Source of the DNA: Bradyrhizobium lupini
GTDB lineage: Bacteria; Pseudomonadota; Alphaproteobacteria; Rhizobiales; Xanthobacteraceae
Direction: 5' to 3'
DNA length: 64,000 bases
NCBI RefSeq assembly: GCF_040939785.1
Contig: NZ_CP162553.1
Coordinates: forward strand, 4,464,001-4,528,000
Below the pieces are notes generated by a model. The model made no database searches, was not told the DNA's origin, and saw only the letters and a list, made by a program, of their open reading frames with translations. Every line of letters starts with the position of its first letter. The stretch's first letter is position 1. Below, piece after piece: positions 1 to 64,000 of the stretch. The translations under genes and the position numbers were made by a program.

Positions 1-183
1 CTGGCGACCGGCGATCGCGGCGATCCCGACCGCGATCATGGAGCCCGAGATCAATCCCCCCGGAAGGCCCGCGAGCAGAAACACGAGGCCCCCGGCGGTG
101 CCAATGACGAGCGTTTCCACCGTGCTCAACATCTTGGCACGGCTCGGCCATTCGAACGGCAGGGAGGCGGTGATTTGCTTCAC
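1..183 (-). CDS. AbrB family membrane protein, N-terminal fragment
   Basis: This is the first 61 codons of a gene running off the left edge of the window. The visible protein has a short polar N terminus and then a hydrophobic segment rich in Gly and Leu with the motif AGLPGGLISGSMIAV, which resembles the repeated membrane units of the AbrB/COG3180 family (often mislabelled ammonia monooxygenase or transcriptional regulator). I chose the GTG at 183 because an in-frame TAA lies three codons upstream and an AAGGTG stretch precedes it. An ATG at 132 is an alternative start. The rest of the protein cannot be judged here. Confidence 0.62.
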   Translation of the reverse strand, partial: MKQITASLPFEWPSRAKMLSTVETLVIGTAGGLVFLLAGLPGGLISGSMIAVGIAAIAGRQ

Positions 184-281
184 ACCACCTTATCGCAAAT
201 CAACAAGAGGCGCACAATTGCGGCCACGTCATACCGCAATGCGCGCGCCTCTCGCCGAAGCCGCGAGCAGGGGGGAAGGAT

Positions 282-566
282 TTACTTCTTCTCCGCAGCC
301 GGCGCGGCCATGCCGGCCTTGGCGGTCTTGATGCATTCGGAGCGGAATTTCTTGCGCTCCTTGCCGTGCAGGCCCTTGGCGTCGGCCTGCTTGGAGCATT
401 CGAGCGACTCGGCCGAGTGCTCCTTCGGTGCCTTCTTGTCCATGGGGGCGGCGGTTGTGGTTTTGGTGTCGGTCTTTGCTGCCGGCGCGGCGGTCTGCGC
501 GAAGGCGGTGCCGGTGGCGAGCAGGGAGGCGAGAGCGACGACGGCGAGGCGAGATGTGAGGGTCAT
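282..566 (-). CDS. PsiF family small secreted protein
   Basis: A 94-residue protein with a signal peptide (residues 1-23, ending AFA) and an Ala/Thr/Lys-rich linker. A C-terminal PsiF-type module has two cysteines 19 residues apart (CSKQADAKGL, then KKFRSEC). PsiF proteins are periplasmic; the E. coli member is induced by phosphate starvation, but no biochemical role is established. The start is the ATG at 566, preceded by a purine-rich GAAGAG. An upstream in-frame extension lacks signal-peptide logic and was left out. The gene diverges from the secreted protein at 769, which carries similar Cys-pair modules. I see no Pho box in the shared upstream region. Confidence 0.85.
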   Translation of the reverse strand: MTLTSRLAVVALASLLATGTAFAQTAAPAAKTDTKTTTAAPMDKKAPKEHSAESLECSKQADAKGLHGKERKKFRSECIKTAKAGMAAPAAEKK

Positions 567-768
567 GGTGCTGCACTCTTCTTGCGGGAATTGCGAAGGG
601 CGCGAAAGTCGGCCGGCGTTGCTGAACGCGACATGAATAATTGGAACGTGGAGGATCACTATATTTTGGCGGCAGCAGCCATCGCTTCCTTGTCGCGGGC
701 GGGCGGCACGCTAGGATAGCAATCCTCGGTTCACTTCCCTCGGGGGAAGATCAAGGAGGAGACCAAGG

Positions 769-1260
769 ATGACCATTCAATCAAAGTTGCTATGTGCAGT
801 TGCGCTGTCGGGCTTTGCCGCGCTGGTGGCAAGTGCGCCGGCGCAGGCGCTGACCTCGCAGGAGTGCAGCGCGAAATACCAGGCCGCCAAGAAGGACGGG
901 TCGCTCGGCACCACGAAGTGGAATGACTTCCGCAAGGCCCAGTGCGGCGCGGACGCGACGCCAGCGGCTGCGCCGACCGCGGCCGCTCCTGCTGCGCCCG
1001 CCGCTCCCGCCGAGCCGAAGCAGGCGAAGAAGGAGGCCGCCCCGGCTGCTGCCCCGACCCTGCCGGCCGGCCCCGCGATCTATCCGAACGCGGTCGATCC
1101 GAAATACGCCAAGGAGACCCCCGGCAAGGGGCGCCTGCACACCTGCGTCGACCAGTACAACGCCAACAAGGCCACCAACGGCAATGGCGGCATGAAGTGG
1201 ATCGAGAAGGGCGGCGGCTATTACAGCGAATGCAACAAGAAGCTGAAGGGCGCCGCCTGA
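769..1260 (+). CDS. secreted protein with two Cys-pair modules and an Ala/Pro linker
   Basis: A 163-residue protein with a clear signal peptide (residues 1-27, cleavage near AQA). An N-terminal module (about 33-59) has paired cysteines, a roughly 40-residue Ala/Pro/Lys linker follows, and a second Cys-pair module (about 125-155) closes the protein. The spacing C-x(25)-C with Gly, Trp and Phe-Arg between recalls the PsiF module of the divergent neighbour, so I read the two genes as distantly related; this is inference. A strong Shine-Dalgarno (AAGGAGGAG) precedes the ATG, and a good intrinsic terminator follows at 1277. No enzymatic motif is visible; function unknown. Confidence 0.8.
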   Translation: MTIQSKLLCAVALSGFAALVASAPAQALTSQECSAKYQAAKKDGSLGTTKWNDFRKAQCGADATPAAAPTAAAPAAPAAPAEPKQAKKEAAPAAAPTLPAGPAIYPNAVDPKYAKETPGKGRLHTCVDQYNANKATNGNGGMKWIEKGGGYYSECNKKLKGAA

Positions 1261-1276
1261 CGCTTCCAGACGACGC

Positions 1277-1309
1277 AGAGGCCGGAGCCAAGCTCCGGCC
1301 TCTTGCTTT
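1277..1309 (+). terminator. intrinsic terminator after the secreted protein gene
   Basis: A perfect 12-bp stem (AGAGGCCGGAGC pairing with GCTCCGGCCTCT) with a 3-nt CAA loop is followed by TGCTTTA. It lies 16 bases past the upstream stop and overlaps the end of the convergent TetR gene, so it serves mainly the plus-strand gene. Confidence 0.8.
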
Positions 1310-1856
1310 AATCCAGTAGCTTCTCGGCCGATTTCGCGACGAGCTGCGATCGCTTGCGCGGGCCGCGCTCGACGAACAGCAGGCTCTGGCCGAAGATGAA
1401 GCAGTAGAACAGGAAGGCCTGCGCTTCGGCTGCCTCGGTATCGAGGCCGGTCGCGCGATAGAGCTCGGTGACGTGCTTCAGCCGCGCCGCGTCTACGTTC
1501 GCCACCGCCGCGGCGGCGCCCTCGTCCGAGCGGGCCCATTGCCGGATCGCAAGCTCGATTGCCATCCCGTCGGGATTGAGCCGCTCGGAATAGAGCTGGA
1601 TCACCGCCCGCAGCCGTTCGCGGGGCTCTTGGCCATCAAGGCTCGTCTGCTGCGCGATCGCCATTGAGCGCCCCTCGCGCCAGCGCTCCAGCATGGCACC
1701 GAGCAGCGCGGCACGGTCGGCGAAGCGGCGGTAGAAGCCGCCCTTGGTGACGCCCAGGTTCTTGGCGAGCACCTCGACCCGAACCCCCTCGACTCCCGAT
1801 CGGGCGAGCTCGGTGAGCCCTGCCTCGACCCAGACATCGCCTTTGCCGTCACTCAT
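1308..1856 (-). CDS. TetR/AcrR family transcriptional regulator
   Basis: A 182-residue regulator. The N terminus holds a TetR helix-turn-helix (about residues 15-48), with the recognition-helix region LGVTKGGFYRRFADRAALL, followed by a helical ligand-binding domain of ordinary length. It diverges from two thioesterase genes. Two near-identical inverted repeats (GATACG, four bases, CGTAT) lie between the start codons and are the likely operators, so the protein probably represses itself and the thioesterases. The ligand is not evident; an acyl-CoA or fatty acid would fit the neighbours but is inference. Confidence 0.9.
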   Translation of the reverse strand: MSDGKGDVWVEAGLTELARSGVEGVRVEVLAKNLGVTKGGFYRRFADRAALLGAMLERWREGRSMAIAQQTSLDGQEPRERLRAVIQLYSERLNPDGMAIELAIRQWARSDEGAAAAVANVDAARLKHVTELYRATGLDTEAAEAQAFLFYCFIFGQSLLFVERGPRKRSQLVAKSAEKLLD

Positions 1857-1878
1857 GCAGGCAGCCTCGCCGATTCTT

Positions 1879-1929
1879 GATACGGTGCCGTATTGCTAAC
1901 GCGGGAGGAGGTTGATACGCTACCGTATC
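1879..1929. promoter_or_regulatory. twin TetR operators between tetR and the thioesterase pair
   Basis: Two copies of one inverted repeat lie 35 bp apart centre to centre: GATACGGTGCCGTATT at 1879-1894 and GATACGCTACCGTATC at 1914-1929. Arms are GATACG and CGTAT(C), separated by four bases. They occupy the 109-bp gap between the divergent starts (1856 and 1966), where both promoters must lie. Site placement fits autorepression and repression of the divergent genes. Binding by the adjacent TetR is inferred from position only. Confidence 0.8.
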
Positions 1930-1965
1930 GACAATCAAAGGCAGAAAAGGCCAGGGAGAATTGCG

Positions 1966-2394
1966 ATGGAGCAGGAGGCGACCTATCGCGGCACGGTCTA
2001 TCCATGGCAGTGCGATCACGTCGGCCATATGAACATCATGTGGTATGTCGGCAAATTCGACGAGGCCAACTGGAATCTGTTCGCCCGCCTCGGGCTGACG
2101 CCGAGCTATCTGCGCGGCTCCGGCCGCGGCATGGCCGCCGTGCAGCAGAACATCACCTATAAGCGCGAGCTGCGCGCCGGTGACATCGTCGAGATCCGCA
2201 GCCATCTGCTTGAGATCCGCGACAAATCGATCCGCTTCCGGCACGACATGACCAATGCCGAGACCGGCGAGATCGCCGCGTTCTGCGAGATCACGGGCGT
2301 GCACATGGACCGGAGCCAGCGCAAATCGGTGCCGTTCACGGATGCCATCCGCGAGGTGGCCTTGAGGCACCTCGCCGAGAAGGCGGAGGCCTGA
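1966..2394 (+). CDS. acyl-CoA thioesterase, 4HBT (hot-dog) family
   Basis: A 142-residue hot-dog protein. It carries the 4-hydroxybenzoyl-CoA thioesterase signature near residue 17 (CDHVGHMNIMWYV), whose Asp is the expected catalytic residue for hydrolysis of an acyl-CoA to the acid and CoA. The chosen ATG has AGGGAGA about 6 bases upstream; longer in-frame starts would read through the operator. It is followed after 3 bases by a second thioesterase gene, so the two are almost certainly cotranscribed under the TetR regulator. The substrate cannot be read from sequence. Confidence 0.88.
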   Translation: MEQEATYRGTVYPWQCDHVGHMNIMWYVGKFDEANWNLFARLGLTPSYLRGSGRGMAAVQQNITYKRELRAGDIVEIRSHLLEIRDKSIRFRHDMTNAETGEIAAFCEITGVHMDRSQRKSVPFTDAIREVALRHLAEKAEA

Positions 2395-2397
2395 GCC

Positions 2398-2874
2398 ATG
2401 GCTGCATATGAGCCGAAGAACCCGGGCTATCGCGCGGCTGCCATCGCCATGTTCGACGGCCAGCCGGCGATGCACACGCTCGGTATCGTGATCGTCCGCC
2501 TTGCGCCGGGCGAGGCTGAATTAGCCATGCTGCATTCGCCGGCCCTCACACAGCAGAACGGCTTTGTCCACGCCGGCATCATTACCGCAGGCCTCGACAA
2601 TGCCTGTGGTGTCGCCGCCTTCACCCTGATGCCTCGCGAGGCCGATATCCTCACCGTCGAGTTCAAGACTACGCTGCTCGCGCCGGCACGGGGCGAGCGT
2701 TTCGTCTTCAAGGCAGAGGTGGTCAAGCCCGGCCGCACGCTGACCTTTTGCGAGGCCAGGGCGTTTGCCGAGCACGAGGGCAAGGTCACGTTGATCGCCG
2801 CGATGACCGGCACGCTGATGGCAATGCTGCCCCGCGTTGCCGCTTCCCAAGCGCCGGCCCCGATACCGGCATAG
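2398..2874 (+). CDS. PaaI family thioesterase
   Basis: A 158-residue hot-dog thioesterase of the PaaI/YigI type. The hallmark is the central helix FVHAGIITAGLDNACGVAA, with Asn/His/Gly residues placed as in acyl-CoA thioesterases, followed by a beta-strand run typical of the fold. The ATG at 2398 sits immediately after the upstream stop, so translation is probably coupled. Two thioesterases of different subfamilies in one TetR-controlled unit suggest processing of two classes of CoA ester; that is inference. Confidence 0.86.
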   Translation: MAAYEPKNPGYRAAAIAMFDGQPAMHTLGIVIVRLAPGEAELAMLHSPALTQQNGFVHAGIITAGLDNACGVAAFTLMPREADILTVEFKTTLLAPARGERFVFKAEVVKPGRTLTFCEARAFAEHEGKVTLIAAMTGTLMAMLPRVAASQAPAPIPA

Positions 2875-2960
2875 CGTGGCGATGACATCGGCGCCGCGAC
2901 ACTCTATATGACCTGTAACAACTCCCAGTCTCGGACCGTATCCACGGAAATGGGACCGAA

Positions 2961-3632
2961 ATGGAACGAGATATGGCTGGATTCAGGAATAAGAGCCTTG
3001 TGCCGACGCGGCGCGCGGCGCTGACGCTGATTGGAGCGGGCGCCCTTGTCGCCGGTGGGATCACCGCGGCGCGGGCGGCAACCGACGAAGACGAGGTGCT
3101 GACCGAAGCCAAGGTGCTGCGCGATCCCGACGTTCCCGTGGCCGGCAATCCCGACGGGAATATCAGCATCATCGAATGGTCCGACTATAACTGCCCCTAT
3201 TGCCGCAAGCTCGAGCCCGAGTTGCGTCAGGTCATCCAGGACGACGGCAAGGTCCGGCTGGTGATGAAGGACTGGCCGATTCTCGGTCCGGTTTCGGTCA
3301 CGGCCGCGCGGACCGCGATGGCGGCGAAATTCCAGGACAAATACCACCAGGCCCATGACGCCATGATGGGCGTCAGCTCGCGCCTGACGGAGCCGCGCAT
3401 CAACGAACTGCTCGCGGCGGCCGGCGTCGACATGGATCGGTTGAAGCGCGATCTCGCCGATCACGCCAAGGACATCGACGCCGTGCTCAAGCGCAACAAC
3501 GAGCAGGCCGAAGCCTTCGGTTTCCGCGGCACGCCGTCCTTCATCGTCGGCAAATACCACGTGCCCGGCGTGCTCAGCATGAACGAGTTCGAGCAGGTCA
3601 TCGCCGACGCCCGCAAGGCCAAGATGAACTGA
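2961..3632 (+). CDS. DsbA family thiol oxidoreductase with Tat-type signal
   Basis: A 223-residue exported thioredoxin-fold protein. The N terminus has a twin-arginine motif (TRRAALTLIGAG) and a hydrophobic stretch ending near ARA, so Tat export is plausible. The active site is CPYC at about residues 75-78 in SDYNCPYCRKLEPEL, and the cis-Pro loop is GTPSFIVG near residue 195; this architecture matches DsbA/Com1-like proteins that make or shuffle disulfides in the periplasm. It is a lone transcription unit ending in a hairpin at 3661. The substrate and redox partner are unknown. Confidence 0.87.
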   Translation: MERDMAGFRNKSLVPTRRAALTLIGAGALVAGGITAARAATDEDEVLTEAKVLRDPDVPVAGNPDGNISIIEWSDYNCPYCRKLEPELRQVIQDDGKVRLVMKDWPILGPVSVTAARTAMAAKFQDKYHQAHDAMMGVSSRLTEPRINELLAAAGVDMDRLKRDLADHAKDIDAVLKRNNEQAEAFGFRGTPSFIVGKYHVPGVLSMNEFEQVIADARKAKMN

Positions 3633-3660
3633 GCCGAGCGATATTCACCGCGCAATACGA

Positions 3661-3690
3661 AGGCGCCGCCGCGGACCCGCGACGGCGCCT
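3661..3690. terminator. hairpin between convergent genes
   Basis: The inverted repeat AGGCGCCGCCGCG / CGCGACGGCGCCT has one mismatch and a four-base GACC loop. It lies between the stops of the DsbA-like gene and the small membrane protein gene on the other strand. There is no clear T run, so it may be a bidirectional or Rho-assisted terminator. Confidence 0.55.
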
Positions 3691-3709
3691 CATTCATGAT
3701 ACCACATCG

Positions 3710-3916
3710 TTACTTGGAGGAGATGCGGACCCAGTCCTTGTGCGCGCGATCGCGCAGCGCGTCCCAATCGGCTTTGGCGACATCCCAGTTTACGATGGTG
3801 CGATTGGTCGTCGCGACCTCGCCATGAGCAACCGACGACGTCTGCATGGAGTCATAGACATACACGCCGCAGGCAAGCAGCAGCGCGCCCAAAATCATTC
3901 CAAGAAACATCCGCAT
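3710..3916 (-). CDS. small single-pass membrane protein, stress-sigma promoter
   Basis: A 68-residue protein with one N-terminal hydrophobic helix (MFLGMILGALLLACGVYVY), then a polar tail with two Trp-Asp pairs (NWDVAKADWDALRDRAHKDW). I chose the ATG at 3916 because a canonical GGAGG lies 7 bases upstream; the longer frame lacks a ribosome site. A GGAAC-N16-CGTT element sits just upstream (3942-3966), matching the EcfG general stress sigma consensus. No family was recognised. The tail could be periplasmic or cytoplasmic, and the protein may be a stress-induced envelope component. Confidence 0.72.
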   Translation of the reverse strand: MRMFLGMILGALLLACGVYVYDSMQTSSVAHGEVATTNRTIVNWDVAKADWDALRDRAHKDWVRISSK

Positions 3917-3941
3917 GGCGAAACCTCCGATGACGGGCGAT

Positions 3942-3966
3942 AACGTCGGCCCGGATCGATTGTTCC
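3942..3966 (-). promoter_or_regulatory. EcfG-type (general stress) promoter for the 68-residue protein
   Basis: Read on the minus strand the site is GGAAC, 16 bases, CGTT. This matches the alphaproteobacterial EcfG consensus (GGAAC-N16/17-CGTT). The -10 half ends 25 bases before the chosen ATG, leaving room for a short leader with the GGAGG ribosome site. Confidence 0.65.
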
Positions 3967-3998
3967 GCGGCAGTAGGGCGCAGGGAAGGAGAGGTTGT

Positions 3999-5069
3999 TC
4001 ATTCTCCATTCAGCCACTGCACCAGCTCCGCGTTGATCTCGCGAGGATAGGTGTGGCTGAGGTCGTCGATCTCGCGATAGGTGACGTCGGCGCCGGCGGC
4101 GGCGAGGGCCGCCTGCGTCTGCCGCGCGGTCTGCACCGGAAACATCCAGTCGAGCTTGCCGTGCGCGATGAAGATCGGCAGGCGCTGCAGACGCGCAGCG
4201 TCAGCCATTTCGACCATCAGCGGATGGAAGGTCGCCGACACCGGCGCGAGATGCGTGAAGGGCGAGGCGCCGTCGAGGCCGGTGACGTAGCAGAAGGTGC
4301 CGCCGTCGCTCATGCCGGTGAGCAGCATGCGCGAGGCGTCGATGGTCCAGCGGCTGCGCACGGTTTCGAGAATGCGCATGAGGTTGGGCGTGTCGGAATC
4401 GTCACCCATCAGCGCCCAGGTTGGGCCGGTCGCGGTCGGCGCCACCAGGATCGCACCAAGACTGCGGGCATCGCGCAGCCAGCTCCACAGGAAACCGCGG
4501 CCGTTGCCGCTGCCGCCGTGCAACGCCATCACCAGCGGCATGGCGCGATCGGGCGTATAATATTCGGGCACGTAGACCGAAAAGCCACCGCGGCTGCCGG
4601 GCTCGTTGTGATCGTGGATGATGCCGGTGTGCGCGTCCGCGCCGGCTTCGAGCCGCGACAACAGGTCGGCATTCTCGCGATTCGCGGCGTTGAGGAAGAA
4701 ACTGCTGACCGGCGGAAACCGCACGGCCAGCGGATAGAGTGCCTCCTGCGCGCGCGGCACATGACGTAGTGCGCGGAAGACCGCGACGAGGTCGCCATTG
4801 CCACGTTCGACCTCGCGCAGGCCGGCAAAGGCGGCGAGCGTCTCGTCGCAGGCACGATCGAGCCGCTCGCGCAGTCCGGTGAACTCCTCCGGCCATTCTC
4901 GGATTGCCGCGCGCGCCGCTTGCAACGCCTCGTCGGGAGCGCCAATCGCATTCATCACGGAGCCGAAGGCCGGCGGGTGCAGGTTGCGCTGAAAAAAGGC
5001 GAGCGCCTCCAGCGCATTGAGCAGCGGCGGCAGCACGGCCACGATATCGTCAACGACGGCCTCGCTCAT
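3999..5069 (-). CDS. alpha/beta hydrolase (phospholipase/carboxylesterase-like)
   Basis: A 356-residue protein with an all-helical N-terminal part (about 1-150) and a C-terminal alpha/beta-hydrolase domain. The oxyanion region LVMALHGGSGNGRGF is near residue 180, the nucleophile elbow GMSDGG (Ser) lies at about 253-258, an Asp is in AHGKLDWMFP, and the His is in DDLSHTYPREI. This layout fits PHB-depolymerase-like or phospholipase/carboxylesterase serine hydrolases. No signal peptide is visible, so it is likely cytoplasmic. The gene ends close to the stress promoter of its neighbour. The helical extension may govern substrate access; substrate unknown. Confidence 0.82.
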   Translation of the reverse strand: MSEAVVDDIVAVLPPLLNALEALAFFQRNLHPPAFGSVMNAIGAPDEALQAARAAIREWPEEFTGLRERLDRACDETLAAFAGLREVERGNGDLVAVFRALRHVPRAQEALYPLAVRFPPVSSFFLNAANRENADLLSRLEAGADAHTGIIHDHNEPGSRGGFSVYVPEYYTPDRAMPLVMALHGGSGNGRGFLWSWLRDARSLGAILVAPTATGPTWALMGDDSDTPNLMRILETVRSRWTIDASRMLLTGMSDGGTFCYVTGLDGASPFTHLAPVSATFHPLMVEMADAARLQRLPIFIAHGKLDWMFPVQTARQTQAALAAAGADVTYREIDDLSHTYPREINAELVQWLNGE

Positions 5070-5097
5070 CGTCGCTTCCTTGCGTCAGTTCTGATCG

Positions 5098-6069
5098 TCA
5101 GTGCAGCTTCGGCGCCTTCAAGAGCTTGTAGCGATCGGTCGAGGTCACCGTGACGTCGAAGGTGACGCCTTCATGATGTACCGTCAGCGGCACGTCGACG
5201 CCGGCAGCGCCGAGGCCCCACAGCTTCTTGTAGAAGCCGGTTTGGCTCGTGACCTTCTCGCCGTCGACCGCGAGGATGACGTCGCCGGTCTTGAGCTCGG
5301 CACGGGCGGCGGGACCATTGGCGGAGATCCCGATCACAACCACGCGGTTGTCGATCTCGGTCGAAAACAGTCCGAGCCACGGCCGTGCCGGCTTGTTGAC
5401 GCGGCCGAATTTGCGCAGATCGTCCAGGATCGGTTTCAACAGGTCGATCGGCACGATCATGTTGACGTGCTCGGCCTTGGCCTCGCGCTCGCGTTCGAGC
5501 TGCAGCGAGCCGATGCCGATCAGCTCGCCGCGCTCGTTGAGGAGCGCCGTGCCGCCCCAATTCGGGTGCGCGGGATGGGTGAAGATGGCCTCGTCCAGCA
5601 GATATTCCCAGTAGCCGGCGAATTCCTGCTTGGCCACGATCTGGCTCGCGACCGAGCGCGTGCGTCCGCCAGCGCCGCCGACCACGACGCGGTCGCCGAG
5701 CCGGGTCTCGGCCGAGATCCCGAGCGGCAAGGGGGCGACATCGAGCTGGCCGAGCGCCTGCACCAGGCCAAAGCCGGTGACGGCATCGAAGCCGAGCACA
5801 TGTCCTTCCACCACGCGCCCGTCTCCGACATGCAGCCACACGGACTCTGCTTCGGTGATGAGGTAGCCGATGGTGAGCACCAGCCCGTCGTCGATCACGA
5901 CGCCGTTGCCGGCGCGTTCAGTCCCCAGTGTCTCGGCGCTGAAGGCGTCCGGCGGGATGATGGCATGCAGGCCGACGACGGAGGCGAGCGCGCGGTCGAG
6001 ATCGAAACCGTAATCGCTCGCACGCGGCTGATTGGCCGGTGGCACTCTCCATTCGGTCAGGGCGGGCAT
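5098..6069 (-). CDS. HtrA/DegP-like protein with PDZ domain, catalytic triad lost
   Basis: A 323-residue protein built like an S1C protease: a trypsin-fold region (about 25-215) and a PDZ domain (about 235-320, containing NGPAARAELKTGDVILAVDG). Alignment by eye to HtrA blocks shows all three catalytic positions replaced: His by Tyr69 (in LTIGYLI), Asp by Gly99 (in DAVTGFGLV) and Ser by Trp171 (in HPNWGGTALL). It should therefore not cleave peptides and may act as a scaffold or chaperone. There is no signal peptide, unlike typical periplasmic HtrA. The ATG at 6069 has AGGAGA upstream. It probably forms a unit with the downstream hydrolase gene (28-base gap). Confidence 0.87.
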   Translation of the reverse strand: MPALTEWRVPPANQPRASDYGFDLDRALASVVGLHAIIPPDAFSAETLGTERAGNGVVIDDGLVLTIGYLITEAESVWLHVGDGRVVEGHVLGFDAVTGFGLVQALGQLDVAPLPLGISAETRLGDRVVVGGAGGRTRSVASQIVAKQEFAGYWEYLLDEAIFTHPAHPNWGGTALLNERGELIGIGSLQLEREREAKAEHVNMIVPIDLLKPILDDLRKFGRVNKPARPWLGLFSTEIDNRVVVIGISANGPAARAELKTGDVILAVDGEKVTSQTGFYKKLWGLGAAGVDVPLTVHHEGVTFDVTVTSTDRYKLLKAPKLH

Positions 6070-6352
6070 GGAGTTCTCCTGGCTGAGAGCATCGCTCCGC
6101 CGATTAGCGGAACGACGCGCGAAGCATGGATAATTTAGGCCGGAGGAGGCCGTCTTGAAAGCCTCGTTCCCCAACTATTCCCGAGGCACCGGATGAAATC
6201 TTTGAAAGGCGCGGGAAGGCTTGATGCACGGCGGGTCAAGCGGGCCTCCGGCATTGGCCGCATGGCTGCTGTCCGGCGAGGTGCTAGGCGCGGTACAATG
6301 AAGCTGCTAACCATTGCCGCTTCGTTTGACCGAGGGATCACGGGGCCGAAGC

Positions 6353-7771
6353 ATGGACAACCGCAGCGATATCTGGCGTGGCATCGACACGATCAAGGCA
6401 CGTTTCATCGACCTCAGCGACAAGGTCTGGGGCATGCCCGAAGTCTGCTACACCGAGGCGCGATCCGCCGCCGAGCATCTCGCCGAGTTGCGTCATCAGG
6501 GTTTCCGCATCACCGAGCAGGTCGCGGGCATTCCGACCGCGGTGATGGGCGAATGGGGCGAGGGCGGACCGGTCATTGCCTTCATGGGAGAATATGACGC
6601 GCTCCCGGGCCTGAGCCAGGAGGCCGGCGTCGCGGAGCATCGTCCGGTCGAGACTGGCGGCCACGGCCATGGCTGCGGTCACAATCTGCTGGGTTCCGCA
6701 GCTCTCCTCGCCGCGACGGCGGTGAAGGACTGGCTTGCCGAGAACAAGGTGCCGGGCCGCGTGCGCTATTACGGCTGCCCCGCGGAGGAGGGCGGCGCGG
6801 CAAAAGCCTTCATGGTGCGCTCCGGTGCATTCGAAGACGCCGACATCGCCATCACCTGGCATCCGCACAGCTTCTGGGAAGTCGCGGTGACGCCGTCACT
6901 CGCCAACACCCGCGCCGATTTCATCTTCACGGGCCGGACCTCGCATGCGGCGGCCTCGCCGCATCTCGGCCGCTCCGCGCTCGACGCCGTGGAGCTGATG
7001 AATGTCGGCGTGAACTATATGCGCGAGCACATGCCGAGCGACGCGCGCGTGCACTACGCGCTGCTCGACACCGGCGGCATCGCCCCGAACGTGGTGCAGG
7101 CGCATGCGCGCGTGCGCTATTCGATCCGCGCCCGTGATCTGCCTGGCATGAACGAGCTGGTCGGACGCGTGAGCAAGATCGCGGACGGCGCGGCGCTGAT
7201 GACCGAGACCAAGGTCGAGATGAAGATCATCTCCGCGGTCTCCAACATCCTGCCGAACACGCCGCTGGAGCAGGCGCTGCATCGGGTCATGGAAGAGCTC
7301 GGACCGCCGCATTTCGACGACGCAGACAAGGGCTTTGCCACGGAGATCCGCGCAACGCTGAGCGACAAGGACATCGAGTCGGTCTATTACGCGATCGGCA
7401 TGGAGCCGACCGACCGGCCGCTGGCTGACTTCCTGGTGCCACTGGATGCCAAGCGCAATCCGCTGGTCGGCTCGACCGACGTCGGCGACGTGAGCTGGGT
7501 GGTGCCGACCGTGCAGGTCCACGCACCCACGGTTGCAATCGGTACGCCCTTCCACACCTGGCAGGTGGTCGCGCAGGGCAAGAGCGCGCATGCGCACAAG
7601 GCCATGGTGCAGGCCGCCAAGGCGATGGCCGGCATCGGTATCAAGGCGCTGACGGACCCGGAGCTGATCAAGGCTGCCAAGGCTGACCTCCAGAAGCGGA
7701 CAGCCAAGACGCCTTACGTCTGTCCGCTGCCAGACCACGTCGCGCCGCCGCTCGACATGTCCGTGGCGTAG
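6353..7771 (+). CDS. M20 family amidohydrolase, AbgB-like
   Basis: A 472-residue M20D metallopeptidase. Metal-site motifs are visible: GEYDALPGLSQ, GHGHGCGHNLLG, the catalytic Glu pair in CPAEEGGAAKAF, and a late His in GTPFHTWQ. A lid (dimerisation) domain follows TSHAAASPHLGRSALD. The closest named relatives are AbgB (p-aminobenzoyl-glutamate hydrolase subunit) and related aminoacyl-amide hydrolases. The start at 6353 excludes a 13-residue extension. It precedes a complete peptide ABC transporter by 262 bases on the same strand, so it may process an imported amide or dipeptide; that link is inference. Confidence 0.88.
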   Translation: MDNRSDIWRGIDTIKARFIDLSDKVWGMPEVCYTEARSAAEHLAELRHQGFRITEQVAGIPTAVMGEWGEGGPVIAFMGEYDALPGLSQEAGVAEHRPVETGGHGHGCGHNLLGSAALLAATAVKDWLAENKVPGRVRYYGCPAEEGGAAKAFMVRSGAFEDADIAITWHPHSFWEVAVTPSLANTRADFIFTGRTSHAAASPHLGRSALDAVELMNVGVNYMREHMPSDARVHYALLDTGGIAPNVVQAHARVRYSIRARDLPGMNELVGRVSKIADGAALMTETKVEMKIISAVSNILPNTPLEQALHRVMEELGPPHFDDADKGFATEIRATLSDKDIESVYYAIGMEPTDRPLADFLVPLDAKRNPLVGSTDVGDVSWVVPTVQVHAPTVAIGTPFHTWQVVAQGKSAHAHKAMVQAAKAMAGIGIKALTDPELIKAAKADLQKRTAKTPYVCPLPDHVAPPLDMSVA

Positions 7772-8032
7772 AATTTCGCCTCGATACTTCGTCTGATGCG
7801 GCGATCAAATTTTCTGCAGTGCAGCGCGGAATTCAGCGTGTTTTGATGCTGGATTGCCGATCGGATGGGCTGCGGAATATGGTTTTGCCCAACAGACAGT
7901 CAGAAGACCGTTTGCATACACACGGTCGCAGTTGACGCGCACCCCATTCGGTGTGCCATCTACCGCCAGCCAAGCCCGGTGGTCGCCTCGCGCGACCGCC
8001 TGCATCCATACGGGAACCAGACGGGGACAACC

Positions 8033-9823
8033 ATGCTGGATAAACAACTGCGTTCGATGATCGGTGACGTGAAGGACGGGCGGATGGATCGCCGCGGCTT
8101 CATTCAGCGTCTTGCCGCCGTGGGTCTCACCGCGCCTTTGGCCAACCAGATTCTCGCGCTTGGCGGCGTCGCCATGGCCGAGGGCGCCTCGACCTACAAG
8201 CCGACCAAGCGCGGCGGCGGTGGCGCGCTCAAGCTGCTGTGGTGGCAGGGGCCGACCCTGCTCAATCCGCATTTCGCCACCGGCACCAAGGACCAGGACG
8301 GCGCGCGTCTGTTCTACGAGCCGCTCGCCTGTTGGGATCCCGACGGCAACATGAAGCTGGTCCTGGCCGCCGAAATTCCCTCGATCCAGAACGGTGGCCT
8401 CGCCGCCGACGGCAAGTCGGTGACCTGGAAACTCAAGCCCGGCGTCAAATGGCATGACGGCACGCCGTTCACGGCCGACGACGTCGTCTTCAACTGGGAA
8501 TATGCCAAGGATCCGGCGACCTCCGCACTGACCATCGCGACGCTCCGCGACATCACCGTCGAGAAGGTGGACGACCTCACGGTCCGCATCCTGTTCAACA
8601 AGCCGACGCCGTTCTGGGCCGACGCTTTTGTCGGGGCTCCCAATACCATCATCCCGAAACATCTGTTCAAGGACTATATGGGGTCCAAGTCGCGGGAGGC
8701 GCCGACCAACCTCTCGCCGGTCGGTACCGGCCCCTACAAGTTCGTCGAGTTCAAGCCGGGCGATCTTGTCCGCGGCGTGATCAATCCCGATTATCACATG
8801 GCCAACCGCCCCTATTTCGATTCGATCGAGATGAAGGGCGGCGGCGACGCCGTCTCTGCCGCGCGCGCGGTGATCCAGACTGGCGAATATGATTTCGGCT
8901 GGAACATTCAGGTCGAGGACGACGTGCTGCTGCGCCTGGAGAAGGGCGGCAAGGGAAAAACCGTCTACGCCGTCGGCGGCGACACCGAATTCATCGCGCT
9001 GAACTTCACCGATCCCAACACCGAGGTCGATGGCGAACGCTCCTCGATAAAGACCAAGCACCCGCTGTTTTCTGATCCAGCGGTGCGCAAGGCGCTCTCG
9101 CTGCTGATCGATCGCGAATCGGTCAAGAAGGCCATCTACGGCCGCGCCGGCCGCACCACCGCCAACTTCCTCAACGGGCCCGAAAAATTCGTGTCCAAGA
9201 ACACCTCGTGGGAGTTCAACGTGGAGAAGGCCTCGAAGATCCTCGACGACGCCGGCTGGAAGCCGGGCGCCGACGGCATCCGCGAGAAGGACGGCAAGAA
9301 GCTGAAGCTCCTCTACCAGACCGCGATCAACGGGCCGCGCCAGAAGACGCAGGCCATCGTCAAGCAGGCCTGCCAGAAGGCGGGTATCGACGTCGAGCTG
9401 AAATCGGTCGTCGCCTCCGTGTTCTTCTCCTCCGACGTCGGCAATCCCGACACCTATTCCAAGTTCTACGCCGACATGGAGATGTTCCAGATCCCGCTGA
9501 GCCAGCCCGATCCGTCGCAGCACATGCGTCGTTACCTTTCGAACCTCGTCGCCACCAAAGAGAACAAGTGGCAGGGCACCAACTTCCCGCGCTGGGTCAA
9601 CAAGGAGTACGACGCGACCATCCTGGCCGCCGACGGCGAAATGGATCCGGTCAAGCGCGCGGCGCTCTACATCAAGGCCAATGACCTCATGTACCAGGAC
9701 ATCGTTTTCATCCCGGTGCAGCACCGCCTGAAGGTCGAGGCGGCGGCCAACAATCTGCGCCCGGTCGTTTCCGGCTGGGCCAACGAGACCGACAATTTGT
9801 TCGACTGGTATCGCGAAGAATGA
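8033..9823 (+). CDS. peptide ABC transporter substrate-binding protein (SBP family 5)
   Basis: A 596-residue extracytoplasmic solute-binding protein of the DppA/OppA type. The N terminus has a twin-arginine-like motif (RRGFIQRLAAVGL) and a hydrophobic stretch to about residue 45, suggesting Tat or Sec export. Family landmarks include WKLKPGVKWHDGTPFTADDVVF and the AVRKALSLLIDRE region. The ATG at 8033 is preceded by GGGGA; upstream in-frame starts give a non-signal-like extension. It heads an operon with two permeases and two ATPases and delivers peptides, or another oligo-amide, to them. An antisense frame of 639 codons overlaps it but is a codon-bias shadow. Confidence 0.92.
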   Translation: MLDKQLRSMIGDVKDGRMDRRGFIQRLAAVGLTAPLANQILALGGVAMAEGASTYKPTKRGGGGALKLLWWQGPTLLNPHFATGTKDQDGARLFYEPLACWDPDGNMKLVLAAEIPSIQNGGLAADGKSVTWKLKPGVKWHDGTPFTADDVVFNWEYAKDPATSALTIATLRDITVEKVDDLTVRILFNKPTPFWADAFVGAPNTIIPKHLFKDYMGSKSREAPTNLSPVGTGPYKFVEFKPGDLVRGVINPDYHMANRPYFDSIEMKGGGDAVSAARAVIQTGEYDFGWNIQVEDDVLLRLEKGGKGKTVYAVGGDTEFIALNFTDPNTEVDGERSSIKTKHPLFSDPAVRKALSLLIDRESVKKAIYGRAGRTTANFLNGPEKFVSKNTSWEFNVEKASKILDDAGWKPGADGIREKDGKKLKLLYQTAINGPRQKTQAIVKQACQKAGIDVELKSVVASVFFSSDVGNPDTYSKFYADMEMFQIPLSQPDPSQHMRRYLSNLVATKENKWQGTNFPRWVNKEYDATILAADGEMDPVKRAALYIKANDLMYQDIVFIPVQHRLKVEAAANNLRPVVSGWANETDNLFDWYREE

Positions 9824-9851
9824 TCACGCACGCCTAGAGCGGTCCTTCTTC

Positions 9852-10811
9852 ATGAGCCAGTATGTCCTGCGTCGCCTCTTGATCGCGATTCCGAGCCTGC
9901 TCGGAATTTCGCTCGTGCTGTTCGTCGTGCTCGCACTCGCCCCGGGCGATCCCTTCTCCGAGCTGGCGACCAATCCGAACGTACCGCCCGAAGTCGCTCT
10001 CGCGCTTCGGGCGAAGTTCGGCCTCGACGATCCGATCTACCTTCGTTACCTGCACTGGCTCAACGCCATGTTGCACGGCGACTGGGGTTTCTCCTTCGTC
10101 AGCCGGATGAACGTGGACACGCTCATTCTCCAGCGACTGCCAACGACGCTGTACGTGATCGGCTCGGCGCAGATCCTTGCGCTCCTGATCGCGATCCCGG
10201 TCGGCGTCTACGCCGCGACGAAACCTTATTCGCTGTTCGACCAGGTCGCCAACACGCTCGCCTTTGTCGGCTTCTCGCTGCCGACCTTCTTCACCGGCAT
10301 CCTGTTCATCCTGATCTTCTCGGTCACGCTGGACTGGCTGCCTTTCGTCTACACGACCGACATCAAGGGCACGGGAATTCACTGGGTGCTGGAGATGATC
10401 CGTCAGGCCATCATGCCGGTGGCGGTGCTCGGCCTGTTCCAGGCTGCGTCGATGACGCGTTTCGTGCGCTCGGCGATGCTCGACGTGATCCGGCTCGACT
10501 ACGTCACCACCGCGCGCGCCAAGGGCATCGGCCAGAGGCGGGTGATCATCAAGCATGTGATGCGCAACGCGATGATCCCGGTCGTCACGTTGATTGCGTT
10601 GCAAATCCCGGCGGTGTTCGGCGGCGCCATCGTCACCGAGCAGATCTTCCGCATCCCCGGCATCGGCTCGCTGCTGATCTCCTCCATCCTTTCCAACGAC
10701 ACGCCGGTGGTGATGGCCGTCACCTTCGTCTTTGCGTGCCTGGTCGTGCTGTTCAATCTCATCGCGGACGTTCTTTATGGCTGGCTTGACCCTCGCATCT
10801 CCCTCCGCTGA
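9852..10811 (+). CDS. peptide ABC transporter permease, DppB-like
   Basis: A 319-residue inner-membrane permease. It has an N-terminal membrane helix (RRLLIAIPSLLGISLVL), further helices, and the EAA-type loop DYVTTARAKGIGQRRVIIKH near residue 220 that docks the ATPase. The C-terminal helix run ends YGWLDPRI, usual for DppB/OppB. It lies 28 bases after the binding protein, and its last 35 bases overlap the next permease start, indicating translational coupling in the five-gene operon. Confidence 0.93.
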   Translation: MSQYVLRRLLIAIPSLLGISLVLFVVLALAPGDPFSELATNPNVPPEVALALRAKFGLDDPIYLRYLHWLNAMLHGDWGFSFVSRMNVDTLILQRLPTTLYVIGSAQILALLIAIPVGVYAATKPYSLFDQVANTLAFVGFSLPTFFTGILFILIFSVTLDWLPFVYTTDIKGTGIHWVLEMIRQAIMPVAVLGLFQAASMTRFVRSAMLDVIRLDYVTTARAKGIGQRRVIIKHVMRNAMIPVVTLIALQIPAVFGGAIVTEQIFRIPGIGSLLISSILSNDTPVVMAVTFVFACLVVLFNLIADVLYGWLDPRISLR

Positions 10812-11694
10812 GCGGCGCGTCTACTCGCCCTGGCGCGAGACGTGGCGGCGCTATAGCCGCCACAAGCTTGCCGTGGTCAGCGCGTTCCTGCTCCTCGTTC
10901 TGATCCTGGCGGTGGTGGTCGGCCCCTTTATCTGGCGGGTCAAGATCGACGACATCGACATCGTGGCGGGCATGCAGGGGCCGTCGCTAGCCCATCCCTT
11001 TGGCACCGACGATCTCGGGCAGGATATCCTCGCCCGCATGATCTATGGCGGGCGCATCTCGCTCGCGGTCGGTCTCGCCGCGATGCTGGTCTCGGTCTTT
11101 GTCGGTGTGCTGATCGGCGCGCTCGCCGGCATGTCGCGCGGCGCGCTCGGCCATGGGCTGATGTGGCTCACCGATCTCTTTTTGTCGCTGCCGCAATTGC
11201 CCCTGCTGCTGCTGCTGATCTATCTCTTCCGCGACGGGCTGAAGGCCGCTTTCGGCCCCGAGGGCGGCATTTTCATCCTGATCGTGCTCGTGATCGGTGG
11301 CTTGCGCTGGATGCCGGTCGCCCGCCTGGTTCGCGCCCAGTTCCTGTCGATCCGCGAGAAGGAATTCGTCGAAGCCGCGCGCGCTCTCGGAGCCAGCCCG
11401 GTACGGCAGGTGGTGCGCCATATCCTGCCCAATGCGCTCGGTCCGGTGATCATCGCCGGCACCATCGACGTGGCCGCAGCCATCATCGCGGAATCGACGC
11501 TGTCCTTCCTCGGCCTCGGCTTCCCGCCGGATACGCCGACCTGGGGCCGGCTGCTTTATGACGCGAAAGACTTTCTCGACATCGGCCCGCACTGGGCGCT
11601 ATTCCCGGGCGGCGCGATCTTCATCGCAGTGGTCGCCATCAATTTTATCGGCGACGGCCTGCGTGACGCGCTCGATGCGCGGCGGGTGATCTGA
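10777..11694 (+). CDS. peptide ABC transporter permease, DppC-like
   Basis: A 305-residue partner permease. The N-terminal OppC-type region ([21 protein letters not shown]) is followed by the family motif [24 protein letters not shown] and the EAA loop [20 protein letters not shown]. The C terminus [14 protein letters not shown] is typical. I chose the ATG at 10777, inside the end of the DppB-like gene, because the earlier frame start lacks conservation with known N termini. Its stop TGA overlaps the ATG of the following ATPase. Confidence 0.9.
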
Positions 11695-12689
11695 TGGCGC
11701 CGCTGCTCGAGATCAAGGGACTGAAAACCCACTTCTCCACCGACGACGGCATCCTCCAGGCGGTCGACGGTGTCGACATCTCCATCAACCGCGGCGAGAC
11801 GCTCTGCGTCGTCGGCGAATCCGGTTGCGGCAAGACCGTCACCGCGATGTCGATCCTGAAGCTGATCGCGATGCCGCCGGGCCGCATCGCGGCAGGCGAG
11901 ATCATCTTCGAGGGCCGCGATCTCGTGCCGCTGACGAGCAGTCAGCTCGACGAGATCCGCGCCAAGGAGATCGGCTTCATCTTCCAGGAGCCGATGACCT
12001 CGCTCAATCCGGTGCTGACCATCGGCGAGCAGATCGCCGAAAGCCTGCGCCGCCATGAGAATGTCACCAGGAAACAGGCGCTCGATCGCACCATCGAGAT
12101 GCTCAAGCTGGTGCAGATTCCCAACGCCGAAGGCCGCGTGCACAACTATCCGCATCAGTTCTCCGGCGGCATGCGCCAGCGTGTGATGATCGCGATGGCT
12201 CTCGCCTGCAAGCCGAAACTGATCATCGCCGATGAGCCCACCACGGCCCTCGACGTCACTATTCAGGCGCAGATCCTCGACCTGCTCCAGGACATGAAGG
12301 AACGCTTCGGCATGGCGGTGATGCTGATCACCCATGCCATGGGCGTCGTCGCCGAGACCGCGCAACGCGTCGTCGTGATGTATGCCGGCAAGGTGGTGGA
12401 GGAGGCGCCCGTCGACGACCTCTTTGGCAATCCCGGCCATCCCTATACCCAGGGACTGATCCGCTCGATCCCGCGCATCGATCTCGCCAGCGAGCACAAG
12501 GTGCGGCTGGAGGCGATCGGCGGCTCGGTGCCGATCCTGATCAATCCGCCGGTCGGCTGCCGCTTCGCTCCGCGCTGCCGCCACGCCATGAGCGTCTGCA
12601 CCGAGAGGGAGCCGCTGCTGCGCGAGATCGCGCCCGGCCACCGTATGGCCTGTCATCTGGGAGATACGCAGTTGGGAGGCGCAGCATGA
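11694..12689 (+). CDS. peptide ABC transporter ATPase, DppD-like
   Basis: A 331-residue ATPase. Walker A is GESGCGKTV, the signature is [14 protein letters not shown], and Walker B is [12 protein letters not shown]. The C-terminal OppD/DppD extension ([19 protein letters not shown]) carries the cysteines that bind an Fe-S cluster in some relatives. One oddity is the H-loop region, which reads [10 protein letters not shown] where the family nearly always has ITHDLGVVAE; the His is kept but the Asp is Ala. Start and stop overlap both neighbours (TGATG before, ATGA after), so the operon is tightly coupled. Confidence 0.93.
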
Positions 12690-13654
12690 CCGAGCCCCTG
12701 CTCCGCGTCAGCGGCCTGAAGAAATATTTTCCCGTGCATGGCGGCCTGTTGTCGCGCCAGGTCGGCAGCGTTTATGCCGTCGATGGGGTCTCGTTCTCGG
12801 TCAACCGCGGCGAGACGCTCGGCCTCGTCGGCGAATCCGGCTGCGGAAAGTCGACGACGGGACGCTGCGTGCTGCGCCTGATCGAACCGACCGACGGCGA
12901 GGTCGTGTTCGACGGTCAGGATGTCCGCCAGCTCGGCGGCAACGATTTGCGCGCGATGCGGCGGAACATGCAGCTTGTGTTCCAGGACCCGTTCGCCTCC
13001 CTCAATCCGCGCATGACGGTCGGCGCCATCCTCGGCGAAGCCCTCGTCATCCATAAGCTCGGCTCATCCGCCAAGGAGCGTGAGGATCGCGTCGCGAGCC
13101 TGCTGGTGAAGGTCGGGCTCAAGGCCGAGCACATGCGCCGCTATCCGCATGAATTCTCCGGCGGTCAGCGCCAGCGCATCGTGATCGCGCGTGCGCTCGC
13201 GGTCGAGCCGAAACTGATCGTCTGCGACGAACCGGTGTCTGCGCTCGACGTCTCGATCCAGGCGCAGGTCATCAACTTGCTGGAAGATCTCCAGGCGGAG
13301 CTGAACCTCACCTATCTCTTCGTTGCGCACGATTTGTCGGTGGTCGAGCACATCTCCGACCGAGTCGCGGTGATGTATCTTGGCCGTATCGTCGAGCTCG
13401 CCAAGGCCAGCGACCTCTACCGCAATCCGCAGCATCCCTACACGAGGGCGCTGTTATCGGCGGTGCCGGTGCCCGATCCCAAGCTCAAGCGCGAGCGTAT
13501 CCGCCTCAAGGGCGACGTTCCGAGCCCGATGAAGCCGCCGTCGGGCTGCCACTTCCACACCCGCTGTCCTATCGCCCAGCCGCGTTGCGCGGAAAGCGCA
13601 CCGAAGCTGAAGGAGGGAGCAGGCGGGCACTTTGTGGCGTGCCATCTCGCCTGA
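12686..13654 (+). CDS. peptide ABC transporter ATPase, DppF-like
   Basis: A 322-residue ATPase, last gene of the operon. It shows [13 protein letters not shown] (Walker A), a Q-loop in [31 protein letters not shown] (signature), [14 protein letters not shown] (Walker B) and a normal [14 protein letters not shown]-loop. The C-terminal oligopeptide extension includes [15 protein letters not shown]. It pairs with the DppD-like subunit as a heterodimer driving peptide import. The stop is followed by a short gap and a convergent HAD gene; I see no intrinsic terminator. Confidence 0.93.
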
Positions 13655-13678
13655 CGCCGGGAAAAGCGGATCGCGCAT

Positions 13679-14298
13679 TCATGCGTGAAGCAGGCCGTGC
13701 TCCGACAGGGCCCGCCTGAAAGCCTCAACCGAGGTGTGGTGATGCGCGAACAGGCCCGCCTCTCGCGCACCGGCGACATTGGCCATGAGATCGTCGACGA
13801 ACAGGACGTTCTCCGGTTTGACGTCGAGCTCCGACAGACAGAGGCGGAAGCAGCGCGGGTCCGGCTTCGCCGTCTTGAACCGGGCCGAGGCGTAGATTCG
13901 CGAGCCGAACAGCGGTGGCAATTCCGGCAGCAGCGCTGCGATATGGTCGGCGACCAGCGTCGTGTTGTTGGTCAGGACGGCAATGTCGACGGTTTGACGC
14001 AAGCTGCCGACAATCTCCAGCATGGCACGATCGGCCTGCATTGAACGGCGTCGCGCCTCGATCCACTCGTCCAGTGACACGGATAGCCGATGCGGTCGCC
14101 GAAACCCCGCAAATAGTCCGCGGCATCGAGTGTGCCGGAATCGCCGAGCAGCTCGAAGCCGCTGTCCCAGATCGCCTTGTGGACGGATTCGCTCGTGGTC
14201 CCCGCAACCTTCGCCAGCCATGCGACACGCTTTGCCCTGTCGTAGTCGCAGAGGACATTGTCCATGTCGAAGACGACGAGTTTGATTTGACCGGTCAC
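13679..14298 (-). pseudogene. HAD-family hydrolase, interrupted by one frameshift
   Basis: Two frames together encode a roughly 206-residue HAD phosphatase. The first frame has motif I (KLVVFDMDNVLCDYDRAKR); the second has motif II (DIAVLTNNTTLVADH), motif III (FKTAKPDPRCFR) and motif IV (ENVLFVDDLMANV). The break is near 14080: reading ATCGGCTATCCG then GTGTCACTGGAC in frame needs one extra G, and the total length is one base short of a multiple of three. A sequencing deletion is likelier than decay because both halves are intact. The start taken is GTG at 14298; an ATG at 14325 is possible. Confidence 0.8.
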
Positions 14299-14389
14299 CG
14301 CAGCACTCTCGGATTGGCCGAACATCCGGCCGTGATCCAAGCCATACCCGCTGGAGCGCAGGCAACAAATCGGGCCAACGGTCGATCCG

Positions 14390-16294
14390 TCACGCGCTCC
14401 TGGCGGGCCAGGGAACGACCTGTCCCGACATCACCAGCCGGTCACGGCCGTTGTCCTTGGCGGCGTAGAGCGCGCGGTCGGCGGCGCCGACTAGCGTGCT
14501 GCAGTCCGCCGTGGTTTGGGACGGCAGACTCGTCGCGCCGCCAACGCTTGCGGTCACCAGGCGCGAGGGGGGACTTTGCGCATGCGGCATGGCGAGATCG
14601 TGCAGAGCCTTGCGAATCCCTTCGCCGACCTCGGCGCAGCCCTCGGGACCGGTGTTCGGCAACAGCACGGCGAATTCTTCGCCACCGTAGCGCGCCGCGA
14701 CGTCGGCCTGGCGCTTGGTGTGGGTTGATAGGATCCGGCCCAGCGCGCGCAGGCATCCGTCGCCCGCCAGATGCCCGTATTGGTCGTTGAACTTCTTGAA
14801 ATGATCGACATCGATCAGCAGGAGCGAGAGCTGCGTGCCATCGCGCCGGGCCCGGGCCCATTCCTCGGCGAGGCGCTCGTCGAACGCGCGCCGGTTGACG
14901 AGTCCGGTGAGGCCGTCGGTCGTTGCAAGCGAGGCGAGCTTGTCCTGAAGACCCTTCTGCTCGGTGATGTCGCGCACCACCGCGACGACGCCGTCGATCT
15001 CACCGCTGTCCGACGCCAGGGTCACGTGCAACGCCGCCTCCGCCCAAATCTCGCCCTTGTCGCGATGACGGTGGCGATAGACGAACCGCGTCTCCTCGGC
15101 CTCGCCATTCTTAAGCGCGGCGATAGCCTGCTCGACCCGCTCCATGTCGTCGGCGTGAATGCCGGCCAGGGCCGAGGTGGATAGCAGCTCGTCGGAGGAC
15201 CAGCCCGTGATGCGTACGCACGAGGGGGAAACGTAGAGCAGCCGGTTGTCCAGCCCGATCCGGGTCACCATGTCGCTGGATTGCTCGGCCAACAGGCGGA
15301 AGTTTGCTTCGTTGACGACGAGGGCCTGGGCCGTGCGCTGCCGCTGTACGAGCTGACGGACCAGGTAGAAGCCGATCACCGCGATCAGCAGCACGAGGCC
15401 GAGGACGAAGGTGGTGCGCGCAGCCGCGGCTTGCCGCCACGGCGCCAGCACGTCGTCCCGCGACTTGCTCGCCAGCACCATTAGGGGATAGCGGCTGCTG
15501 CGTTGGTAATAGCTCAGCCGCTGGACGCCATCGAGCGGCGACTTGAAATAGTAGACTGCTGCGGCGGGGCGACTTTCCCATCCCTTGAACAAGGGCGCAT
15601 TGGACAGGTCGCGTCCGACAAAGGCGCCACTGTCGTCGCGGCTGCGCGCCAGCATGATGCCGCTATCGTTGAGCAGCGATGCCGAGCCGTTCGTACCGAT
15701 GTCGAACCGCTCGTAGAACTTGACGAAATAGCCGACGTCGATCGTGAGCAGGGCAACGCCGGCGAAGCCGCCGTCGGCATCGTTGATCCGGCGGGACGCG
15801 GTGACGACCCATTGGCCCCCGGCTCGACTCTTCACGGGCGGTCCGATCAGCGTGCCCATCTCCGGCGAGTCCCGATGACGCTGGAAATATTCGCGGTCGC
15901 TGTTGTTGAGCTTGGAGAAGTCGAGCCGCTCGGTCGTGGCAAGCCACTGCCCGCTCGCGTCATAAACGAAGATGCCGCGGATCCGGTCCGATGATTTTCG
16001 TGTCGGCAGATAGGCCTGAAGCTTGGTGATCGTGTCCGGACCCGTCCCGTCGATTTCGAGCCGGTGGACCAGGCCTACGAGGATTGTATCAACGAGTTCG
16101 AAGGTGTCGTCCGCGTGCTGGATCAGCGAATGCGCAAGATTGGCGACGTCGATCTCGGCGTTCTTGAGATCGGCATTGCGTGTTTCCCATTCACGCCAGG
16201 CGCTCAAGCCGAGGATGGCGAAGCAGGTCAGGATGACGAAACCCGCTGCCCAGAGCGGAAGGCGCGTCTTTCCGAGTTCGCGGCCCGTGGTCAT
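14390..16294 (-). CDS. membrane diguanylate cyclase (dCache-PAS-GGDEF)
   Basis: A 634-residue c-di-GMP synthase. The order is a membrane helix (about 12-31), an extracytoplasmic dCache-like sensor (about 45-275), a second helix (near 295-317), a PAS domain with a C-terminal PAC motif (VVAVVRDITEQKGLQ), and GGDEF (about 470-625). The active site is GGEEF in AARYGGEEFAVLL. An RxxD inhibitory site (RQAD) lies five residues before it, so feedback inhibition is expected. The ATG at 16294 has GGAGCAAG upstream. It is a lone gene, likely converting an external signal into c-di-GMP for attachment or motility control. Confidence 0.92.
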   Translation of the reverse strand: MTTGRELGKTRLPLWAAGFVILTCFAILGLSAWREWETRNADLKNAEIDVANLAHSLIQHADDTFELVDTILVGLVHRLEIDGTGPDTITKLQAYLPTRKSSDRIRGIFVYDASGQWLATTERLDFSKLNNSDREYFQRHRDSPEMGTLIGPPVKSRAGGQWVVTASRRINDADGGFAGVALLTIDVGYFVKFYERFDIGTNGSASLLNDSGIMLARSRDDSGAFVGRDLSNAPLFKGWESRPAAAVYYFKSPLDGVQRLSYYQRSSRYPLMVLASKSRDDVLAPWRQAAAARTTFVLGLVLLIAVIGFYLVRQLVQRQRTAQALVVNEANFRLLAEQSSDMVTRIGLDNRLLYVSPSCVRITGWSSDELLSTSALAGIHADDMERVEQAIAALKNGEAEETRFVYRHRHRDKGEIWAEAALHVTLASDSGEIDGVVAVVRDITEQKGLQDKLASLATTDGLTGLVNRRAFDERLAEEWARARRDGTQLSLLLIDVDHFKKFNDQYGHLAGDGCLRALGRILSTHTKRQADVAARYGGEEFAVLLPNTGPEGCAEVGEGIRKALHDLAMPHAQSPPSRLVTASVGGATSLPSQTTADCSTLVGAADRALYAAKDNGRDRLVMSGQVVPWPARSA

Positions 16295-16452
16295 CAGGCT
16301 TGCTCCATTTCGGCGCAAACCTCTCACTTTGGCCTTAACGGGCTGTTGCAACTTCCGTGCGGATTGTGCGCTTCCGGTCGGAACAATCCTCGACAATTGA
16401 CGGGCTATCGTCGAGCTAACCAGGCTGACCCCGCGCGCCGGGCCTTTCTGCC

Positions 16453-16674
16453 TCACTCATCCAGCGTGAAGCCGACCCGCAGCGTCACCTGGTAGTGGCG
16501 CACGGCACCGTTCTCGATATGGCCGCGCGTTTGCACCACCTCGAACCATTTCATCTCGCGAACGGTCTTTGCGGCCCGGCTGACCGCGTTCTTGATCGCA
16601 TCCTCGATCGACGTCTCGGACGATCCGACCAGTTCCAGGATCTTGTAGACGTGATCCGTCTCGCTTGTGGCCAT
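16453..16674 (-). CDS. dodecin, flavin-binding storage protein
   Basis: A 73-residue dodecin. It matches the family throughout: an [13 protein letters not shown] terminus, a central helix, and the flavin-stacking Trp in [15 protein letters not shown]. Dodecins form 12-subunit spheres that bind and buffer riboflavin or FMN. The ATG at 16674 has GGGGAGAA upstream. A GGAAC-N16-CGTT element at 16760-16784 reads toward the gene and matches the EcfG general-stress consensus, fitting a protective role against free flavin under stress. Confidence 0.93.
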
Positions 16675-16976
16675 GACTATTCTCCCCTCGTGCTGTGGCG
16701 GGACCGGATATGTCTGTCGCGGACAACTGGCGCCCGCGCGACATCCGGCCTCGACTCTGAACGGATGCCGGCGCCCCGAGTTCCGTCCCGGCAGGAGCCT
16801 GCCGCTCGCCTTCCGAGCGCTGCCTAGGCGTCCCAATTTTTCTAAGTGCACGAAAATCTGGATCGCGTGTGCAAGCGGCGCTCCTGAATTGGCGCGCGGT
16901 CGCCGGCCCGCTCTTGCCGGTTCCGATATGAGTAAGCTAACCTCGGCCTTTCCTCTGGCGTCTTCGAAGTGCGGTG
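16675..16976. other. intergenic region between divergent dodecin and GH16 genes
   Basis: About 300 bases without a convincing coding region. The half nearer dodecin holds the EcfG-type promoter listed separately. The half nearer the GH16 gene shows no obvious operator or hairpin, and no strong ribosome site precedes the GH16 start. Confidence 0.6.
16760..16784 (-). promoter_or_regulatory. EcfG-type promoter for dodecin
   Basis: On the minus strand the site reads GGAAC, 16 bases, CGTT, matching the alphaproteobacterial EcfG consensus in sequence and spacing. It lies 86 bases upstream of the dodecin start. With the site at 3942-3966, it is one of two such sites I found upstream of genes in this window. 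Confidence 0.68.
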
Positions 16977-17978
16977 ATGATCGAGCGTTGGACGAGGGGC
17001 GCTCTGGCTGCGATCGGTCTCTGCGTTGTGCCCGCGCCGGCCATCGCGCAGGACGATCTCGACGGTGCCCCGATGAGCATGTCGCTGCAGGTCACGACCG
17101 ATCCCTCCACCATCGAGTGCCGTCGGCTGGAGAAGGTCAATCCGGCCTCGCTGGTCTTCTTGCCGCTACGCCGGACCTTCAACGAGGATTTTGACGAGCA
17201 TCCGCTGGCAAACGGACGCTGGGTGCCGCATTACGCCGGCGGCGCGGCCTGGCCGGAGGCGCGTTACTGGGGCGGCGACGGCTCCGACTTCAAGCGCAAG
17301 ACCAGCGCCAATGGCGAGCAACAGATCTATGTCGATCCGCGCTATGCGGGGCGCAACGCGGCGCCGCTCGGGCTCGATCCGTTCAAGGTCAAGGACGGCG
17401 TGCTGTCGATCGTCGCCAGCCGTACCCCGCCGGGGTTGAAGCCGGTGCTGTTCGACAACGAGTACATCTCCGGGATACTGACGACCCAGGGCACGTTCGC
17501 GCAGAAGCACGGCTATTTCGAGATCCGCGCCAAGGTGCCGGTCGGGCACGCAGTGTGGCCGGCGTTCTGGATGCTGGCGGATGACGGTGGCTGGCCGCCG
17601 GAGGTCGACGTGCTGGAAGGCCGCGGCGAAAAGCCGGGCGATCTCGTGATGACGACGCATTGGCGGATTCCCTCGACCCAGAAGATTCAGTCCTGCGGCT
17701 TCGACTTCGCGGTCGGCGACGCGTCGAGCGCATTCCACACTTACGGTGTGCTGTGGGAGGAGGATCGCCTGGTCTATTTCATCGACCGCAGACCGGTGTC
17801 CGACATCAAGGTGCCGATCGGTTTCGACGATCCCATGTACATGATCGTCAATCTCGCGATCGGATCCAAATTCTTTCTCGGCGTCGGTCCGGTCGACGCG
17901 GAGTCGCCGCCTACCGTCGCATTCGAGATCGACCGGATTTCCGTCTATCAGATCGATCTGGAGCAGGCGCGCAGATAG
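16977..17978 (+). CDS. secreted glycoside hydrolase family 16 glucanase-like enzyme
   Basis: A 333-residue exported protein. The signal peptide covers about residues 1-25 (ending AIAQ). The GH16 catalytic motif is [10 protein letters not shown] near residue 203, with Glu nucleophile and acid/base around the Asp. Flanking GH16 strands include [22 protein letters not shown] and [18 protein letters not shown]. The family cuts beta-1,3, beta-1,4 or beta-galactan bonds, so it may trim exopolysaccharide or beta-glucan; the substrate cannot be fixed. A GTG directly before the ATG (16974) could also initiate. Confidence 0.88.
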
Positions 17979-18050
17979 AAGCTCGCTGATCTCTCCCGGC
18001 GTTGGGCGGCGCGAGTCAACGATGGATTGCCGAGGGCCTGCACGCCGACG

Positions 18051-18659
18051 TTACGGATCCAGCTCCGTATCCCAGTAGAGATAATCCAGCCAACTGTCGT
18101 GCAGATAGTTCGGCGGGAACAGGCGGCCGTTACGGTGGAGCTGGTGCACGGTCGGCGCGAAGGCGTGCTGGCGTGGAAACATCTTGGCCTGCACCGGCGT
18201 CAGATTGCCCTTGCGCAAATTGCAGGGCGAGCACGCCGCGACCACGTTCTCCCAGGTGGTCTGGCCGCCTTTGCTGCGCGGGATGATGTGGTCGAAGGTG
18301 AGGTCTTCGGCCGAGCCGCAATATTGGCAGGCGAAACGATCGCGCAGGAAGACGTTAAATCGGGTGAAGGCAGGGTGGGTGGTCGGCTTGACGAAGGATT
18401 TGAGCGAGACGACGCTCGGCAGCTGCATTTGCAGCGTGGGGCTATGGACCGCCTGATCGTAATGCGCGACGATGTTGACGCGGTCGAGGAATACCGCCTT
18501 GATCGCGTCCTGCCACGACCACAAAGACAGTGGGTAGTAACTCAGCGGCCGGAAGTCCGCATTCAGCACCAACACCGGCCAATGGCCTTGCGAGACATGT
18601 GCGTTCAAGTAACGCTCCTGGCCTCCAATGTACGCTGCGAAGCAGCACGTAACTGACAT
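18051..18659 (-). CDS. HNH endonuclease domain protein
   Basis: A 202-residue protein with a C-terminal HNH nuclease fold. Zinc-type CxxC pairs appear as CQYCG and CSPCN, and the HNH core is LTFDHIIPRSKGGQTTWENVVAACSPCN. The N-terminal half (PVLVLNADFRPLSYYPLSLWSW) is typical of a housekeeping HNH subgroup common in Alphaproteobacteria, not of phage or colicin enzymes. The start is uncertain: an ATG at 18659 opens the frame, but a TTG at 18608 has a better ribosome site (CAGGAG). It stands alone; its cellular role is not established. Confidence 0.86.
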   Translation of the reverse strand: MSVTCCFAAYIGGQERYLNAHVSQGHWPVLVLNADFRPLSYYPLSLWSWQDAIKAVFLDRVNIVAHYDQAVHSPTLQMQLPSVVSLKSFVKPTTHPAFTRFNVFLRDRFACQYCGSAEDLTFDHIIPRSKGGQTTWENVVAACSPCNLRKGNLTPVQAKMFPRQHAFAPTVHQLHRNGRLFPPNYLHDSWLDYLYWDTELDP

Positions 18660-18822
18660 ACTACATGCAGCGTGACGGGATTGTGAAGCCCGTTGAGCGA
18701 CTTATTCCGGCACAAGCAATGCGGCCGGGGGGTGGCAAAGCGCGCAAAACGCTGTGATTTCCAAGTCCGAGGCCGTTGAGGCAGCGTCATCCTGACAGCG
18801 CGACGTGGATGTGCCGAGGCAG

Positions 18823-19800
18823 CTACTCCCGCACGCGCTCCAGCTTCTGCAAACATCGCGTCGCGCGCACCACGGCCGGCATCTCCTCGTCCGGAAAGCT
18901 GGTCTTCCAGTCGGTGACGCCGACCTCGCCGACATAGATGTCGCCCCTGGAATCCAGTGCGATGCCGTGCGGCGCCAGGAACTTGCCGCTCGCAACGCCC
19001 GGGCCTTCCTCGCCACCGAGCCGCGCGATGCGGTTGCCCTTGGCGTCCACGATCGAGAGCCGCGGGCCGAGATTGGGCACCTTGCGGTTGACGGCCAGGC
19101 CAGGGCCGAGTTCCCCGATGACGAAGGTCGGGCTCTTAGCCCCACCGCAACAGCATAGCGCACAAGGGCGGTGCAGATTGTTCCACTGCGTCTCGTACTT
19201 GCCGTTGCCGTCGAACACCTGCACGCGGTGGTTCTCGCGGTCGGCGACATAGACAAAGCCGTCGGCGTCGGTGGCGATGTTGTGCACGATGTTGAACTGG
19301 CCGGGATCGGTGCCGGGTTCGCCCCAGCTTGTCATCAGCTTGCCGCCGGGCGTGAATTTGTGCACGCGCGCATTGCCATAGCCGTCGGAGACGTAGATTT
19401 CACCCTTCGGCGACAGCGCGGTGTGGGTGCAGCGGTGGAAGGGATCGCCGCTCATGAACGGCGACGGTTTCTCGGGGATGCCGATCGTCAGCAGCACCTT
19501 GCCGTCGGTGGTGCACTTGCGCACGGTGTGGTCGCCGTCATCGGTGCAATAGAGATTGTCGTCGGCATCGATGTGCAGGCCGTGGGCGCGCGAGAACAGG
19601 CCTTCGCCCCAACTTCGCAAGAAATTGCCCTCGCGGTCCAGCACGACCATCGGATGGGCCCCGCGGTTGAAGACGTAGACGCGGTCCTTGCTGTCGACCG
19701 CGACCGAGGCGACGTCGGTGAGCTGCCATCCGTCCGGCAGCTTTGCGAAGTTTTCAACGACGCGGTAGCGGTGCTCGCCGGTGCCGAGAATGGCTGGCAT
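18823..19800 (-). CDS. NHL-repeat beta-propeller protein (amidating-lyase-like)
   Basis: A 325-residue six-bladed propeller made of NHL-type repeats, for example VASVAVDSKDRVYVFNRG, FSRAHGLHIDADDNLYCTD and IVHNIATDADGFVYVADRENHRVQVFD. Family relatives are annotated as peptidyl-alpha-hydroxyglycine alpha-amidating lyases, but bacterial activity is unproven. An unusual CALCCCGG run sits near residue 215. There is no signal peptide, and AGGAGA precedes the ATG. The gene lies 52 bases downstream of the flavin monooxygenase on the same strand and is probably cotranscribed with it, suggesting a joint role in an oxidative catabolic step; this is inference. Confidence 0.8.
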   Translation of the reverse strand: MPAILGTGEHRYRVVENFAKLPDGWQLTDVASVAVDSKDRVYVFNRGAHPMVVLDREGNFLRSWGEGLFSRAHGLHIDADDNLYCTDDGDHTVRKCTTDGKVLLTIGIPEKPSPFMSGDPFHRCTHTALSPKGEIYVSDGYGNARVHKFTPGGKLMTSWGEPGTDPGQFNIVHNIATDADGFVYVADRENHRVQVFDGNGKYETQWNNLHRPCALCCCGGAKSPTFVIGELGPGLAVNRKVPNLGPRLSIVDAKGNRIARLGGEEGPGVASGKFLAPHGIALDSRGDIYVGEVGVTDWKTSFPDEEMPAVVRATRCLQKLERVRE

Positions 19801-19852
19801 GAATTCTCCTCTTGTTCGTTATCGTGGTGCGACACTGCTTCTACGGTGTTGT

Positions 19853-21640
19853 TCAAGCGGTGCTCGCCGCTGCCGCTCCAGTCTGCCCCAAAATCCCTTC
19901 CTCGATCGCCTTGATCTGCAGCGCCAGATATTTCGAGTTGATCCGGCATTGCGCGAGGCTGCCGGCGATGAACCAGAGGCCGGGCTGCCTGGTGCGCGTA
20001 TACATGTTACGCAGCTCGAGGCCGTCGCCAAAGCCCCAGATCGGGCCGACCCGGTCGGCGACGGCGTCGCCGAACAGTTTCTGCACCAGATATTCCTGTG
20101 TCTTGTAACCGGTCGAGAGCACGATCAGGTCGGCCGAAAGGGTTGTGCCGTCCTTCATGCGAACGCCCTCGGTGACGAAGCTCTCGATGTCGGAAAACTG
20201 CCTGAGCTTGATCGCGCCCTCGATGACGAGGTTGGAGCAGCCGACATTGAAATAATAGCCGCCGCCACGGGTGAGATATTTGAACTGCCAGCCGGTGCCG
20301 GCCTCGCCGAAATCGAGCTTGAAGCCGACGCGCCGCAACCCGTCGAGCAGTTCCTTGTCGAGCTCCTTCGACTGCTCCGTCAGCATCACATGGGTCTTTT
20401 TCGCGAGCGGTGTCGGCATCGAGGTCGCGATCAGATCGTTGTCCTCGAGCGTGCCCTCATTGTAGGTCGCATAAGCGAGTTGGGCCGACGGCTCGATATT
20501 GGTGACGAGCGTAGGTGAACGCTGCACCAGCGTCACTTCGGCACCACTGGAGTGAAGATCCTGCGCGATGTCGTGGCCGCTATTGCCGGTGCCGATGACG
20601 ATGGCGCGTTTGCCTGTCCAGGTCTCGCCGTCCTCGTAGCGGCTCGAATGCAGCAGCGTGCCCTTGAAGTTATCCAGGGTCGGAATGACAGGCACATTGG
20701 CGATGCCGCTGACGCCGGTTGCCATCACCACATGGCGCGGGTGCATGATACGCTCACTGCCGTCGGTGTGCCGCAGTGTGACGGTCCAGTGGTCTTTCGC
20801 ATCGTCGTAGGCGCCGCCCTCGAATTCGGTGCCGGTCCAGAAGTTCAGCTCCATCGCCTCGACGTAAGCTTCGAACCAGTTGGCGAGCTTGTCCTTGGGG
20901 ATATAGGTCGGCCAGCTCGGCGGAAACGGCATGTAGGGCAAATGATTGACCTGCACCTGGTTATGCAGGGTCAGCGCGTGGTAGCGCTTGCGCCAATTGT
21001 CCCCGATCCGCGCCTCGCGATCGACGATCAGGGTGTCGATGTTCAACTGTTTCAGCCGCGCCGCGATCGCGAGCCCGGCCTGGCCGCCGCCGACCACCAG
21101 CACGGCGGGATCGCGATCGGCGTAGTCGCGCGAGCCGTTGCGCAAGTCCAGCCAGTTCGGTCCACGGAAGTCGCGCGAATAGGCCTGGCCGCGCGGCCGC
21201 GAGGTGCCGAGCTGCTCCTCGAAGCCCTTGAGCTCGTCGAGCGCGGTGAGGAGCGTCCACGCTTTCAGGCGGTCGCCGTCGGTGGCGTCGGGCACAAGCC
21301 TGACGGTGCCGCTGCCGCGCCCCAGTGCGGTTTCGAAATTGAAGATCACCTCGATAGTGTTGGTCCCGGCACGCGTCACCCAGCGCGGTGGCGCTCGGTT
21401 CGGCGCAATCTTGAAGCTGCCCGGCGCAGCCTTTGCCGCGAGCGTTGTCAGCTCCCGCTTGATCGAGTCGCCGCCGCCGATCGTTTGCAGGTTCCAGCTT
21501 AGTGCCAGCACATCGCGCCAATAGCTGTCGGCGAGGAAAAGACGATCCAGCGCAGCGCTATCGGCTGCGCCCAGCGTTAGCTCGACCTCATCGAGCCAGG
21601 CTTGCGCGGATGCGACAATGTCCTTGGTCCTGTCCAGCAT
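19853..21640 (-). CDS. flavin-containing monooxygenase with N-terminal NTF2-like extension
   Basis: A 595-residue NAD(P)/FAD oxidoreductase. About 150 N-terminal residues resemble an NTF2/SnoaL-like domain. The FAD Rossmann motif (VLVVGGGQAGLAIAARL) comes near residue 180, the monooxygenase fingerprint FKGTLLHSSRYEDG near 330, and the NADPH motif VIGTGNSGHDIAQDL just after. The fingerprint groups it with YUCCA/CzcO-type flavin monooxygenases, which oxygenate ketones, amines or sulfides. The neighbouring NHL-propeller gene follows after 52 bases. Substrate unknown. Confidence 0.9.
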   Translation of the reverse strand: MLDRTKDIVASAQAWLDEVELTLGAADSAALDRLFLADSYWRDVLALSWNLQTIGGGDSIKRELTTLAAKAAPGSFKIAPNRAPPRWVTRAGTNTIEVIFNFETALGRGSGTVRLVPDATDGDRLKAWTLLTALDELKGFEEQLGTSRPRGQAYSRDFRGPNWLDLRNGSRDYADRDPAVLVVGGGQAGLAIAARLKQLNIDTLIVDREARIGDNWRKRYHALTLHNQVQVNHLPYMPFPPSWPTYIPKDKLANWFEAYVEAMELNFWTGTEFEGGAYDDAKDHWTVTLRHTDGSERIMHPRHVVMATGVSGIANVPVIPTLDNFKGTLLHSSRYEDGETWTGKRAIVIGTGNSGHDIAQDLHSSGAEVTLVQRSPTLVTNIEPSAQLAYATYNEGTLEDNDLIATSMPTPLAKKTHVMLTEQSKELDKELLDGLRRVGFKLDFGEAGTGWQFKYLTRGGGYYFNVGCSNLVIEGAIKLRQFSDIESFVTEGVRMKDGTTLSADLIVLSTGYKTQEYLVQKLFGDAVADRVGPIWGFGDGLELRNMYTRTRQPGLWFIAGSLAQCRINSKYLALQIKAIEEGILGQTGAAAASTA

Positions 21641-21816
21641 GCGCGACCTCGTGCCGTCTCCGCGGCGTTTCCTCTACGGTCGAAAGCTATACTGTTTCGC
21701 AGACGGCCAATAGCCGATTACCCGAGCAGTGAGAACATGTGGCCCTGCTTCAGCGGAATGCGCTCGTTGAGAGAGACCTGCGGCACCCTCGTGGTGTTCG
21801 AGGAGGGGCACGCGAA

Positions 21817-21840
21817 AGAGGCTCCACCTTGGTGGAGCCT
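21817..21840 (-). terminator. intrinsic terminator after the general stress protein gene
   Basis: On the minus strand AGGCTCCACC and GGTGGAGCCT form a near-perfect palindrome with a tight loop, followed by CTCTTTC. It lies about 54 bases past the stop of the gene starting at 22523 and should end that two-gene transcript. Confidence 0.62.
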
Positions 21841-21893
21841 CCCTCGCGCTCTTGGGATTCACAGCCGCTGGCGTGGCGGCGAGCGGAACATCC

Positions 21894-22523
21894 CTACCTC
21901 ACCCGCGTGCCGGCGCCGTACAGCTCACGCTCACGGCCGACATCGTCGGGTGACAACGGCGGGCTTGCGGCATCGAAGCCGTTCCAGCCGGATTTTTGCC
22001 AGGCGGCGCTCCGTTCCTGCAGGTTCACGGCCTTCTCGTGCAGAAGGGCATCGAGACGTGTGCTGTCCTGGTCGGGTACCCGCGCCGATACCAGCGTTCC
22101 GCCGCGACGGACGCCCTCCGCGTAGCGCGACGCATCATCCTTGGAGACGCCGGCTTCGGTCAGCGCGCCAACGATGCCGCCCGTCGCCGCGCCGGCCGCG
22201 GCACCAACTGCGGTCGAAGCCAGCCATCCGGCGGCAACCACCGGTCCCAGTCCCGGAATGGCCAGCAGGCCGAGTCCGGCAAGCAGGCCGGCCGCGCTTC
22301 CGAGGCCTGCGCCGATGCCGGCACCCGTGCCGGCACCTTCGGCGCGATCGTCGACGCCGTCGCGATCACGGTCAACCTTGCCGGTGGAGGAGCCGTACCA
22401 GTTATCGGAATTGTTCGCGACGATGCTGATGTCGGAGTGCGGCACGCCCGCGGCCTCCAGACGCCTGACCGCACGTTCCGCATCCGAATAGGTGTCATAG
22501 AGTCGAGAAATAGTGGTCGTCAT
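21894..22523 (-). CDS. general stress protein (17M-like, glycine-zipper)
   Basis: A 209-residue protein. The N-terminal domain (residues 1-60, MTTTISRLYDTYSDAERAVR...) is of the general stress protein 17M/YflT type. It is followed by an Asp/Arg-rich linker and a Gly/Ala-rich hydrophobic segment (about 80-135) that looks like a glycine zipper able to enter membranes. The C terminus is polar. A strong ribosome site (AAGGAGG) precedes the ATG. It lies 12 bases after the PepSY-like gene in one operon, ending at the hairpin at 21817. The name rests on family resemblance; no stress-sigma promoter of exact spacing was found upstream. Confidence 0.83.
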   Translation of the reverse strand: MTTTISRLYDTYSDAERAVRRLEAAGVPHSDISIVANNSDNWYGSSTGKVDRDRDGVDDRAEGAGTGAGIGAGLGSAAGLLAGLGLLAIPGLGPVVAAGWLASTAVGAAAGAATGGIVGALTEAGVSKDDASRYAEGVRRGGTLVSARVPDQDSTRLDALLHEKAVNLQERSAAWQKSGWNGFDAASPPLSPDDVGRERELYGAGTRVR

Positions 22524-22535
22524 GTTTCATCCTCC

Positions 22536-22856
22536 TTACTTGGCGGGGTTCACGTTGCCCTGGAAATCGACGCTCACGTCCGCCTTGGTCCCGGCCTTGT
22601 CGGCCTTGCCGCGCCAGACGCCGTTGTCGTCCTTTTGCAGTCCGGAAACATTGGAATAACCCGCGCCCTCGATCTTCGACTTCGCCTGGCCCTCGGTGAA
22701 GCTGTTGCGGCCCGCGACCGGTGCGTTGGAGTTGTTGTGATCAGAGCTGTTGACGGCGTTGTTGCCCGGCCCGCTCTGCGCAGGCTGTGACTGTGCACTG
22801 ACAGGCGCTGATCCGAGCAGCAGCAGAGCTGCGGCGAGCATGGTGAGACGAGACAT
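22536..22856 (-). CDS. small secreted protein, PepSY-like
   Basis: A 106-residue protein with a signal peptide (residues 1-21, ending VSA), a Ser/Asn-rich spacer, and a C-terminal domain. That domain (NSFTEGQAKSKIEGAGYSNV followed by LQKDDNGVWRGKADKAG) resembles one PepSY/YpeB-like module, a fold linked to binding or inhibiting envelope enzymes. GGAGAA precedes the ATG. It is the first gene of an operon with the general stress protein gene. An inverted repeat at 22974-22994 lies about 120 bases upstream. Confidence 0.8.
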   Translation of the reverse strand: MSRLTMLAAALLLLGSAPVSAQSQPAQSGPGNNAVNSSDHNNSNAPVAGRNSFTEGQAKSKIEGAGYSNVSGLQKDDNGVWRGKADKAGTKADVSVDFQGNVNPAK

Positions 22857-22973
22857 TTTTTATTCTCCGGCTGTTGATTGTGCCGGTCGACAACAGGCGA
22901 GATTCGAATTGGTTGCTCTTCCATTTGCGACGGAAGCGCGCGTCTTCAATCTGCCGAATATTGGAGAGGCGCA

Positions 22974-22994
22974 GGAACGATTGCCACTCGTTCC
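22974..22994. promoter_or_regulatory. perfect inverted repeat upstream of the PepSY-like operon
   Basis: GGAACGA and TCGTTCC form perfect 7-bp arms around a 7-base spacer. Each arm contains a GGAAC half that resembles an EcfG -35, but the distance to CGTT is only 10 bases, so it is not a normal EcfG promoter. It may be an operator; the binding factor is unknown. Confidence 0.4.
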
Positions 22995-23035
22995 CGTTTA
23001 TGCGGTCCGGCACTCTCGGACGGCGTTGCCTGTCC

Positions 23036-24544
23036 TCACATCGTCCAATAGGGCTCCCGCAGCTTGCGCTTGAAAATCTTTCCCGTGGCCTCGCGCGGCA
23101 GCGCGTGACGGAATTCGACGTCCTTTGGCACCTTGAAATTGGCAAGCCGCCCGCGCAGGAACGATCGGACGGCGTCGGCCGAGAGCTCGGCATCCGATTC
23201 AGGCTCGACAAAGGCGCACAGCCGTTCGCCGAATTCCGCGTCGGGGATGCCGAACACGGCACAGTCGCGCACGCCGGGCATTCCGATCAGCACGTTCTCG
23301 ATCTCGGCGGGATAGATGTTGACGCCGCCGGAGATCACCATGTCGCGCTTGCGATCGCACAGGAACAGATAGCCGTCCGCGTCGAGGTAACCGACGTCGC
23401 CGACGCTGACCAGGCCGTCACGGCCGGCTTCGGCCCTTGCCTGCGACCTGCCGTGATAGTCGAAATCGGGCACTGACGTCTGGCGCATGTAGATTTCGCC
23501 GACTTCGTTTGCACCGCACGGGCTGCCGTCATCGCGGAAGATCCTGACGATGCCGCCTTCGATGGGGCGGCCGACCGTGCCAGGCTTCTTCAGTGCTTCC
23601 TCGGCCGAGTGCCACACCGGGATCCCGGTCTCGGTGGAGCCGAAATATTCGTTGATGACCGGTCCCCACCAGTCGATCATGGCGCGCTTGACGTCCGGCG
23701 GGCAGGGGGCGGCGCCGTGCACGACGAAACGCAGCGACGACAGGTCGTAGCGCTGCCTGACCGCTTCGGGCAACCGCAGCAGCCGGACGAACATGGTCGG
23801 TACCATGTGAATGTGCGTGACGCGGTGGCGCTCGATCAGCGCCAGCAGCTCCTCGGCATCGAACCGCGCCTGGAGGATGATGGTGCAAGCGCTGCGGAAC
23901 GCCAGCATGCCGTAGGAATGCGGCGCCGAGTGATACATCGGGCCGTTGATCAGCACGATTTGGTCTTCCCGCGGCTTGATGCCATAGGCGATCCCGCCCA
24001 CGCGTTCGGAGGCGGCCGCCTGTTCGGGCTGCATCGGCATGCGCCGCACGCCCTTCGGCATGCCCGTGGTGCCGGATGTATAAATCATCGCTGCGGCCCG
24101 CCGCGGCGGCTCCTGCGCTTGCGGATGGTCGTCGCGCCAGCGGTCCCAATCGGTCAGTCCCACCGGGATCTCAGTCAGTTCCCCAGGGATCGAAAAGGTC
24201 GCTGCGAGTTCGGGCGGCGTCGCGACGACCAGGAGAAGGACATCCGCCGGTACGCCGTCGCGGATCTGCGGCAGAAAATCCGCGTGGCAGACCAGGATCT
24301 TCGCCCCGCTGTCGGCCAGGATGTAACGGACCTCCTCGGCCTTCAAATGCCAGTTGATCGGCACCACCGGACTGCCCAGCGCGGCCGAGGCCGCAACCAC
24401 CTCGAACAGAGCGAAATCGTTGCGCAGCATCATCGCGACCGGCGCGGCCTCGGCAAGCCCCAGGGCGCGGAAGCCGCTCATCGCCCGCCTGATCCGAGCC
24501 CGGATGTCGTCATAGCTGATCTGGCGTTCGCCGCTGATGATCAT
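23036..24544 (-). CDS. acyl-CoA synthetase (AMP-dependent ligase)
   Basis: A 502-residue ANL-family ligase. The P-loop is MIYTSGTTGMPKGVRR, motif A5 is EYFGSTETGIPV, and the hinge and C-terminal Lys region is GYLFLCDRKRDMVISGGVNIYPAEIE with PREATGKIFKRKL at the end. It activates a carboxylic acid to an acyl-AMP and then the CoA thioester; substrate chain length cannot be told. The ATG has AGGAGA upstream. It is the last gene of an operon with an orphan solute-binding protein (22-base gap) and a nitronate monooxygenase, suggesting uptake and activation of one carboxylate. Confidence 0.92.
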   Translation of the reverse strand: MIISGERQISYDDIRARIRRAMSGFRALGLAEAAPVAMMLRNDFALFEVVAASAALGSPVVPINWHLKAEEVRYILADSGAKILVCHADFLPQIRDGVPADVLLLVVATPPELAATFSIPGELTEIPVGLTDWDRWRDDHPQAQEPPRRAAAMIYTSGTTGMPKGVRRMPMQPEQAAASERVGGIAYGIKPREDQIVLINGPMYHSAPHSYGMLAFRSACTIILQARFDAEELLALIERHRVTHIHMVPTMFVRLLRLPEAVRQRYDLSSLRFVVHGAAPCPPDVKRAMIDWWGPVINEYFGSTETGIPVWHSAEEALKKPGTVGRPIEGGIVRIFRDDGSPCGANEVGEIYMRQTSVPDFDYHGRSQARAEAGRDGLVSVGDVGYLDADGYLFLCDRKRDMVISGGVNIYPAEIENVLIGMPGVRDCAVFGIPDAEFGERLCAFVEPESDAELSADAVRSFLRGRLANFKVPKDVEFRHALPREATGKIFKRKLREPYWTM

Positions 24545-24566
24545 GGCGTCTCCTCATCCCGCTCGT

Positions 24567-25751
24567 CTAGCGATCATCCAGCACGTCGCCGAAGCCGACC
24601 CAGCTCTTGCCATTGAAGCGCCGGAGCTGAAGCTGCTGGAACGGCAGATAGTCGTCGGGGCCGGTCGTAACCGCCATTCCCGGCAGCAGCAGCGGCAGCT
24701 TCACATCCTTCAACGAGGCCGCCTGGCGCATGATGTTGTCGCGGCTGATATCATCCTTGCACCCCTTCAGCACCGTCATCAGCAGCGTGGCATAGTGATA
24801 GCCCGCGGCGTAGTTGGAGTTGGAGAGGTCCGCGGCCGGCATGTAGCGCTTCATGAAGGCGAAGTATTCCTTCACGCCGGGATCGTCGACCCATTGCGGG
24901 TCCATCGTGTCCTTCTGATTGCTCGACGAGATCAGGCCGACCGCGTTGTCGAGCCCTGCCGGTTCCAGGAAAGAGATCGACGACGCCGAGGTCGGCACGA
25001 AGAACAGCTCCGGCTTCCAGCCGATCTCGGCCACGCCCTTGACCATTTGCGAGGTGAACTTGCCGAGCACGACGCCGAACAGCACGTTGGCGCCCGAGGC
25101 CTTCAAGGTCGAGAGTTGCGAGCTGATCGTCGGCGCGCTGGTCTCGTAGCTCGCTTCCGCGATGATCATGCTTGCCGCCTTAGGCCCGAGCGCTCGCTTG
25201 AAGCCGGCGACATAGTCGCGGCCGAAATCGTCGTTCTGCGAGAGGATCGCGATCCTGGCGTCGGGCTTGGCCTGCAAAATGTATTTGGCATAGACCACGC
25301 CCTCGGATTCGTAGGCCGCCATGCCCGGCATGGTCCACGGGTTCTTCTGCGGATCGGCCCATTTGGTGGCGCCGGAGAGCACGAACAGCTGCGGCACTTT
25401 CTTGGCGTTGAGATAGCGCTGCACGGCGCTGTTGGTGGCGGTGCCGAGCGAGCCGAACATCATCAGCACCTCTTCTTGCTCCACCAGCTTGCGGGTCTGC
25501 TCGACGGTCTTCGGCGGCGAATAGGCGTCGTCCAGCGTGATGAACTTGACCTTGCGGCCGTTGATGCCGCCTTCGGCATTGACCTTCTCGAAGAACGCTT
25601 CCTGCGTCCGTCCGATCGCGCCGAAGCCGGAGGCCGGGCCGCTGTAGGGCAGGGTCTGCCCGATGCGGATCTCGTCGCTGCCTTCGGCATGGGCGCTGCC
25701 GCCGGCGAGCATCAGCAACGACATCCCGATCAGTGCGGCTGCCAGCTTCAT
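24567..25751 (-). CDS. branched-chain-type ABC substrate-binding protein, orphan
   Basis: A 394-residue periplasmic binding protein. The signal peptide is residues 1-22 (ending AHA). The Peripla_BP_6 fold opens with EIRIGQTLPYSGPASGFGAIG, as in LivJ-type and aromatic-acid binding proteins. No permease or ATPase gene lies nearby, so it must use a distant transporter or act in sensing. Its place between an acyl-CoA synthetase and a nitronate monooxygenase suggests that the ligand is a carboxylate or nitro compound rather than an amino acid; that is inference. Confidence 0.9.
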   Translation of the reverse strand: MKLAAALIGMSLLMLAGGSAHAEGSDEIRIGQTLPYSGPASGFGAIGRTQEAFFEKVNAEGGINGRKVKFITLDDAYSPPKTVEQTRKLVEQEEVLMMFGSLGTATNSAVQRYLNAKKVPQLFVLSGATKWADPQKNPWTMPGMAAYESEGVVYAKYILQAKPDARIAILSQNDDFGRDYVAGFKRALGPKAASMIIAEASYETSAPTISSQLSTLKASGANVLFGVVLGKFTSQMVKGVAEIGWKPELFFVPTSASSISFLEPAGLDNAVGLISSSNQKDTMDPQWVDDPGVKEYFAFMKRYMPAADLSNSNYAAGYHYATLLMTVLKGCKDDISRDNIMRQAASLKDVKLPLLLPGMAVTTGPDDYLPFQQLQLRRFNGKSWVGFGDVLDDR

Positions 25752-25784
25752 GGTGTCCTCCCGTTTTATTGTCGGTCCGAGACG

Positions 25785-26759
25785 TCAGGCGCTGACGCGC
25801 ATCAGGAAATCCTGTCGGGCCTGGTCGAATTCCCGTTTCATCCGGTCGACGAGCTCGGCGACCGGCGGCGCGTCGGCGATCTGGCCGATACCCTGGCCCG
25901 AGCCCCAGATGTCGCGCCACGCCTTGGACTTCATGTTGCCGCCGGAGCCGAAATTCATCTTCGTCTTGTCGGCCGCCGGCAGATTGTCCGGATCGAGCCC
26001 GGCCGCGGCGATCGAAGGCCCGAGATAGTTGCCGTGCACGCCGGTGAAGAGGTTGGTGTAGACGATGTCATGCGCGGTGTGCTGCGTCAGCGCCGACTTG
26101 TAGGCTTCGTCAGCGTTGGCTTCCTTCGTCGCGATGAAGCGCGTGCCCATATAGGCGAGGTCGGCGCCCAGCGTCAGCGCGGAGGCGATCGCGAAGCCGT
26201 CGCTGATTGCGCCCGACAGCAGGATCGCACCGTCGAACCATTGTTTGACCTCGCGTACCAGTGCGAAAGGCGAGAGCGTTCCTGCATGTCCTCCAGCGCC
26301 GGCGCAGACCAGGATCAGACCGTCGACGCCCTGCTCGGCGGCCTTGCGCGCGTGCTTGACGTTGATGACGTCGTGGAACACGAGGCCGCCGTACGAGTGT
26401 GCGGCCTCGACGAGCTCGGCGGGCGGTCGCAGCGAGGTGATGATGATGGGCGCCCTGTGCTTCACACAGGTCTCCATGTCCTTCATCAGCCGGTCGTTGG
26501 AGGCGTGGCAGATCTGGTTGACGGCGTAGGGTGCGACCTTCTTGCCGGGATTGCGCGACTTGTATTCGCCGAGTTCGTCCTCGATGCGGCTCAGCCATTC
26601 GTCGAGCTTTTCCACCGGACGGGCATTGAGTGCCGGAAACGAGCCGACCACGCCGGCCTTGCACTGGGCGATCACCAGCTCAGGGCCGGAGACGAGGAAG
26701 AGCGGCGAGCCGACCACGGGCAGCTCGAGCGAATCCTTCAAGAGAGCGGGCAGCGCCAT
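25785..26759 (-). CDS. nitronate monooxygenase family (FMN) protein
   Basis: A 324-residue TIM-barrel flavoprotein of the 2-nitropropane dioxygenase/nitronate monooxygenase family. It has the N-terminal LVSGPELVIAQCKAGVVGSFPAL region, the FMN phosphate and catalytic motif AGAGGHAGTLSPF, and LGADLAYMGTRFIAT. Such enzymes oxidise alkyl nitronates, and some relatives reduce quinones or enoyl compounds. The ATG at 26759 has GGGAGGA upstream; a 34-codon extension was rejected. It is first in a three-gene operon facing a LysR regulator. Confidence 0.9.
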   Translation of the reverse strand: MALPALLKDSLELPVVGSPLFLVSGPELVIAQCKAGVVGSFPALNARPVEKLDEWLSRIEDELGEYKSRNPGKKVAPYAVNQICHASNDRLMKDMETCVKHRAPIIITSLRPPAELVEAAHSYGGLVFHDVINVKHARKAAEQGVDGLILVCAGAGGHAGTLSPFALVREVKQWFDGAILLSGAISDGFAIASALTLGADLAYMGTRFIATKEANADEAYKSALTQHTAHDIVYTNLFTGVHGNYLGPSIAAAGLDPDNLPAADKTKMNFGSGGNMKSKAWRDIWGSGQGIGQIADAPPVAELVDRMKREFDQARQDFLMRVSA

Positions 26760-26888
26760 GATGTCCTCCCGGAAACGCAGCCCGCCGGCAGGCGGATGAC
26801 GAGGCGTTTCCTTCTTTGATTGTCGCGGGCGAGTTGCCGCCCATGTTTCATTTGACGTCATTATAGGGGTTGGAGTGGGGCCTCTTAT

Positions 26889-26924
26889 CGTTCAATATTG
26901 AACGGACAACTATTCAGATTTGAA
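26889..26924. promoter_or_regulatory. double palindrome between the LysR gene and the nitronate operon
   Basis: A perfect 16-bp palindrome CGTTCAATATTGAACG (26889-26904) is followed by a related site TTCAGATTTGAA (26913-26924). Both have TTCA/TGAA arms, and their centres are 22 bp apart, about two helical turns. The sites lie between divergent genes, as LysR operators do (recognition plus activation half). Binding by the adjacent LysR protein is inferred. Confidence 0.78.
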
Positions 26925-26936
26925 CAGAGGCCGCTC

Positions 26937-27824
26937 ATGGACTGGGACCTTTGCAAGACCTTCCTCGCGGTCGCCGATACCGGCAGTTTCACCGGCGCGG
27001 CGCGCCGGCTGCACAGCAGCCATCCCACCGTCAGCCGCAAGATTGCGGCGCTGGAAGCCCAGCTCGGCACCAGGCTGGTGGCGCGTGCCGCCGACGGCCT
27101 TGCGCTGACGGCGGATGGACGGACGCTGCGCGAGCACGCCGAGGTAATGGCGGCGGCCGCGCTGCGGGCGGAGACGGCAGTCTCGGCCGGAGGGCATAAG
27201 GCGCGCGGGACCGTCAAGCTATCGATCGGCGCAACGCTGGCCTCGCATTGGCTGATGCCGCGCCTGCCTGCGTTCCTGCGCGCGCACGATCACGTCCAGC
27301 TCGAGATCATCACCCATCCGTTTCCGGCGAGCGTGCGCCGGCGCGAGGCGGACGTGGTGTTGCGGCCCTTCGACAGCGGCGAGGAAAATCTGGTCGGCCG
27401 CAAGATCGGCCGTCTCGGCACGGGATTCTACGCCTCGCGCGGCTACGCCGGCGGGCGGTCCTTGCCGGAACGGCGCGGCGAGTGGAAGGGGCACAGCGTC
27501 ATCGGTTTCGCCGATCAGACCTCCAATCTCCAGCTTGCGCGCTGGAGCGACGTCGTCACGCGTCAGGCCTGGGTGGTGATGCGCTGCTCGTCCCAGGGCG
27601 ACATGCTGGCGGCGGTCCGCGCCGGACTCGGAATCTCCGCCCTGTCGTGCTTTGTCGCGGAAAGCTATCCCGATCTTGTGCGTGTCGCGCCGCAGAAGCT
27701 CGCTAGCGTGGCGGACCTGTGGCTGCTCGCCCATCCCGACCTCGTCGAACTGCCGGCGGTGCGGGCCGTCATCGACTTCGTCGCCGATTGCGCCCGGACC
27801 GATCGCGTCGGGCTGCGGGGCTAG
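26937..27824 (+). CDS. LysR family transcriptional regulator
   Basis: A 295-residue regulator. The N-terminal winged helix (DWDLCKTFLAVADTGSFTGAARRLHSS) is followed by a type-2 periplasmic-binding effector domain (from about residue 90). The ATG at 26937 has AGAGG upstream; the track of codons before it reads through the palindromes. It diverges from the nitronate monooxygenase operon across two matching palindromes and probably controls it and itself. The effector is unknown. Confidence 0.92.
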   Translation: MDWDLCKTFLAVADTGSFTGAARRLHSSHPTVSRKIAALEAQLGTRLVARAADGLALTADGRTLREHAEVMAAAALRAETAVSAGGHKARGTVKLSIGATLASHWLMPRLPAFLRAHDHVQLEIITHPFPASVRRREADVVLRPFDSGEENLVGRKIGRLGTGFYASRGYAGGRSLPERRGEWKGHSVIGFADQTSNLQLARWSDVVTRQAWVVMRCSSQGDMLAAVRAGLGISALSCFVAESYPDLVRVAPQKLASVADLWLLAHPDLVELPAVRAVIDFVADCARTDRVGLRG

Positions 27825-27827
27825 AGC

Positions 27828-27926
27828 GTGTTCGAGCGAAGTGGACACCGGTTCGCGTCAAGAAAACGCGTCAAAACAAAACACTAGAGCCCCGTTCCGA
27901 TTCCATCGGAACGGAACTAGCTCTAG
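27828..27926. repeat. dispersed intergenic hairpin element
   Basis: After a unit containing AGCGTGTTCGAGCGAAGTGG and CACCGGTTCGCGTCAAGAAA comes a nested hairpin: outer arms CTAGAGC (27884-27890) and GCTCTAG (27920-27926), inner arms CCGTTCCGAT and ATCGGAACGG around TCC. From memory, this layout recurs between Bradyrhizobium genes. The stop codon of the following glycosylase gene lies inside the right arm. Confidence 0.72.
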
Positions 27927-28576
27927 GTTGATCCCGCGATGACGCCTTCGCGTTTTTTCACCGCGCGATAATAGCTCCACCACAGATGTGCCGCCGCTCC
28001 GCGCAGGGGGCGCCAGGGTTCGGCGAGCGGCGCCATCTGCTTCTCCGTTGGCCGCGCCTGCAAGCCGAGCCCGATGCGGATGCCTTCCTGCACGGCGAGG
28101 TCGCCGGCCGGCCAGGCGTCGCCATGGCCGAGGCAGAACAGCAGATAGACGTCCGCGGTCCAGGGTCCGATGCCGGGCAGTGCGATCAACGTGTGATGCG
28201 CGGCATCAGCGTCTTCTTCCGCGAGCACGTCGAGGTTCAGCCGTTCTGCGGTGATCTCGCGCGCGAGATGTTTCAGCGTCTTGATCTTGGCGGCGGACAG
28301 GCCGAGCCGCCCCAGCCGGTCGGTGCGGGCGCGGCGGACAGCCTCGTGGTCGAACGGATCGAACGCGGCGGACAACCGTCCCCAGATCGCCGCGGCGCTC
28401 GCAGTCGAGAGCTGTTGCCCGCAGACGATGTGGGCAAGCCCCGCAAAACCCGGCTCGCGCCGCCGCAACGCCGGCATGCCGGCAGTCGCCAGCACTGGCT
28501 TCAGGCGCGGATCGCGCTTGACCAGCGCGTGGACGGCCTCTTCGAGATCGGATTGGGTTTCGAGGTGGATGGTCAT
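27923..28576 (-). CDS. DNA-3-methyladenine glycosylase II (AlkA-like)
   Basis: A 217-residue HhH-GPD base-excision glycosylase. The helix-hairpin-helix with catalytic Asp reads LIALPGIGPWTADVYLLFCLG near residue 135, and an upstream segment GLAHIVCGQQLSTASAAAIW is typical of AlkA-type enzymes. It removes alkylated purines from DNA. I chose the ATG at 28576; a TTG four codons upstream is closer to a GGAGAG and may be the true start. The gene ends inside a dispersed repeat that supplies its TAG. Confidence 0.87.
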   Translation of the reverse strand: MTIHLETQSDLEEAVHALVKRDPRLKPVLATAGMPALRRREPGFAGLAHIVCGQQLSTASAAAIWGRLSAAFDPFDHEAVRRARTDRLGRLGLSAAKIKTLKHLAREITAERLNLDVLAEEDADAAHHTLIALPGIGPWTADVYLLFCLGHGDAWPAGDLAVQEGIRIGLGLQARPTEKQMAPLAEPWRPLRGAAAHLWWSYYRAVKKREGVIAGST

Positions 28577-28601
28577 GGCAATCGTCAACTCTCTCCGGCG
28601 T

Positions 28602-28787
28602 CATGGCCGGGCTTCCACCCGGCCATCCACGTCTTTCCAACGTGCATCATTGTTAGCACGGCTGGTGATCATCGCATTCTCGGGGACCTTGACACGATCG
28701 GTGCGCCGCTCCGAAGAACGTGGATGGCCGGGACACAGGCGAGCGGAAGCGACGCCATCCGTCTAGACGGCTATGCCCGGCCATGAT
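28602..28787. repeat. dispersed inverted repeat upstream of gluQRS
   Basis: The left arm (28602-28637, core ATGGCCGGGCTTCCACCCGG then CCATCCACGTCTT) faces a right arm (28713-28740, GAAGAACGTGGATGGCCGGG) plus a further GCCCGGCCATGATG near 28775. Each arm is itself partly palindromic. This matches a common Rhizobiales pattern of CATGGCCGGG-type intergenic repeats. Confidence 0.62.
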
Positions 28788-28799
28788 GAGTTCCGAAGC

Positions 28800-29672
28800 A
28801 TGTCGCCACCCGTTTTCCGATTTGCCCCCAGCCCGAATGGCTACCTGCATCTCGGCCACGCTTATTCCGCGCTGCTCAATTCCGACCGCGCGCGCGAGAC
28901 CGGTGGGCGGCTGTTGCTGCGGATCGAGGACATCGACGCGACGCGTTGCCGGCCGGAATATGAGACAGCGATCTACGAAGACCTCGCCTGGCTCGGCATC
29001 GCCTGGGAGACGCCGGTGCGGCGGCAGTCGGAGCATCTCGATGCGTATCGGACGGCGCTGGACAGGCTCTCGGCGCTCGGCCTGGTCTATCCAGCCTTCG
29101 AAAGCCGCGCCGAGATCGCAAGGCTGGTTAAGGCGCGTGAAGCGGATGGGCCGTGGCCGCGCGATCCCGACGGCGTGCCGCTCTATCCCGGCGCCGCCAG
29201 ATCGCTGTCCGCGGACGAGCGCGACCGCCTCATCGACACCGGTGCGCCTTACGCGCTTCGGCTCGACATGGCAGCCGCCTGCCGCCGCGCTGTGGGCCTG
29301 AGCTGGAACGAACTGGGCGAGGGGCCGGATGGTGAGCGTGGCGTCGTCCCGGCGCGGCCAGAAGCCTGGGGCGACGTCATTGTGGCCCGCAAGAAGACGC
29401 CGACGAGCTACCATCTGTCCGTTGTTGTCGACGATGCGCTCCAGGACATCAGCGAGATCGTGCGGGGCCAGGACCTGTTCCACGCCACTTCGGTCCACCG
29501 TCTGCTTCAGGTTCTGCTCCACCTGCCCGAACCCGTCTACCGCCACCATGGGCTACTTCGCGACGAGCGCGGCCGGAAGCTGTCGAAATCAACCAGCTCG
29601 ACCGGCCTTCGTGAACTGCGCGCCGGCGGCGCCACGCCGGCCGGTATCCGCCGGTTGGTGGGATTAGGTTAA
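28800..29672 (+). CDS. gluQ: glutamyl-Q tRNA(Asp) synthetase
   Basis: A 290-residue truncated glutamyl-tRNA synthetase paralogue. The HIGH motif reads HLGHA in FAPSPNGYLHLGHAYSALL, and KMSKS reads KLSKS in RGRKLSKSTSSTGL; the tRNA anticodon-binding domain is absent, as in GluQRS. It attaches glutamate to queuosine in tRNA-Asp. The zinc-binding cysteines seen in some members are not evident. The start chosen, ATG 28800, begins just before the conserved block; an ATG at 28773 is possible but falls in the repeat. Single gene, likely housekeeping. Confidence 0.9.
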   Translation: MSPPVFRFAPSPNGYLHLGHAYSALLNSDRARETGGRLLLRIEDIDATRCRPEYETAIYEDLAWLGIAWETPVRRQSEHLDAYRTALDRLSALGLVYPAFESRAEIARLVKAREADGPWPRDPDGVPLYPGAARSLSADERDRLIDTGAPYALRLDMAAACRRAVGLSWNELGEGPDGERGVVPARPEAWGDVIVARKKTPTSYHLSVVVDDALQDISEIVRGQDLFHATSVHRLLQVLLHLPEPVYRHHGLLRDERGRKLSKSTSSTGLRELRAGGATPAGIRRLVGLG

Positions 29673-29776
29673 GTTTCTCTGGGGGTTAGCCAAACGGCGC
29701 CGTGACTCCGGGTGTTCCGCCGTGCCATGCTCGCCTGACAGCGCGGGGTTCGAAGGGGATACTTCGAAGGGGAGTT

Positions 29777-31077
29777 ATGGCGGCGAAAACGCGCGCAGCG
29801 CGCACTACGCGGACGTCCAAGCGAGTGGCTCGGAAGCGCTCCGGGCCGACCGCCCGGTTGCGCAAGCGCAGCACCAAGCGGGTCGAGCCGGACGTCGTCC
29901 AGGCCGCGCTTGCCGCCTTTGCCCATGAGGTCCGCACCCCCTGACCGGCATTCTCGCGATCAGCGACTTGCTCGCGACTTCGGATCTCGGCGAACGGGAA
30001 AGACGCTGGGCCGACACGATCAAGGCCGGTGCCGAGCATCTGGCGAACCTTGCCACCCTGTTCGTCGATGCCGCCAGAACCGGCAAGGGGACCGGCAAGG
30101 GCATCGGAGGTGGAAGCTCGCTGCGGCAGGATTTGTTCGACCTGCGGACCCTCGCCCGCAACGCCGGCGATTCGCTGGCCGGTCGCGCCGCGGCCAAGGG
30201 TCTCCAGGCCGAGGTCGATATCTCGGAGAAGCTGCCGGGGCTGGTGGTCGGTGATCCCGTCCGCCTGCGCGCCGCGCTCGAGAACCTGATCGACAATGCC
30301 GTGAAATTCACCGAGCACGGCGGCGTGGCGCTCACGGTCGCGCCTTGGCGTTCCGTCAAGAGCAAGGACAAGACCAAGAGCAAAGGCAAAGCAAAGGGCA
30401 AAGGCAGCGTCGGTGTCGCCTTCGCGGTGTCCGACAGCGGCATCGGCCTCACCATGGCCGAGATCAAACGGCTGTTCCGGCCGTTTACCCAAGCCAATGT
30501 CACCATTGCCTCGCGCTTCGGCGGCGCCGGACTGGGCCTGTCGTCGGTGAAGCAACTGGCGCGCGCGATGGGCGGCGACATCAAGGTCGCGCCTCGGCCC
30601 GGCGGTGGCGCCACCTTCACATTGACGGTGTCGGTGTGTGCCACGGGATCGGGCAAGTCCCGCAAGTCGAAGGGCGAAGCCGAGATGGATGCGGTTCCGG
30701 CGCTGCGCTTGCTCAGCGTCGAGGACAATCCGTTCGGCCGCGTTGTGCTCAACACCATCCTGACCGAACTCGGTCATCATGCCGAGTTCATCGGGCGCGG
30801 CGAGGACGCGGTGAACCGGCTCGCGCAGGGCGCCTTCGACGCGGTGCTGATGGATATGGTGCTGCCGGGCATCAATGGCGTCGAGGCGATCAGGCGGATC
30901 CGCACCATGGCGACGCCGCTGGCTCAGATCCCCATCATCGGGGTGTCAGGTCGGGGCGAAGATGAAGTCGCCTCACGCGAGGCCGGCGCCGACGCCTTTC
31001 TGGTCAAGCCTGTGTCTCCGCGGGCGCTAGCGACTGCGCTGCTTGCAGCGACACGCCGTGAGGAAGCCGCGACTTGA
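29777..31077 (+). pseudogene. soluble hybrid histidine kinase with basic N-terminal tail, one frameshift
   Basis: Across a single indel this encodes about 433 residues. The first 45 residues are strikingly Arg/Lys/Thr-rich (KTRAARTTRTSKRVARKRSG). A HisKA H-box (FAHEVRTP), a HATPase N-box (ENLIDNAVKFTEHG) and G-boxes (DSGIGLTMAE, FGGAGLGLSSVKQ) follow, then a receiver with Asp in FDAVLMDMVLPGING. No sensor or membrane segment is present. The break is at 29937-29941, where C5 should be C6 to read HEVRTPLTGILAISD; a sequencing deletion is likely. A Lys-rich insert lies between the N- and G-boxes. The last 74 bases overlap the convergent YihY gene. Confidence 0.85.
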
Positions 31078-31897
31078 TGATCGCGGCGTTGAGCTCGCCG
31101 CCGTAAACGAAGATCGCGGCGATGAAATACAGGAACACCAGCGCGATGATCACCGAGGCGAGCCCCGCATACATCGTCACGTAATTATTGGCGAAGCGCG
31201 CCAGATATTGCCCGAACACGATGCCCGAGATCAGCGACGCCACGATGGTGAAGACGATGCCGGGCAGGATCTGGAGGAACCGGCGCCGTCCCGCCGGCAG
31301 CCAGGTATGCAGGATCATCAGCGCCACCACCAACGCGCCAACGGTGATGCCGTAGCGCAGCCAGGTGAGGATCCTCTCGTTGGATTCAACGAACAGCGGG
31401 ATGTGCGCACGCGCGGCCTCGATGAGCAGCGGCCCGAGCACGATCAGGAATGCCATGGCGAGCGCGGTGAAGGCCGCAATCAGCGTGTAGGCGATCGATT
31501 CCAGCCGTAGCCAGTACCAGGGCCGCATCTCCACGACCGCATAGGCGCGGTTCAGTGCGACCCGCAGCGCCTCGACGCCGTTGGAGGCGAAGTAGACCGA
31601 CAGCACCGCGCCGATGGTGAATAGGCCGGTGCGGGTCGTGGTCAGCACGTCGTGGACTTCCCCCGAGATCGAATCCGCGACCTGCTTGGGCCAGACCTGG
31701 AGCATGAGGCTCGCAGCCTGATCGGCGAGTTCCTTGGAGCCGAAGAAGCCGGCGAGCGATGTCAGGACGATCAGGAACGGGAATAGCGCCATCAGCGTCG
31801 ACAGCGCGATGTGGCTCGCGATCGCCCAGCCGTCATCGGCGAGGAACGTGTAGAACGCGTCCATTACGACAAGGTAGATGGTGCGGATTGCCTTCAC
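31004..31897 (-). CDS. YihY/BrkB family inner-membrane protein
   Basis: A 297-residue multi-pass membrane protein of the YihY/virulence-factor BrkB family. The first membrane block is ALSTLMALFPFLIVLTSLAGFFG, about six helices are predicted, and the typical YFASNGVEALRVALNRAYAVVE motif sits after helix two. The family is often called ribonuclease BN in old annotations, but transport or envelope roles are likelier. Translation probably starts at GTG 31897; an ATG 11 codons in is an alternative. The 3' end overlaps the histidine kinase gene by 74 bases on the opposite strand. Confidence 0.88.
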   Translation of the reverse strand: MKAIRTIYLVVMDAFYTFLADDGWAIASHIALSTLMALFPFLIVLTSLAGFFGSKELADQAASLMLQVWPKQVADSISGEVHDVLTTTRTGLFTIGAVLSVYFASNGVEALRVALNRAYAVVEMRPWYWLRLESIAYTLIAAFTALAMAFLIVLGPLLIEAARAHIPLFVESNERILTWLRYGITVGALVVALMILHTWLPAGRRRFLQILPGIVFTIVASLISGIVFGQYLARFANNYVTMYAGLASVIIALVFLYFIAAIFVYGGELNAAIIKSRLPHGVSLQAAQSLAPAETQA

Positions 31898-32101
31898 GCA
31901 CCACCTGCACTGCTGTTGCTGCTTCCGCTTCCCGCGCGCGGGAAACGCATTCCGACCTCTCCCCGCAGGCGGGGATAGGTCAAGAGGATAGGCAATTGGC
32001 GCAAATCCAGATTCATCCAGCTAGCTTCTGATATTATTGGCTTAAAAGCCAGATCGGGAACGCCATGGCGGACCGGCGCGGAGGGTGTTATTTACCCTCG
32101 A

Positions 32102-32296
32102 ATGGCATCTCTCCTGAGTACTTTCATCCTGCCGATTGCGGTCGGCGCCGTGGCGTTGGTGCTGCTGCTCGGTCTCATCAACATGATGCGCGGCGGCTCG
32201 CCCAACACCTCGCAGAAGCTGATGCGCTGGCGCGTGCTGCTTCAGTTCGTGGCGATCGTCATCGCGATGGCCGCCGTGTGGGCGATGGGGCGTTAA
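32102..32296 (+). CDS. twin transmembrane (HIG1-like) small protein
   Basis: A 64-residue protein with two membrane helices (PIAVGAVALVLLLGLINMM and LLQFVAIVIAMAAVW) joined by a basic loop (RGGSPNTSQKLMRWR), the signature of the HIG_1_N/twin transmembrane family. Members associate with respiratory complexes in mitochondria; the bacterial role is less clear. It is followed after one base by the cobalamin adenosyltransferase gene, as is common in Alphaproteobacteria, so the two are cotranscribed. Confidence 0.85.
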   Translation: MASLLSTFILPIAVGAVALVLLLGLINMMRGGSPNTSQKLMRWRVLLQFVAIVIAMAAVWAMGR

Positions 32297-32297
32297 C

Positions 32298-32870
32298 ATG
32301 GTCGTGCTCAACCGCATCTATACGAAAACCGGTGACGACGGCACGACAGCGCTCGGCTCGGGCGAGCGCCGGCCGAAATACGATCTGCGCATCGAGGCCT
32401 ATGGGACGGTCGACGAGACCAATGCTGCGATCGGCGTGGTCCGGCTTCACACCGGGGATGCGCCCGAGCTCGACGCGATGCTTGGCCGCATCCAAAACGA
32501 TCTGTTCGACCTCGGCGCGGACCTCGCGGTGCCCGAACGTGAGGGCAAGGCGGAGCGGCTGCGGGTGGTGGCAAGCCAGGTCGAGCGGCTCGAGCGCGAC
32601 ATCGACGCGCTCAACGACAAGCTGGCACCCCTGACCTCCTTCGTGCTGCCGGGCGGCACGCCAGCCGCCGCCTACCTCCATGTCGCCCGTACGATTTGCC
32701 GCAGGGCGGAACGCGTGATGGTGGAACTGGCGGCCCGGCCGGAAGAACCTGTTGGTGCCGCTGGCATCCAGTATATGAACCGCCTGTCGGACTTCCTGTT
32801 CGTGGCCAGCCGCGCGGCCAACGATGACGGCGCCGGCGACATGCTCTGGGTTCCGGGCCAGAATCGCTGA
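32298..32870 (+). CDS. cob(I)alamin adenosyltransferase, PduO type
   Basis: A 190-residue PduO-type ATP:corrinoid adenosyltransferase. The N-terminal ATP motif is IYTKTGDDGTTALGSGERRPK, the trimer-interface region is EAYGTVDETNAAIG, and the C terminus shows CRRAERVMVEL and YMNRLSDFLFVASR. It makes adenosylcobalamin for B12-dependent mutases. Its place just before etfBA and a hydroxyacyl-CoA dehydrogenase fits acyl-CoA metabolism. The coupled small membrane protein lies directly upstream. Confidence 0.93.
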   Translation: MVVLNRIYTKTGDDGTTALGSGERRPKYDLRIEAYGTVDETNAAIGVVRLHTGDAPELDAMLGRIQNDLFDLGADLAVPEREGKAERLRVVASQVERLERDIDALNDKLAPLTSFVLPGGTPAAAYLHVARTICRRAERVMVELAARPEEPVGAAGIQYMNRLSDFLFVASRAANDDGAGDMLWVPGQNR

Positions 32871-32995
32871 CCCATTGGGCCGCGCATTTCTGGGCGCCAA
32901 AATTAGACCCCTTCGCGCGTTGACCGGGCCGGATCAGGCCTTTAGGTTCCGCGCCAGTTGATAAACCCCCTCCCAGATTGAGTGAAAGAGGATCG

Positions 32996-33745
32996 ATGAA
33001 GGTCTTGGTGCCGGTAAAGCGGGTGGTCGATTACAACGTCAAGGTCCGCGTCAAGAGCGATGGATCGGGTGTTGAACTCGCCAACGTCAAAATGTCGATG
33101 AACCCGTTCGACGAAATTGCGGTCGAAGAAGCGCTGCGCCTGAAGGAAGCCGGCAAGGCGACCGAAGTCGTGGTGGTCTCGATCGGACCGGCGCAGGCGT
33201 CGGAAACGATCCGCACCGGTCTCGCCATGGGCGCCGATCGCGGCATCCTGGTGAAGGCCGAGGGTGCGGTCGAGCCGCTCGCGGTCGCCAAGATCCTGAA
33301 GAAGATTGCGGACGAAGAGCAGCCGGGCCTCATCATTCTCGGCAAGCAGGCGATCGACGACGACAGCAATCAGACCGGCCAGATGCTGGCCGCGCTGCTC
33401 GGCTGGTCGCAGGCGACCTTCGCCTCGAAGCTCGAGGTCGAAGGCAGCGACTTCAAGGTCACCCGCGAAGTCGACGGCGGCTTGCAGACCGTGAAGCTGA
33501 AGGGACCGGCGATCGTCACCACCGATCTCCGTCTCAACGAGCCGCGCTACGCCTCGCTGCCGAACATCATGAAGGCCAAAAAGAAGCCGATTGCGGACAA
33601 GACTGCCGCCGATTATGGCATCGATCTCACCGCGCGCCTCGAGGTTCTCAAGACGACCGAGCCGGCGGGCCGCAAGGCGGGCGTCAAGGTCAAGGACGTC
33701 GCCGAGCTGGTGTCGAAACTCAAGAACGAAGCCGGGGTGCTCTGA
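32996..33745 (+). CDS. etfB: electron transfer flavoprotein subunit beta
   Basis: A 249-residue EtfB. It opens [20 protein letters not shown], has the AMP-binding domain ([29 protein letters not shown]), and the recognition loop region with [20 protein letters not shown]. It pairs with EtfA to carry electrons from acyl-CoA dehydrogenases to the quinone pool. The ATG at 32996 follows GAAAGAGG. Its TGA overlaps the etfA start. Confidence 0.96.
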
Positions 33746-34689
33746 TGACGACGCTTCTGATTGCCGAACACGACAATGCGTCGCTCAAGGATGCGACCAA
33801 CAAGGCCCTGACCGCGGCGGCCGCGCTCGGCGCGGACGTCGAGGTTCTGGTGGCCGGCGAGAACGCCAAGGCCGCGGCGGACGCCGCCGCAAAGCTCGCC
33901 GGTGTGAAGAAGGTGCTGCTCGCCGACGGCGCGCTTTACGCGCACGATCTGGCCGAGCCACTGGCCGCGCTGATCGTCTCGCTGGCGCCGTCCTATGACG
34001 CCATCGTCGCGCCCGCGACCTCGCGCTTCAAGAACGTGATGCCGCGCGTCGCGGCCCTGCTCGACGTCATGCAGGTCTCGGAGATCACCAAGGTGATCGC
34101 CCCCGACACCTATGAGCGCCCGATCTACGCCGGCAACGCCATCCAGACGGTGAAGTCGAAGGACGCCAAGAAGGTCATCACGGTGCGCACCTCCACCTTC
34201 GCCGCAGCGGGTGAAGGCGGCAGCGCGTCGGTCGAGAGCGTCGCGGCGGCGGCCGATCCGGGCCTGTCGTCCTTTGTCGGCGAGGAGGTCGCGAAGAGTG
34301 ACCGTCCCGAGCTGACCTCGGCCAAGATCATCGTCTCCGGTGGCCGCGCCATGCAGAGCCGCGAGAACTTCGCAAAGTACATCGAGCCGCTCGCCGATAA
34401 ACTTGGCGCCGGTGTCGGCGCTTCGCGTGCGGCGGTGGATGCGGGCTATGCGCCGAACGACTGGCAGGTCGGCCAGACCGGCAAGGTCGTGGCCCCCGAG
34501 CTCTATGTCGCGGTCGGCATTTCCGGCGCGATCCAGCATCTGGCCGGCATGAAGGACTCCAAAGTGATCGTCGCGATCAACAAGGACGAGGACGCGCCGA
34601 TCTTCCAGGTCGCTGATTACGGCCTGGTCGCCGACCTCTACCAAGCGGTTCCGGAGCTGACGGCCGAACTCGGCAAGCTCGGCAAGTAA
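33745..34689 (+). CDS. etfA: electron transfer flavoprotein subunit alpha
   Basis: A 314-residue EtfA. The N-terminal domain ([20 protein letters not shown]) is followed by the FAD-binding C-terminal domain with [42 protein letters not shown] and [20 protein letters not shown]. It completes the ETF heterodimer. The start overlaps the etfB stop. A strong terminator follows at 34699, so etfBA forms one unit possibly starting from the upstream PduO-type gene. Confidence 0.96.
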
Positions 34690-34698
34690 AACGCGCTA

Positions 34699-34740
34699 AA
34701 CACCGGCCGGAGCTATAAACTCCGGCCGGTGTTGCTTTTT
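34699..34740 (+). terminator. intrinsic terminator after etfA
   Basis: A perfect 14-bp stem (AACACCGGCCGGAG with CTCCGGCCGGTGTT) and a 7-base loop (CTATAAA) are followed by GCTTTTT. It starts 10 bases after the etfA stop. Confidence 0.9.
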
Positions 34741-34881
34741 GAGGCGTTTTCTTTGGCGCGGGACACGCCTTCGAAGCGATCCAATCTAGGTTTCGAGGCC
34801 GGGTTCTGATTAAATCAGACCTCCCGGCTCAGGGGGATAGGCAGGCGCGGTTGATAGCGCGCCGTTCCGGTGGATGACATT

Positions 34882-35763
34882 ATGGCGGCAGTAATCAAGA
34901 AGGTCGGCGTGATCGGCGCGGGGCAGATGGGCAATGGCATCGCGCATGTCGCTGCGTTGGCCGGCTTCGACGTGGTGCTCAACGATATTTCGACCGACCG
35001 CCTCAAGTCAGGCATGGCCACGATCAACGGCAATTTGACGCGCCAGGTCTCCAAGAAGGCCGTCAGCGAGGACGACAAAGCCAAGGCGATGGCGCGTATC
35101 GTAGCCGGCGAGAAGCTGGACGATCTCGCGGACTGCGATCTCGTGATCGAGACCGCCGTCGAGAAGGAAGAGGTCAAGCGCAAGATTTTTCACGATCTCT
35201 GCGCTGTGTTGAAGCCCGAGGCGATCGTCGCTTCCGATACTTCCTCGATCTCGATCACGCGGCTGGCCGCCGCCACTGACCGGCCCGAACGCTTCATCGG
35301 CATTCACTTTATGAATCCGGTGCCGTTGATGGAACTGGTGGAGTTGATCCGCGGCATCGCCACCGACGACCAGACCTTCGAGGCGTCAAAGGAATTCGTA
35401 GGCAAGCTCGGCAAACAGGTCGCGGTCTCCGAGGATTTCCCGGCCTTCATCGTCAACCGCATCCTGCTGCCGATGATCAACGAGGCGATTTACACGCTGT
35501 ACGAAGGCGTGGGCAACGTCGAGGCGATCGACGCGGCGATGAAGCTCGGCGCGCACCATCCGATGGGCCCGCTGGAGCTCGCTGATTTCATCGGCCTCGA
35601 TACCTGCCTGTCGATCATGCAGGTGCTGCATGAGGGCCTCGCCGACTCCAAGTACCGCCCGTGCCCGCTGCTGGTGAAATACGTCGAGGCGGGCTGGCTC
35701 GGTCGCAAGACCCAGCGCGGTTTTTACGACTACCGCGGCGCCAAGCCGATTCCGACGAGATAA
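34882..35763 (+). CDS. 3-hydroxybutyryl-CoA dehydrogenase
   Basis: A 293-residue NAD-linked hydroxyacyl-CoA dehydrogenase. The Rossmann motif is VGVIGAGQMGNGIAHVAALAGFDVVLND, the family signature is FIGIHFMNPVPLMELVELI, and the substrate domain has HHPMGPLELADFIGLDTCL. It interconverts 3-hydroxybutyryl-CoA and acetoacetyl-CoA in butyrate or PHB-related metabolism. The ATG at 34882 has GGTGGA upstream; four extra codons are possible. It follows etfA after a terminator, so it has its own promoter. Confidence 0.94.
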   Translation: MAAVIKKVGVIGAGQMGNGIAHVAALAGFDVVLNDISTDRLKSGMATINGNLTRQVSKKAVSEDDKAKAMARIVAGEKLDDLADCDLVIETAVEKEEVKRKIFHDLCAVLKPEAIVASDTSSISITRLAAATDRPERFIGIHFMNPVPLMELVELIRGIATDDQTFEASKEFVGKLGKQVAVSEDFPAFIVNRILLPMINEAIYTLYEGVGNVEAIDAAMKLGAHHPMGPLELADFIGLDTCLSIMQVLHEGLADSKYRPCPLLVKYVEAGWLGRKTQRGFYDYRGAKPIPTR

Positions 35764-35911
35764 GGGGTTTCGTGCCGGGACATTGCGCAGCGCGTTAGCG
35801 ATACGCAGCAGAGCCGGGAGACGGAGAAAGCCTACCTTACGGCGACTCGCGACAATTCATGTCCCGTTAACCGCCCGCCTCTAGGTTACCGCCGGTACGA
35901 GGGTTTGCGTA

Positions 35912-36106
35912 ATGGACATGATGGCGATGGTCAGCAGCATGCTGGCCTCTCAGCAAGGCGCGCTGCAGTCGAATATCTCGGCGACGCTGATGAAGCAGAA
36001 CGCGGATGCGGAGAAATCCACCGTCCTGACGCTGCTCGGCGCCGGACAGCCCTCGCTTGCCAATGTCGGCGCTGGCGTCGGCAGCAACCTCAACGTCACC
36101 GCCTAA
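35912..36106 (+). CDS. YjfB-like putative motility protein
   Basis: A 64-residue protein matching the YjfB family of small proteins, which were named for a possible link to motility. It opens MDMMAMVSSMLASQQGALQS, has no signal peptide or cysteines, and ends in a Gly/Asn/Val-rich tail. It is monocistronic and convergent with tlpA (11-base gap). Function is unproven. Confidence 0.72.
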   Translation: MDMMAMVSSMLASQQGALQSNISATLMKQNADAEKSTVLTLLGAGQPSLANVGAGVGSNLNVTA

Positions 36107-36117
36107 AACATCATCGC

Positions 36118-36819
36118 TTAGAACGACGCTGCGGCTTTGCCCGTCGCAGCCCGGATCAGCTTGAGCGCATCCTCGCTCGCCCATTCCGCCGGCCCCGCGA
36201 TCGTCGCGATCTCGCAGCCTTGAGGATCGACCAGCACCGAGGTGGGCATGCCCAAGGCCCGGCCTATCGCCTTAAGATCCTGAAAAACCTTGGCTTTCTG
36301 ATCGCTGAAATAGCCGAGCCTGATGAGATTGGCCTCTTTCAGAAACGTCTTGGGCTTCTCGGGGTCGCGGGTGTCGATATTGATCGCCACCACCTCGAAA
36401 TTCGGGCCCGAAAGTTTGCCCTGGAGCTCGTCCAACGCCGGCATTTCCTTGCGGCAGGGCACGCACCAGGTGGCCCAGAGGTTCACCAGCAGCGTCTTGC
36501 CGCGGAAATCCGACAGCTTCTTCGGCCTGCCGTCGGCGTCCTCGAAGGCCAGGTCCGGCAGCTTTAGCGGTGCGGTCGCCATGGTCAGCGCCGCCACCTC
36601 GCCATGGGCAAGCGGCGCGATCTTCTGTGCGGTGTTCACCGCGGCCCGGCAGGCGGGATCGCCGGAGGGGGCCCGGCCCAGGCCCAGCCCGTACAGCGCG
36701 GCAAAGCCAGCCAGGCCCCCGACCACCACGGTGGCGATGACCACGGGGATACGGCGCGTGGCCGACCGTGCTGTCCTTTGGTCGAGCCTGTCGTTGGGGT
36801 CGAGCATATCGTTTGTCAT
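36118..36819 (-). CDS. tlpA: thiol:disulfide interchange protein TlpA
   Basis: A 233-residue membrane-anchored thioredoxin. A signal anchor (about residues 24-46, IPVVIATVVVGGLAGFAALY) is followed by a periplasmic thioredoxin domain with active site WCVPC and LVNLWATWCVPCRKEMPALDEL. The sequence agrees closely with what I recall of Bradyrhizobium japonicum TlpA, a reductant for copper delivery to the Cu-A centre of aa3 oxidase. An extra Cys pair (DPACRAAV and QGCEIAT) is also present, as in TlpA. Start at 36819 or the ATG four codons in (36807). It diverges from argH. Confidence 0.95.
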   Translation of the reverse strand: MTNDMLDPNDRLDQRTARSATRRIPVVIATVVVGGLAGFAALYGLGLGRAPSGDPACRAAVNTAQKIAPLAHGEVAALTMATAPLKLPDLAFEDADGRPKKLSDFRGKTLLVNLWATWCVPCRKEMPALDELQGKLSGPNFEVVAINIDTRDPEKPKTFLKEANLIRLGYFSDQKAKVFQDLKAIGRALGMPTSVLVDPQGCEIATIAGPAEWASEDALKLIRAATGKAAASF

Positions 36820-36913
36820 CCGGTCGCAGATATGGCTATCAGAGGCCTCTTAATACGGCTGGCAGCCGTCAGCAAACGTGCGGCGGCCACAGGCAAGGCG
36901 TGAGCAGGGGATC

Positions 36914-38311
36914 ATGAGCAACAAGATGTGGGGCGGCCGGTTCTCGGAACGTCCCGACGAGATCATGGAAGAGATCAACGTCTCCATCGACGTCGATCGT
37001 CACCTCTTTGCCCAGGACATTGCCGCGTCCAAGGCCCACGCCGCGATGCTGGCCGCGCAGGGCATCATCACGGACTCTGATGCGAAAAATATCGGCAAGG
37101 GTCTAGACACGATTTTGTCAGAGATCGGCAAGGGCGCCTTCGAATTCAAGCGCGCGCTCGAGGACATTCACATGAATGTCGAGAGCCGCCTGTCCGAGCT
37201 GATCGGCCCTGCCGCCGGCCGCTTGCACACCGCGCGCTCGCGTAACGACCAGGTCGCGACCGATTTCCGTCTCTATGTCCGCGATGTCCTCGATGAGACC
37301 GATGCCTCGCTCGCCGCGTTCCAGCAGGCGCTGGTCGAGCGCGCGCTGGAGCACGCCGGAACGGTCATGCCGGGCTTCACGCATCTGCAGACCGCGCAGC
37401 CGGTGACCTTCGGCCACCATCTGCTCGCCTATGTCGAGATGGCCGCGCGCGATCGCGGCCGTTTCCAGGACGCGCGCAAGCGGCTGAATGAGTCCCCGCT
37501 CGGAGCTGCAGCGCTCGCCGGTACCTCGTTCCCGATCGACCGTCACGCCACGGCGAAGGCGCTCGGTTTTGAGCGTCCGATGGCGAACTCGCTCGATGCG
37601 GTCTCCGATCGCGACTTCGTGCTGGAGACGCTGTCGGCGGCCTCGATCTGCGCCGTGCACATGTCGCGCTTTGCCGAGGAGATCGTGATCTGGACCTCGC
37701 CGCTGGTCGGCATGATCCGCCTCAGCGACAAGTTCACCACGGGATCCTCGATCATGCCGCAGAAGCGCAATCCTGACGCCGCCGAGCTGGTGCGCGCCAA
37801 GACCGGCCGCGTCATCGGCGCGCTCAATGGGCTGCTGATCGTCATGAAGGGCCTGCCGCTCGCCTATCAAAAGGACATGCAGGAGGACAAGCAGGGCGCC
37901 ATGGAAGGCTTCGCCGCGCTGTCGCTCGCGATCCGCGCCATGACCGGCATGGTCCGAGATCTCGTGCCTGATGAAGCGAAGATGAAGCTTGCTGCAGGCG
38001 AGGGCTACGCCACCGCGACCGATCTTGCCGACTGGCTGGTGCGGACGCTGAAGATGCCGTTCCGCGAGGCCCATCACGTCACCGGCCGCATTGTCGCGAA
38101 AGCCGCCGAGGACGGCGTGGCGCTGCACGAGCTGCCGCTGAGGGAGATGCAGGCAATCGAAGCGAAGATCACGAAAGACGTGCTTGGCGTGCTCTCGGTC
38201 GAATCGTCGGTGAAGAGCCGGACCAGTTTCGGCGGTACCTCGCCGAAGAACGTGGCATCGCAGGCCAAGGCCTGGCTGAAGCGGCTGGAAAAAGAGCGAA
38301 AATTGGGCTGA
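36914..38311 (+). CDS. argH: argininosuccinate lyase
   Basis: A 465-residue fumarase/aspartase superfamily enzyme. It begins [18 protein letters not shown] and carries the [17 protein letters not shown] block and the signature loop [18 protein letters not shown] with catalytic Ser. It splits argininosuccinate into arginine and fumarate, the last step of arginine synthesis. The ATG at 36914 has CAGGGG upstream. It diverges from tlpA and is followed by lptM and lysA. Confidence 0.97.
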
Positions 38312-38405
38312 GGGGCAAAATTTCGCTTATGTTTCATGGTCATCCGGGTCTCGCCAGAGCGCGCCAATCTCTGTATGGTGCGCCGCGCGTAGTGGGGATT
38401 TCGTC

Positions 38406-38696
38406 GTGACGTCAAAGTTTCGCCCGGCCGGCTCGGGGTGGGCCATCATTGTCTTGAGCCTGACGGCGCTCGCGCTTGCCGGCTGTGGCCGCAAGGGCCC
38501 GCTGGATCTGCCGCCGACCGCCTCCAGCGCGTCAACGGCCAACGTCGCGCCGCCGACCGATACCGAGACCGAAGCCCAGAAGACGCCGAGCGTGTTCAAT
38601 CCCACCTATGGCGCGGACGCCGCACCGGCGGCGACCAAGGGCAGGAAGAAACCGTTTATCCTCGACCCGCTCCTGGACGAAAGACCCAGCCGATAG
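38406..38696 (+). CDS. lptM: LptM-like lipoprotein
   Basis: A 96-residue lipoprotein. The lipobox LALAGCGRKGPLDLPP places the lipidated Cys at about residue 27, and the conserved GCGRKGPL block is the mark of LptM (YifL), a small helper in maturation of the LPS translocon LptDE. The Pro/Thr-rich tail is longer than in E. coli. The start is GTG. It is followed after 23 bases by lysA, the usual linkage in Proteobacteria. Confidence 0.87.
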   Translation: MTSKFRPAGSGWAIIVLSLTALALAGCGRKGPLDLPPTASSASTANVAPPTDTETEAQKTPSVFNPTYGADAAPAATKGRKKPFILDPLLDERPSR

Positions 38697-38719
38697 GCTG
38701 GGGCAACTGAGCCAACGCC

Positions 38720-39985
38720 ATGAATCATTTTGACTATCGCAACGGCGTGCTGCACGCCGAGGCGGTGAACCTGTCCGAGCTGGCTGCAACCGTCGGCACG
38801 CCGTTCTATTGCTATTCGACCGCGACGCTCGAGCGGCACTATCGCGTTTTCACCGACGCCTTCGCGGACGAGAAGGTGCTGGTCTGCTACGCCATGAAGG
38901 CAAATTCCAACCAGTCGGTGCTGCGCACGCTGGCCAGGCTCGGCGCCGGCGCGGACGTGGTGTCCGGCGGCGAATTGAAGCGCGCGCTGGCCGCCGGCAT
39001 TCCAGCAAGCAAGATCCTGTTCTCCGGCGTCGGCAAGACGGAAGCCGAGCTGCGCGCTGCGCTGGCGGCCGACATCCTCTGCCTCAATGTCGAATCCGAG
39101 CCCGAGCTCGAGCTGCTGTCGCGCCTTGCGACCGAGACCGGGAAGACCGCGCGGATCTCGATCCGTGTCAATCCTGACGTCGAGGCCGGCACGCATGCGA
39201 AGATTTCGACCGGCAAGTCCGAGAACAAGTTCGGCATCCCGATCGCGCATGCCCGCGAGGTCTATGCCCGCGCCGCGAAGCTGCCGGGCATCGAGGTCAC
39301 AGGCACCGACGTACATATCGGCAGCCAGATCACTGACCTCTCCAAGATGGAGATCGCGTTCCGCATCCTCTCCGAATTCGTGCAGACGCTGCGTGCCGAC
39401 GGCCACAACATCTCGCATGTCGATTTCGGCGGCGGTCTCGGCATTCCCTATTACATGGACCGCGAGGCGCCGCCGGCGCCCGACGCCTATGCCGCGATGG
39501 TCAAGCGCGTCAGCCACAATCTCGGCTGCACGCTGATGTTCGAACCGGGCCGCATGATCGTCGGCAATGCCGGCATCCTGGTCGCCAAGGTGATCTATGT
39601 GAAGCACGGTGACGGCAAGAATTTCGTCATCATCGACGCCGCCATGAACGATCTGATCCGCCCGACGCTGTACGAGGCCCATCACGACATTCTGCCGGTG
39701 ACGCAGCCTGCGACGGGGGCCGCGACCATCATGGCCGACGTCGTCGGCCCGGTCTGCGAGACCGGCGACTATCTCGCACTCGATCGCACGCTACCGACGC
39801 CAAAGCCCGGCGACCTCATCGCCATCATGACCGCCGGCGCCTACGGCGCAGTGCAGGCCGGCACCTACAATACGCGGCCGCTGGTGCCCGAAGTGCTGGT
39901 GAAGGGCGACCAGTACGCGGTCGTGCGTCCGCGCATCGAGGTCGAGCAATTGATCGCGATGGATACGCCGGCGCCGTGGCTGTGA
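38720..39985 (+). CDS. lysA: diaminopimelate decarboxylase
   Basis: A 421-residue PLP-dependent fold-III decarboxylase. It has the Schiff-base Lys region CYAMKANSNQSVLRTLA, VDFGGGLGIPYY, EPGRMIVGNAGIL, and the C-terminal CETGDYLALDRTLP with the catalytic Cys. It makes lysine from meso-diaminopimelate. It probably shares a transcript with lptM. A hairpin at 40002 separates it from the convergent SRPBCC gene. Confidence 0.97.
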   Translation: MNHFDYRNGVLHAEAVNLSELAATVGTPFYCYSTATLERHYRVFTDAFADEKVLVCYAMKANSNQSVLRTLARLGAGADVVSGGELKRALAAGIPASKILFSGVGKTEAELRAALAADILCLNVESEPELELLSRLATETGKTARISIRVNPDVEAGTHAKISTGKSENKFGIPIAHAREVYARAAKLPGIEVTGTDVHIGSQITDLSKMEIAFRILSEFVQTLRADGHNISHVDFGGGLGIPYYMDREAPPAPDAYAAMVKRVSHNLGCTLMFEPGRMIVGNAGILVAKVIYVKHGDGKNFVIIDAAMNDLIRPTLYEAHHDILPVTQPATGAATIMADVVGPVCETGDYLALDRTLPTPKPGDLIAIMTAGAYGAVQAGTYNTRPLVPEVLVKGDQYAVVRPRIEVEQLIAMDTPAPWL

Positions 39986-40001
39986 GGCTGTGATTGTCCA
40001 C

Positions 40002-40029
40002 GATGAGCGCAGCTAGCGCTGCGCCCATC
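40002..40029. terminator. hairpin between lysA and the convergent SRPBCC gene
   Basis: Arms GATGAGCGCAGC and GCTGCGCCCATC form a stem with one mismatch and a TAGC-type loop. There is no T run on either strand, so any terminator action is likely Rho-assisted or bidirectional. Confidence 0.45.
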
Positions 40030-40041
40030 GCTGCATTGACC

Positions 40042-40560
40042 CTACTTCTTGAACCGGTCCCTGATTGCGGCGAGGCCGGAATCATAGACGCCGCCGAGGG
40101 CATCGACCGCTTCCTTCTCCCGCCCCGGGTCGGGCGTGTAGATGCCGGTCCATGTCACCACCGATGCGCCTTCACCCTTTGCCGTGACCTTGATGGTCGA
40201 CTTGTACTGGCTCACCGGCAGTGGGCTCGACAGGAACGCGTAGGAGTAGCTGTAGTCTTTGTCGTTCCGCGCAGTCTGCGTCTCCACGAACGAGGCCTTG
40301 CCGTCCCTGGTGACGAGCGTCCGGGTTGGCGGCGACTTGCCGTCCGCAATGCACTGCCCCACCGGCGGCAGCCAATCCTTGATCGCGCAGAACGGCCCGA
40401 TGAACGACCACACCTCGGCCGCAGCACTGCTGACCTCGATGCTCCTCGTCAGATTGGCGGCGGACGCCGGCATGACGCCGACGCCCAGGCCGAGGGTGCA
40501 AATCGCGGCGCTGCGAACCGAAACGAGCAATCTGGAAGCCGTTGAATCGTATTTCTTCAT
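40042..40560 (-). CDS. secreted SRPBCC (START-like) protein
   Basis: A 172-residue protein with a signal peptide (residues 1-34, ending ASA) and a polyketide-cyclase/START-like fold: SIEVSSAAAEVWSFIGPFCAIKDWLPPVG then SVVTWTGIYTPDPGREKEAVDAL. SRPBCC proteins bind hydrophobic ligands. The ATG at 40560 has CAGGAG upstream; a longer frame lacks signal-peptide features. It diverges from an HxlR regulator, its likely controller. The ligand is unknown. Confidence 0.85.
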   Translation of the reverse strand: MKKYDSTASRLLVSVRSAAICTLGLGVGVMPASAANLTRSIEVSSAAAEVWSFIGPFCAIKDWLPPVGQCIADGKSPPTRTLVTRDGKASFVETQTARNDKDYSYSYAFLSSPLPVSQYKSTIKVTAKGEGASVVTWTGIYTPDPGREKEAVDALGGVYDSGLAAIRDRFKK

Positions 40561-40742
40561 GGTAATCTCCTGTGTCCGGCGGGCCGCGATTGCGGCAGCC
40601 GGCTTGCCAATGCCGGTCGAATAGACGCTCACCACGGTCCGCGGCCAGTTCAGAGAATGAATCGCTGCTGATACAGAAACTGAACTAGGAAGCCGCGCGC
40701 CGCGGCCCTAAGGTTGCGCCTTCGCTTGTCACGGAGGCCCGC

Positions 40743-41441
40743 ATGACCATCGGCAGCTACAGGCAGTTCTGTCCGGTCGCGATGGCGGCCGAGATATTGT
40801 GCACGCGCTGGACCGTCGTGCTGCTACGTGAACTCGTCGCCGGCTCGACCCGGTTCAACGAGTTGCGCCGCGGCGTTCCCCGCATGTCGCCTGCGCTGCT
40901 TTCCCAGCGCCTCAAGGAACTCGAAGCTGCAGGCATCATCATCCGCCAGCCGTCGGCTTCCGAGCGCGGCGTGATCGAGTATCAGCTGACCGCTTCCGGA
41001 CGCGAACTCGGCCCCATCGTCGAGGCGTTCGGCATCTGGGGCCAGCGCCGCATCGAGTCGGATCTGTCGCTTCAGCATCTCGATGTCCAGCTGTTGATGT
41101 GGGACATGCGGCGGAATTTGAACACGACGCCGATGCCGACCCGCCGCAGCGTGCTGCAGTTCGCGTATCCGGAATTACCTTCGACGCAGCGATTGTGGTG
41201 GCTGATCGTCGATCCCGACGACAGTGTCGATCTCTGCTCGATTGATCCCGGTTTCGACGTTGACCTTTACGTGTCGGTTGATCTGCGCACCATGACGGCG
41301 ATCTGGATGGGACTCGATTCCGTGCGGGCGGCCGCCGCAAGCCGGCGGATGCTGCTCACCGGCGATCGGCAGCTTGCCGCGGCCATGCAAAGTTGGCTCG
41401 GCCTTAGCCCGTTCGCCAAGGAACGCAAGCTGGCGAGCTGA
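40743..41441 (+). CDS. HxlR-type regulator with C-terminal extension
   Basis: A 232-residue regulator. Residues about 10-100 form a winged-helix HxlR domain with the typical start FCPVAMAAEILCTRWTVVLLRELVAG and the wing RRGVPRMSPALLSQRLKELE. About 130 further residues follow, with DLRTMTAIWMGLDSVRAAAA resembling an SCP2-like sterol/lipid-binding region, so a hydrophobic inducer is plausible. GGAGG precedes the ATG. It diverges from the secreted SRPBCC gene. Confidence 0.88.
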   Translation: MTIGSYRQFCPVAMAAEILCTRWTVVLLRELVAGSTRFNELRRGVPRMSPALLSQRLKELEAAGIIIRQPSASERGVIEYQLTASGRELGPIVEAFGIWGQRRIESDLSLQHLDVQLLMWDMRRNLNTTPMPTRRSVLQFAYPELPSTQRLWWLIVDPDDSVDLCSIDPGFDVDLYVSVDLRTMTAIWMGLDSVRAAAASRRMLLTGDRQLAAAMQSWLGLSPFAKERKLAS

Positions 41442-41572
41442 TCCAGGGCGGCGCAATTCAGTATTTGTATCGCCCCGCTACAGTTCCCGTACTGGCAAGT
41501 CCGCGCCGTGTTCTGGCACCAAGTGATGCCCGCCCTTCAACGCGGAGCTGAACTCGAGCCAGGAGACACGAC

Positions 41573-41899
41573 ATGACAGCGTATCTGATCGCGGACATCA
41601 AAGTGACTGACGGAAAGTGGGTGCCGGACTACGCCGCGTCCGTCCACGAGCTGGTGCACAAGCATGGCGGCAAGTATCTTTCCCGCAGCGGCAATGTGAA
41701 AACTCTTGAAGGTGCCCCTCTCGACACATCGCTGATCGCGATCATGTCTTTTCCCACGGCGAAAGCGGCGGAGTCCTTCGTTACTGATCCCGCCTACGGC
41801 CGATTCGCGGCAGCGCGCAGGGGCGGCAGCGAGAGCCGTTTCCAGTTGATCGACGATACGGACTTGGCCGGCACGATCCCCTATCTCGCCAAGGCTTGA
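41573..41899 (+). CDS. DUF1330 domain protein
   Basis: A 108-residue small protein of the DUF1330 (dimeric alpha-beta barrel-like) family, beginning MTAYLIADIKVTDGKWVPDY and carrying HGGKYLSRSGNVKTLEGAP. No catalytic residues or signal peptide are evident. AGGAG precedes the ATG. It stands just before the Cys-rich protein gene (63-base gap), so cotranscription is possible. Function unknown. Confidence 0.87.
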   Translation: MTAYLIADIKVTDGKWVPDYAASVHELVHKHGGKYLSRSGNVKTLEGAPLDTSLIAIMSFPTAKAAESFVTDPAYGRFAAARRGGSESRFQLIDDTDLAGTIPYLAKA

Positions 41900-41962
41900 A
41901 CTGCGTCTTCGTCAAAAACCCGGCCGCAGGCGCAGACGTGCCCGGCCAACACAGGAGATCGA

Positions 41963-42238
41963 ATGAACGATTCACTCGCCGGCGCCGGCCTGCTTCGCAT
42001 GCTTTTCGTAGCTTGCAGCGTGGCCTTCGTGCTCGGACTCTCCGGCGTCGCGTCGGCCCGGGTCACACGGTGCGACATTACGTGGGTCAGCTGCAACAAT
42101 ACCTCTGCGAAATGCTCGAGCGAGAGACGGTGCATGCGCAGGTGCGACGAGAAGTATATCAAATGCAGCGGGGGCTCGGCCTCCCTGCAACTGGAGCAGC
42201 CGATCGACCTTCCGGAACTTGGCAGACGCCGCTCGTAG
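41963..42238 (+). CDS. secreted cysteine-rich mini-protein
   Basis: A 91-residue protein with a signal peptide (about residues 1-32, ending ASA). The mature part has six cysteines in the order C-x6-C-x6-C-x5-C-x3-C-x6-C, then an acidic-to-basic tail (PIDLPELGRRRS). AGGAG lies 6 bases before the ATG, supporting a real gene. I recognise no family. The Cys spacing could form three disulfides, as in small toxins or peptide-like effectors, but nothing proves such a role. Confidence 0.68.
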   Translation: MNDSLAGAGLLRMLFVACSVAFVLGLSGVASARVTRCDITWVSCNNTSAKCSSERRCMRRCDEKYIKCSGGSASLQLEQPIDLPELGRRRS

Positions 42239-42299
42239 CAGATCGATCCAAGGAGGACAGCGCAGCGCCGGTCGTCGGCGCTGCGCTGTCGTGTTGGCG

Positions 42300-43196
42300 C
42301 TAGCCGGGTGGCCTGCCGCCCACCACAACGCCCGCCCTCTTCTCGATCGGCTTGATCGCCGCGGTGAAATCGGACTCGGCGCCTTCCGTGCTGATGACCG
42401 TCTCCCACAACCGGCAGACCGCCTCCGCGACCTCCATCGACAGGCCGAGCTGCTTCATCTCCTCCAGCGCCAGCCGCACGTCCTTCACCATCAATCCCGT
42501 GGCGAAGCCGAAGTCGAAGCTGCGCGGCAGCACCGAGCGCGGAAACTTGTCGCGGCTCGCGGTGTTCATGCCGGAGCCGGCATTGATGACGTCGATCATC
42601 ACGGCGGGATCGAGCCCCGCCTTGACGCCCATCACCACCGCTTCCGAGGTCGCCACGATCGCGGTGGCCGACAAGAAGTTGTTGGCGAGCTTCATGGTCT
42701 GCGCCGCGCCGGGCTTCTCGCCAATGAAGAACACTTTCCCGATGACATCGAGCGCGGGCTTGAGCAGCTCGAACTCGGTCTTCGGCCCCGAGACCATTAC
42801 CGCGAGAGTGCCTTTCTCGGCGCCGCCGACGCCGCCGGAAACTGGGCAGTCGATCTGCACGATGTCATGCTTGGCGAGCAGGCCGTGAATCTTCACCGCC
42901 ATCGCTGAGCCGACGGTGGAGAGATCGACGAAGCGTTTGACGCGGCTTCCCTCGATCACGCCGTTCGGCCCCGTCGCAACCGCGAGCGAAGCCTGCAGCG
43001 AAGGCAGGCTCGCCATGACGGTCTCGACCTGGTCGGCGACGTCCTTCGGCGACGTCGCCGCAGTGGCGCCGCGCGCCACCAGCTTGTCGACGACCTCCTG
43101 GCGCGTGTCGAATACGACGAGCCGGTGGCCGGCCTCGATCAGCCGCCGTGCCATCGGGAAACCCATATTTCCGAGGCCGATGAATCCGATGTCCAT
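42300..43196 (-). CDS. NAD(P)-dependent 3-hydroxyisobutyrate dehydrogenase-like protein
   Basis: A 298-residue beta-hydroxyacid dehydrogenase. The N-terminal Rossmann motif is IGFIGLGNMGFPMARRLIEAG, the substrate motif is DCPVSGGVGGAEKGTL, and the catalytic Lys is in AQTMKLANNFLSA. Family substrates include 3-hydroxyisobutyrate, tartronate semialdehyde and related acids. AAGGAAAC precedes the ATG, the same leader as the downstream decarboxylase-like gene's, so both may come from one translational context. Confidence 0.9.
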   Translation of the reverse strand: MDIGFIGLGNMGFPMARRLIEAGHRLVVFDTRQEVVDKLVARGATAATSPKDVADQVETVMASLPSLQASLAVATGPNGVIEGSRVKRFVDLSTVGSAMAVKIHGLLAKHDIVQIDCPVSGGVGGAEKGTLAVMVSGPKTEFELLKPALDVIGKVFFIGEKPGAAQTMKLANNFLSATAIVATSEAVVMGVKAGLDPAVMIDVINAGSGMNTASRDKFPRSVLPRSFDFGFATGLMVKDVRLALEEMKQLGLSMEVAEAVCRLWETVISTEGAESDFTAAIKPIEKRAGVVVGGRPPG

Positions 43197-43258
43197 GGTG
43201 TTTCCTTGTGGTGATTATTCGTTGTTGTTGATCGGCCCGTATCCATCCTCGGTGTCTT

Positions 43259-43369
43259 CCTGGCGAAAGCCAGGACCCATTACCCCAGGGAGACGTTTTG
43301 GCGCGAAGTGGCAACTCCGAGTGCCCGTAACCACACCTGCCAGTGGCTATGGGTCCGGCTTTCGCCAGG
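43259..43369. repeat. inverted repeat element between two minus-strand genes
   Basis: Left arm CCTGGCGAAAGCC-GGACCCAT (43259-43280, one extra A) pairs with the right arm at 43349-43369. The spacer is about 68 bases. This is the familiar GGGTCC...GGCTTTCGCC repeat of Bradyrhizobium intergenic regions. Confidence 0.68.
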
Positions 43370-43413
43370 ACGACATGGGGACGTCGCGTCCCCGTCCTTC
43401 ACGCCGGCACCCC

Positions 43414-43797
43414 TCACGCCTTGCCGTCGATCTCCGCGAACACCTCGCGTGCGATTCGAAAACTGTCAACCGCGGCCGGCATGCCGCCATAGATTGCGAC
43501 CTGCATCAGGATCTCGCGGATCTCGTCGCGGCTGACCCCGTTGGTGAGTGCACCCTTCAGATGCGCGCGGAATTCGTGCTGACGATTGAGGATCGCGATC
43601 ATCGCGATGTTGAGCATGCTGCGGGTCTTGCGCGGCAGCTCCTCGCGGCCCCACACCGTGCCCCAGCAATATTCGTTGAGCATCTCCTGGAACGGACGGT
43701 TGAAGTCGTCGACGGTCTTCAGGGCGTTGTTGACATAGGCCTCGCCCAACACTGCTTTGCGGACTTCCAGGCCCTTGTCGTGCATCTTCTTGTCCAT
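43414..43797 (-). CDS. carboxymuconolactone decarboxylase family protein
   Basis: A 127-residue CMD-fold protein. It reads like the 4-carboxymuconolactone decarboxylase subgroup (KTVDDFNRPFQEMLNEYCWGTVWG and LTNGVSRDEIREILMQVAIYGGMPAAVDSFRIA), whose members take part in protocatechuate degradation or act as small hydroperoxidases. The CxxC redox motif of AhpD is absent. ATG at 43797, with AAGGAAAC upstream. The dehydrogenase gene lies downstream on the same strand past a repeat. Confidence 0.87.
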   Translation of the reverse strand: MDKKMHDKGLEVRKAVLGEAYVNNALKTVDDFNRPFQEMLNEYCWGTVWGREELPRKTRSMLNIAMIAILNRQHEFRAHLKGALTNGVSRDEIREILMQVAIYGGMPAAVDSFRIAREVFAEIDGKA

Positions 43798-43962
43798 GGT
43801 GTTTCCTTTGTTTCCTTGGCTGTCGGCGCGGAAATTACGGGGTTGCGGCGGGCCAGTCACGTCCTCGTGTTATGCGGGAAAAGGGGTGTCTCCCGTACAG
43901 GAACGGATGCCTCAGTGCTGCCGTTGTGGTACGCTTCTCTACCGGGCAACCTGGAGAGTTGA

Positions 43963-45908
43963 TTGAACGGCGTCACCCCCGACCCGTCAGACCCGATCCG
44001 CGATGGCGACGCTCTGTCGCGGCTGAAGCTGGCGCAAGCCCTGCAGCGGGCCACTTATGCCATCGCGTGGGAGCGTGCCTGGCCAAATTTGGCGCGGCTT
44101 CTCACCGTCGTCGGTCTGTTCCTGGTGGTGTCCTGGGCCGGCCTCTGGCTGGCGCTGCCGTCCATTGCCCGCGCCATCGGTCTCGTCGTTTTCGCCGGCG
44201 TCGCGATTGTCACCCTGTTCCCGTTGAGTCGCTTCCGCTGGCCGAGCCGCGAGGAGGCGCTGACCCGACTCGACCGCGGCTCCGGCATCCGTCACCGGCC
44301 GGCCACCACGCTGACGGACACGCTGAGCTCGCAGGACCCGGTTGCGCAGGCCTTGTGGCGGGCGCAGCGTGAGCGCACGCTGGCTTCGATCAAGCGCATC
44401 CGCGCCGGTCTGCCGAAGCCCCGGCTCGCTCTGCATGATCCCTGGGCGCTGCGCGCGCTGGTCATGGTGATGCTGGTTGCGACCTTCTTCGCTGCCGGCG
44501 ACGAGCGTGCGATGCGGCTCGGGGCCGCCTTCCACTGGAACGGCGTGCTGGCCCCGACGAATGTTCGCGTCGATGCCTGGGTCACGCCGCCGCTCTACAC
44601 CGGCAAGCCGCCGGTCATTCTGTCGGCCGCGAACAAGGAGGCCGCCGCGCTGCCGGCCAGCGGCCCGCTTGCCGTTCCCGCCGGCTCGACCCTGATCGTT
44701 CGCTCCTCCGGCGGCAGCCTTGATCTTGTCGTCTCCGGCGGCCTCAAGGAAGTAGCGCCCACCGAAGCCGCGCCCAAGGGCACCAACGAGAAGCATTTTG
44801 CCATCAGCGGCGACGGCACCGCGCATGTCCGCGCGCCCTCCGGCCAGCCGCAATGGGCGTTTGCGGCAACGCCGGACCGCGCGCCGACGATCGCGCTGGC
44901 CAAGGATCCCGAGCGCCAGGCCCGTGGCGGACTCCAGCTCACCTACAAGATCGAGGACGATTACGGCGTCACCGGCGCCGATGCGCAAATCGGCCTGCGT
45001 GCCGCCGATACCAAAGATGGTGTCAAGGATGGCAGCAAGGAGGCCGACACCAAGGCCGCCGCGCGGCCGCTATTCCAGCCGCCGCAATTCCCGCTCGTGC
45101 TGCCGAATGCGCGCACCCGCAACGGCGTCGGTCAGACGGTGAAGGACCTCAGCGAGGATCCCTATGCCGGTGCCGATGTCACGCTGACCCTCACCGCCAA
45201 GGACGAGGCCGGCAACGAGGCCAAGAGCGAGCCCTTCAACATGCGCCTGCCCGAGCGGCTGTTCACCAACTCGCTCGCGCGCGCGCTGGTCGAGCAGCGC
45301 CGCATCCTGGCGCTCGACGCCAACAAGAATTCGGATGTCTACGCCGCGCTCGACGCGCTGATGATCGCACCCGAATTGTTCACGCCGGATGCGGGCTGCT
45401 ATCTCGGCCTGCGCAGTCTGGCGCTGCAGCTGGAAGCCGCCCGCACTGACGACGCGCTGCGCGATGTAGTGGGAAGCATGTGGGCGTTCGCGGTCACCAT
45501 CGAGGACGACGGTGTCGCCGGCAGCGTCAACGCCGCGCTGCGCTCGGCTCAGGACGCGCTCAAGCGGGCGCTGGAACGCGGCGCCAGCGAGGACGAGATC
45601 AAAGCGCTGACGCAAAAGCTTCGCGAGGCGATGGCCGGCAAGGTGCGCGATCTCGCCCGGCGCGCCGAGCAGAATCCGCTTGGACCCCGGCAGCCTTTCC
45701 CGGCAGAGGTTCAGCTCATCCTCGACAAGGCGGTCGAGCTGCGACAGAAGACCCAGCATGCCAAGCCCGAGCAGCTCGAAGAGCTGGCGCAGCAGCAGGA
45801 CGTCTTGCGCCAGCAGCTGCAGGCCTATCGGAAGTCGGCGAACAGCCGGGCGAAGGGGGCGAGGACGGCGCCAATCAGTTTACGCGGGACCGGAAATGCG
45901 GAAGCTAG
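43963..45908 (+). pseudogene. TIGR02302-type membrane protein, N-terminal part, one frameshift
   Basis: About 648 residues after repair. Two to three membrane helices lie near the N terminus (LLTVVGLFLVVSWAGLWLAL, IGLVVFAGVAIVTLFPL, ALVMVMLVATFFAA), then a long periplasmic region with an Ig-like start (NVRVDAWVTPPLYTGKPP), a mixed-charge linker, and a helical part. A TTG start at 43963 has GGAGAG upstream. One G appears missing near 45838: reading YRKS-GEQPGEGGEDG needs TCGGGC rather than TCGGC. The repaired frame ends at TAG 45908, overlapping the next gene by 13 bases. The family is long and alphaproteobacterial; function unknown, envelope role likely. Confidence 0.8.
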
Positions 45909-47058
45909 CGCGCGTGCCAGTCGTGAAGGCGATCTCGATCGCCTGTCTTGCCCTCCTCCTGGGAGGCTTCCCCGCTGCCGTCTCGGCCCAGCAGGACCAG
46001 GATCCCGATGCGCTGCTCGATAGCGCGGAAAAGGCGATGCAGGAGTCCGGCGACAGCCTCAGGCAAAAGGGTCCGGACGGAGCCTGAACAATCAATCCGA
46101 TGCGATTCAGAAGCTCGAGGACTACAAGCGCGCGACGGAAAAGAGCCAATCCTCCAATCGCGATCGTTCCGTCATCACGCAGCGCGATCTCGACGAGCTG
46201 TTGAAGCAGATCGAGAAGGCCGCGAAGGAAGGCAATCGCGAGGCGGCCCAGCGCCTGCTCGAGCAGCTCGCGCAGATCATGGAAAACCTCCAGATGGCGC
46301 AGCCCGGGCAATCCGGCGACAGCGACATGGAGCAGGCGCTCAACGAGCTCAGCGACATGATCCGCAAGCAGCAGCAATTGCGCGACAAGACTTTCAAGCA
46401 GGGACAGGATTCCCGGCGTGAGCGCTCGCGCGGCAAGCAGCAGGGCGACCAGTCGATGTCGGATCTCCAGCAGGATCAGCAGTCGCTGCGCGACCGCCTG
46501 AAGAAGCTGCAGGACGAGCTCGCCAAGCGCGGCCTCACGCAGAAGGGGCAAAAGGGCCAGAAGAGCCAGGGCCAGAAGGGGCAAAAAGGTCAGCAGGGCG
46601 AGCAGGGACAGCCGGGCCAGGATGGCGATCAGGACGGTGACCAGGGCGATGACGACGGCAGTCTGGACGCCGCCGACGGGGCCATGGGCGATGCCGGCTC
46701 GCAGCTCGGCGAAGGCAATTCGGATGGTGCCGTGGACTCGCAGGGGAAAGCTCTCGAGGCCTTGCGCAAGGGCGCGCAGAAGATGGCCGAGGCGATGCAG
46801 CAGGGCGATGGCGACGGGCAGGGCGATGGCCCCGGCAATCGGCCCGGCCGTCAGCAGAGCGGCGGCAATCAGACCGATCCGCTCGGTCGCCCACTTCACG
46901 GCCGCGATCTGAGCGACGACTACACGGTCAAGATCCCCGGCGAGATCGACGCCCAGCGCGTCCGCCGCATCCTCGAGGAGCTCCGCCGCCGCTTGGGGGA
47001 CAGCTCGCGCCCGCAGATCGAGCTCGATTACATCGAGCGGCTGCTGAAGGATTTTTGA
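45896..47058 (+). pseudogene. TIGR02302-type secreted protein, C-terminal part, one frameshift
   Basis: About 387 residues after repair. The ATG at 45896 opens a clear signal peptide (VVKAISIACLALLLGGFPAA, cleavage near VSA|QQ). A helical region follows (LDSAEKAMQESGDSLRQ, RDLDELLKQIEKAAKEGNRE), then a Gln/Gly/Lys low-complexity tract (GQKGQKGQQGEQGQPGQDG) and a conserved end (HGRDLSDDYTVKIPGE). One C is missing at about 46084 (GCCTG should be GCCCTG). I recall the TIGR02302 description noting that B. japonicum carries this family as two tandem frames; this pair fits it. Confidence 0.8.
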
Positions 47059-47063
47059 GTTCT

Positions 47064-47169
47064 CTGTCATTGCCCGGCTTGACCGGGCGATCCAGTACTC
47101 CGACACGGTTGTGATTCAATCGAGAGGCTGCGGCGTACTGGATGCCCCGGTCAAGCCGGGGCATGACAG
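47064..47169. repeat. large inverted repeat hairpin element
   Basis: Two 39-base arms (47064-47102 and 47131-47169) are reverse complements with about four differences; each contains its own palindrome (CCCGGCTTGACCGGG). The spacer is 28 bases. It sits between the TIGR02302 C-part and the CpdR-like gene and may end transcription on both strands. The GTCATGCCCCGGCTTGACC type is a known dispersed Rhizobiales repeat. Confidence 0.75.
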
Positions 47170-47194
47170 CGGAATACGTGGCGCCCCGACGCCG

Positions 47195-47570
47195 CTATCC
47201 CTTCTTCGCCGCCAGCGCGTCCGCCACCGCCGTGCGGATGTCGGCGACCGAGAACGGCTTGGTCACGACGTCATGCACCAGCGCATTGAGGTTCGAGGCG
47301 CGCTCGCGCTGGTCGGCAAAGCCGGTCATCAGCAGAATGGTCAAATCGGGGAAATCGCGTGCGACGGAAAGCGCCAGCGCGATGCCGTCCATCACCGGCA
47401 TCTGGATGTCGGTGAGCAGCAGGTCGAACCTGCCGTCCGCGCGCGTGAGGATCTCCAGCGCCTCGGCGCCGTCTTGCGCGGTGACGATCTCGTGGCCGTC
47501 CATGGCGATGGCGCGCGCCACCAGCTGGCGCATCAGAATCCTCGTCGTCGGCGATCAGGATCTTGGACAT
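47195..47570 (-). pseudogene. cpdR: CpdR-like single-domain response regulator, one frameshift
   Basis: About 124 residues after repair: a lone receiver. It begins MSKILIADDEDS (acidic pocket), has the phospho-Asp in FDLLLTDIQMPVMDG, Thr in ILLMTGFADQ and Lys in VVTKPFS. There is no output domain. The sequence resembles CpdR, the alphaproteobacterial cell-cycle receiver that delivers substrates to ClpXP. An extra T near 47536 (GATTCTGATG for GATTCGATG) shifts the frame after residue 12; this is the only insertion-type indel in the window and looks like a base-call error. Confidence 0.76.
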
Positions 47571-47629
47571 GAGACCAACCTTGGGATCAATCTCGCCACC
47601 AACTTTGCCTGCGAGACCTGCGAAATCGA

Positions 47630-48511
47630 TTATACGCTGCCGCCGGCGATGTCGCGCCGGTTGAAGAAGCGAACGTCGATATTGCGGCCCTCCGGCGGCG
47701 GCGAGGCCAGGCGCGAGCGGAAGAAGGCGCGCTCGCCGGGCTGTAGCACGGTCTGTTCCAGAACGGCGTTCCAGGCGTAGATTTCCGCGCCTTGCGCGTC
47801 GCGCACTGCGAAGCGCAAGCGGGGAATGTCGAGCGGCTTCTTGCCCTGTCCCACGATCACGCCCTCGATCACCAGCACCTGCTTACCGTCTACTGTCTCG
47901 CTGGAGAGCTTGACGTCCTTGAAGGCGAGTGCGCGCAGGTTAACTTCGAGGCCAACCATCCTGTAGAAGGCTGCCGTCTGCGGCAGCAGCCGCACCATGT
48001 CGCCGCGCCAGATCACCAGCGCCAGGACCAGCGCGCCCATGGCGGCGCAGGCGGTCGGCAGGCCGAAATGGGATTTTCGCGGGGCCGCCGTGGCCTCCGG
48101 ACGGCGCACTCGCGCGCCGCGGCGACGGCCGAACAGGCCACGGAACCAGGACTGGTGCTGTTCGCCGCCGACTTCCTCCTCAACGGATCGGGCGGCCGCG
48201 GACCATTCGTCCTCGGTGTCGGCGGCTTCCTGGTCCGGCCAGTCGCTGGCGATCGAGGGGCTGCCAACGACAGGCGCGTCAGCGGCTCCGTCGTCCTGGG
48301 CATAGGAGTTCCATTGCTCGGCGAGATCGGCCTGGTCGTCGGCCCGGCTGGCCGCGGCCATGGCCGGCACAGATGCCTCCTCGATGGCATCCTCGGCATG
48401 GGCGACCCACGTTTCCTTGCAACGGGAACAGCGCACGGTCCGGCCGTTCGCCCCAAGGCTCGCGGGCTTGATGGCGTAGGATGTCGTACAATGAGGGCAG
48501 ACGATATGCAT
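47630..48511 (-). CDS. MJ0042-type zinc-ribbon membrane protein
   Basis: A 293-residue protein. The N terminus is a zinc ribbon of the MJ0042 type (MHIVCPHCTTSYAIKPASLG and VRCSRCKETW, four Cys). A long acidic linker, a basic patch (FGRRRGARVRRPE), one membrane helix (ACAAMGALVLALVIWRGDMV) and a C-terminal beta-rich domain related to DUF3426 follow. It lies next to ftsEX, as is usual in Rhizobiales, divergent from ftsE. The ribbon probably faces the cytoplasm and the C domain the periplasm; a role in envelope or division is inferred. Confidence 0.85.
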   Translation of the reverse strand: MHIVCPHCTTSYAIKPASLGANGRTVRCSRCKETWVAHAEDAIEEASVPAMAAASRADDQADLAEQWNSYAQDDGAADAPVVGSPSIASDWPDQEAADTEDEWSAAARSVEEEVGGEQHQSWFRGLFGRRRGARVRRPEATAAPRKSHFGLPTACAAMGALVLALVIWRGDMVRLLPQTAAFYRMVGLEVNLRALAFKDVKLSSETVDGKQVLVIEGVIVGQGKKPLDIPRLRFAVRDAQGAEIYAWNAVLEQTVLQPGERAFFRSRLASPPPEGRNIDVRFFNRRDIAGGSV

Positions 48512-48702
48512 GGACGAGCCTTGATGCATGGACAAGTCTTGACTGTGACACGGTCGTGGAGAACCGAGACGGAAAGATGCTACCAATTATGCTACAGGAC
48601 GACCGTTAACGAACCGGAAACCATAACGGCCGCAAAACCCGCGGATCGCGTGTGGCGGAGCACAGCCGTGCGGCCCGCGGCCTCTCTCGAACGGAGCTGA
48701 GC

Positions 48703-49362
48703 TTGGTTCGGTTCGAAAATGTCGGATTGCGTTACGGCCTGGGGCCCGAGGTCCTGCGCGACCTCAACTTCCAGATCCCGGCGCATTCCTTCCAGTTCCT
48801 CACCGGCCCGTCCGGCGCCGGCAAGACCTCGTTGCTGCGCCTGTTGTTCCTCTCGCATCGCCCGACGCGGGGGCTCGTCAACTTGTTCGGTCACGACATC
48901 TCGCAGCTCGGCAAGGACGAGATCGCAGACTTGCGCAAGCGCATCGGCATCGTGCTCCAGGATTTCCGCCTGCTCGATCACATGACGACCTATGAAAACG
49001 TGGCGCTGCCGTTCCGCGTGATGGGCCGCAGCGAATCGAGCTACCGCAAGGAGGTCATCGATCTCCTGAAATGGGTTGGGCTCGGCGAGCGCATGGACGC
49101 GCTGCCGCCGATCCTGTCCGGCGGCGAAAAGCAGCGCGCGGCAATCGCGCGCGCCGTGATCTCGCGGCCGCAGCTGCTGCTGGCCGACGAGCCAACCGGC
49201 AGCGTCGATCCGACGCTCGGCCGCCGCCTGCTGCGGCTGTTCATCGAGCTCAACAAGTCAGGCACCGCCGTCATCATCGCCACCCACGATATCGCCCTGA
49301 TGGACCAGTACGAGGCGCGACGCTTCGTGCTGCACCAGGGACGGCTGCACGTCTATGAATAG
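48703..49362 (+). CDS. ftsE: cell-division ATP-binding protein FtsE
   Basis: A 219-residue ABC ATPase. It has Walker A GPSGAGKTSLLRLLF, signature LSGGEKQRAAIARAV, Walker B LLLADEPTGSVDP and H-loop IIATHDIALMDQY. The best start is TTG 48703 (VRFENVGLRYG), with GGAGCTGAGC upstream; the earlier GTG lacks support. FtsE drives FtsX to regulate peptidoglycan hydrolases during division. Its stop overlaps the ftsX start by 8 bases. Confidence 0.94.
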   Translation: MVRFENVGLRYGLGPEVLRDLNFQIPAHSFQFLTGPSGAGKTSLLRLLFLSHRPTRGLVNLFGHDISQLGKDEIADLRKRIGIVLQDFRLLDHMTTYENVALPFRVMGRSESSYRKEVIDLLKWVGLGERMDALPPILSGGEKQRAAIARAVISRPQLLLADEPTGSVDPTLGRRLLRLFIELNKSGTAVIIATHDIALMDQYEARRFVLHQGRLHVYE

Positions 49363-50323
49363 GCCCGACGAGCGCGGCGTGCTGGTCGATCTCGGGCAGG
49401 AGGGGCCGCCGCTTCCGGCCCGGGCGCGCAATATGTCGCCGATCGTGCCGCGCGCCTCGATCCACGGCCGCGCGCTGGTCGCCGTTGTCGCCATCATGAC
49501 CTTCCTGGCCTCGATGACGACCGGCACGGTGCTGCTGGTGAGCGCCTCCGCCGCCGAATGGCAGTCGGATGTCGCGAGCGAGATCACCATTCAGGTCCGG
49601 CCGCAGACGGGCCGCGATCTCGAACGCGACACCGCGGCGGTGACCGAGGCCATGCGCGCGCAAGCCGGCATCGTCGAGGTCAAGCCGTTCACGAAGGACG
49701 AGAGCGGCAAGCTACTCGAGCCCTGGCTCGGCACCGGGCTGTCGATGGACGATCTGCCGGTCCCGCGCATGATCATCGCGCGCGTGCAGCCCGGCACGGC
49801 GCTCGATCTCGGCGCCTTGCGCGCCCGCGTGACCCAGGTGGCGCCAAGCGCCAGCGTCGACGATCACCGCGCCTGGATCGAGCGCATGCGCTCGATGACC
49901 AACGCCACCGTGCTCGCCGGTCTCGGCATCCTCGCGCTCGTCATCGTCGCCACCATCATCTCGGTGTCGTTCGCAACCCGCGGCGCCATGGCGGCGAACC
50001 GTCCGATCGTCGAGGTGCTGCATTTCGTCGGCGCCGGCGACCGCTACATCGCCAACCGCTTCCTGCGTCATTTCCTCAGGCTGGGGCTGGAGGGCGGCGT
50101 GATCGGCGGCGGCGCCGCCATGCTGGTGTTCGGCTTCTCCGAGTCGATTGCAGGCTGGTTTTCGGGCACTCCCGTCGGCGACCAGTTCGCCGCGCTGCTC
50201 GGCACCTTCTCGCTGCGGCCATCCGGCTACATCGTGCTCGCGGTGCAGGCCGTGCTGATCGGCGCCATCACCGCGGTCGCCTCGCGCCAGACGCTGTTCG
50301 CGACGCTGAATGATGTCGATTGA
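49355..50323 (+). CDS. ftsX: cell-division permease-like protein FtsX
   Basis: A 322-residue membrane protein with four helices. The first follows a cytoplasmic N-terminal tail (about 40 residues), a large periplasmic domain comes next (about 70-185), and three helices close it (VLAGLGILALVIVATIISV onward), the FtsX/MacB fold with GANRPIVEVLHFVGAGDRYIA-type coupling region. With FtsE it controls periplasmic amidases at the septum. The start overlaps ftsE. Confidence 0.93.
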   Translation: MNRPDERGVLVDLGQEGPPLPARARNMSPIVPRASIHGRALVAVVAIMTFLASMTTGTVLLVSASAAEWQSDVASEITIQVRPQTGRDLERDTAAVTEAMRAQAGIVEVKPFTKDESGKLLEPWLGTGLSMDDLPVPRMIIARVQPGTALDLGALRARVTQVAPSASVDDHRAWIERMRSMTNATVLAGLGILALVIVATIISVSFATRGAMAANRPIVEVLHFVGAGDRYIANRFLRHFLRLGLEGGVIGGGAAMLVFGFSESIAGWFSGTPVGDQFAALLGTFSLRPSGYIVLAVQAVLIGAITAVASRQTLFATLNDVD

Positions 50324-50337
50324 GATGGTTTTCTTCC

Positions 50338-50485
50338 TTCTCTCCTTGTGGGAGAAGGTGGCGCGAAGCGCCGGATGAGGGGTTCTATCCACGTGCACGA
50401 ACGTCGAGGCGAGTTCGCGGAGACATACCCCTCACCCGTCTCGCCGCTATCGCGGCGAGCCACCCTCTCCCACAAGGGGAGAGGG
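50338..50485. repeat. inverted repeat element between ftsX and ydcF-like gene
   Basis: Left arm CCTTGTGGGAGAAGGTGGC (near 50344) pairs with GCCACCCTCTCCCACAAGG (near 50459); GATGAGGGG and CCCCTCACCC pair inside. This is the CCCTCTCCCACAAGGGGAGAGG family common in Rhizobiales. The 278-base gap between the genes holds nothing else that I can support. Confidence 0.72.
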
Positions 50486-50600
50486 GAAATCTGGTTCGCG
50501 GCCCCAGCGCTTCGCCACATAGTTTGAGGCCGACAAACCGGACTCCACTTCGCCTCAAAACGTCCTAAAATCACCTCTGGGAAGGGATCACCGACATCGC

Positions 50601-51305
50601 ATGAGCGCGCCGACCGCCGATCGATCGCCGAAACTGCCGCGCGGGTGGCTGCGCGCGGCCGTGATGTCGACGATTGCGCTCGCCTTCGTCGGCGCGGCGG
50701 CGGGCTTTATTGCGTTTCTGTCGCAATTGCGCGGCGCCGAGATCGCGCCGGACCGCGAGGCGGACGGCATCGTGGTGCTCACCGGCGGCTCCTCGCGGGT
50801 GTCGGATGCGATGGAGCTGCTCGCTGCCGGCTACGGCAGGAGGCTCCTGATCTCCGGCGTACACCCGACCTCGACGGCGAGCGACATCTCCCGGACGCTG
50901 CCGGAGAACCAGTCTTTCATGCGTTGCTGCGTCGATCTCGACCGCACCGCGGTCTCGACCCGCGGCAATGCCGCGGAAGCGCGGCGCTGGGCCGCGGGAC
51001 GCGGCTTCAAATCGCTGATCGTGGTCACCTCGAACTATCATATGCCGCGCGCGCTGGTGGAATTCTCGCATGCGATGCCGGAGGCGACACTGATCCCGTT
51101 CGTGGTGGTCGGCGACAAATGGCGCGACGAGCCGTGGTGGACCTCGGCGTCCACTTTGCGGCTGCTGCTGTCGGAATATGTCAAGTATATCGCGGCGGAG
51201 GTCAGGGTGCGGCTGGAGGATTTCGGGATTGACCTTTCGCCCGAGATGTCGGAGCAGCCTTCCGGGCTGCAGGCGAAGCGGCCCGCCACCGCACAGGCCA
51301 ATTGA
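50601..51305 (+). CDS. YdcF/DUF218 family membrane-anchored protein
   Basis: A 234-residue protein with one N-terminal membrane helix (AAVMSTIALAFVGAAAGFIAFL) and a periplasmic DUF218 domain: ADGIVVLTGGSSRVSDAMELL, GRRLLISGVHPT, STRGNAAEARRWAAGRG and VTSNYHMPRAL. DUF218/ElyC proteins act in envelope polysaccharide or peptidoglycan precursor control. Its stop lies inside a tandem 11-bp repeat. It follows ftsEX and precedes plsC by 33 bases, a conserved envelope block. Confidence 0.88.
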   Translation: MSAPTADRSPKLPRGWLRAAVMSTIALAFVGAAAGFIAFLSQLRGAEIAPDREADGIVVLTGGSSRVSDAMELLAAGYGRRLLISGVHPTSTASDISRTLPENQSFMRCCVDLDRTAVSTRGNAAEARRWAAGRGFKSLIVVTSNYHMPRALVEFSHAMPEATLIPFVVVGDKWRDEPWWTSASTLRLLLSEYVKYIAAEVRVRLEDFGIDLSPEMSEQPSGLQAKRPATAQAN

Positions 51306-51332
51306 TCGGCAACTGATCGGCAATTGATCGGA
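51300..51332 (+). repeat. three tandem 11-bp repeats at the ydcF-like stop codon
   Basis: Units AATTGATCGGC, AACTGATCGGC and AATTGATCGGA follow each other directly. The TGA in the first is the stop codon of the gene; since 11 is not a multiple of three, the later copies provide TGA in the other frames. It lies just before the plsC start. Confidence 0.75.
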
Positions 51333-51338
51333 TCCTCG

Positions 51339-52112
51339 ATGTTCTTGATTTTCCTGCGATCGCTCGTGTTCAACGTGCTGTTCTACACCGTGCTGGTGTG
51401 CCTCGCGATCGTGGCGCTGCCGACCTTCGCATTGCCGCCGCGCGCCATGCTCACGGTCGCGCAATGGTGGGCAAAGGCGACGCTGTTTCTGATGCGGGCT
51501 GTCTGCAACATCAAGGTGGAATTCCGCGGCCTCGAAAAGATCCCGAGGGGACCATTGGTCGTTGTGGCGAAGCACCAGTCGTTCTGGGAGACGTTCGTCT
51601 TGCCGGGCTTCTTCGACCGTCCGATTTTCATCCTCAAGCGTCAGCTCATGCAGATCCCGGTGTTCGGCCAGTTCCTGGTCAAGACCGGGATGATCGCGAT
51701 CGACCGCAATGCCGGCGTCAAGGCGCTGCTGGACATGACGCGGCGGGCGCGGGAGGCCGTGCGCAGCGGCGGGCAGCTCGTGATCTTTCCCGAAGGCACG
51801 CGCCGCGCCCCGGGCGCGCCACCGGACTACAAGAGCGGCTTCGCGCAGATCTATTCGTCCTGCGGCGCGCCGTGCCTGCCGATCGCGCTCAATTCCGGCC
51901 TGTTCTGGCCGCGCCGCACCTTCATGCGCTATCCCGGCACGCTGGTGGTGGAATTCCTCGATCCGCTGCCGCCGGGCTTATCCAAGGACGAGTTTCTCTC
52001 CCGTGTGCAAACGGTGATCGAAGACGCGACCGGCCGCCTCGTCGAAGCGGGCCGCAAGGAGCAGGAGCAGCTGATCGGCTCGGCGCCGAGCTATGCGCCG
52101 TCGGAGAGCTAG
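51339..52112 (+). CDS. plsC: 1-acyl-sn-glycerol-3-phosphate acyltransferase
   Basis: A 257-residue PlsC-family acyltransferase. An N-terminal hydrophobic anchor is followed by the acyltransferase block I variant KHQSFWETFVLP (H-x4-E instead of the usual D), GMIAIDRNAG (block II) and VIFPEGTRRAPG (block III). It makes phosphatidic acid from lysophosphatidate. The Glu for Asp change occurs in related alphaproteobacterial members, as far as I recall. Start ATG 51339; it overlaps the convergent ChaC gene by 4 bases at the stop. Confidence 0.9.
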   Translation: MFLIFLRSLVFNVLFYTVLVCLAIVALPTFALPPRAMLTVAQWWAKATLFLMRAVCNIKVEFRGLEKIPRGPLVVVAKHQSFWETFVLPGFFDRPIFILKRQLMQIPVFGQFLVKTGMIAIDRNAGVKALLDMTRRAREAVRSGGQLVIFPEGTRRAPGAPPDYKSGFAQIYSSCGAPCLPIALNSGLFWPRRTFMRYPGTLVVEFLDPLPPGLSKDEFLSRVQTVIEDATGRLVEAGRKEQEQLIGSAPSYAPSES

Positions 52113-52720
52113 CGGTTTTCCCGATCGTCCGCCGGAGCCGGCGCGTGCGGAGAATGCGCATCACCATGCAGCATCGTGGCAAGCTGATGCAGGGGCGCAT
52201 CGCGAAAACCTTCGGCCTCGATCGCCTTCGCCGTCGCGGTCACGTAGTCGCGGTTGGCGCCGGACTGGCCGTGGCCCTGGATCACGTGGCGATGCTGGTC
52301 GGTGAGCGACAGCCGGCCGGCATATTGCACATGGCCTCGGTCGACGACATAGGCGAGCGCGGAGACGCGCTGACGCGCGTCGTTCTCCAGCCACACCGAG
52401 CGCATGACCTCGCGATAGACCGACGTCACCTGCTCGCGCGCGCGCAGATAGGCGACGACGTCGGCGCGGTTCTTTTCGGCGACGCGGAAGGCGATGCCGC
52501 GGCAGGCGCCGCCGCGGTCGAGGCCGAGCACCAGACCCGGCTTCTCCGGCGTGCCACGATGCACGAAGGAATAGACACAGAGCGCGCGATGCTCGCCGAC
52601 CAGCCGCGCCGGGACACGCTCCTCGAATTCGAAGCCCGGCCGCCACATCAGCGAGCCGTAGCCGAACACCCAGAGGTCGCCTTTGGCAGTGGTGACGGAG
52701 GGGAGGGTAATTTCCGACAT
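52109..52720 (-). CDS. gamma-glutamylcyclotransferase (ChaC family)
   Basis: A 203-residue ChaC-type enzyme. The substrate-binding motif is WVFGYGSLMWRPGF near residue 17, the catalytic Glu is probably in REVMRSVWLENDARQRV, and CVYSFVHRGTPEKPGLVLGL is typical. It releases 5-oxoproline from glutathione or gamma-glutamyl peptides. ATG at 52720; a longer frame was rejected for lack of similarity. It lies convergent to plsC and divergent from the DUF2125 gene. Confidence 0.9.
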   Translation of the reverse strand: MSEITLPSVTTAKGDLWVFGYGSLMWRPGFEFEERVPARLVGEHRALCVYSFVHRGTPEKPGLVLGLDRGGACRGIAFRVAEKNRADVVAYLRAREQVTSVYREVMRSVWLENDARQRVSALAYVVDRGHVQYAGRLSLTDQHRHVIQGHGQSGANRDYVTATAKAIEAEGFRDAPLHQLATMLHGDAHSPHAPAPADDRENR

Positions 52721-52830
52721 TTCGGGCACGGCTACCAGAACCGCGCCCCCAAGCGAAGCGAATTCTCTGCCTTTCGGAGCAAGCCAACCTCGCTTACATT
52801 TGCCATCATCAGAGGTCAAAGGGTCGCCGT

Positions 52831-54014
52831 ATGTCCGATATGACCGTTGCCGCGCGCCGGCGCTCCCGTTGGGGCCTTTTCATCGCCCCTGTCATCCTCC
52901 TGATCCTCGCGGTGGCGTGGAGCTGCTTCTGGTTCTATGCGGCGTCGCAGGCCGAAATCGCCGCGGACGCCTGGCGCGCGCAGGAGGCCAAATCCGGCCG
53001 CGTCTATGATTGCGCCAAGCGCTCGATCGCGGGCTTCCCCTTCCGCTTCGAGGTCCGGTGTTCGGGCGCCAGCGTCGCCCTGGTGTCGCAGAACGCCAGC
53101 AAGACGCCGTTCACGGCGAAGCTCGACAACATCCTGGTCGTCGCCCAAGTCTACGATCCCAAGCGCGTCATCGCCGAATTTACCGCACCCGCGACGCTCA
53201 CTGACGGCGTCACGCAGAGCACCTTCGTGGTGAACTGGAGCAAGGGTCGCAGCAGTGTGGTCGGCCTGCCCGCCGTGCCGGAGCGCGCTTCCATCGTGTT
53301 CGAGGAGCCGACCGTCAATCGTGTCGACGGCAGCATGCAGGTGCCGCTCGCGCGCGCAAAACAGGTCGAGCTGCATGGACGCCTTGCGGATGGATCTCCG
53401 TCCGATCATCCCGTGATCGAGACCGTGCTCCAGATCGCGCAGGGCAGCGTCCAGGGCGTTCATCCGCTGCTCGCCGAGCCGTTCGAGGCCGACACGCGGG
53501 CGAAGATCACCGGACTGTCCGACCTCACGCCAAAGCCGTGGCCGCAGCGCTTCCGCGAGATCCAGGCCGCCGGCGGCCATATCGAAATCGTGCAGTCCCG
53601 GATCCAGCAGGGCGAGATGATCGCGGTTGCGGCCGGCACGCTCGGGCTCTCGGCAAACGGCCGTCTCGACGGCGAATTGCAGATGACCGTGACGGGCCTG
53701 GAGCGCGTGATCCCCGCGCTCGGCATCGAGAAGATGCTGGAGGAGGGGTGCCGCAGGCGACCCTCGATCGCGTCGCGCCCGGCGTGAAGTCGCAGGACCT
53801 CAACAATCTGTTCGGTGCGCTCGACCGTGCCGTTCCCGGCCTCGGCAAGGTCATCAAGCAGAACGCCAATGCCGGCGTTGCCGCCGGCATCAATTCGATC
53901 GGCACCGAGAGCACGCTGGAAGGCAAGAAAGCTCGCAGCTTCCCGCTGAAGTTCGTCGACGGCGCCGTGCTGCTCGGCCCGGTCAAGGTCGGCCAGATCC
54001 CGCCGCTGTATTAA
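52831..54014 (+). pseudogene. DUF2125 membrane-anchored protein, one frameshift
   Basis: About 394 residues after repair. One N-terminal helix (WGLFIAPVILLILAVAWSCFW) is followed by a periplasmic region with YDCAKRSIAGFPFRFEVRCSGAS (two Cys), the DUF2125 block, and a C-terminal part ending VDGAVLLGPVKVGQIPPLY. The break is at 53745-53748, where GGGG should be GGGGG to read LEEGVPQATLDRVAPGV. The fold recalls long beta structures of envelope lipid-transport proteins; function unknown. It sits between the envelope cluster and tyrA. Confidence 0.82.
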
Positions 54015-54257
54015 GGTCGTGAATTCATAAACCTGCCGGGCGGACAGCTCGGTCCGTCTGATGCGTTCGAAACTGTGAACAGATCGCTTCTGCGAAGAGC
54101 TTCTTGTCGGCGCCGGTGACGCAACCTGCGAGGTTCTCTCCTGCGTCGGGCGAGGAGTGCGTCAGCGCGTCTGGACAGGTAGCGTTCTGCCGCCCTATTG
54201 AAGACCAACTGACGGCTCTAAGGTCGCGGCCAAATTATCTGGGGTTCGGGGGAAACA

Positions 54258-55600
54258 ATGCGCGCGTTGAATTGTCTCGTGGCAGCATCGCTGCTCGTTG
54301 CCTCGCTTCAGACCGCAACCGCCAAGGATAGCGAACATTGGGTGGTGTCCTGGACGGGCGCGGTTCAGGGCCCATACCCCGTCGGCAATCCGTCAGCCCA
54401 GCCCGAACAGAAATTCGCGTTTCCCGAGCCTGCGGCCGGTGCGCGGGACCAGACCTTTCGCCTGATCGTGCGGCCGGATATCTGGGGCCGTCAGGCCCGC
54501 ATCCGGCTCAGCAACGCCTTCGGCACCAAACCCGTCACGTTTGACGGCGTTTACGTCGGCCTGCAGTCGGGCAGTGCCGCGTTGATCCGCGGCTCCAACA
54601 TTCCGGTTACGTTCGCCGGCACGGCTTCCGTTACGGTGTCGCCGGGGAATTCGGTCTGGAGCGATGCGATCGCGCTGCCGTTTGCAAAGCGGCCCGATGA
54701 CCTCGCCGGCCGCCGGCTTGCGGTCAGTTTTCATGTCGCCGGCCAGAGCGGCCCGATGACCTGGCACGCCAAAGCGCTGACCACCTCCTATGTCAGTGCG
54801 CCCGGCGCCGGCGCGAAGGGCGCCCTGGAAGACGAGGCTTCCTTCCCCTATGCGACTGCGTCATGGTTCTTCCTCGATGCGATCGAGATGACTGCGCCTG
54901 CCGATGCCTTCGCCATCATGGCGTTTGGGGATTCGATTACCGACGGGACCGCCTCAACCATGAATGGCGACGATCGCTGGCCCAACGTGCTGTCGCGTCG
55001 CCTGAAGGCGGTCTACGGCAACAAGGTTGCCGTAGTGAATGGCGCATCGGTGGCAACCAAATCGCAGGCCCGGCCGAATATGGTCCCGACAAACCGTACG
55101 CGGGCGGCCCCGCTTCGGGCCAGCGGCTCGAGCGTGACGTGCTGTCGCTGTCCGGCATATCGAGCCTGATCTGGCTGGAAGGTATCAACGATTTCAGCAA
55201 GAACGGCAATTTTACCGCCGACCAAGTCATCGCCGCGATGAAGGATGGCGTCGCGAGGCTACGTGCGAAATGGCCGCAAGCCCGGATCATCGGCGCCACC
55301 GTCGTTTCGGCATTGGGTAGCACCAGCGCGGCACATGGTTTTCCCGAGCAGGATGACAAGCGCAAGGCGCTCAACGCATTCATCCGTAGCTCGGGGACAT
55401 TCGACGGTGTAATCGATTTTGATCGGGCGACGCTCGATCCGGCCTCGGGTGGCCTCAAGCCGGAGTTCGTTCCCGAAAGCACGACTGGTGGCGCCGGCGA
55501 CAAGCTTCATCCCAACCGCACCGGATATCTGGCGATGGGACAGGCCATCGACCTCGATCTGTTCAAGCCGGGAAAGATTAGTCGTAGCGCGAAGCAGTAG
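54258..55600 (+). pseudogene. secreted SGNH/GDSL esterase (XynE-like), one frameshift
   Basis: About 447 residues after repair. The signal peptide is residues 1-22 (ending ATA). A beta-sandwich region leads to the SGNH hydrolase: block I IMAFGDSITDGTAS, block II GGNQIAG, block III WLEGINDF, block V DKLHPNRTGY. The break is near 55043: AATGGCGCATC should be AATGGCGGCATC. Members deacetylate or deesterify plant cell-wall polymers such as acetylxylan. Exported and single-copy here. Confidence 0.84.
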
Positions 55601-55790
55601 GATGGATTCAGAGTCTCCTCTCCCCATTCATCGCCCTCAGCTGTCGTAACTCCCTCCATGCGGGTTACGAGCTGAACTCACGGCCGCTTCGCCGGATCGT
55701 GATGACTGGCTGGGAATGCCGAGCCGCAAACTCCGCTCTCTCTCCATGTCGGCCGCACGATGATGCGGTCGCCCAGGCAGGAGAGATATC

Positions 55791-56018
55791 ATGATCAAGT
55801 CCAGGCTGTTCATTGCCGGTATCGCCATCTCGACCACGCTCGCGACGCCCGCGTTCGCGCGGTGGCAATGGCAGTCGCAGGAGCCGGCAGCATACGCCTC
55901 GATGTATCCGAACGGTGATCGCAACGTCTCGAATCCCACGACGCGGGAGACGATGGCCTTCGTCCCCTCGCCGAAATCACCGAGCCCAACGGTGATGCGC
56001 GCGACCAAGGGCAAATAG
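55791..56018 (+). CDS. small secreted protein of unknown function
   Basis: A 75-residue protein with a signal peptide (residues 1-24, ending AFA) and a 51-residue mature part rich in Pro, Ser and Trp (RWQWQSQEPAAYASMYPNG). No cysteine or recognisable fold. AGGAGAG precedes the ATG. It stands alone between the SGNH esterase and the porin. It may be a minor envelope component. Confidence 0.6.
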   Translation: MIKSRLFIAGIAISTTLATPAFARWQWQSQEPAAYASMYPNGDRNVSNPTTRETMAFVPSPKSPSPTVMRATKGK

Positions 56019-56317
56019 CCGCCATCCACCACTTGGCCGTCGCGAACTGGGCCCGGTCATGTCCCGGCCGGGCCCAATGCGCGTTGCCTTGAACGAGGCC
56101 TTGAAAAGTTGCCTTGGACAATCGCGACAGTCGCGCGTGCGGATCGACAGCCAACGAAAATATTCCAAACAGGATCGTCAGGAAAACGTGATGCAGAAGA
56201 TGCACGGCGCCGCGAATAACCGCAGCCGCATTCAAATCACTCCACACCAGGGAAGCATGCATGCGCCGGAGATGGCGCGCGGAATCCAATCCGCTTCCCA
56301 AATGGAGGAAGCTTCAA

Positions 56318-57886
56318 GTGCGGATCATCAATTGCGGACTGATGCTGGGTATTCTCGCTGCCTGTTCAGGGCAGGCGCATGCCGACGACAATGTCACAAC
56401 TGAAATCCACTCGCTGAAGGCGAAGCTGAAGGAGCTCCAGCAGCGCGTGGACTCCGAGGCGCGCAAGACGCGACAGGGTGAAGCGCAGGCGAAGGCCGTT
56501 CAGTTACCAGCAAGTTACAAGGCGCTCGCCGCCGATCCATGTGCGGCCGGCAAGGTCTGCTACAAGGGCGTGACGTTGACCTTCGGTGGCTGGGTCGATC
56601 TCACCGGCGTCTACCGCTCGCGCAATCTCGCTTCCGATACCGGCTCGGTCTACAACTTCATCCCCTATCAGCAGAGCCGCAACTTCAACATCCCGGAAAC
56701 GCGCTTCTCGGCACGTCAGAGCAGGTTCTCGGTGCTGGCCGAGGGCAATGCCGATGCCGACACGCACCTCGCGGGTTATGGCGAGATCGATTTCGAAGGT
56801 GCGGCTCAGACGGCGAGCTCGGTTGCGACCAACTCGTTCAATCCGCGCATGCGGCAGCTCAGCCTGGAACTGGACCGCAGTGATCTCGGTCTTCACTTCC
56901 TCGCCGGGCAATCCTGGTCGCTGAACGCGCCGACCAAGTCCGGCATCGATCCTCGTGGCGTCGATGCGCCCGGCGTGATCGACTTCGAATCCGTTCCGGG
57001 ATTTCTTGCGGCACGGCAGCCCGGGCTGCGCGTCTGGCAGGACATCGGACCAGAGTTCAAGCTGGCTGCGTCGGTCGAGAATGCCCAGACAGCGTTCTTC
57101 GGCGGCAATGTCCCGGCCGTCGGCACACCCGCCATCGGACCGCAGGGCGTGCTGAACCCCAACCTTCAGGTCAATCTGACCGGTCCCGGCGGCAGCTTCT
57201 TCAACAACCTCAACAACGTCGGCCTGAATCAGGTGCCCGACGTCACGGTCAAGGCCGCCTGGGACCCAAGGCTCGGGCCTTATAAGTTGCATGTCGAGGG
57301 GTGGGCGCTCTACCGCCAGTTGTCCGACCGCTTCAACAACGCCAACCACACCTACGACACAGGAAGCTTTGGTGGACACATCTTCGCCGAGCTGATTCCG
57401 AAAACCCTCGATCTTCAGCTCTATGGCTCGCACGGCGTGCTGGGCCGCTTCACGGCAACACCGTTCCCCGACGCGGCGGTGGCGCAGGACGGCACCATCC
57501 TCCCGCTGACGATCACGGCGGCCGCCGTCGGCCTGATCTGGCACGCGACTCCCAGCCTCGATGTCTACTCCTATGCAGGCCTCGAAAAGGCCAAGGCGAA
57601 TTTCGCCAATGTTGGAACGGTGCCGTTCGGCTACGGCAATCCGCTCTACAACAACACCGGCTGCTTCACCGAAAACTCGGCGGGCGCGACCTGCAACGGC
57701 AACACCAGGGAGGTTCGGCAGATCACGGCCGGGATCTACGACACCATCTACCAAGGCAATTTCGGGACGCTCAAAGCCGGCCTGCAATATTCCTACACGC
57801 AACGGTTCGCGTTCGCCGGCGTCGGCGGCGCGCCGAAGACCGACGACAACGTCGTCATGACGCAGATCCGGTACTACCCATTCTAG
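56318..57886 (+). CDS. outer-membrane porin with N-terminal coiled coil
   Basis: A 522-residue porin of the DcaP-like/alphaproteobacterial type. The GTG at 56318 has GGAGGAAG upstream. The signal peptide ends near AHA at about residue 22; LAAC within it might act as a lipobox. A heptad coiled coil follows (TEIHSLKAKLKELQQRVDSE), then about 430 residues of beta-barrel repeats with alternating aromatic strands, ending MTQIRYYPF (terminal Phe, as Bam substrates have). It likely forms a channel for small solutes. Single gene with a hairpin repeat after it. Confidence 0.86.
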   Translation: MRIINCGLMLGILAACSGQAHADDNVTTEIHSLKAKLKELQQRVDSEARKTRQGEAQAKAVQLPASYKALAADPCAAGKVCYKGVTLTFGGWVDLTGVYRSRNLASDTGSVYNFIPYQQSRNFNIPETRFSARQSRFSVLAEGNADADTHLAGYGEIDFEGAAQTASSVATNSFNPRMRQLSLELDRSDLGLHFLAGQSWSLNAPTKSGIDPRGVDAPGVIDFESVPGFLAARQPGLRVWQDIGPEFKLAASVENAQTAFFGGNVPAVGTPAIGPQGVLNPNLQVNLTGPGGSFFNNLNNVGLNQVPDVTVKAAWDPRLGPYKLHVEGWALYRQLSDRFNNANHTYDTGSFGGHIFAELIPKTLDLQLYGSHGVLGRFTATPFPDAAVAQDGTILPLTITAAAVGLIWHATPSLDVYSYAGLEKAKANFANVGTVPFGYGNPLYNNTGCFTENSAGATCNGNTREVRQITAGIYDTIYQGNFGTLKAGLQYSYTQRFAFAGVGGAPKTDDNVVMTQIRYYPF

Positions 57887-57906
57887 TCACGGAGCCACGC
57901 AGGCTC

Positions 57907-58004
57907 GTAGCCCGGATGGAGCGAAGCGCGATCCGGGAATCCTGCCTCAAGCGACGGAAGTCCCGGATTACGCTTGCGCTCCATCCGGGCCACTTCGGTG
58001 CTAC
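57907..58004. repeat. inverted repeat element overlapping the tyrA stop
   Basis: Left arm GTAGCCCGGATGGAGCG... (57907-57938) pairs with ...CGCTCCATCCGGGC (57961-57990) and the outer GTAG/CTAC close it. The arms differ at a few places. The CTAC at 58001-58004 contains the tyrA stop (TAG on the minus strand). It is the GTAGCCCGGATGGAGCG repeat seen widely in bacteria. Confidence 0.75.
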
Positions 58005-58939
58005 GGCTTGTTGCCGAGCTGCGCATGCGGCCGGCCGAAATCGGGCGCGGCCGAATCCTGGCCGATTTCGACAATGCCGCGGCGGATGGCGCGGGTGCGG
58101 GTGAAGTGGTCGAACAGCGCCTCGCCATCGCCGCGGCGGATCGCGCGGGTGAGCTTTGCCAGATCCTCAGTGAAGGTGCCGAGCATCTCCAGCACGGCTT
58201 CCTTGTTGGCGAGGAAGACGTCGCGCCACATCGTCGGATCGGAGGCGGCGATGCGCGTGAAGTCGCGAAAGCCGCCGGCGGAGAACTTGATGACCTCTGA
58301 CTCCGTCACCTGCGCCAGCTCGTCGGCGGTGCCGACGATGGTGTAGGCGATCAGATGCGGCAGATGGCTGGTGATCGCGAGCACGAGATCATGATGATCC
58401 GGCGTCATGATCTCGACCTTGGCACCCATCGCCGCCCAGAACGCGCGCAGGCGATCGGTGGCAGCCGCATCAACGCCCTCCGGCGGGGTGAGGATGCACC
58501 AGCGGTTGATGAAGAGCTCGGCGAAGCCGGAATCGGGACCCGAATGCTCGGTGCCTGCGACGGGATGCGCCGGCACGAAATGGACGCCTTCCGGCAGGTG
58601 CGGCGCCATATCCCTGACGATGGCGCCCTTGACCGAGCCGACGTCGGAGATGATCGCGCCGGGTTTGAGATGCGCGGAGATCTCCTGCGCCACCGGGCCG
58701 CAGGCGCCGACGGGAATGCAGAGGATGACGAGATCGGCGTCCTTCACGGCTTCCGCATTGGTCGCGACGACCTGATCGACGATGCCGAGCTCCATCACGC
58801 GTGCGCGCGTCTTCTCCGAGCGCGCGGTGGTGACGATCTCGGAAGCCAGGCCCTGGAGCTTCGCGGCGCGTGCGATCGAGCCCCCGATCAGGCCGAAGCC
58901 GATCAGCGCGACGCGCTGGAAGTGCGGGGTCGCGCTCAT
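58001..58939 (-). CDS. tyrA: prephenate/arogenate dehydrogenase
   Basis: A 312-residue TyrA. The NAD-binding motif [21 protein letters not shown] is at the N terminus, followed by [17 protein letters not shown] and [24 protein letters not shown] with catalytic His residues. It makes 4-hydroxyphenylpyruvate or tyrosine. The ATG at 58939 overlaps the hisC stop by 4 bases; the long upstream open frame is not coding. Operon: chorismate mutase, hisC, tyrA. Confidence 0.95.
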
Positions 58940-60030
58940 CGTCCGGCCATGAAGTCGCGCAGGCCCTCGACGACGAGGCGGTTGGCCTCCTCGGTGCCGA
59001 TGGTCATGCGCAGCGAATGCGGCAGGCCGTAGTTCTTCAAGCCGCGCAGCACCAGCCCGCGCTTGGTGAGGAAGGCGTCGGCTGCGTCCGAGGTCTTGCC
59101 CTCGGTCGGGAAGTGGATCAGCACGAAATTGGCGACGCTCGGCGTCACCTTCAGCCCGAGCTTGCCGATCTCCTCGGCGAGCCAGTTGCGCCAGGTCTCG
59201 GTGAACTGCTTCGACATGGCCTGGTGCGCTGTGTCCTCGATCGCGGCAACGGCGGCGTACATGGCCGGCGTCGACACGTTGAAGGGACCCCGGATGCGGT
59301 TGACCGCGTCGATGATGTGCTCGGGGCCGAACATCCAGCCGATGCGCAGCGCCGCAAGACCATGGATCTTGGAGAAGGTGTGGGTCACCACCGTGTTTTC
59401 GGTGGTCGCGACCAGCTCGATCCCCATCTCGTAATCGTTGCGCGAGACGTAGTCGCAATAGGCTGCGTCCAGCACCAGCAGCACGTGCGAGGGCAGGCCG
59501 GCGCGCAGGCGCTTGACCTCGTCGAACGGCACATAGGTGCCGGTCGGATTGTTGGGGTTGGCGAGCCAGACCAGCTTTGTCTTCGGCGTCACCGCCTTGA
59601 GGATGGCGTCGACATCGCAGGTGAGGTTCTTCTCGGCCGCGATGACATTCTTCGCGCCGACGGCCATGGTCGCGATCGGGTAGACCAGGAAGCCGTGCGT
59701 AGTCGAGATCGCCTCGTCACCGTGGCTGAGATAGGTGTGGGCGAGCAGGTTGAGGATCTCGTCCGAGCCGGCGCCGCAGATGATGCGGTTGGGATCGAGC
59801 CCGAAGGTGCGCCCGATTGCTTCGCGCAGCACGCGCGAGGTTCCTTCCGGATAGTCTTCCAGATGATCCGCCACCTGCTTGAACGCCTCGATCGCCTTCG
59901 GCGAGGGCCCGAACGGCGTCTCGTTGGCCGAGAGCTTGAACACCTTGCGGCCGGGCTCTGCCACCGGGGTCTTGCCGGGCGTATAGGGCGCAATATCGAG
60001 AATGCCGGGATTCGGCACGGGGCGGGACAT
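58936..60030 (-). CDS. hisC: histidinol-phosphate aminotransferase
   Basis: A 364-residue fold-I PLP aminotransferase. It has [16 protein letters not shown] (N terminus), [21 protein letters not shown], and the PLP Lys in [16 protein letters not shown], with the RMTIG C-terminal arginine. HisC enzymes also act on aromatic keto acids, and its place between chorismate mutase and tyrA suggests a role in Phe/Tyr synthesis too. ATG at 60030 with GGAG upstream; an in-frame TTG two codons earlier is less likely. Confidence 0.94.
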
Positions 60031-60064
60031 CTTCAACTCCGGACTGGCTTAAGCGGTTCGCGAC

Positions 60065-60913
60065 TTACGATTTCGACCCGGTCGGGGGCACCGTATAGCG
60101 CGTTGCGTGGCTGCCGACGAGGGCCGTGGAGCGCACCGAGGCCCCCGCTTCGATCAGGGCAGCCTTGATCTTGTCGATGCTGCTTGTCGCGGTGACCGAG
60201 ACCAGCAGCGCGGCGCCGTCGAAGGCGGTGTCGGGCACCGCCACGATCTCGGCGAGCGGCGACAGGGCGCGCGCGACCTCCGCATTCCACCCAGAGACGC
60301 GTACGCTGAAGGTCTCGACCTCCGTCACCAGCGCGCTGTCGGCGACGCGCGACACCGCGAACACGGGCAACGCCGCCGGATGGTCGGCGCGCTCGACGAA
60401 GGGCAGCCGCGCGATGATCTTTGGCGCGCCAGCTTCTTCCAGCGACAGCCACCACGGCGTGCGGCTCGAGGTCGCCGAGACCAGCGCCAGATCGCCCTTG
60501 GACTTCGCGACGGCCTCGACCGCCGCCTGCGCGCTGAAATGCGCGACGTAAGGCACGGTGAAGCCGAAATGGAATCGCGCGGAATCGCGCATAGCCGGCT
60601 CGCTCGCCGAGATGTCGGCGTGGACCGAGAACGGGGCCTGGACATAGGTGAAGGTCGCGATGATGACGCGCCAGATGCTCTCGACCGTGTCGAGCGGCAG
60701 GATGCCGCGATGACGCTGCACGAGGTCGCGCATCATGGAGGCCTCGCGTGCCGGGCGGAACGCCGAGCCGACCTCCTGGGTCTGCTTCACCTGGATCAGG
60801 CGGTCGATGATGTCGCCGCGTTGCATCAGCAGGCGATGCATGCCTTCGTCGATCGCGTCGATCTCCTTACGCAATTCCTGGAGTGATGGTGGCGCGGGCG
60901 GACGTTGGGACAT
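60065..60913 (-). CDS. chorismate mutase with degenerate prephenate-dehydratase-like C-terminal region
   Basis: A 282-residue protein. Residues about 12-100 form an AroQ-type chorismate mutase (LQELRKEIDAIDEGMHRLLMQRGDIIDRLIQVK, FRPAREASMMRDLVQRH). The remaining 180 residues weakly resemble a prephenate dehydratase/ACT layout but lack its catalytic Thr-Arg-Phe motif. It makes prephenate for hisC and tyrA downstream. ATG at 60913; an upstream extension was rejected. Confidence 0.87.
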   Translation of the reverse strand: MSQRPPAPPSLQELRKEIDAIDEGMHRLLMQRGDIIDRLIQVKQTQEVGSAFRPAREASMMRDLVQRHRGILPLDTVESIWRVIIATFTYVQAPFSVHADISASEPAMRDSARFHFGFTVPYVAHFSAQAAVEAVAKSKGDLALVSATSSRTPWWLSLEEAGAPKIIARLPFVERADHPAALPVFAVSRVADSALVTEVETFSVRVSGWNAEVARALSPLAEIVAVPDTAFDGAALLVSVTATSSIDKIKAALIEAGASVRSTALVGSHATRYTVPPTGSKS

Positions 60914-61126
60914 GTCTGACGGGTGCTGCTGAGAGGCGTTCCAATGCGGATCAGTCGAGCCGTCACCGCTGTGATGGATATCCTGATTAGGCAGTCGGGG
61001 CTGCGAAAGCAAAGAGAAATGCAAAGAGAAATCGGGCCCTTTCCGCCCGTGGCGCGACAGGCGAATTTGGCTGATCCGGGCCGTGACTTGACGAAAACCG
61101 TCCAAGACGGTAGTTTTTACCCGTTC

Positions 61127-61186
61127 CGTGGTCATTTGAGCCGGCCGGCTTGCAGCCACGTTAAAAAACTCGCTAAACAGGCCGGG
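61127..61186 (+). promoter_or_regulatory. SAM-II riboswitch aptamer upstream of metX
   Basis: The sequence matches the SAM-II (metA motif) consensus: stem P1 CGTGG (61127-61131) with CCACG (61156-61160), the conserved GTTAAAAAA region, and GCTAAA at 61172-61177. Pseudoknot stem P2 pairs CCGGCC (61141-61146) with GGCCGG (61180-61185). S-adenosylmethionine should stabilise P2. The aptamer lies about 100 bases upstream of metX and is followed by a terminator (61199). Confidence 0.9.
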
Positions 61187-61198
61187 GACGCTTTCGAT

Positions 61199-61231
61199 CC
61201 CGGCCGAACCTATCGTTCAGGCCGGGTTTTT
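61199..61231 (+). terminator. attenuator terminator between SAM-II aptamer and metX
   Basis: CCCGGCC (61199-61205) pairs with GGCCGGG (61220-61226), extended by GAA with TTC, and is followed by TTTTT. The same CCCGGCC can pair with the aptamer's GGCCGGG (61180-61186), giving a mutually exclusive antiterminator. SAM binding would free CCCGGCC for the terminator. Confidence 0.85.
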
Positions 61232-61287
61232 CATGGCCTGATGTCAATGCGGTCACTTCTACGATCGCAAACGAGGTCGATGGTCAG

Positions 61288-62490
61288 ATGGTTGGCGTCC
61301 AGTCCATTCCGAGTCCCGCGATCACCGCCGACGAGCGGTCGCACGAGGTGGATCATCCGAGTTCGCACGTCGCGCAGTTCGGCTCGGAGCAGCCGCTGCG
61401 GCTCGACTGCGGGGTCGATCTCAGCCCGTTCCAGATCGCCTACCAGACCTACGGCGAGCTGAATGCCGATCGCTCCAACGCGATCCTGATCTGCCATGCG
61501 CTGACCGGCGACCAGCACGTCGCCAACGTGCACCCTGTCACCGGCAAGCCCGGCTGGTGGGAGACCTTGGTCGGCCCCGGCCGGCCGCTCGATCCCAACG
61601 AATATTTTATCATCTGCTCCAACGTGATCGGCGGCTGCATGGGCTCGACCGGCCCGGCCTCGATCAATCCCGCGACCGGCAAGGTTTGGGGGCTCGATTT
61701 CCCCGTCATCACCATCCCCGACATGGTGCGCGCGCAGGCGATGCTGATCGACCGGCTCGGCATCGACACGCTGTTCGCGGTCGTCGGCGGCTCGATGGGC
61801 GGCATGCAAGTGCTGCAATGGACTGCGGCGTATCCGAGTCGCGTGTTCTCCGCGCTGGCGATTGCCTGCTCGACACGACACTCGGCGCAGAACATCGCGT
61901 TCCACGAGCTTGGCCGTCAGGCGGTGATGGCCGACCCCGACTGGCACCATGGCGGCTATGCCGATCGAGGCATCCATCCGCATCGTGGCCTCGCTGTCGC
62001 CCGGATGGCGGCGCACATCACCTATCTCTCCGACGCCGCGCTGCATCGAAAATTCGGGCGGCGCATGCAGGACCGCGAGCTGCCGACTTTCTCTTTCGAC
62101 GCCGACTTCCAGGTTGAGTCCTATCTGCGCTACCAGGGCTCGTCCTTCGTCGAGCGCTTCGACGCCAACTCCTATCTCTATCTGACCCGCGCGATGGACT
62201 ATTTCGACATCGCCGCCGACCACGGCGGTGTGCTGGCGAAGGCGTTCGCGGGAATCCAGACCCGCTTCTGCGTGGTCTCCTTCACCAGCGACTGGCTGTT
62301 CCCGACCTCGGAATCGCGCGCGCTGGTGCACGCGCTGAATGCGTCGAGCGCGCGGGTGTCGTTCGCCGAAATCGAGACCGATCGCGGTCACGACGCCTTC
62401 CTGCTCGACGTGCCCGAATTCCTTGATATCTCCCGCGCCTTCCTGCAATCGGCAGGCAAGGCGCGCGGGCTCACCGCCAATAATGCTTAA
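61288..62490 (+). CDS. metX: homoserine O-acetyltransferase
   Basis: A 400-residue alpha/beta hydrolase-fold MetX. It has the [17 protein letters not shown] block, the Ser nucleophile in [14 protein letters not shown], Asp in TSDWLFP and His in [10 protein letters not shown]. It activates homoserine for methionine synthesis, using acetyl-CoA (possibly succinyl-CoA). Start ATG 61288 with GAGG upstream. It is controlled by the SAM-II element and is followed by metW after 12 bases. Confidence 0.95.
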
Positions 62491-62502
62491 GGACGGCTAG
62501 TC

Positions 62503-63165
62503 ATGTCTGTACAGGAAGCGTTGCCGCTGGGCGGCCTTGCGACCGGGCAGCCCGGTGATTTTCGCGCGGACCATGTGCTGGTGGCCAACATGGTCAAGCC
62601 GGGCTCGAAGGTGCTCGACGTCGGCTGCGGCGAGGGCGACCTGCTCCAACTGCTGGAAACCCGCGGCGTCGACGGCCGCGGCATCGAGCTGTCGCGCGAG
62701 GGCGTCAACCGCTGCGTCGCCAAGGGTCTTGCGGTGGTGCAGGGCGATGCCGACACCGACCTCGTGAATTATCCGGATGACGCCTTCGACTACGTGATCC
62801 TGTCGCAGACGTTGCAGGCGACGCGGCAGCCGAAAGTGGTGCTGGAGAATTTGCTGCGCATCGGCCGCCGCGCCATCGTGTCGTTCCCGAATTTCGGCTT
62901 CTGGAAGATGCGGCTCCAGCTCCTGATCGGCGGCCACATGCCGCGCACGGAGAACCTGCCGGCAAGCTGGTATGACACCGCCAACATCCATTTCTGCACC
63001 ATCAAGGATTTCGTCGAGCTCTGCGACGCGATCGACGTCAAGATGGAACGTGCCGAGGCGCTCGACCTCTACGGCCGTCCGCTGCGGCTGCGGATGCCCT
63101 GGTGGGTGTGGAATCTGTTCGGCGAGCAGGGCGTGTTTCTGCTGACGCGGGGCGGCAGGACGTAG
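62503..63165 (+). CDS. metW: methionine biosynthesis protein MetW
   Basis: A 220-residue MetW, methyltransferase-like. The SAM-binding motif is VLDVGCGEGDLLQLLETRGVDGRGIELS, and the C-terminal region has WYDTANIHFCTIKDFVELC. It acts with MetX in homoserine acylation in many bacteria, though its exact mechanism is unsettled. It is cotranscribed with metX and therefore also under the SAM-II attenuator. Confidence 0.94.
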   Translation: MSVQEALPLGGLATGQPGDFRADHVLVANMVKPGSKVLDVGCGEGDLLQLLETRGVDGRGIELSREGVNRCVAKGLAVVQGDADTDLVNYPDDAFDYVILSQTLQATRQPKVVLENLLRIGRRAIVSFPNFGFWKMRLQLLIGGHMPRTENLPASWYDTANIHFCTIKDFVELCDAIDVKMERAEALDLYGRPLRLRMPWWVWNLFGEQGVFLLTRGGRT

Positions 63166-63216
63166 GCCGGCCCGTTACCCCATCTACGCGACCCAGTACC
63201 TGGTGACGCCTTCGCG

Positions 63217-64000
63217 CTAATGCGCCGCCAGTGACCTCGGGTCGCGCACCGGCCATCTTCCCGCTTCCACCAGCGTGACGAACCGTTCCACCGTTTCGTT
63301 GAACAGCGCTGGCTCTTCGAGATTGAGGACGTGGCCGGACTTTGGAAACATGGCGAGCCCTGCCGCCGGCAGATGCTTCTTCAGGAACAGGCTTGCGCCC
63401 ACGCACGGATCGTCCTCGTCGCCGCAGATGATGAGTGCCGGCGTCGTGGCCGCTCTGATCGCGTCCGTCATCGTAAAGATCGAGGGACGGCCGGCCTGGA
63501 AGCCGCGCATCGTCCGCGCTGATCCCTTGGCGTCGTGCCGCGCCAGGGCGGCATAAAAATCGGCGTGACCGCGCGGGTCCTTCACCAGGAAGGGAATCCG
63601 GCTCGGCGCCTCGCGCGTGACTTTTGCGACTTCGGCTGAGCCGAGCATCTCGAATTGCTCCGCGTTGGCGCGGCACTGCTGGCGCCAAGCGTCGAGGTTC
63701 TCGATCTCCGAGCCCGAGCCGACGCCGGCGAGCGTCATCGACAGCGCACGTTGGGGCGCGTTGAGCCCGATCTGGAGCGACGAATAGGCGCCCATCGAGA
63801 GGCCGACGAAGTGCGCGCGATCGATCTTCAGATGATCGAGCACCGCGAGCGCATCGGTGTAGAAATGCGTGTAGCCGTAGACCTCGCCATCAGGCACGTC
63901 CGATGGCGTGTAGCCGCGTGCGGAATAGGTGATGCAGCGATGGCCGCGCGAGAAGTAGCGCATCTGCGGCTCCCAATTGGTGTAGTCGGCCGCGAATTCG
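63217..64000 (-). CDS. alpha/beta hydrolase, incomplete at the window edge
   Basis: At least 261 residues; the N terminus lies beyond 64000. The visible part has HRCITYSARGYTPSDVP, the nucleophile elbow GLSMGAYSS (Ser), the acid in ICGDEDDPCVG and the His in KSGHVLNLEEP, a full catalytic triad. It resembles 3-oxoadipate enol-lactonase-type and related esterases. The frame stays open to the window edge, so the ATG at 63963 is internal. Convergent with metW. Confidence 0.87.
   Translation of the reverse strand, partial: EFAADYTNWEPQMRYFSRGHRCITYSARGYTPSDVPDGEVYGYTHFYTDALAVLDHLKIDRAHFVGLSMGAYSSLQIGLNAPQRALSMTLAGVGSGSEIENLDAWRQQCRANAEQFEMLGSAEVAKVTREAPSRIPFLVKDPRGHADFYAALARHDAKGSARTMRGFQAGRPSIFTMTDAIRAATTPALIICGDEDDPCVGASLFLKKHLPAAGLAMFPKSGHVLNLEEPALFNETVERFVTLVEAGRWPVRDPRSLAAH

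Follow-up and report, generated by a model that had tools for sequence, protein, structure and literature searches.

A SAM-II riboswitch very probably controls the metX-metW genes of Bradyrhizobium lupini by transcription attenuation, through an exchange of RNA strands between the aptamer and a terminator. It was found in the window, i.e. the whole 64-kb stretch of DNA that was analysed. The aptamer, the helices as possible pairings, their conservation and the co-evolution of two strands, B and C (Table 1), across the class come from this analysis directly. The B-C helix has the features of an antiterminator: B is common to it and the aptamer, C is common to it and the terminator, and both strands are conserved and co-evolving.

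Features of the metX leader

The aptamer scored 83.9 bits (gathering score, 36) and is the sole match at gathering level to any Rfam family in the window. Besides matching the SAM-II model, it has complementary strands for helix P1 and pseudoknot P2 and a methionine-pathway gene downstream, metX, which starts 90 nt from the aptamer. This copy is predicted to bind SAM.

Table 1. Features of the metX-metW locus (positions in the window)
Feature	Position	Strand	Evidence or remark
Probable promoter (TTGACG 61088-61093, 17 nt, TAGTTT 61111-61116)	61088-61116	+	Sequence
SAM-II (SAM_alpha, RF00521) aptamer	61118-61197	+	cmscan, 83.9 bits, E = 1.8e-17
P1 of aptamer	61127-61131 with 61156-61160	+	
Strand A, 5′ strand of pseudoknot P2, CCGGCC	61141-61146	+	Complementary to B
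Strand B, 3′ strand of P2 and 5′ arm of antiterminator, GGCCGGGG	61180-61187	+	B-C co-evolution, pairing kept
Strand C, 3′ arm of antiterminator and 5′ arm of terminator, CCCGGCC plus GAAC	61199-61209	+	Folding, alignment
Strand D, 3′ arm of terminator: GTTC, bulged A, GGCCGGG	61215-61226	+	C-D hairpin, −18.5 kcal/mol
U tract of terminator	61227-61231	+	Sequence; five T invariant in 40-row alignment
Strand E, GGCCTGA	61235-61241	+	Can pair with D (TCAGGCC, 61217-61223), U tract in hairpin loop; putative function
Putative Shine-Dalgarno sequence of metX, GAGG	61273-61276	+	Sequence; nearly 90 nt past P2
metX, homoserine O-acyltransferase	61288-62490	+	NF001209, 565 bits (cut-off 331)
metW	62503-63165	+	TIGR02081, 247 bits (cut-off 189.5)

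The segments named in a preliminary description of this DNA lie exactly where it had placed them: GGCCGG at 61180-61185 (GGCCGGG if extended to 61186) is complementary to CCCGGCC at 61199-61205, and the latter can also pair with GGCCGGG at 61220-61226, which TTTTT (61227-61231) follows. Four inner pairs of the terminator had been omitted, those of GAAC (61206-61209) with GTTC (61215-61218), next to a bulged A (61219). The terminator is thus an 11-pair stem with a U5 tail, sited between the aptamer and metX. As isolated hairpins, the B-C antiterminator (−17.3 kcal/mol) and the C-D terminator (−18.5 kcal/mol) are nearly equal. The fold of the lone 121-nt leader is mildly unusual (z = −1.92), and a generic terminator scan did not report the window terminator, probably because of the limits of the scan on bulges and loops; the strength of the case therefore lies in comparison and not in the lone sequence.

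The best NCBIfam model for metX is that of homoserine O-acetyltransferase MetX. The protein is under the cut-offs of TIGR01392 (488.5 versus 500) and of the succinyl model NF047916 (504.5 versus 560), and the acyl donor is not settled by the models. The divergent gene from 60913, whose best model is an uncharacterised family, has a chorismate-mutase-like N-terminal part (CM_P2, 60.8 bits, under the cut-off of 69.55).

The probable promoter was not called by a consensus scan (its TAGTTT hexamer matches at three of six positions), and TTGAC is present upstream of the aptamer in all 111 leaders of the family set described below. Transcription would start just upstream of the aptamer and its P1 helix. 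A perfect inverted repeat between the −35 and −10 elements (ACCGTC-CAA-GACGGT, 61097-61111) was considered as an operator and rejected, as it is unconserved in relatives. At the −35 position, 14 of 76 divergent SAM-II leaders (e.g. L104, L109, L146 and L179) carry TTGACGCCAAG, a sequence longer than a −35 box, which an unknown regulator of met promoters might perhaps bind. The leader in the window has TTGACGAAAAC at that place.

Conservation of pairing in close relatives

The metX query gave at least 593 relatives, and the best 80 were kept; an aptamer was present in 53 of these 80 loci within the DNA covered, some loci being short (the motif match in L044 was rejected as a spurious aptamer). 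We aligned 40 leaders, 36 of them distinct: that of the window and 39 of the 40 from L003-L053, L013 being omitted. Strand B is invariant in this alignment. Strand C occurs as TCCCGGCC (36 rows), TCCCGGTC (three rows) and TCCCGGCT (one row), each fully pairable with B. In three rows the last base of D is altered; C there retains CCC, and its outer C is pairable with B only.

Among the 36 distinct rows, the pairs of P1 and P2 are intact in all; P1, P2 and C-D taken together are paired in 99.6% of cells, and P1 together with B-C in 100%. The spacer between B and C takes 26 distinct forms over the 40 rows, with B-C pairing unbroken. Loss of complementarity between the segments in close relatives had been named in advance as an observation that would count against the switch; over the 40 leaders the pairing is kept. 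No pair is altered on both sides in these leaders, so the support they give is conservation against a drifting spacer, not covariation. Covariation of B and C is seen outside the family, as the next section shows.

Co-evolution of strands B and C across the class

Of the genomes sampled, 90 of 121 in the order and 90 of 190 in the class match RF00521 at E ≤ 0.001; above the cut-off the counts are 89 and 78. The matches over the cut-off, minus a number of the weakest ones from the class, were taken; with metX loci added, 233 of 260 loci yielded a leader. A strict terminator is present within 110 nt of the aptamer in 199 of the 233. The other 34 have none by the criteria used; the mechanism is therefore not shared by all members of the SAM-II class. 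Strict terminators occur in 146 of the 180 leaders of the genome survey; the counts for the controls are 83 in 540 dinucleotide-shuffled sequences and 21 in 180 stretches from further downstream. After removal of ten leaders in which the terminator stem starts within B (<8 nt after GCTAAA), 189 were left, and these were reduced to 77 representatives at 65% identity.

In these representatives, the mean B-C energy is −12.09 kcal/mol with the leader's own strands and −10.28 kcal/mol (sd 0.27) with swapped strands (z = −6.6; none of 20,000 permutations was as good). The same test gave z = −6.8 for P2 (A-B), −22.6 for C-D and −0.8 for A-C, while two control segments gave −0.2 and −0.1. The B-C helix reaches −9 kcal/mol or better in 59 representatives, and own B pairs better than letter-shuffled B in 69. 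For a given B, own C ranks at a median of 0.32 of all C strands, so single leaders are weak evidence. Since the permutation ignores descent, we added a swap of C between 70 disjoint sister pairs matched outside B and C; own C was better in 45 cases and worse in 18 (sign test, P = 4.5e-4).

One position of B varies between C and U. Over 140 distinct leaders it is found in C-G (74), U-A (27) and U-G (21) pairs, unpaired (8) or unanchored (10). The unpaired cases have C in two leaders and U in six; the program gives standard pairs only, and a C-A pair would look unpaired. By these comparisons, B and C co-evolve across alphaproteobacteria about as strongly as the two strands of P2.

In the family, all 90 surveyed genomes contain RF00521 (86 over the cut-off). 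The family set includes 27 new loci and 40 more regions, taken from the higher-scoring matches, many lower-scoring ones being left out. A loose terminator pattern is present in 110 of its 111 leaders, the exception being L319; in one family member outside this set (L198) no terminator was found by the criteria used. Pairing of B with the interval from B to D is at −12 kcal/mol or better in all 110 terminator-bearing leaders. Own B has a mean of −18.1 kcal/mol versus −11.1 kcal/mol for letter-shuffled B (35% of shuffles reach −12 kcal/mol) and is better in 110 of 110.

The co-evolution of B and C bears on how the aptamer acts. The best studied mode of SAM-II is direct occlusion of the ribosome binding region, as in Sargasso metX and Sinorhizobium meliloti metA (PMC10907184, PMC9373788), and in S. 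meliloti metA a SAM-II with the Shine-Dalgarno sequence inside is accompanied by a terminator for which, according to the text of that work, the authors could predict no SAM-II-driven antiterminator. A similar action on translation in the window, with SAM-bound P2 hiding the Shine-Dalgarno sequence and a terminator outside SAM control, is improbable. There is no ATG close after the 3′ strand of P2; the metX start codon (ATG at 61288) is ∼100 nt past P2 and has a GAGG of its own, and class-wide co-evolution of B and C would be unexpected if the terminator were independent of P2.

We give slightly less credence to an antiterminator built from the 5′ strand of P2, i.e. A-C in place of B-C. The region of A also has a GGCCGG (61143-61148). 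In 15 of the 77 representatives, the Mesorhizobium type among them, A-C exceeds B-C in strength by >2.5 kcal/mol, and in the sister swap A-C tends in the same direction as B-C (37 versus 25; sign test, P = 0.08; Wilcoxon test, P = 0.011). In the swap test, however, A-C falls far short of B-C, and before D is made C in the window leader is predicted to be paired with B at a probability of 0.64 (per base, over the 11-nt arm) and with A at 0.00. As a general antiterminator A-C was rejected for want of class-wide specificity; it is possible for some lineages.

Predicted order of folding

For attenuation through B-C, we propose the following order of events on an RNA that begins just upstream of P1. 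With SAM scarce, B would take C once C is made, and C would be unavailable when D emerges; with B-C formed there would be no terminator, and RNA polymerase would continue into metX. Bound SAM would hold A and B in pseudoknot P2 and leave C free; C would then pair with D ahead of the U tract and transcription would end ∼110 nt after its start. The direction of the switch and its kinetic order are predictions; the folding models below are nested and have pseudoknots outside their scope.

In a leader growing from 61121, the base-pair probability of B-C is 0.98-0.99 at nt 61207-61222, while D is incomplete. Complete D shifts the SAM-free equilibrium to C-D (0.98 at 61228, 0.67 at 61231). Because this equilibrium favours the terminator at the U tract, the switch would have to act kinetically. 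With A and B kept from pairing, to imitate SAM-bound P2, C-D has a probability of 0.99-1.0. Before C is made, the SAM-free model has P1 open (0.00-0.06) and B paired, without a pseudoknot, with the loop region beside A; the minimum at nt 61228 combines this B-loop fold with the terminator, so the model would permit termination without SAM.

Over the 77 representatives, before D is made C is mostly paired with B in 46, with A in 5 and with neither in 26. Locking A and B raises the mean equilibrium C-D probability from 0.64 to 0.89; C-D goes up by at least 0.2 in 28 representatives, changes by <0.2 in 48 and goes down in one.

The least probable reading is that the terminator is simply constitutive, or the leader a source of sRNA, and that the GGCC repeats stem from high G+C: GGCC is self-complementary, the z-score of the lone fold is modest and the SAM-free equilibrium prefers the terminator, but the shuffled, further-downstream and swap controls speak against chance repeats, and B-C is conserved while spacers drift.

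Strand E downstream of the U tract

Strand E lies outside the coordinates of the preliminary description. Among the 43 leaders in the cluster of the window, 42 have GGCC within 12 nt past the U tract (38 as GGCCTGA), and identity from the twelfth base onward lies at 0.33-0.64. For 54 distinct leaders with the GAAC type of terminator, the mean D-E energy is −13.02 kcal/mol versus −6.79 for shuffled E and −8.72 for the next 14 nt; own E is better than shuffled E in 52 leaders and better than the next stretch in 50, and loses to the next stretch in 3. As a class-wide feature D-E was rejected (−6.87 for own strands versus −6.76 permuted, with 6,548 of 20,000 permutations as good).

Strand E also fits CAGGCC of B. 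In L034, D and E are altered together with B unchanged, while in L290 and L296 D alone is altered; E there is still a perfect match for B, and its fit to D uses a G-U pair. Pairing of B with E in place of D-E was set aside on the evidence of L034, i.e. on one event. A minimal reading frame after the U tract (AUG-GCC-UGA) was rejected as well, since several relatives that keep GGCC lack its start or its stop.

With E kept from pairing, B-C in the window leader has a probability of 0.42 at nt 61243 instead of 0.76, and its mean over 43 leaders falls from 0.45 to 0.22 (B-C is higher with E in 25 leaders and lower in 4). In a longer RNA (to 61320), C-D is 0.94 with or without E. RNA polymerase reaches E only past the U tract, so E should have no influence on the decision to terminate. 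E may act as a latch on the read-through mRNA. It is rather unlikely, though possible, that the metX leader of this family works as a five-strand relay, and not as a three-strand switch, in which relay, past the terminator, E captures D, B-C plus D-E is favoured and the ON decision is latched. Such a latch would keep SAM from refolding the read-through mRNA at a later time.

Relation to known SAM-II riboswitches

The type of mechanism is already published for the SAM-II class, and the design is an ordinary one save for one extra hairpin arm. When the class was described (Corbino 2005, PMC1273637), SAM-II was already proposed to act as an OFF switch through putative terminators, and terminators after SAM-II also appear in Barrick and Breaker (2007, PMC2258182). 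The SAM-II of Corbino and the metX leader are alike in aptamer sequence, P1/P2 fold, methionine genes downstream, a start near P1 and a putative terminator between P2 and the gene; the alignment figure of that work includes Bradyrhizobium japonicum, according to its legend. Its text leaves the strand competing with the terminator unnamed, unlike B-C here.

The SAM_alpha regulon was extended to metXW in five Bradyrhizobiaceae genomes (Leyn 2014, PMC4239095), the same gene pair in the same family; as far as its text goes, that work is a regulon list without an expression-platform mechanism for SAM_alpha. For S. meliloti metZ, SAM-induced termination was predicted, and a ∼100-nt sRNA, RZ, is more abundant in rich medium, where SAM is high (Scheuer 2022, PMC9373788). 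A SAM-induced terminator is thus predicted in both systems; the S. meliloti switch sits before metZ, whereas that of the window sits before metX, and Mesorhizobium leaders show weaker B-C.

In the literature searched, figures, supplements and subscription papers aside, we found no description of the B-C antiterminator or the E arm; Figure S1 of PMC9373788 may show a similar metZ fold. The main text of a Bradyrhizobium start-site paper (PMC4842269) does not contain the whole words riboswitch, methionine or SAM. Added here are the comparative support for the antiterminator strand, the same design at metZ of this genome and arm E. The class-wide co-evolution of B and C identifies the competing strand and pinpoints the exact changes for a direct test.

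Second copy and other loci

The genome has a second SAM-II (G000:C1:3253515-3253594; L001:1501-1580) with 87.9 bits. The gene after it is metZ, encoding O-succinylhomoserine sulfhydrylase (766 bits versus a cut-off of 675), and the metZ leader repeats the plan of B, C and D seen in the metX leader. High SAM is predicted to turn off metX-metW and metZ jointly in this genome.

In Mesorhizobium metX leaders (L059-L081), the 5′ strand of P2 pairs with the 5′ arm of the terminator better than the 3′ strand does (−11.9 versus −8.3 kcal/mol in L059); these leaders may therefore build their antiterminator from the 5′ strand instead. Weak RF00521 matches under the cut-off were also seen close together in pairs (G304:C108:24184-24371 and G154:C10:267205-267440); these are perhaps tandem aptamers or related pseudoknot riboswitches.
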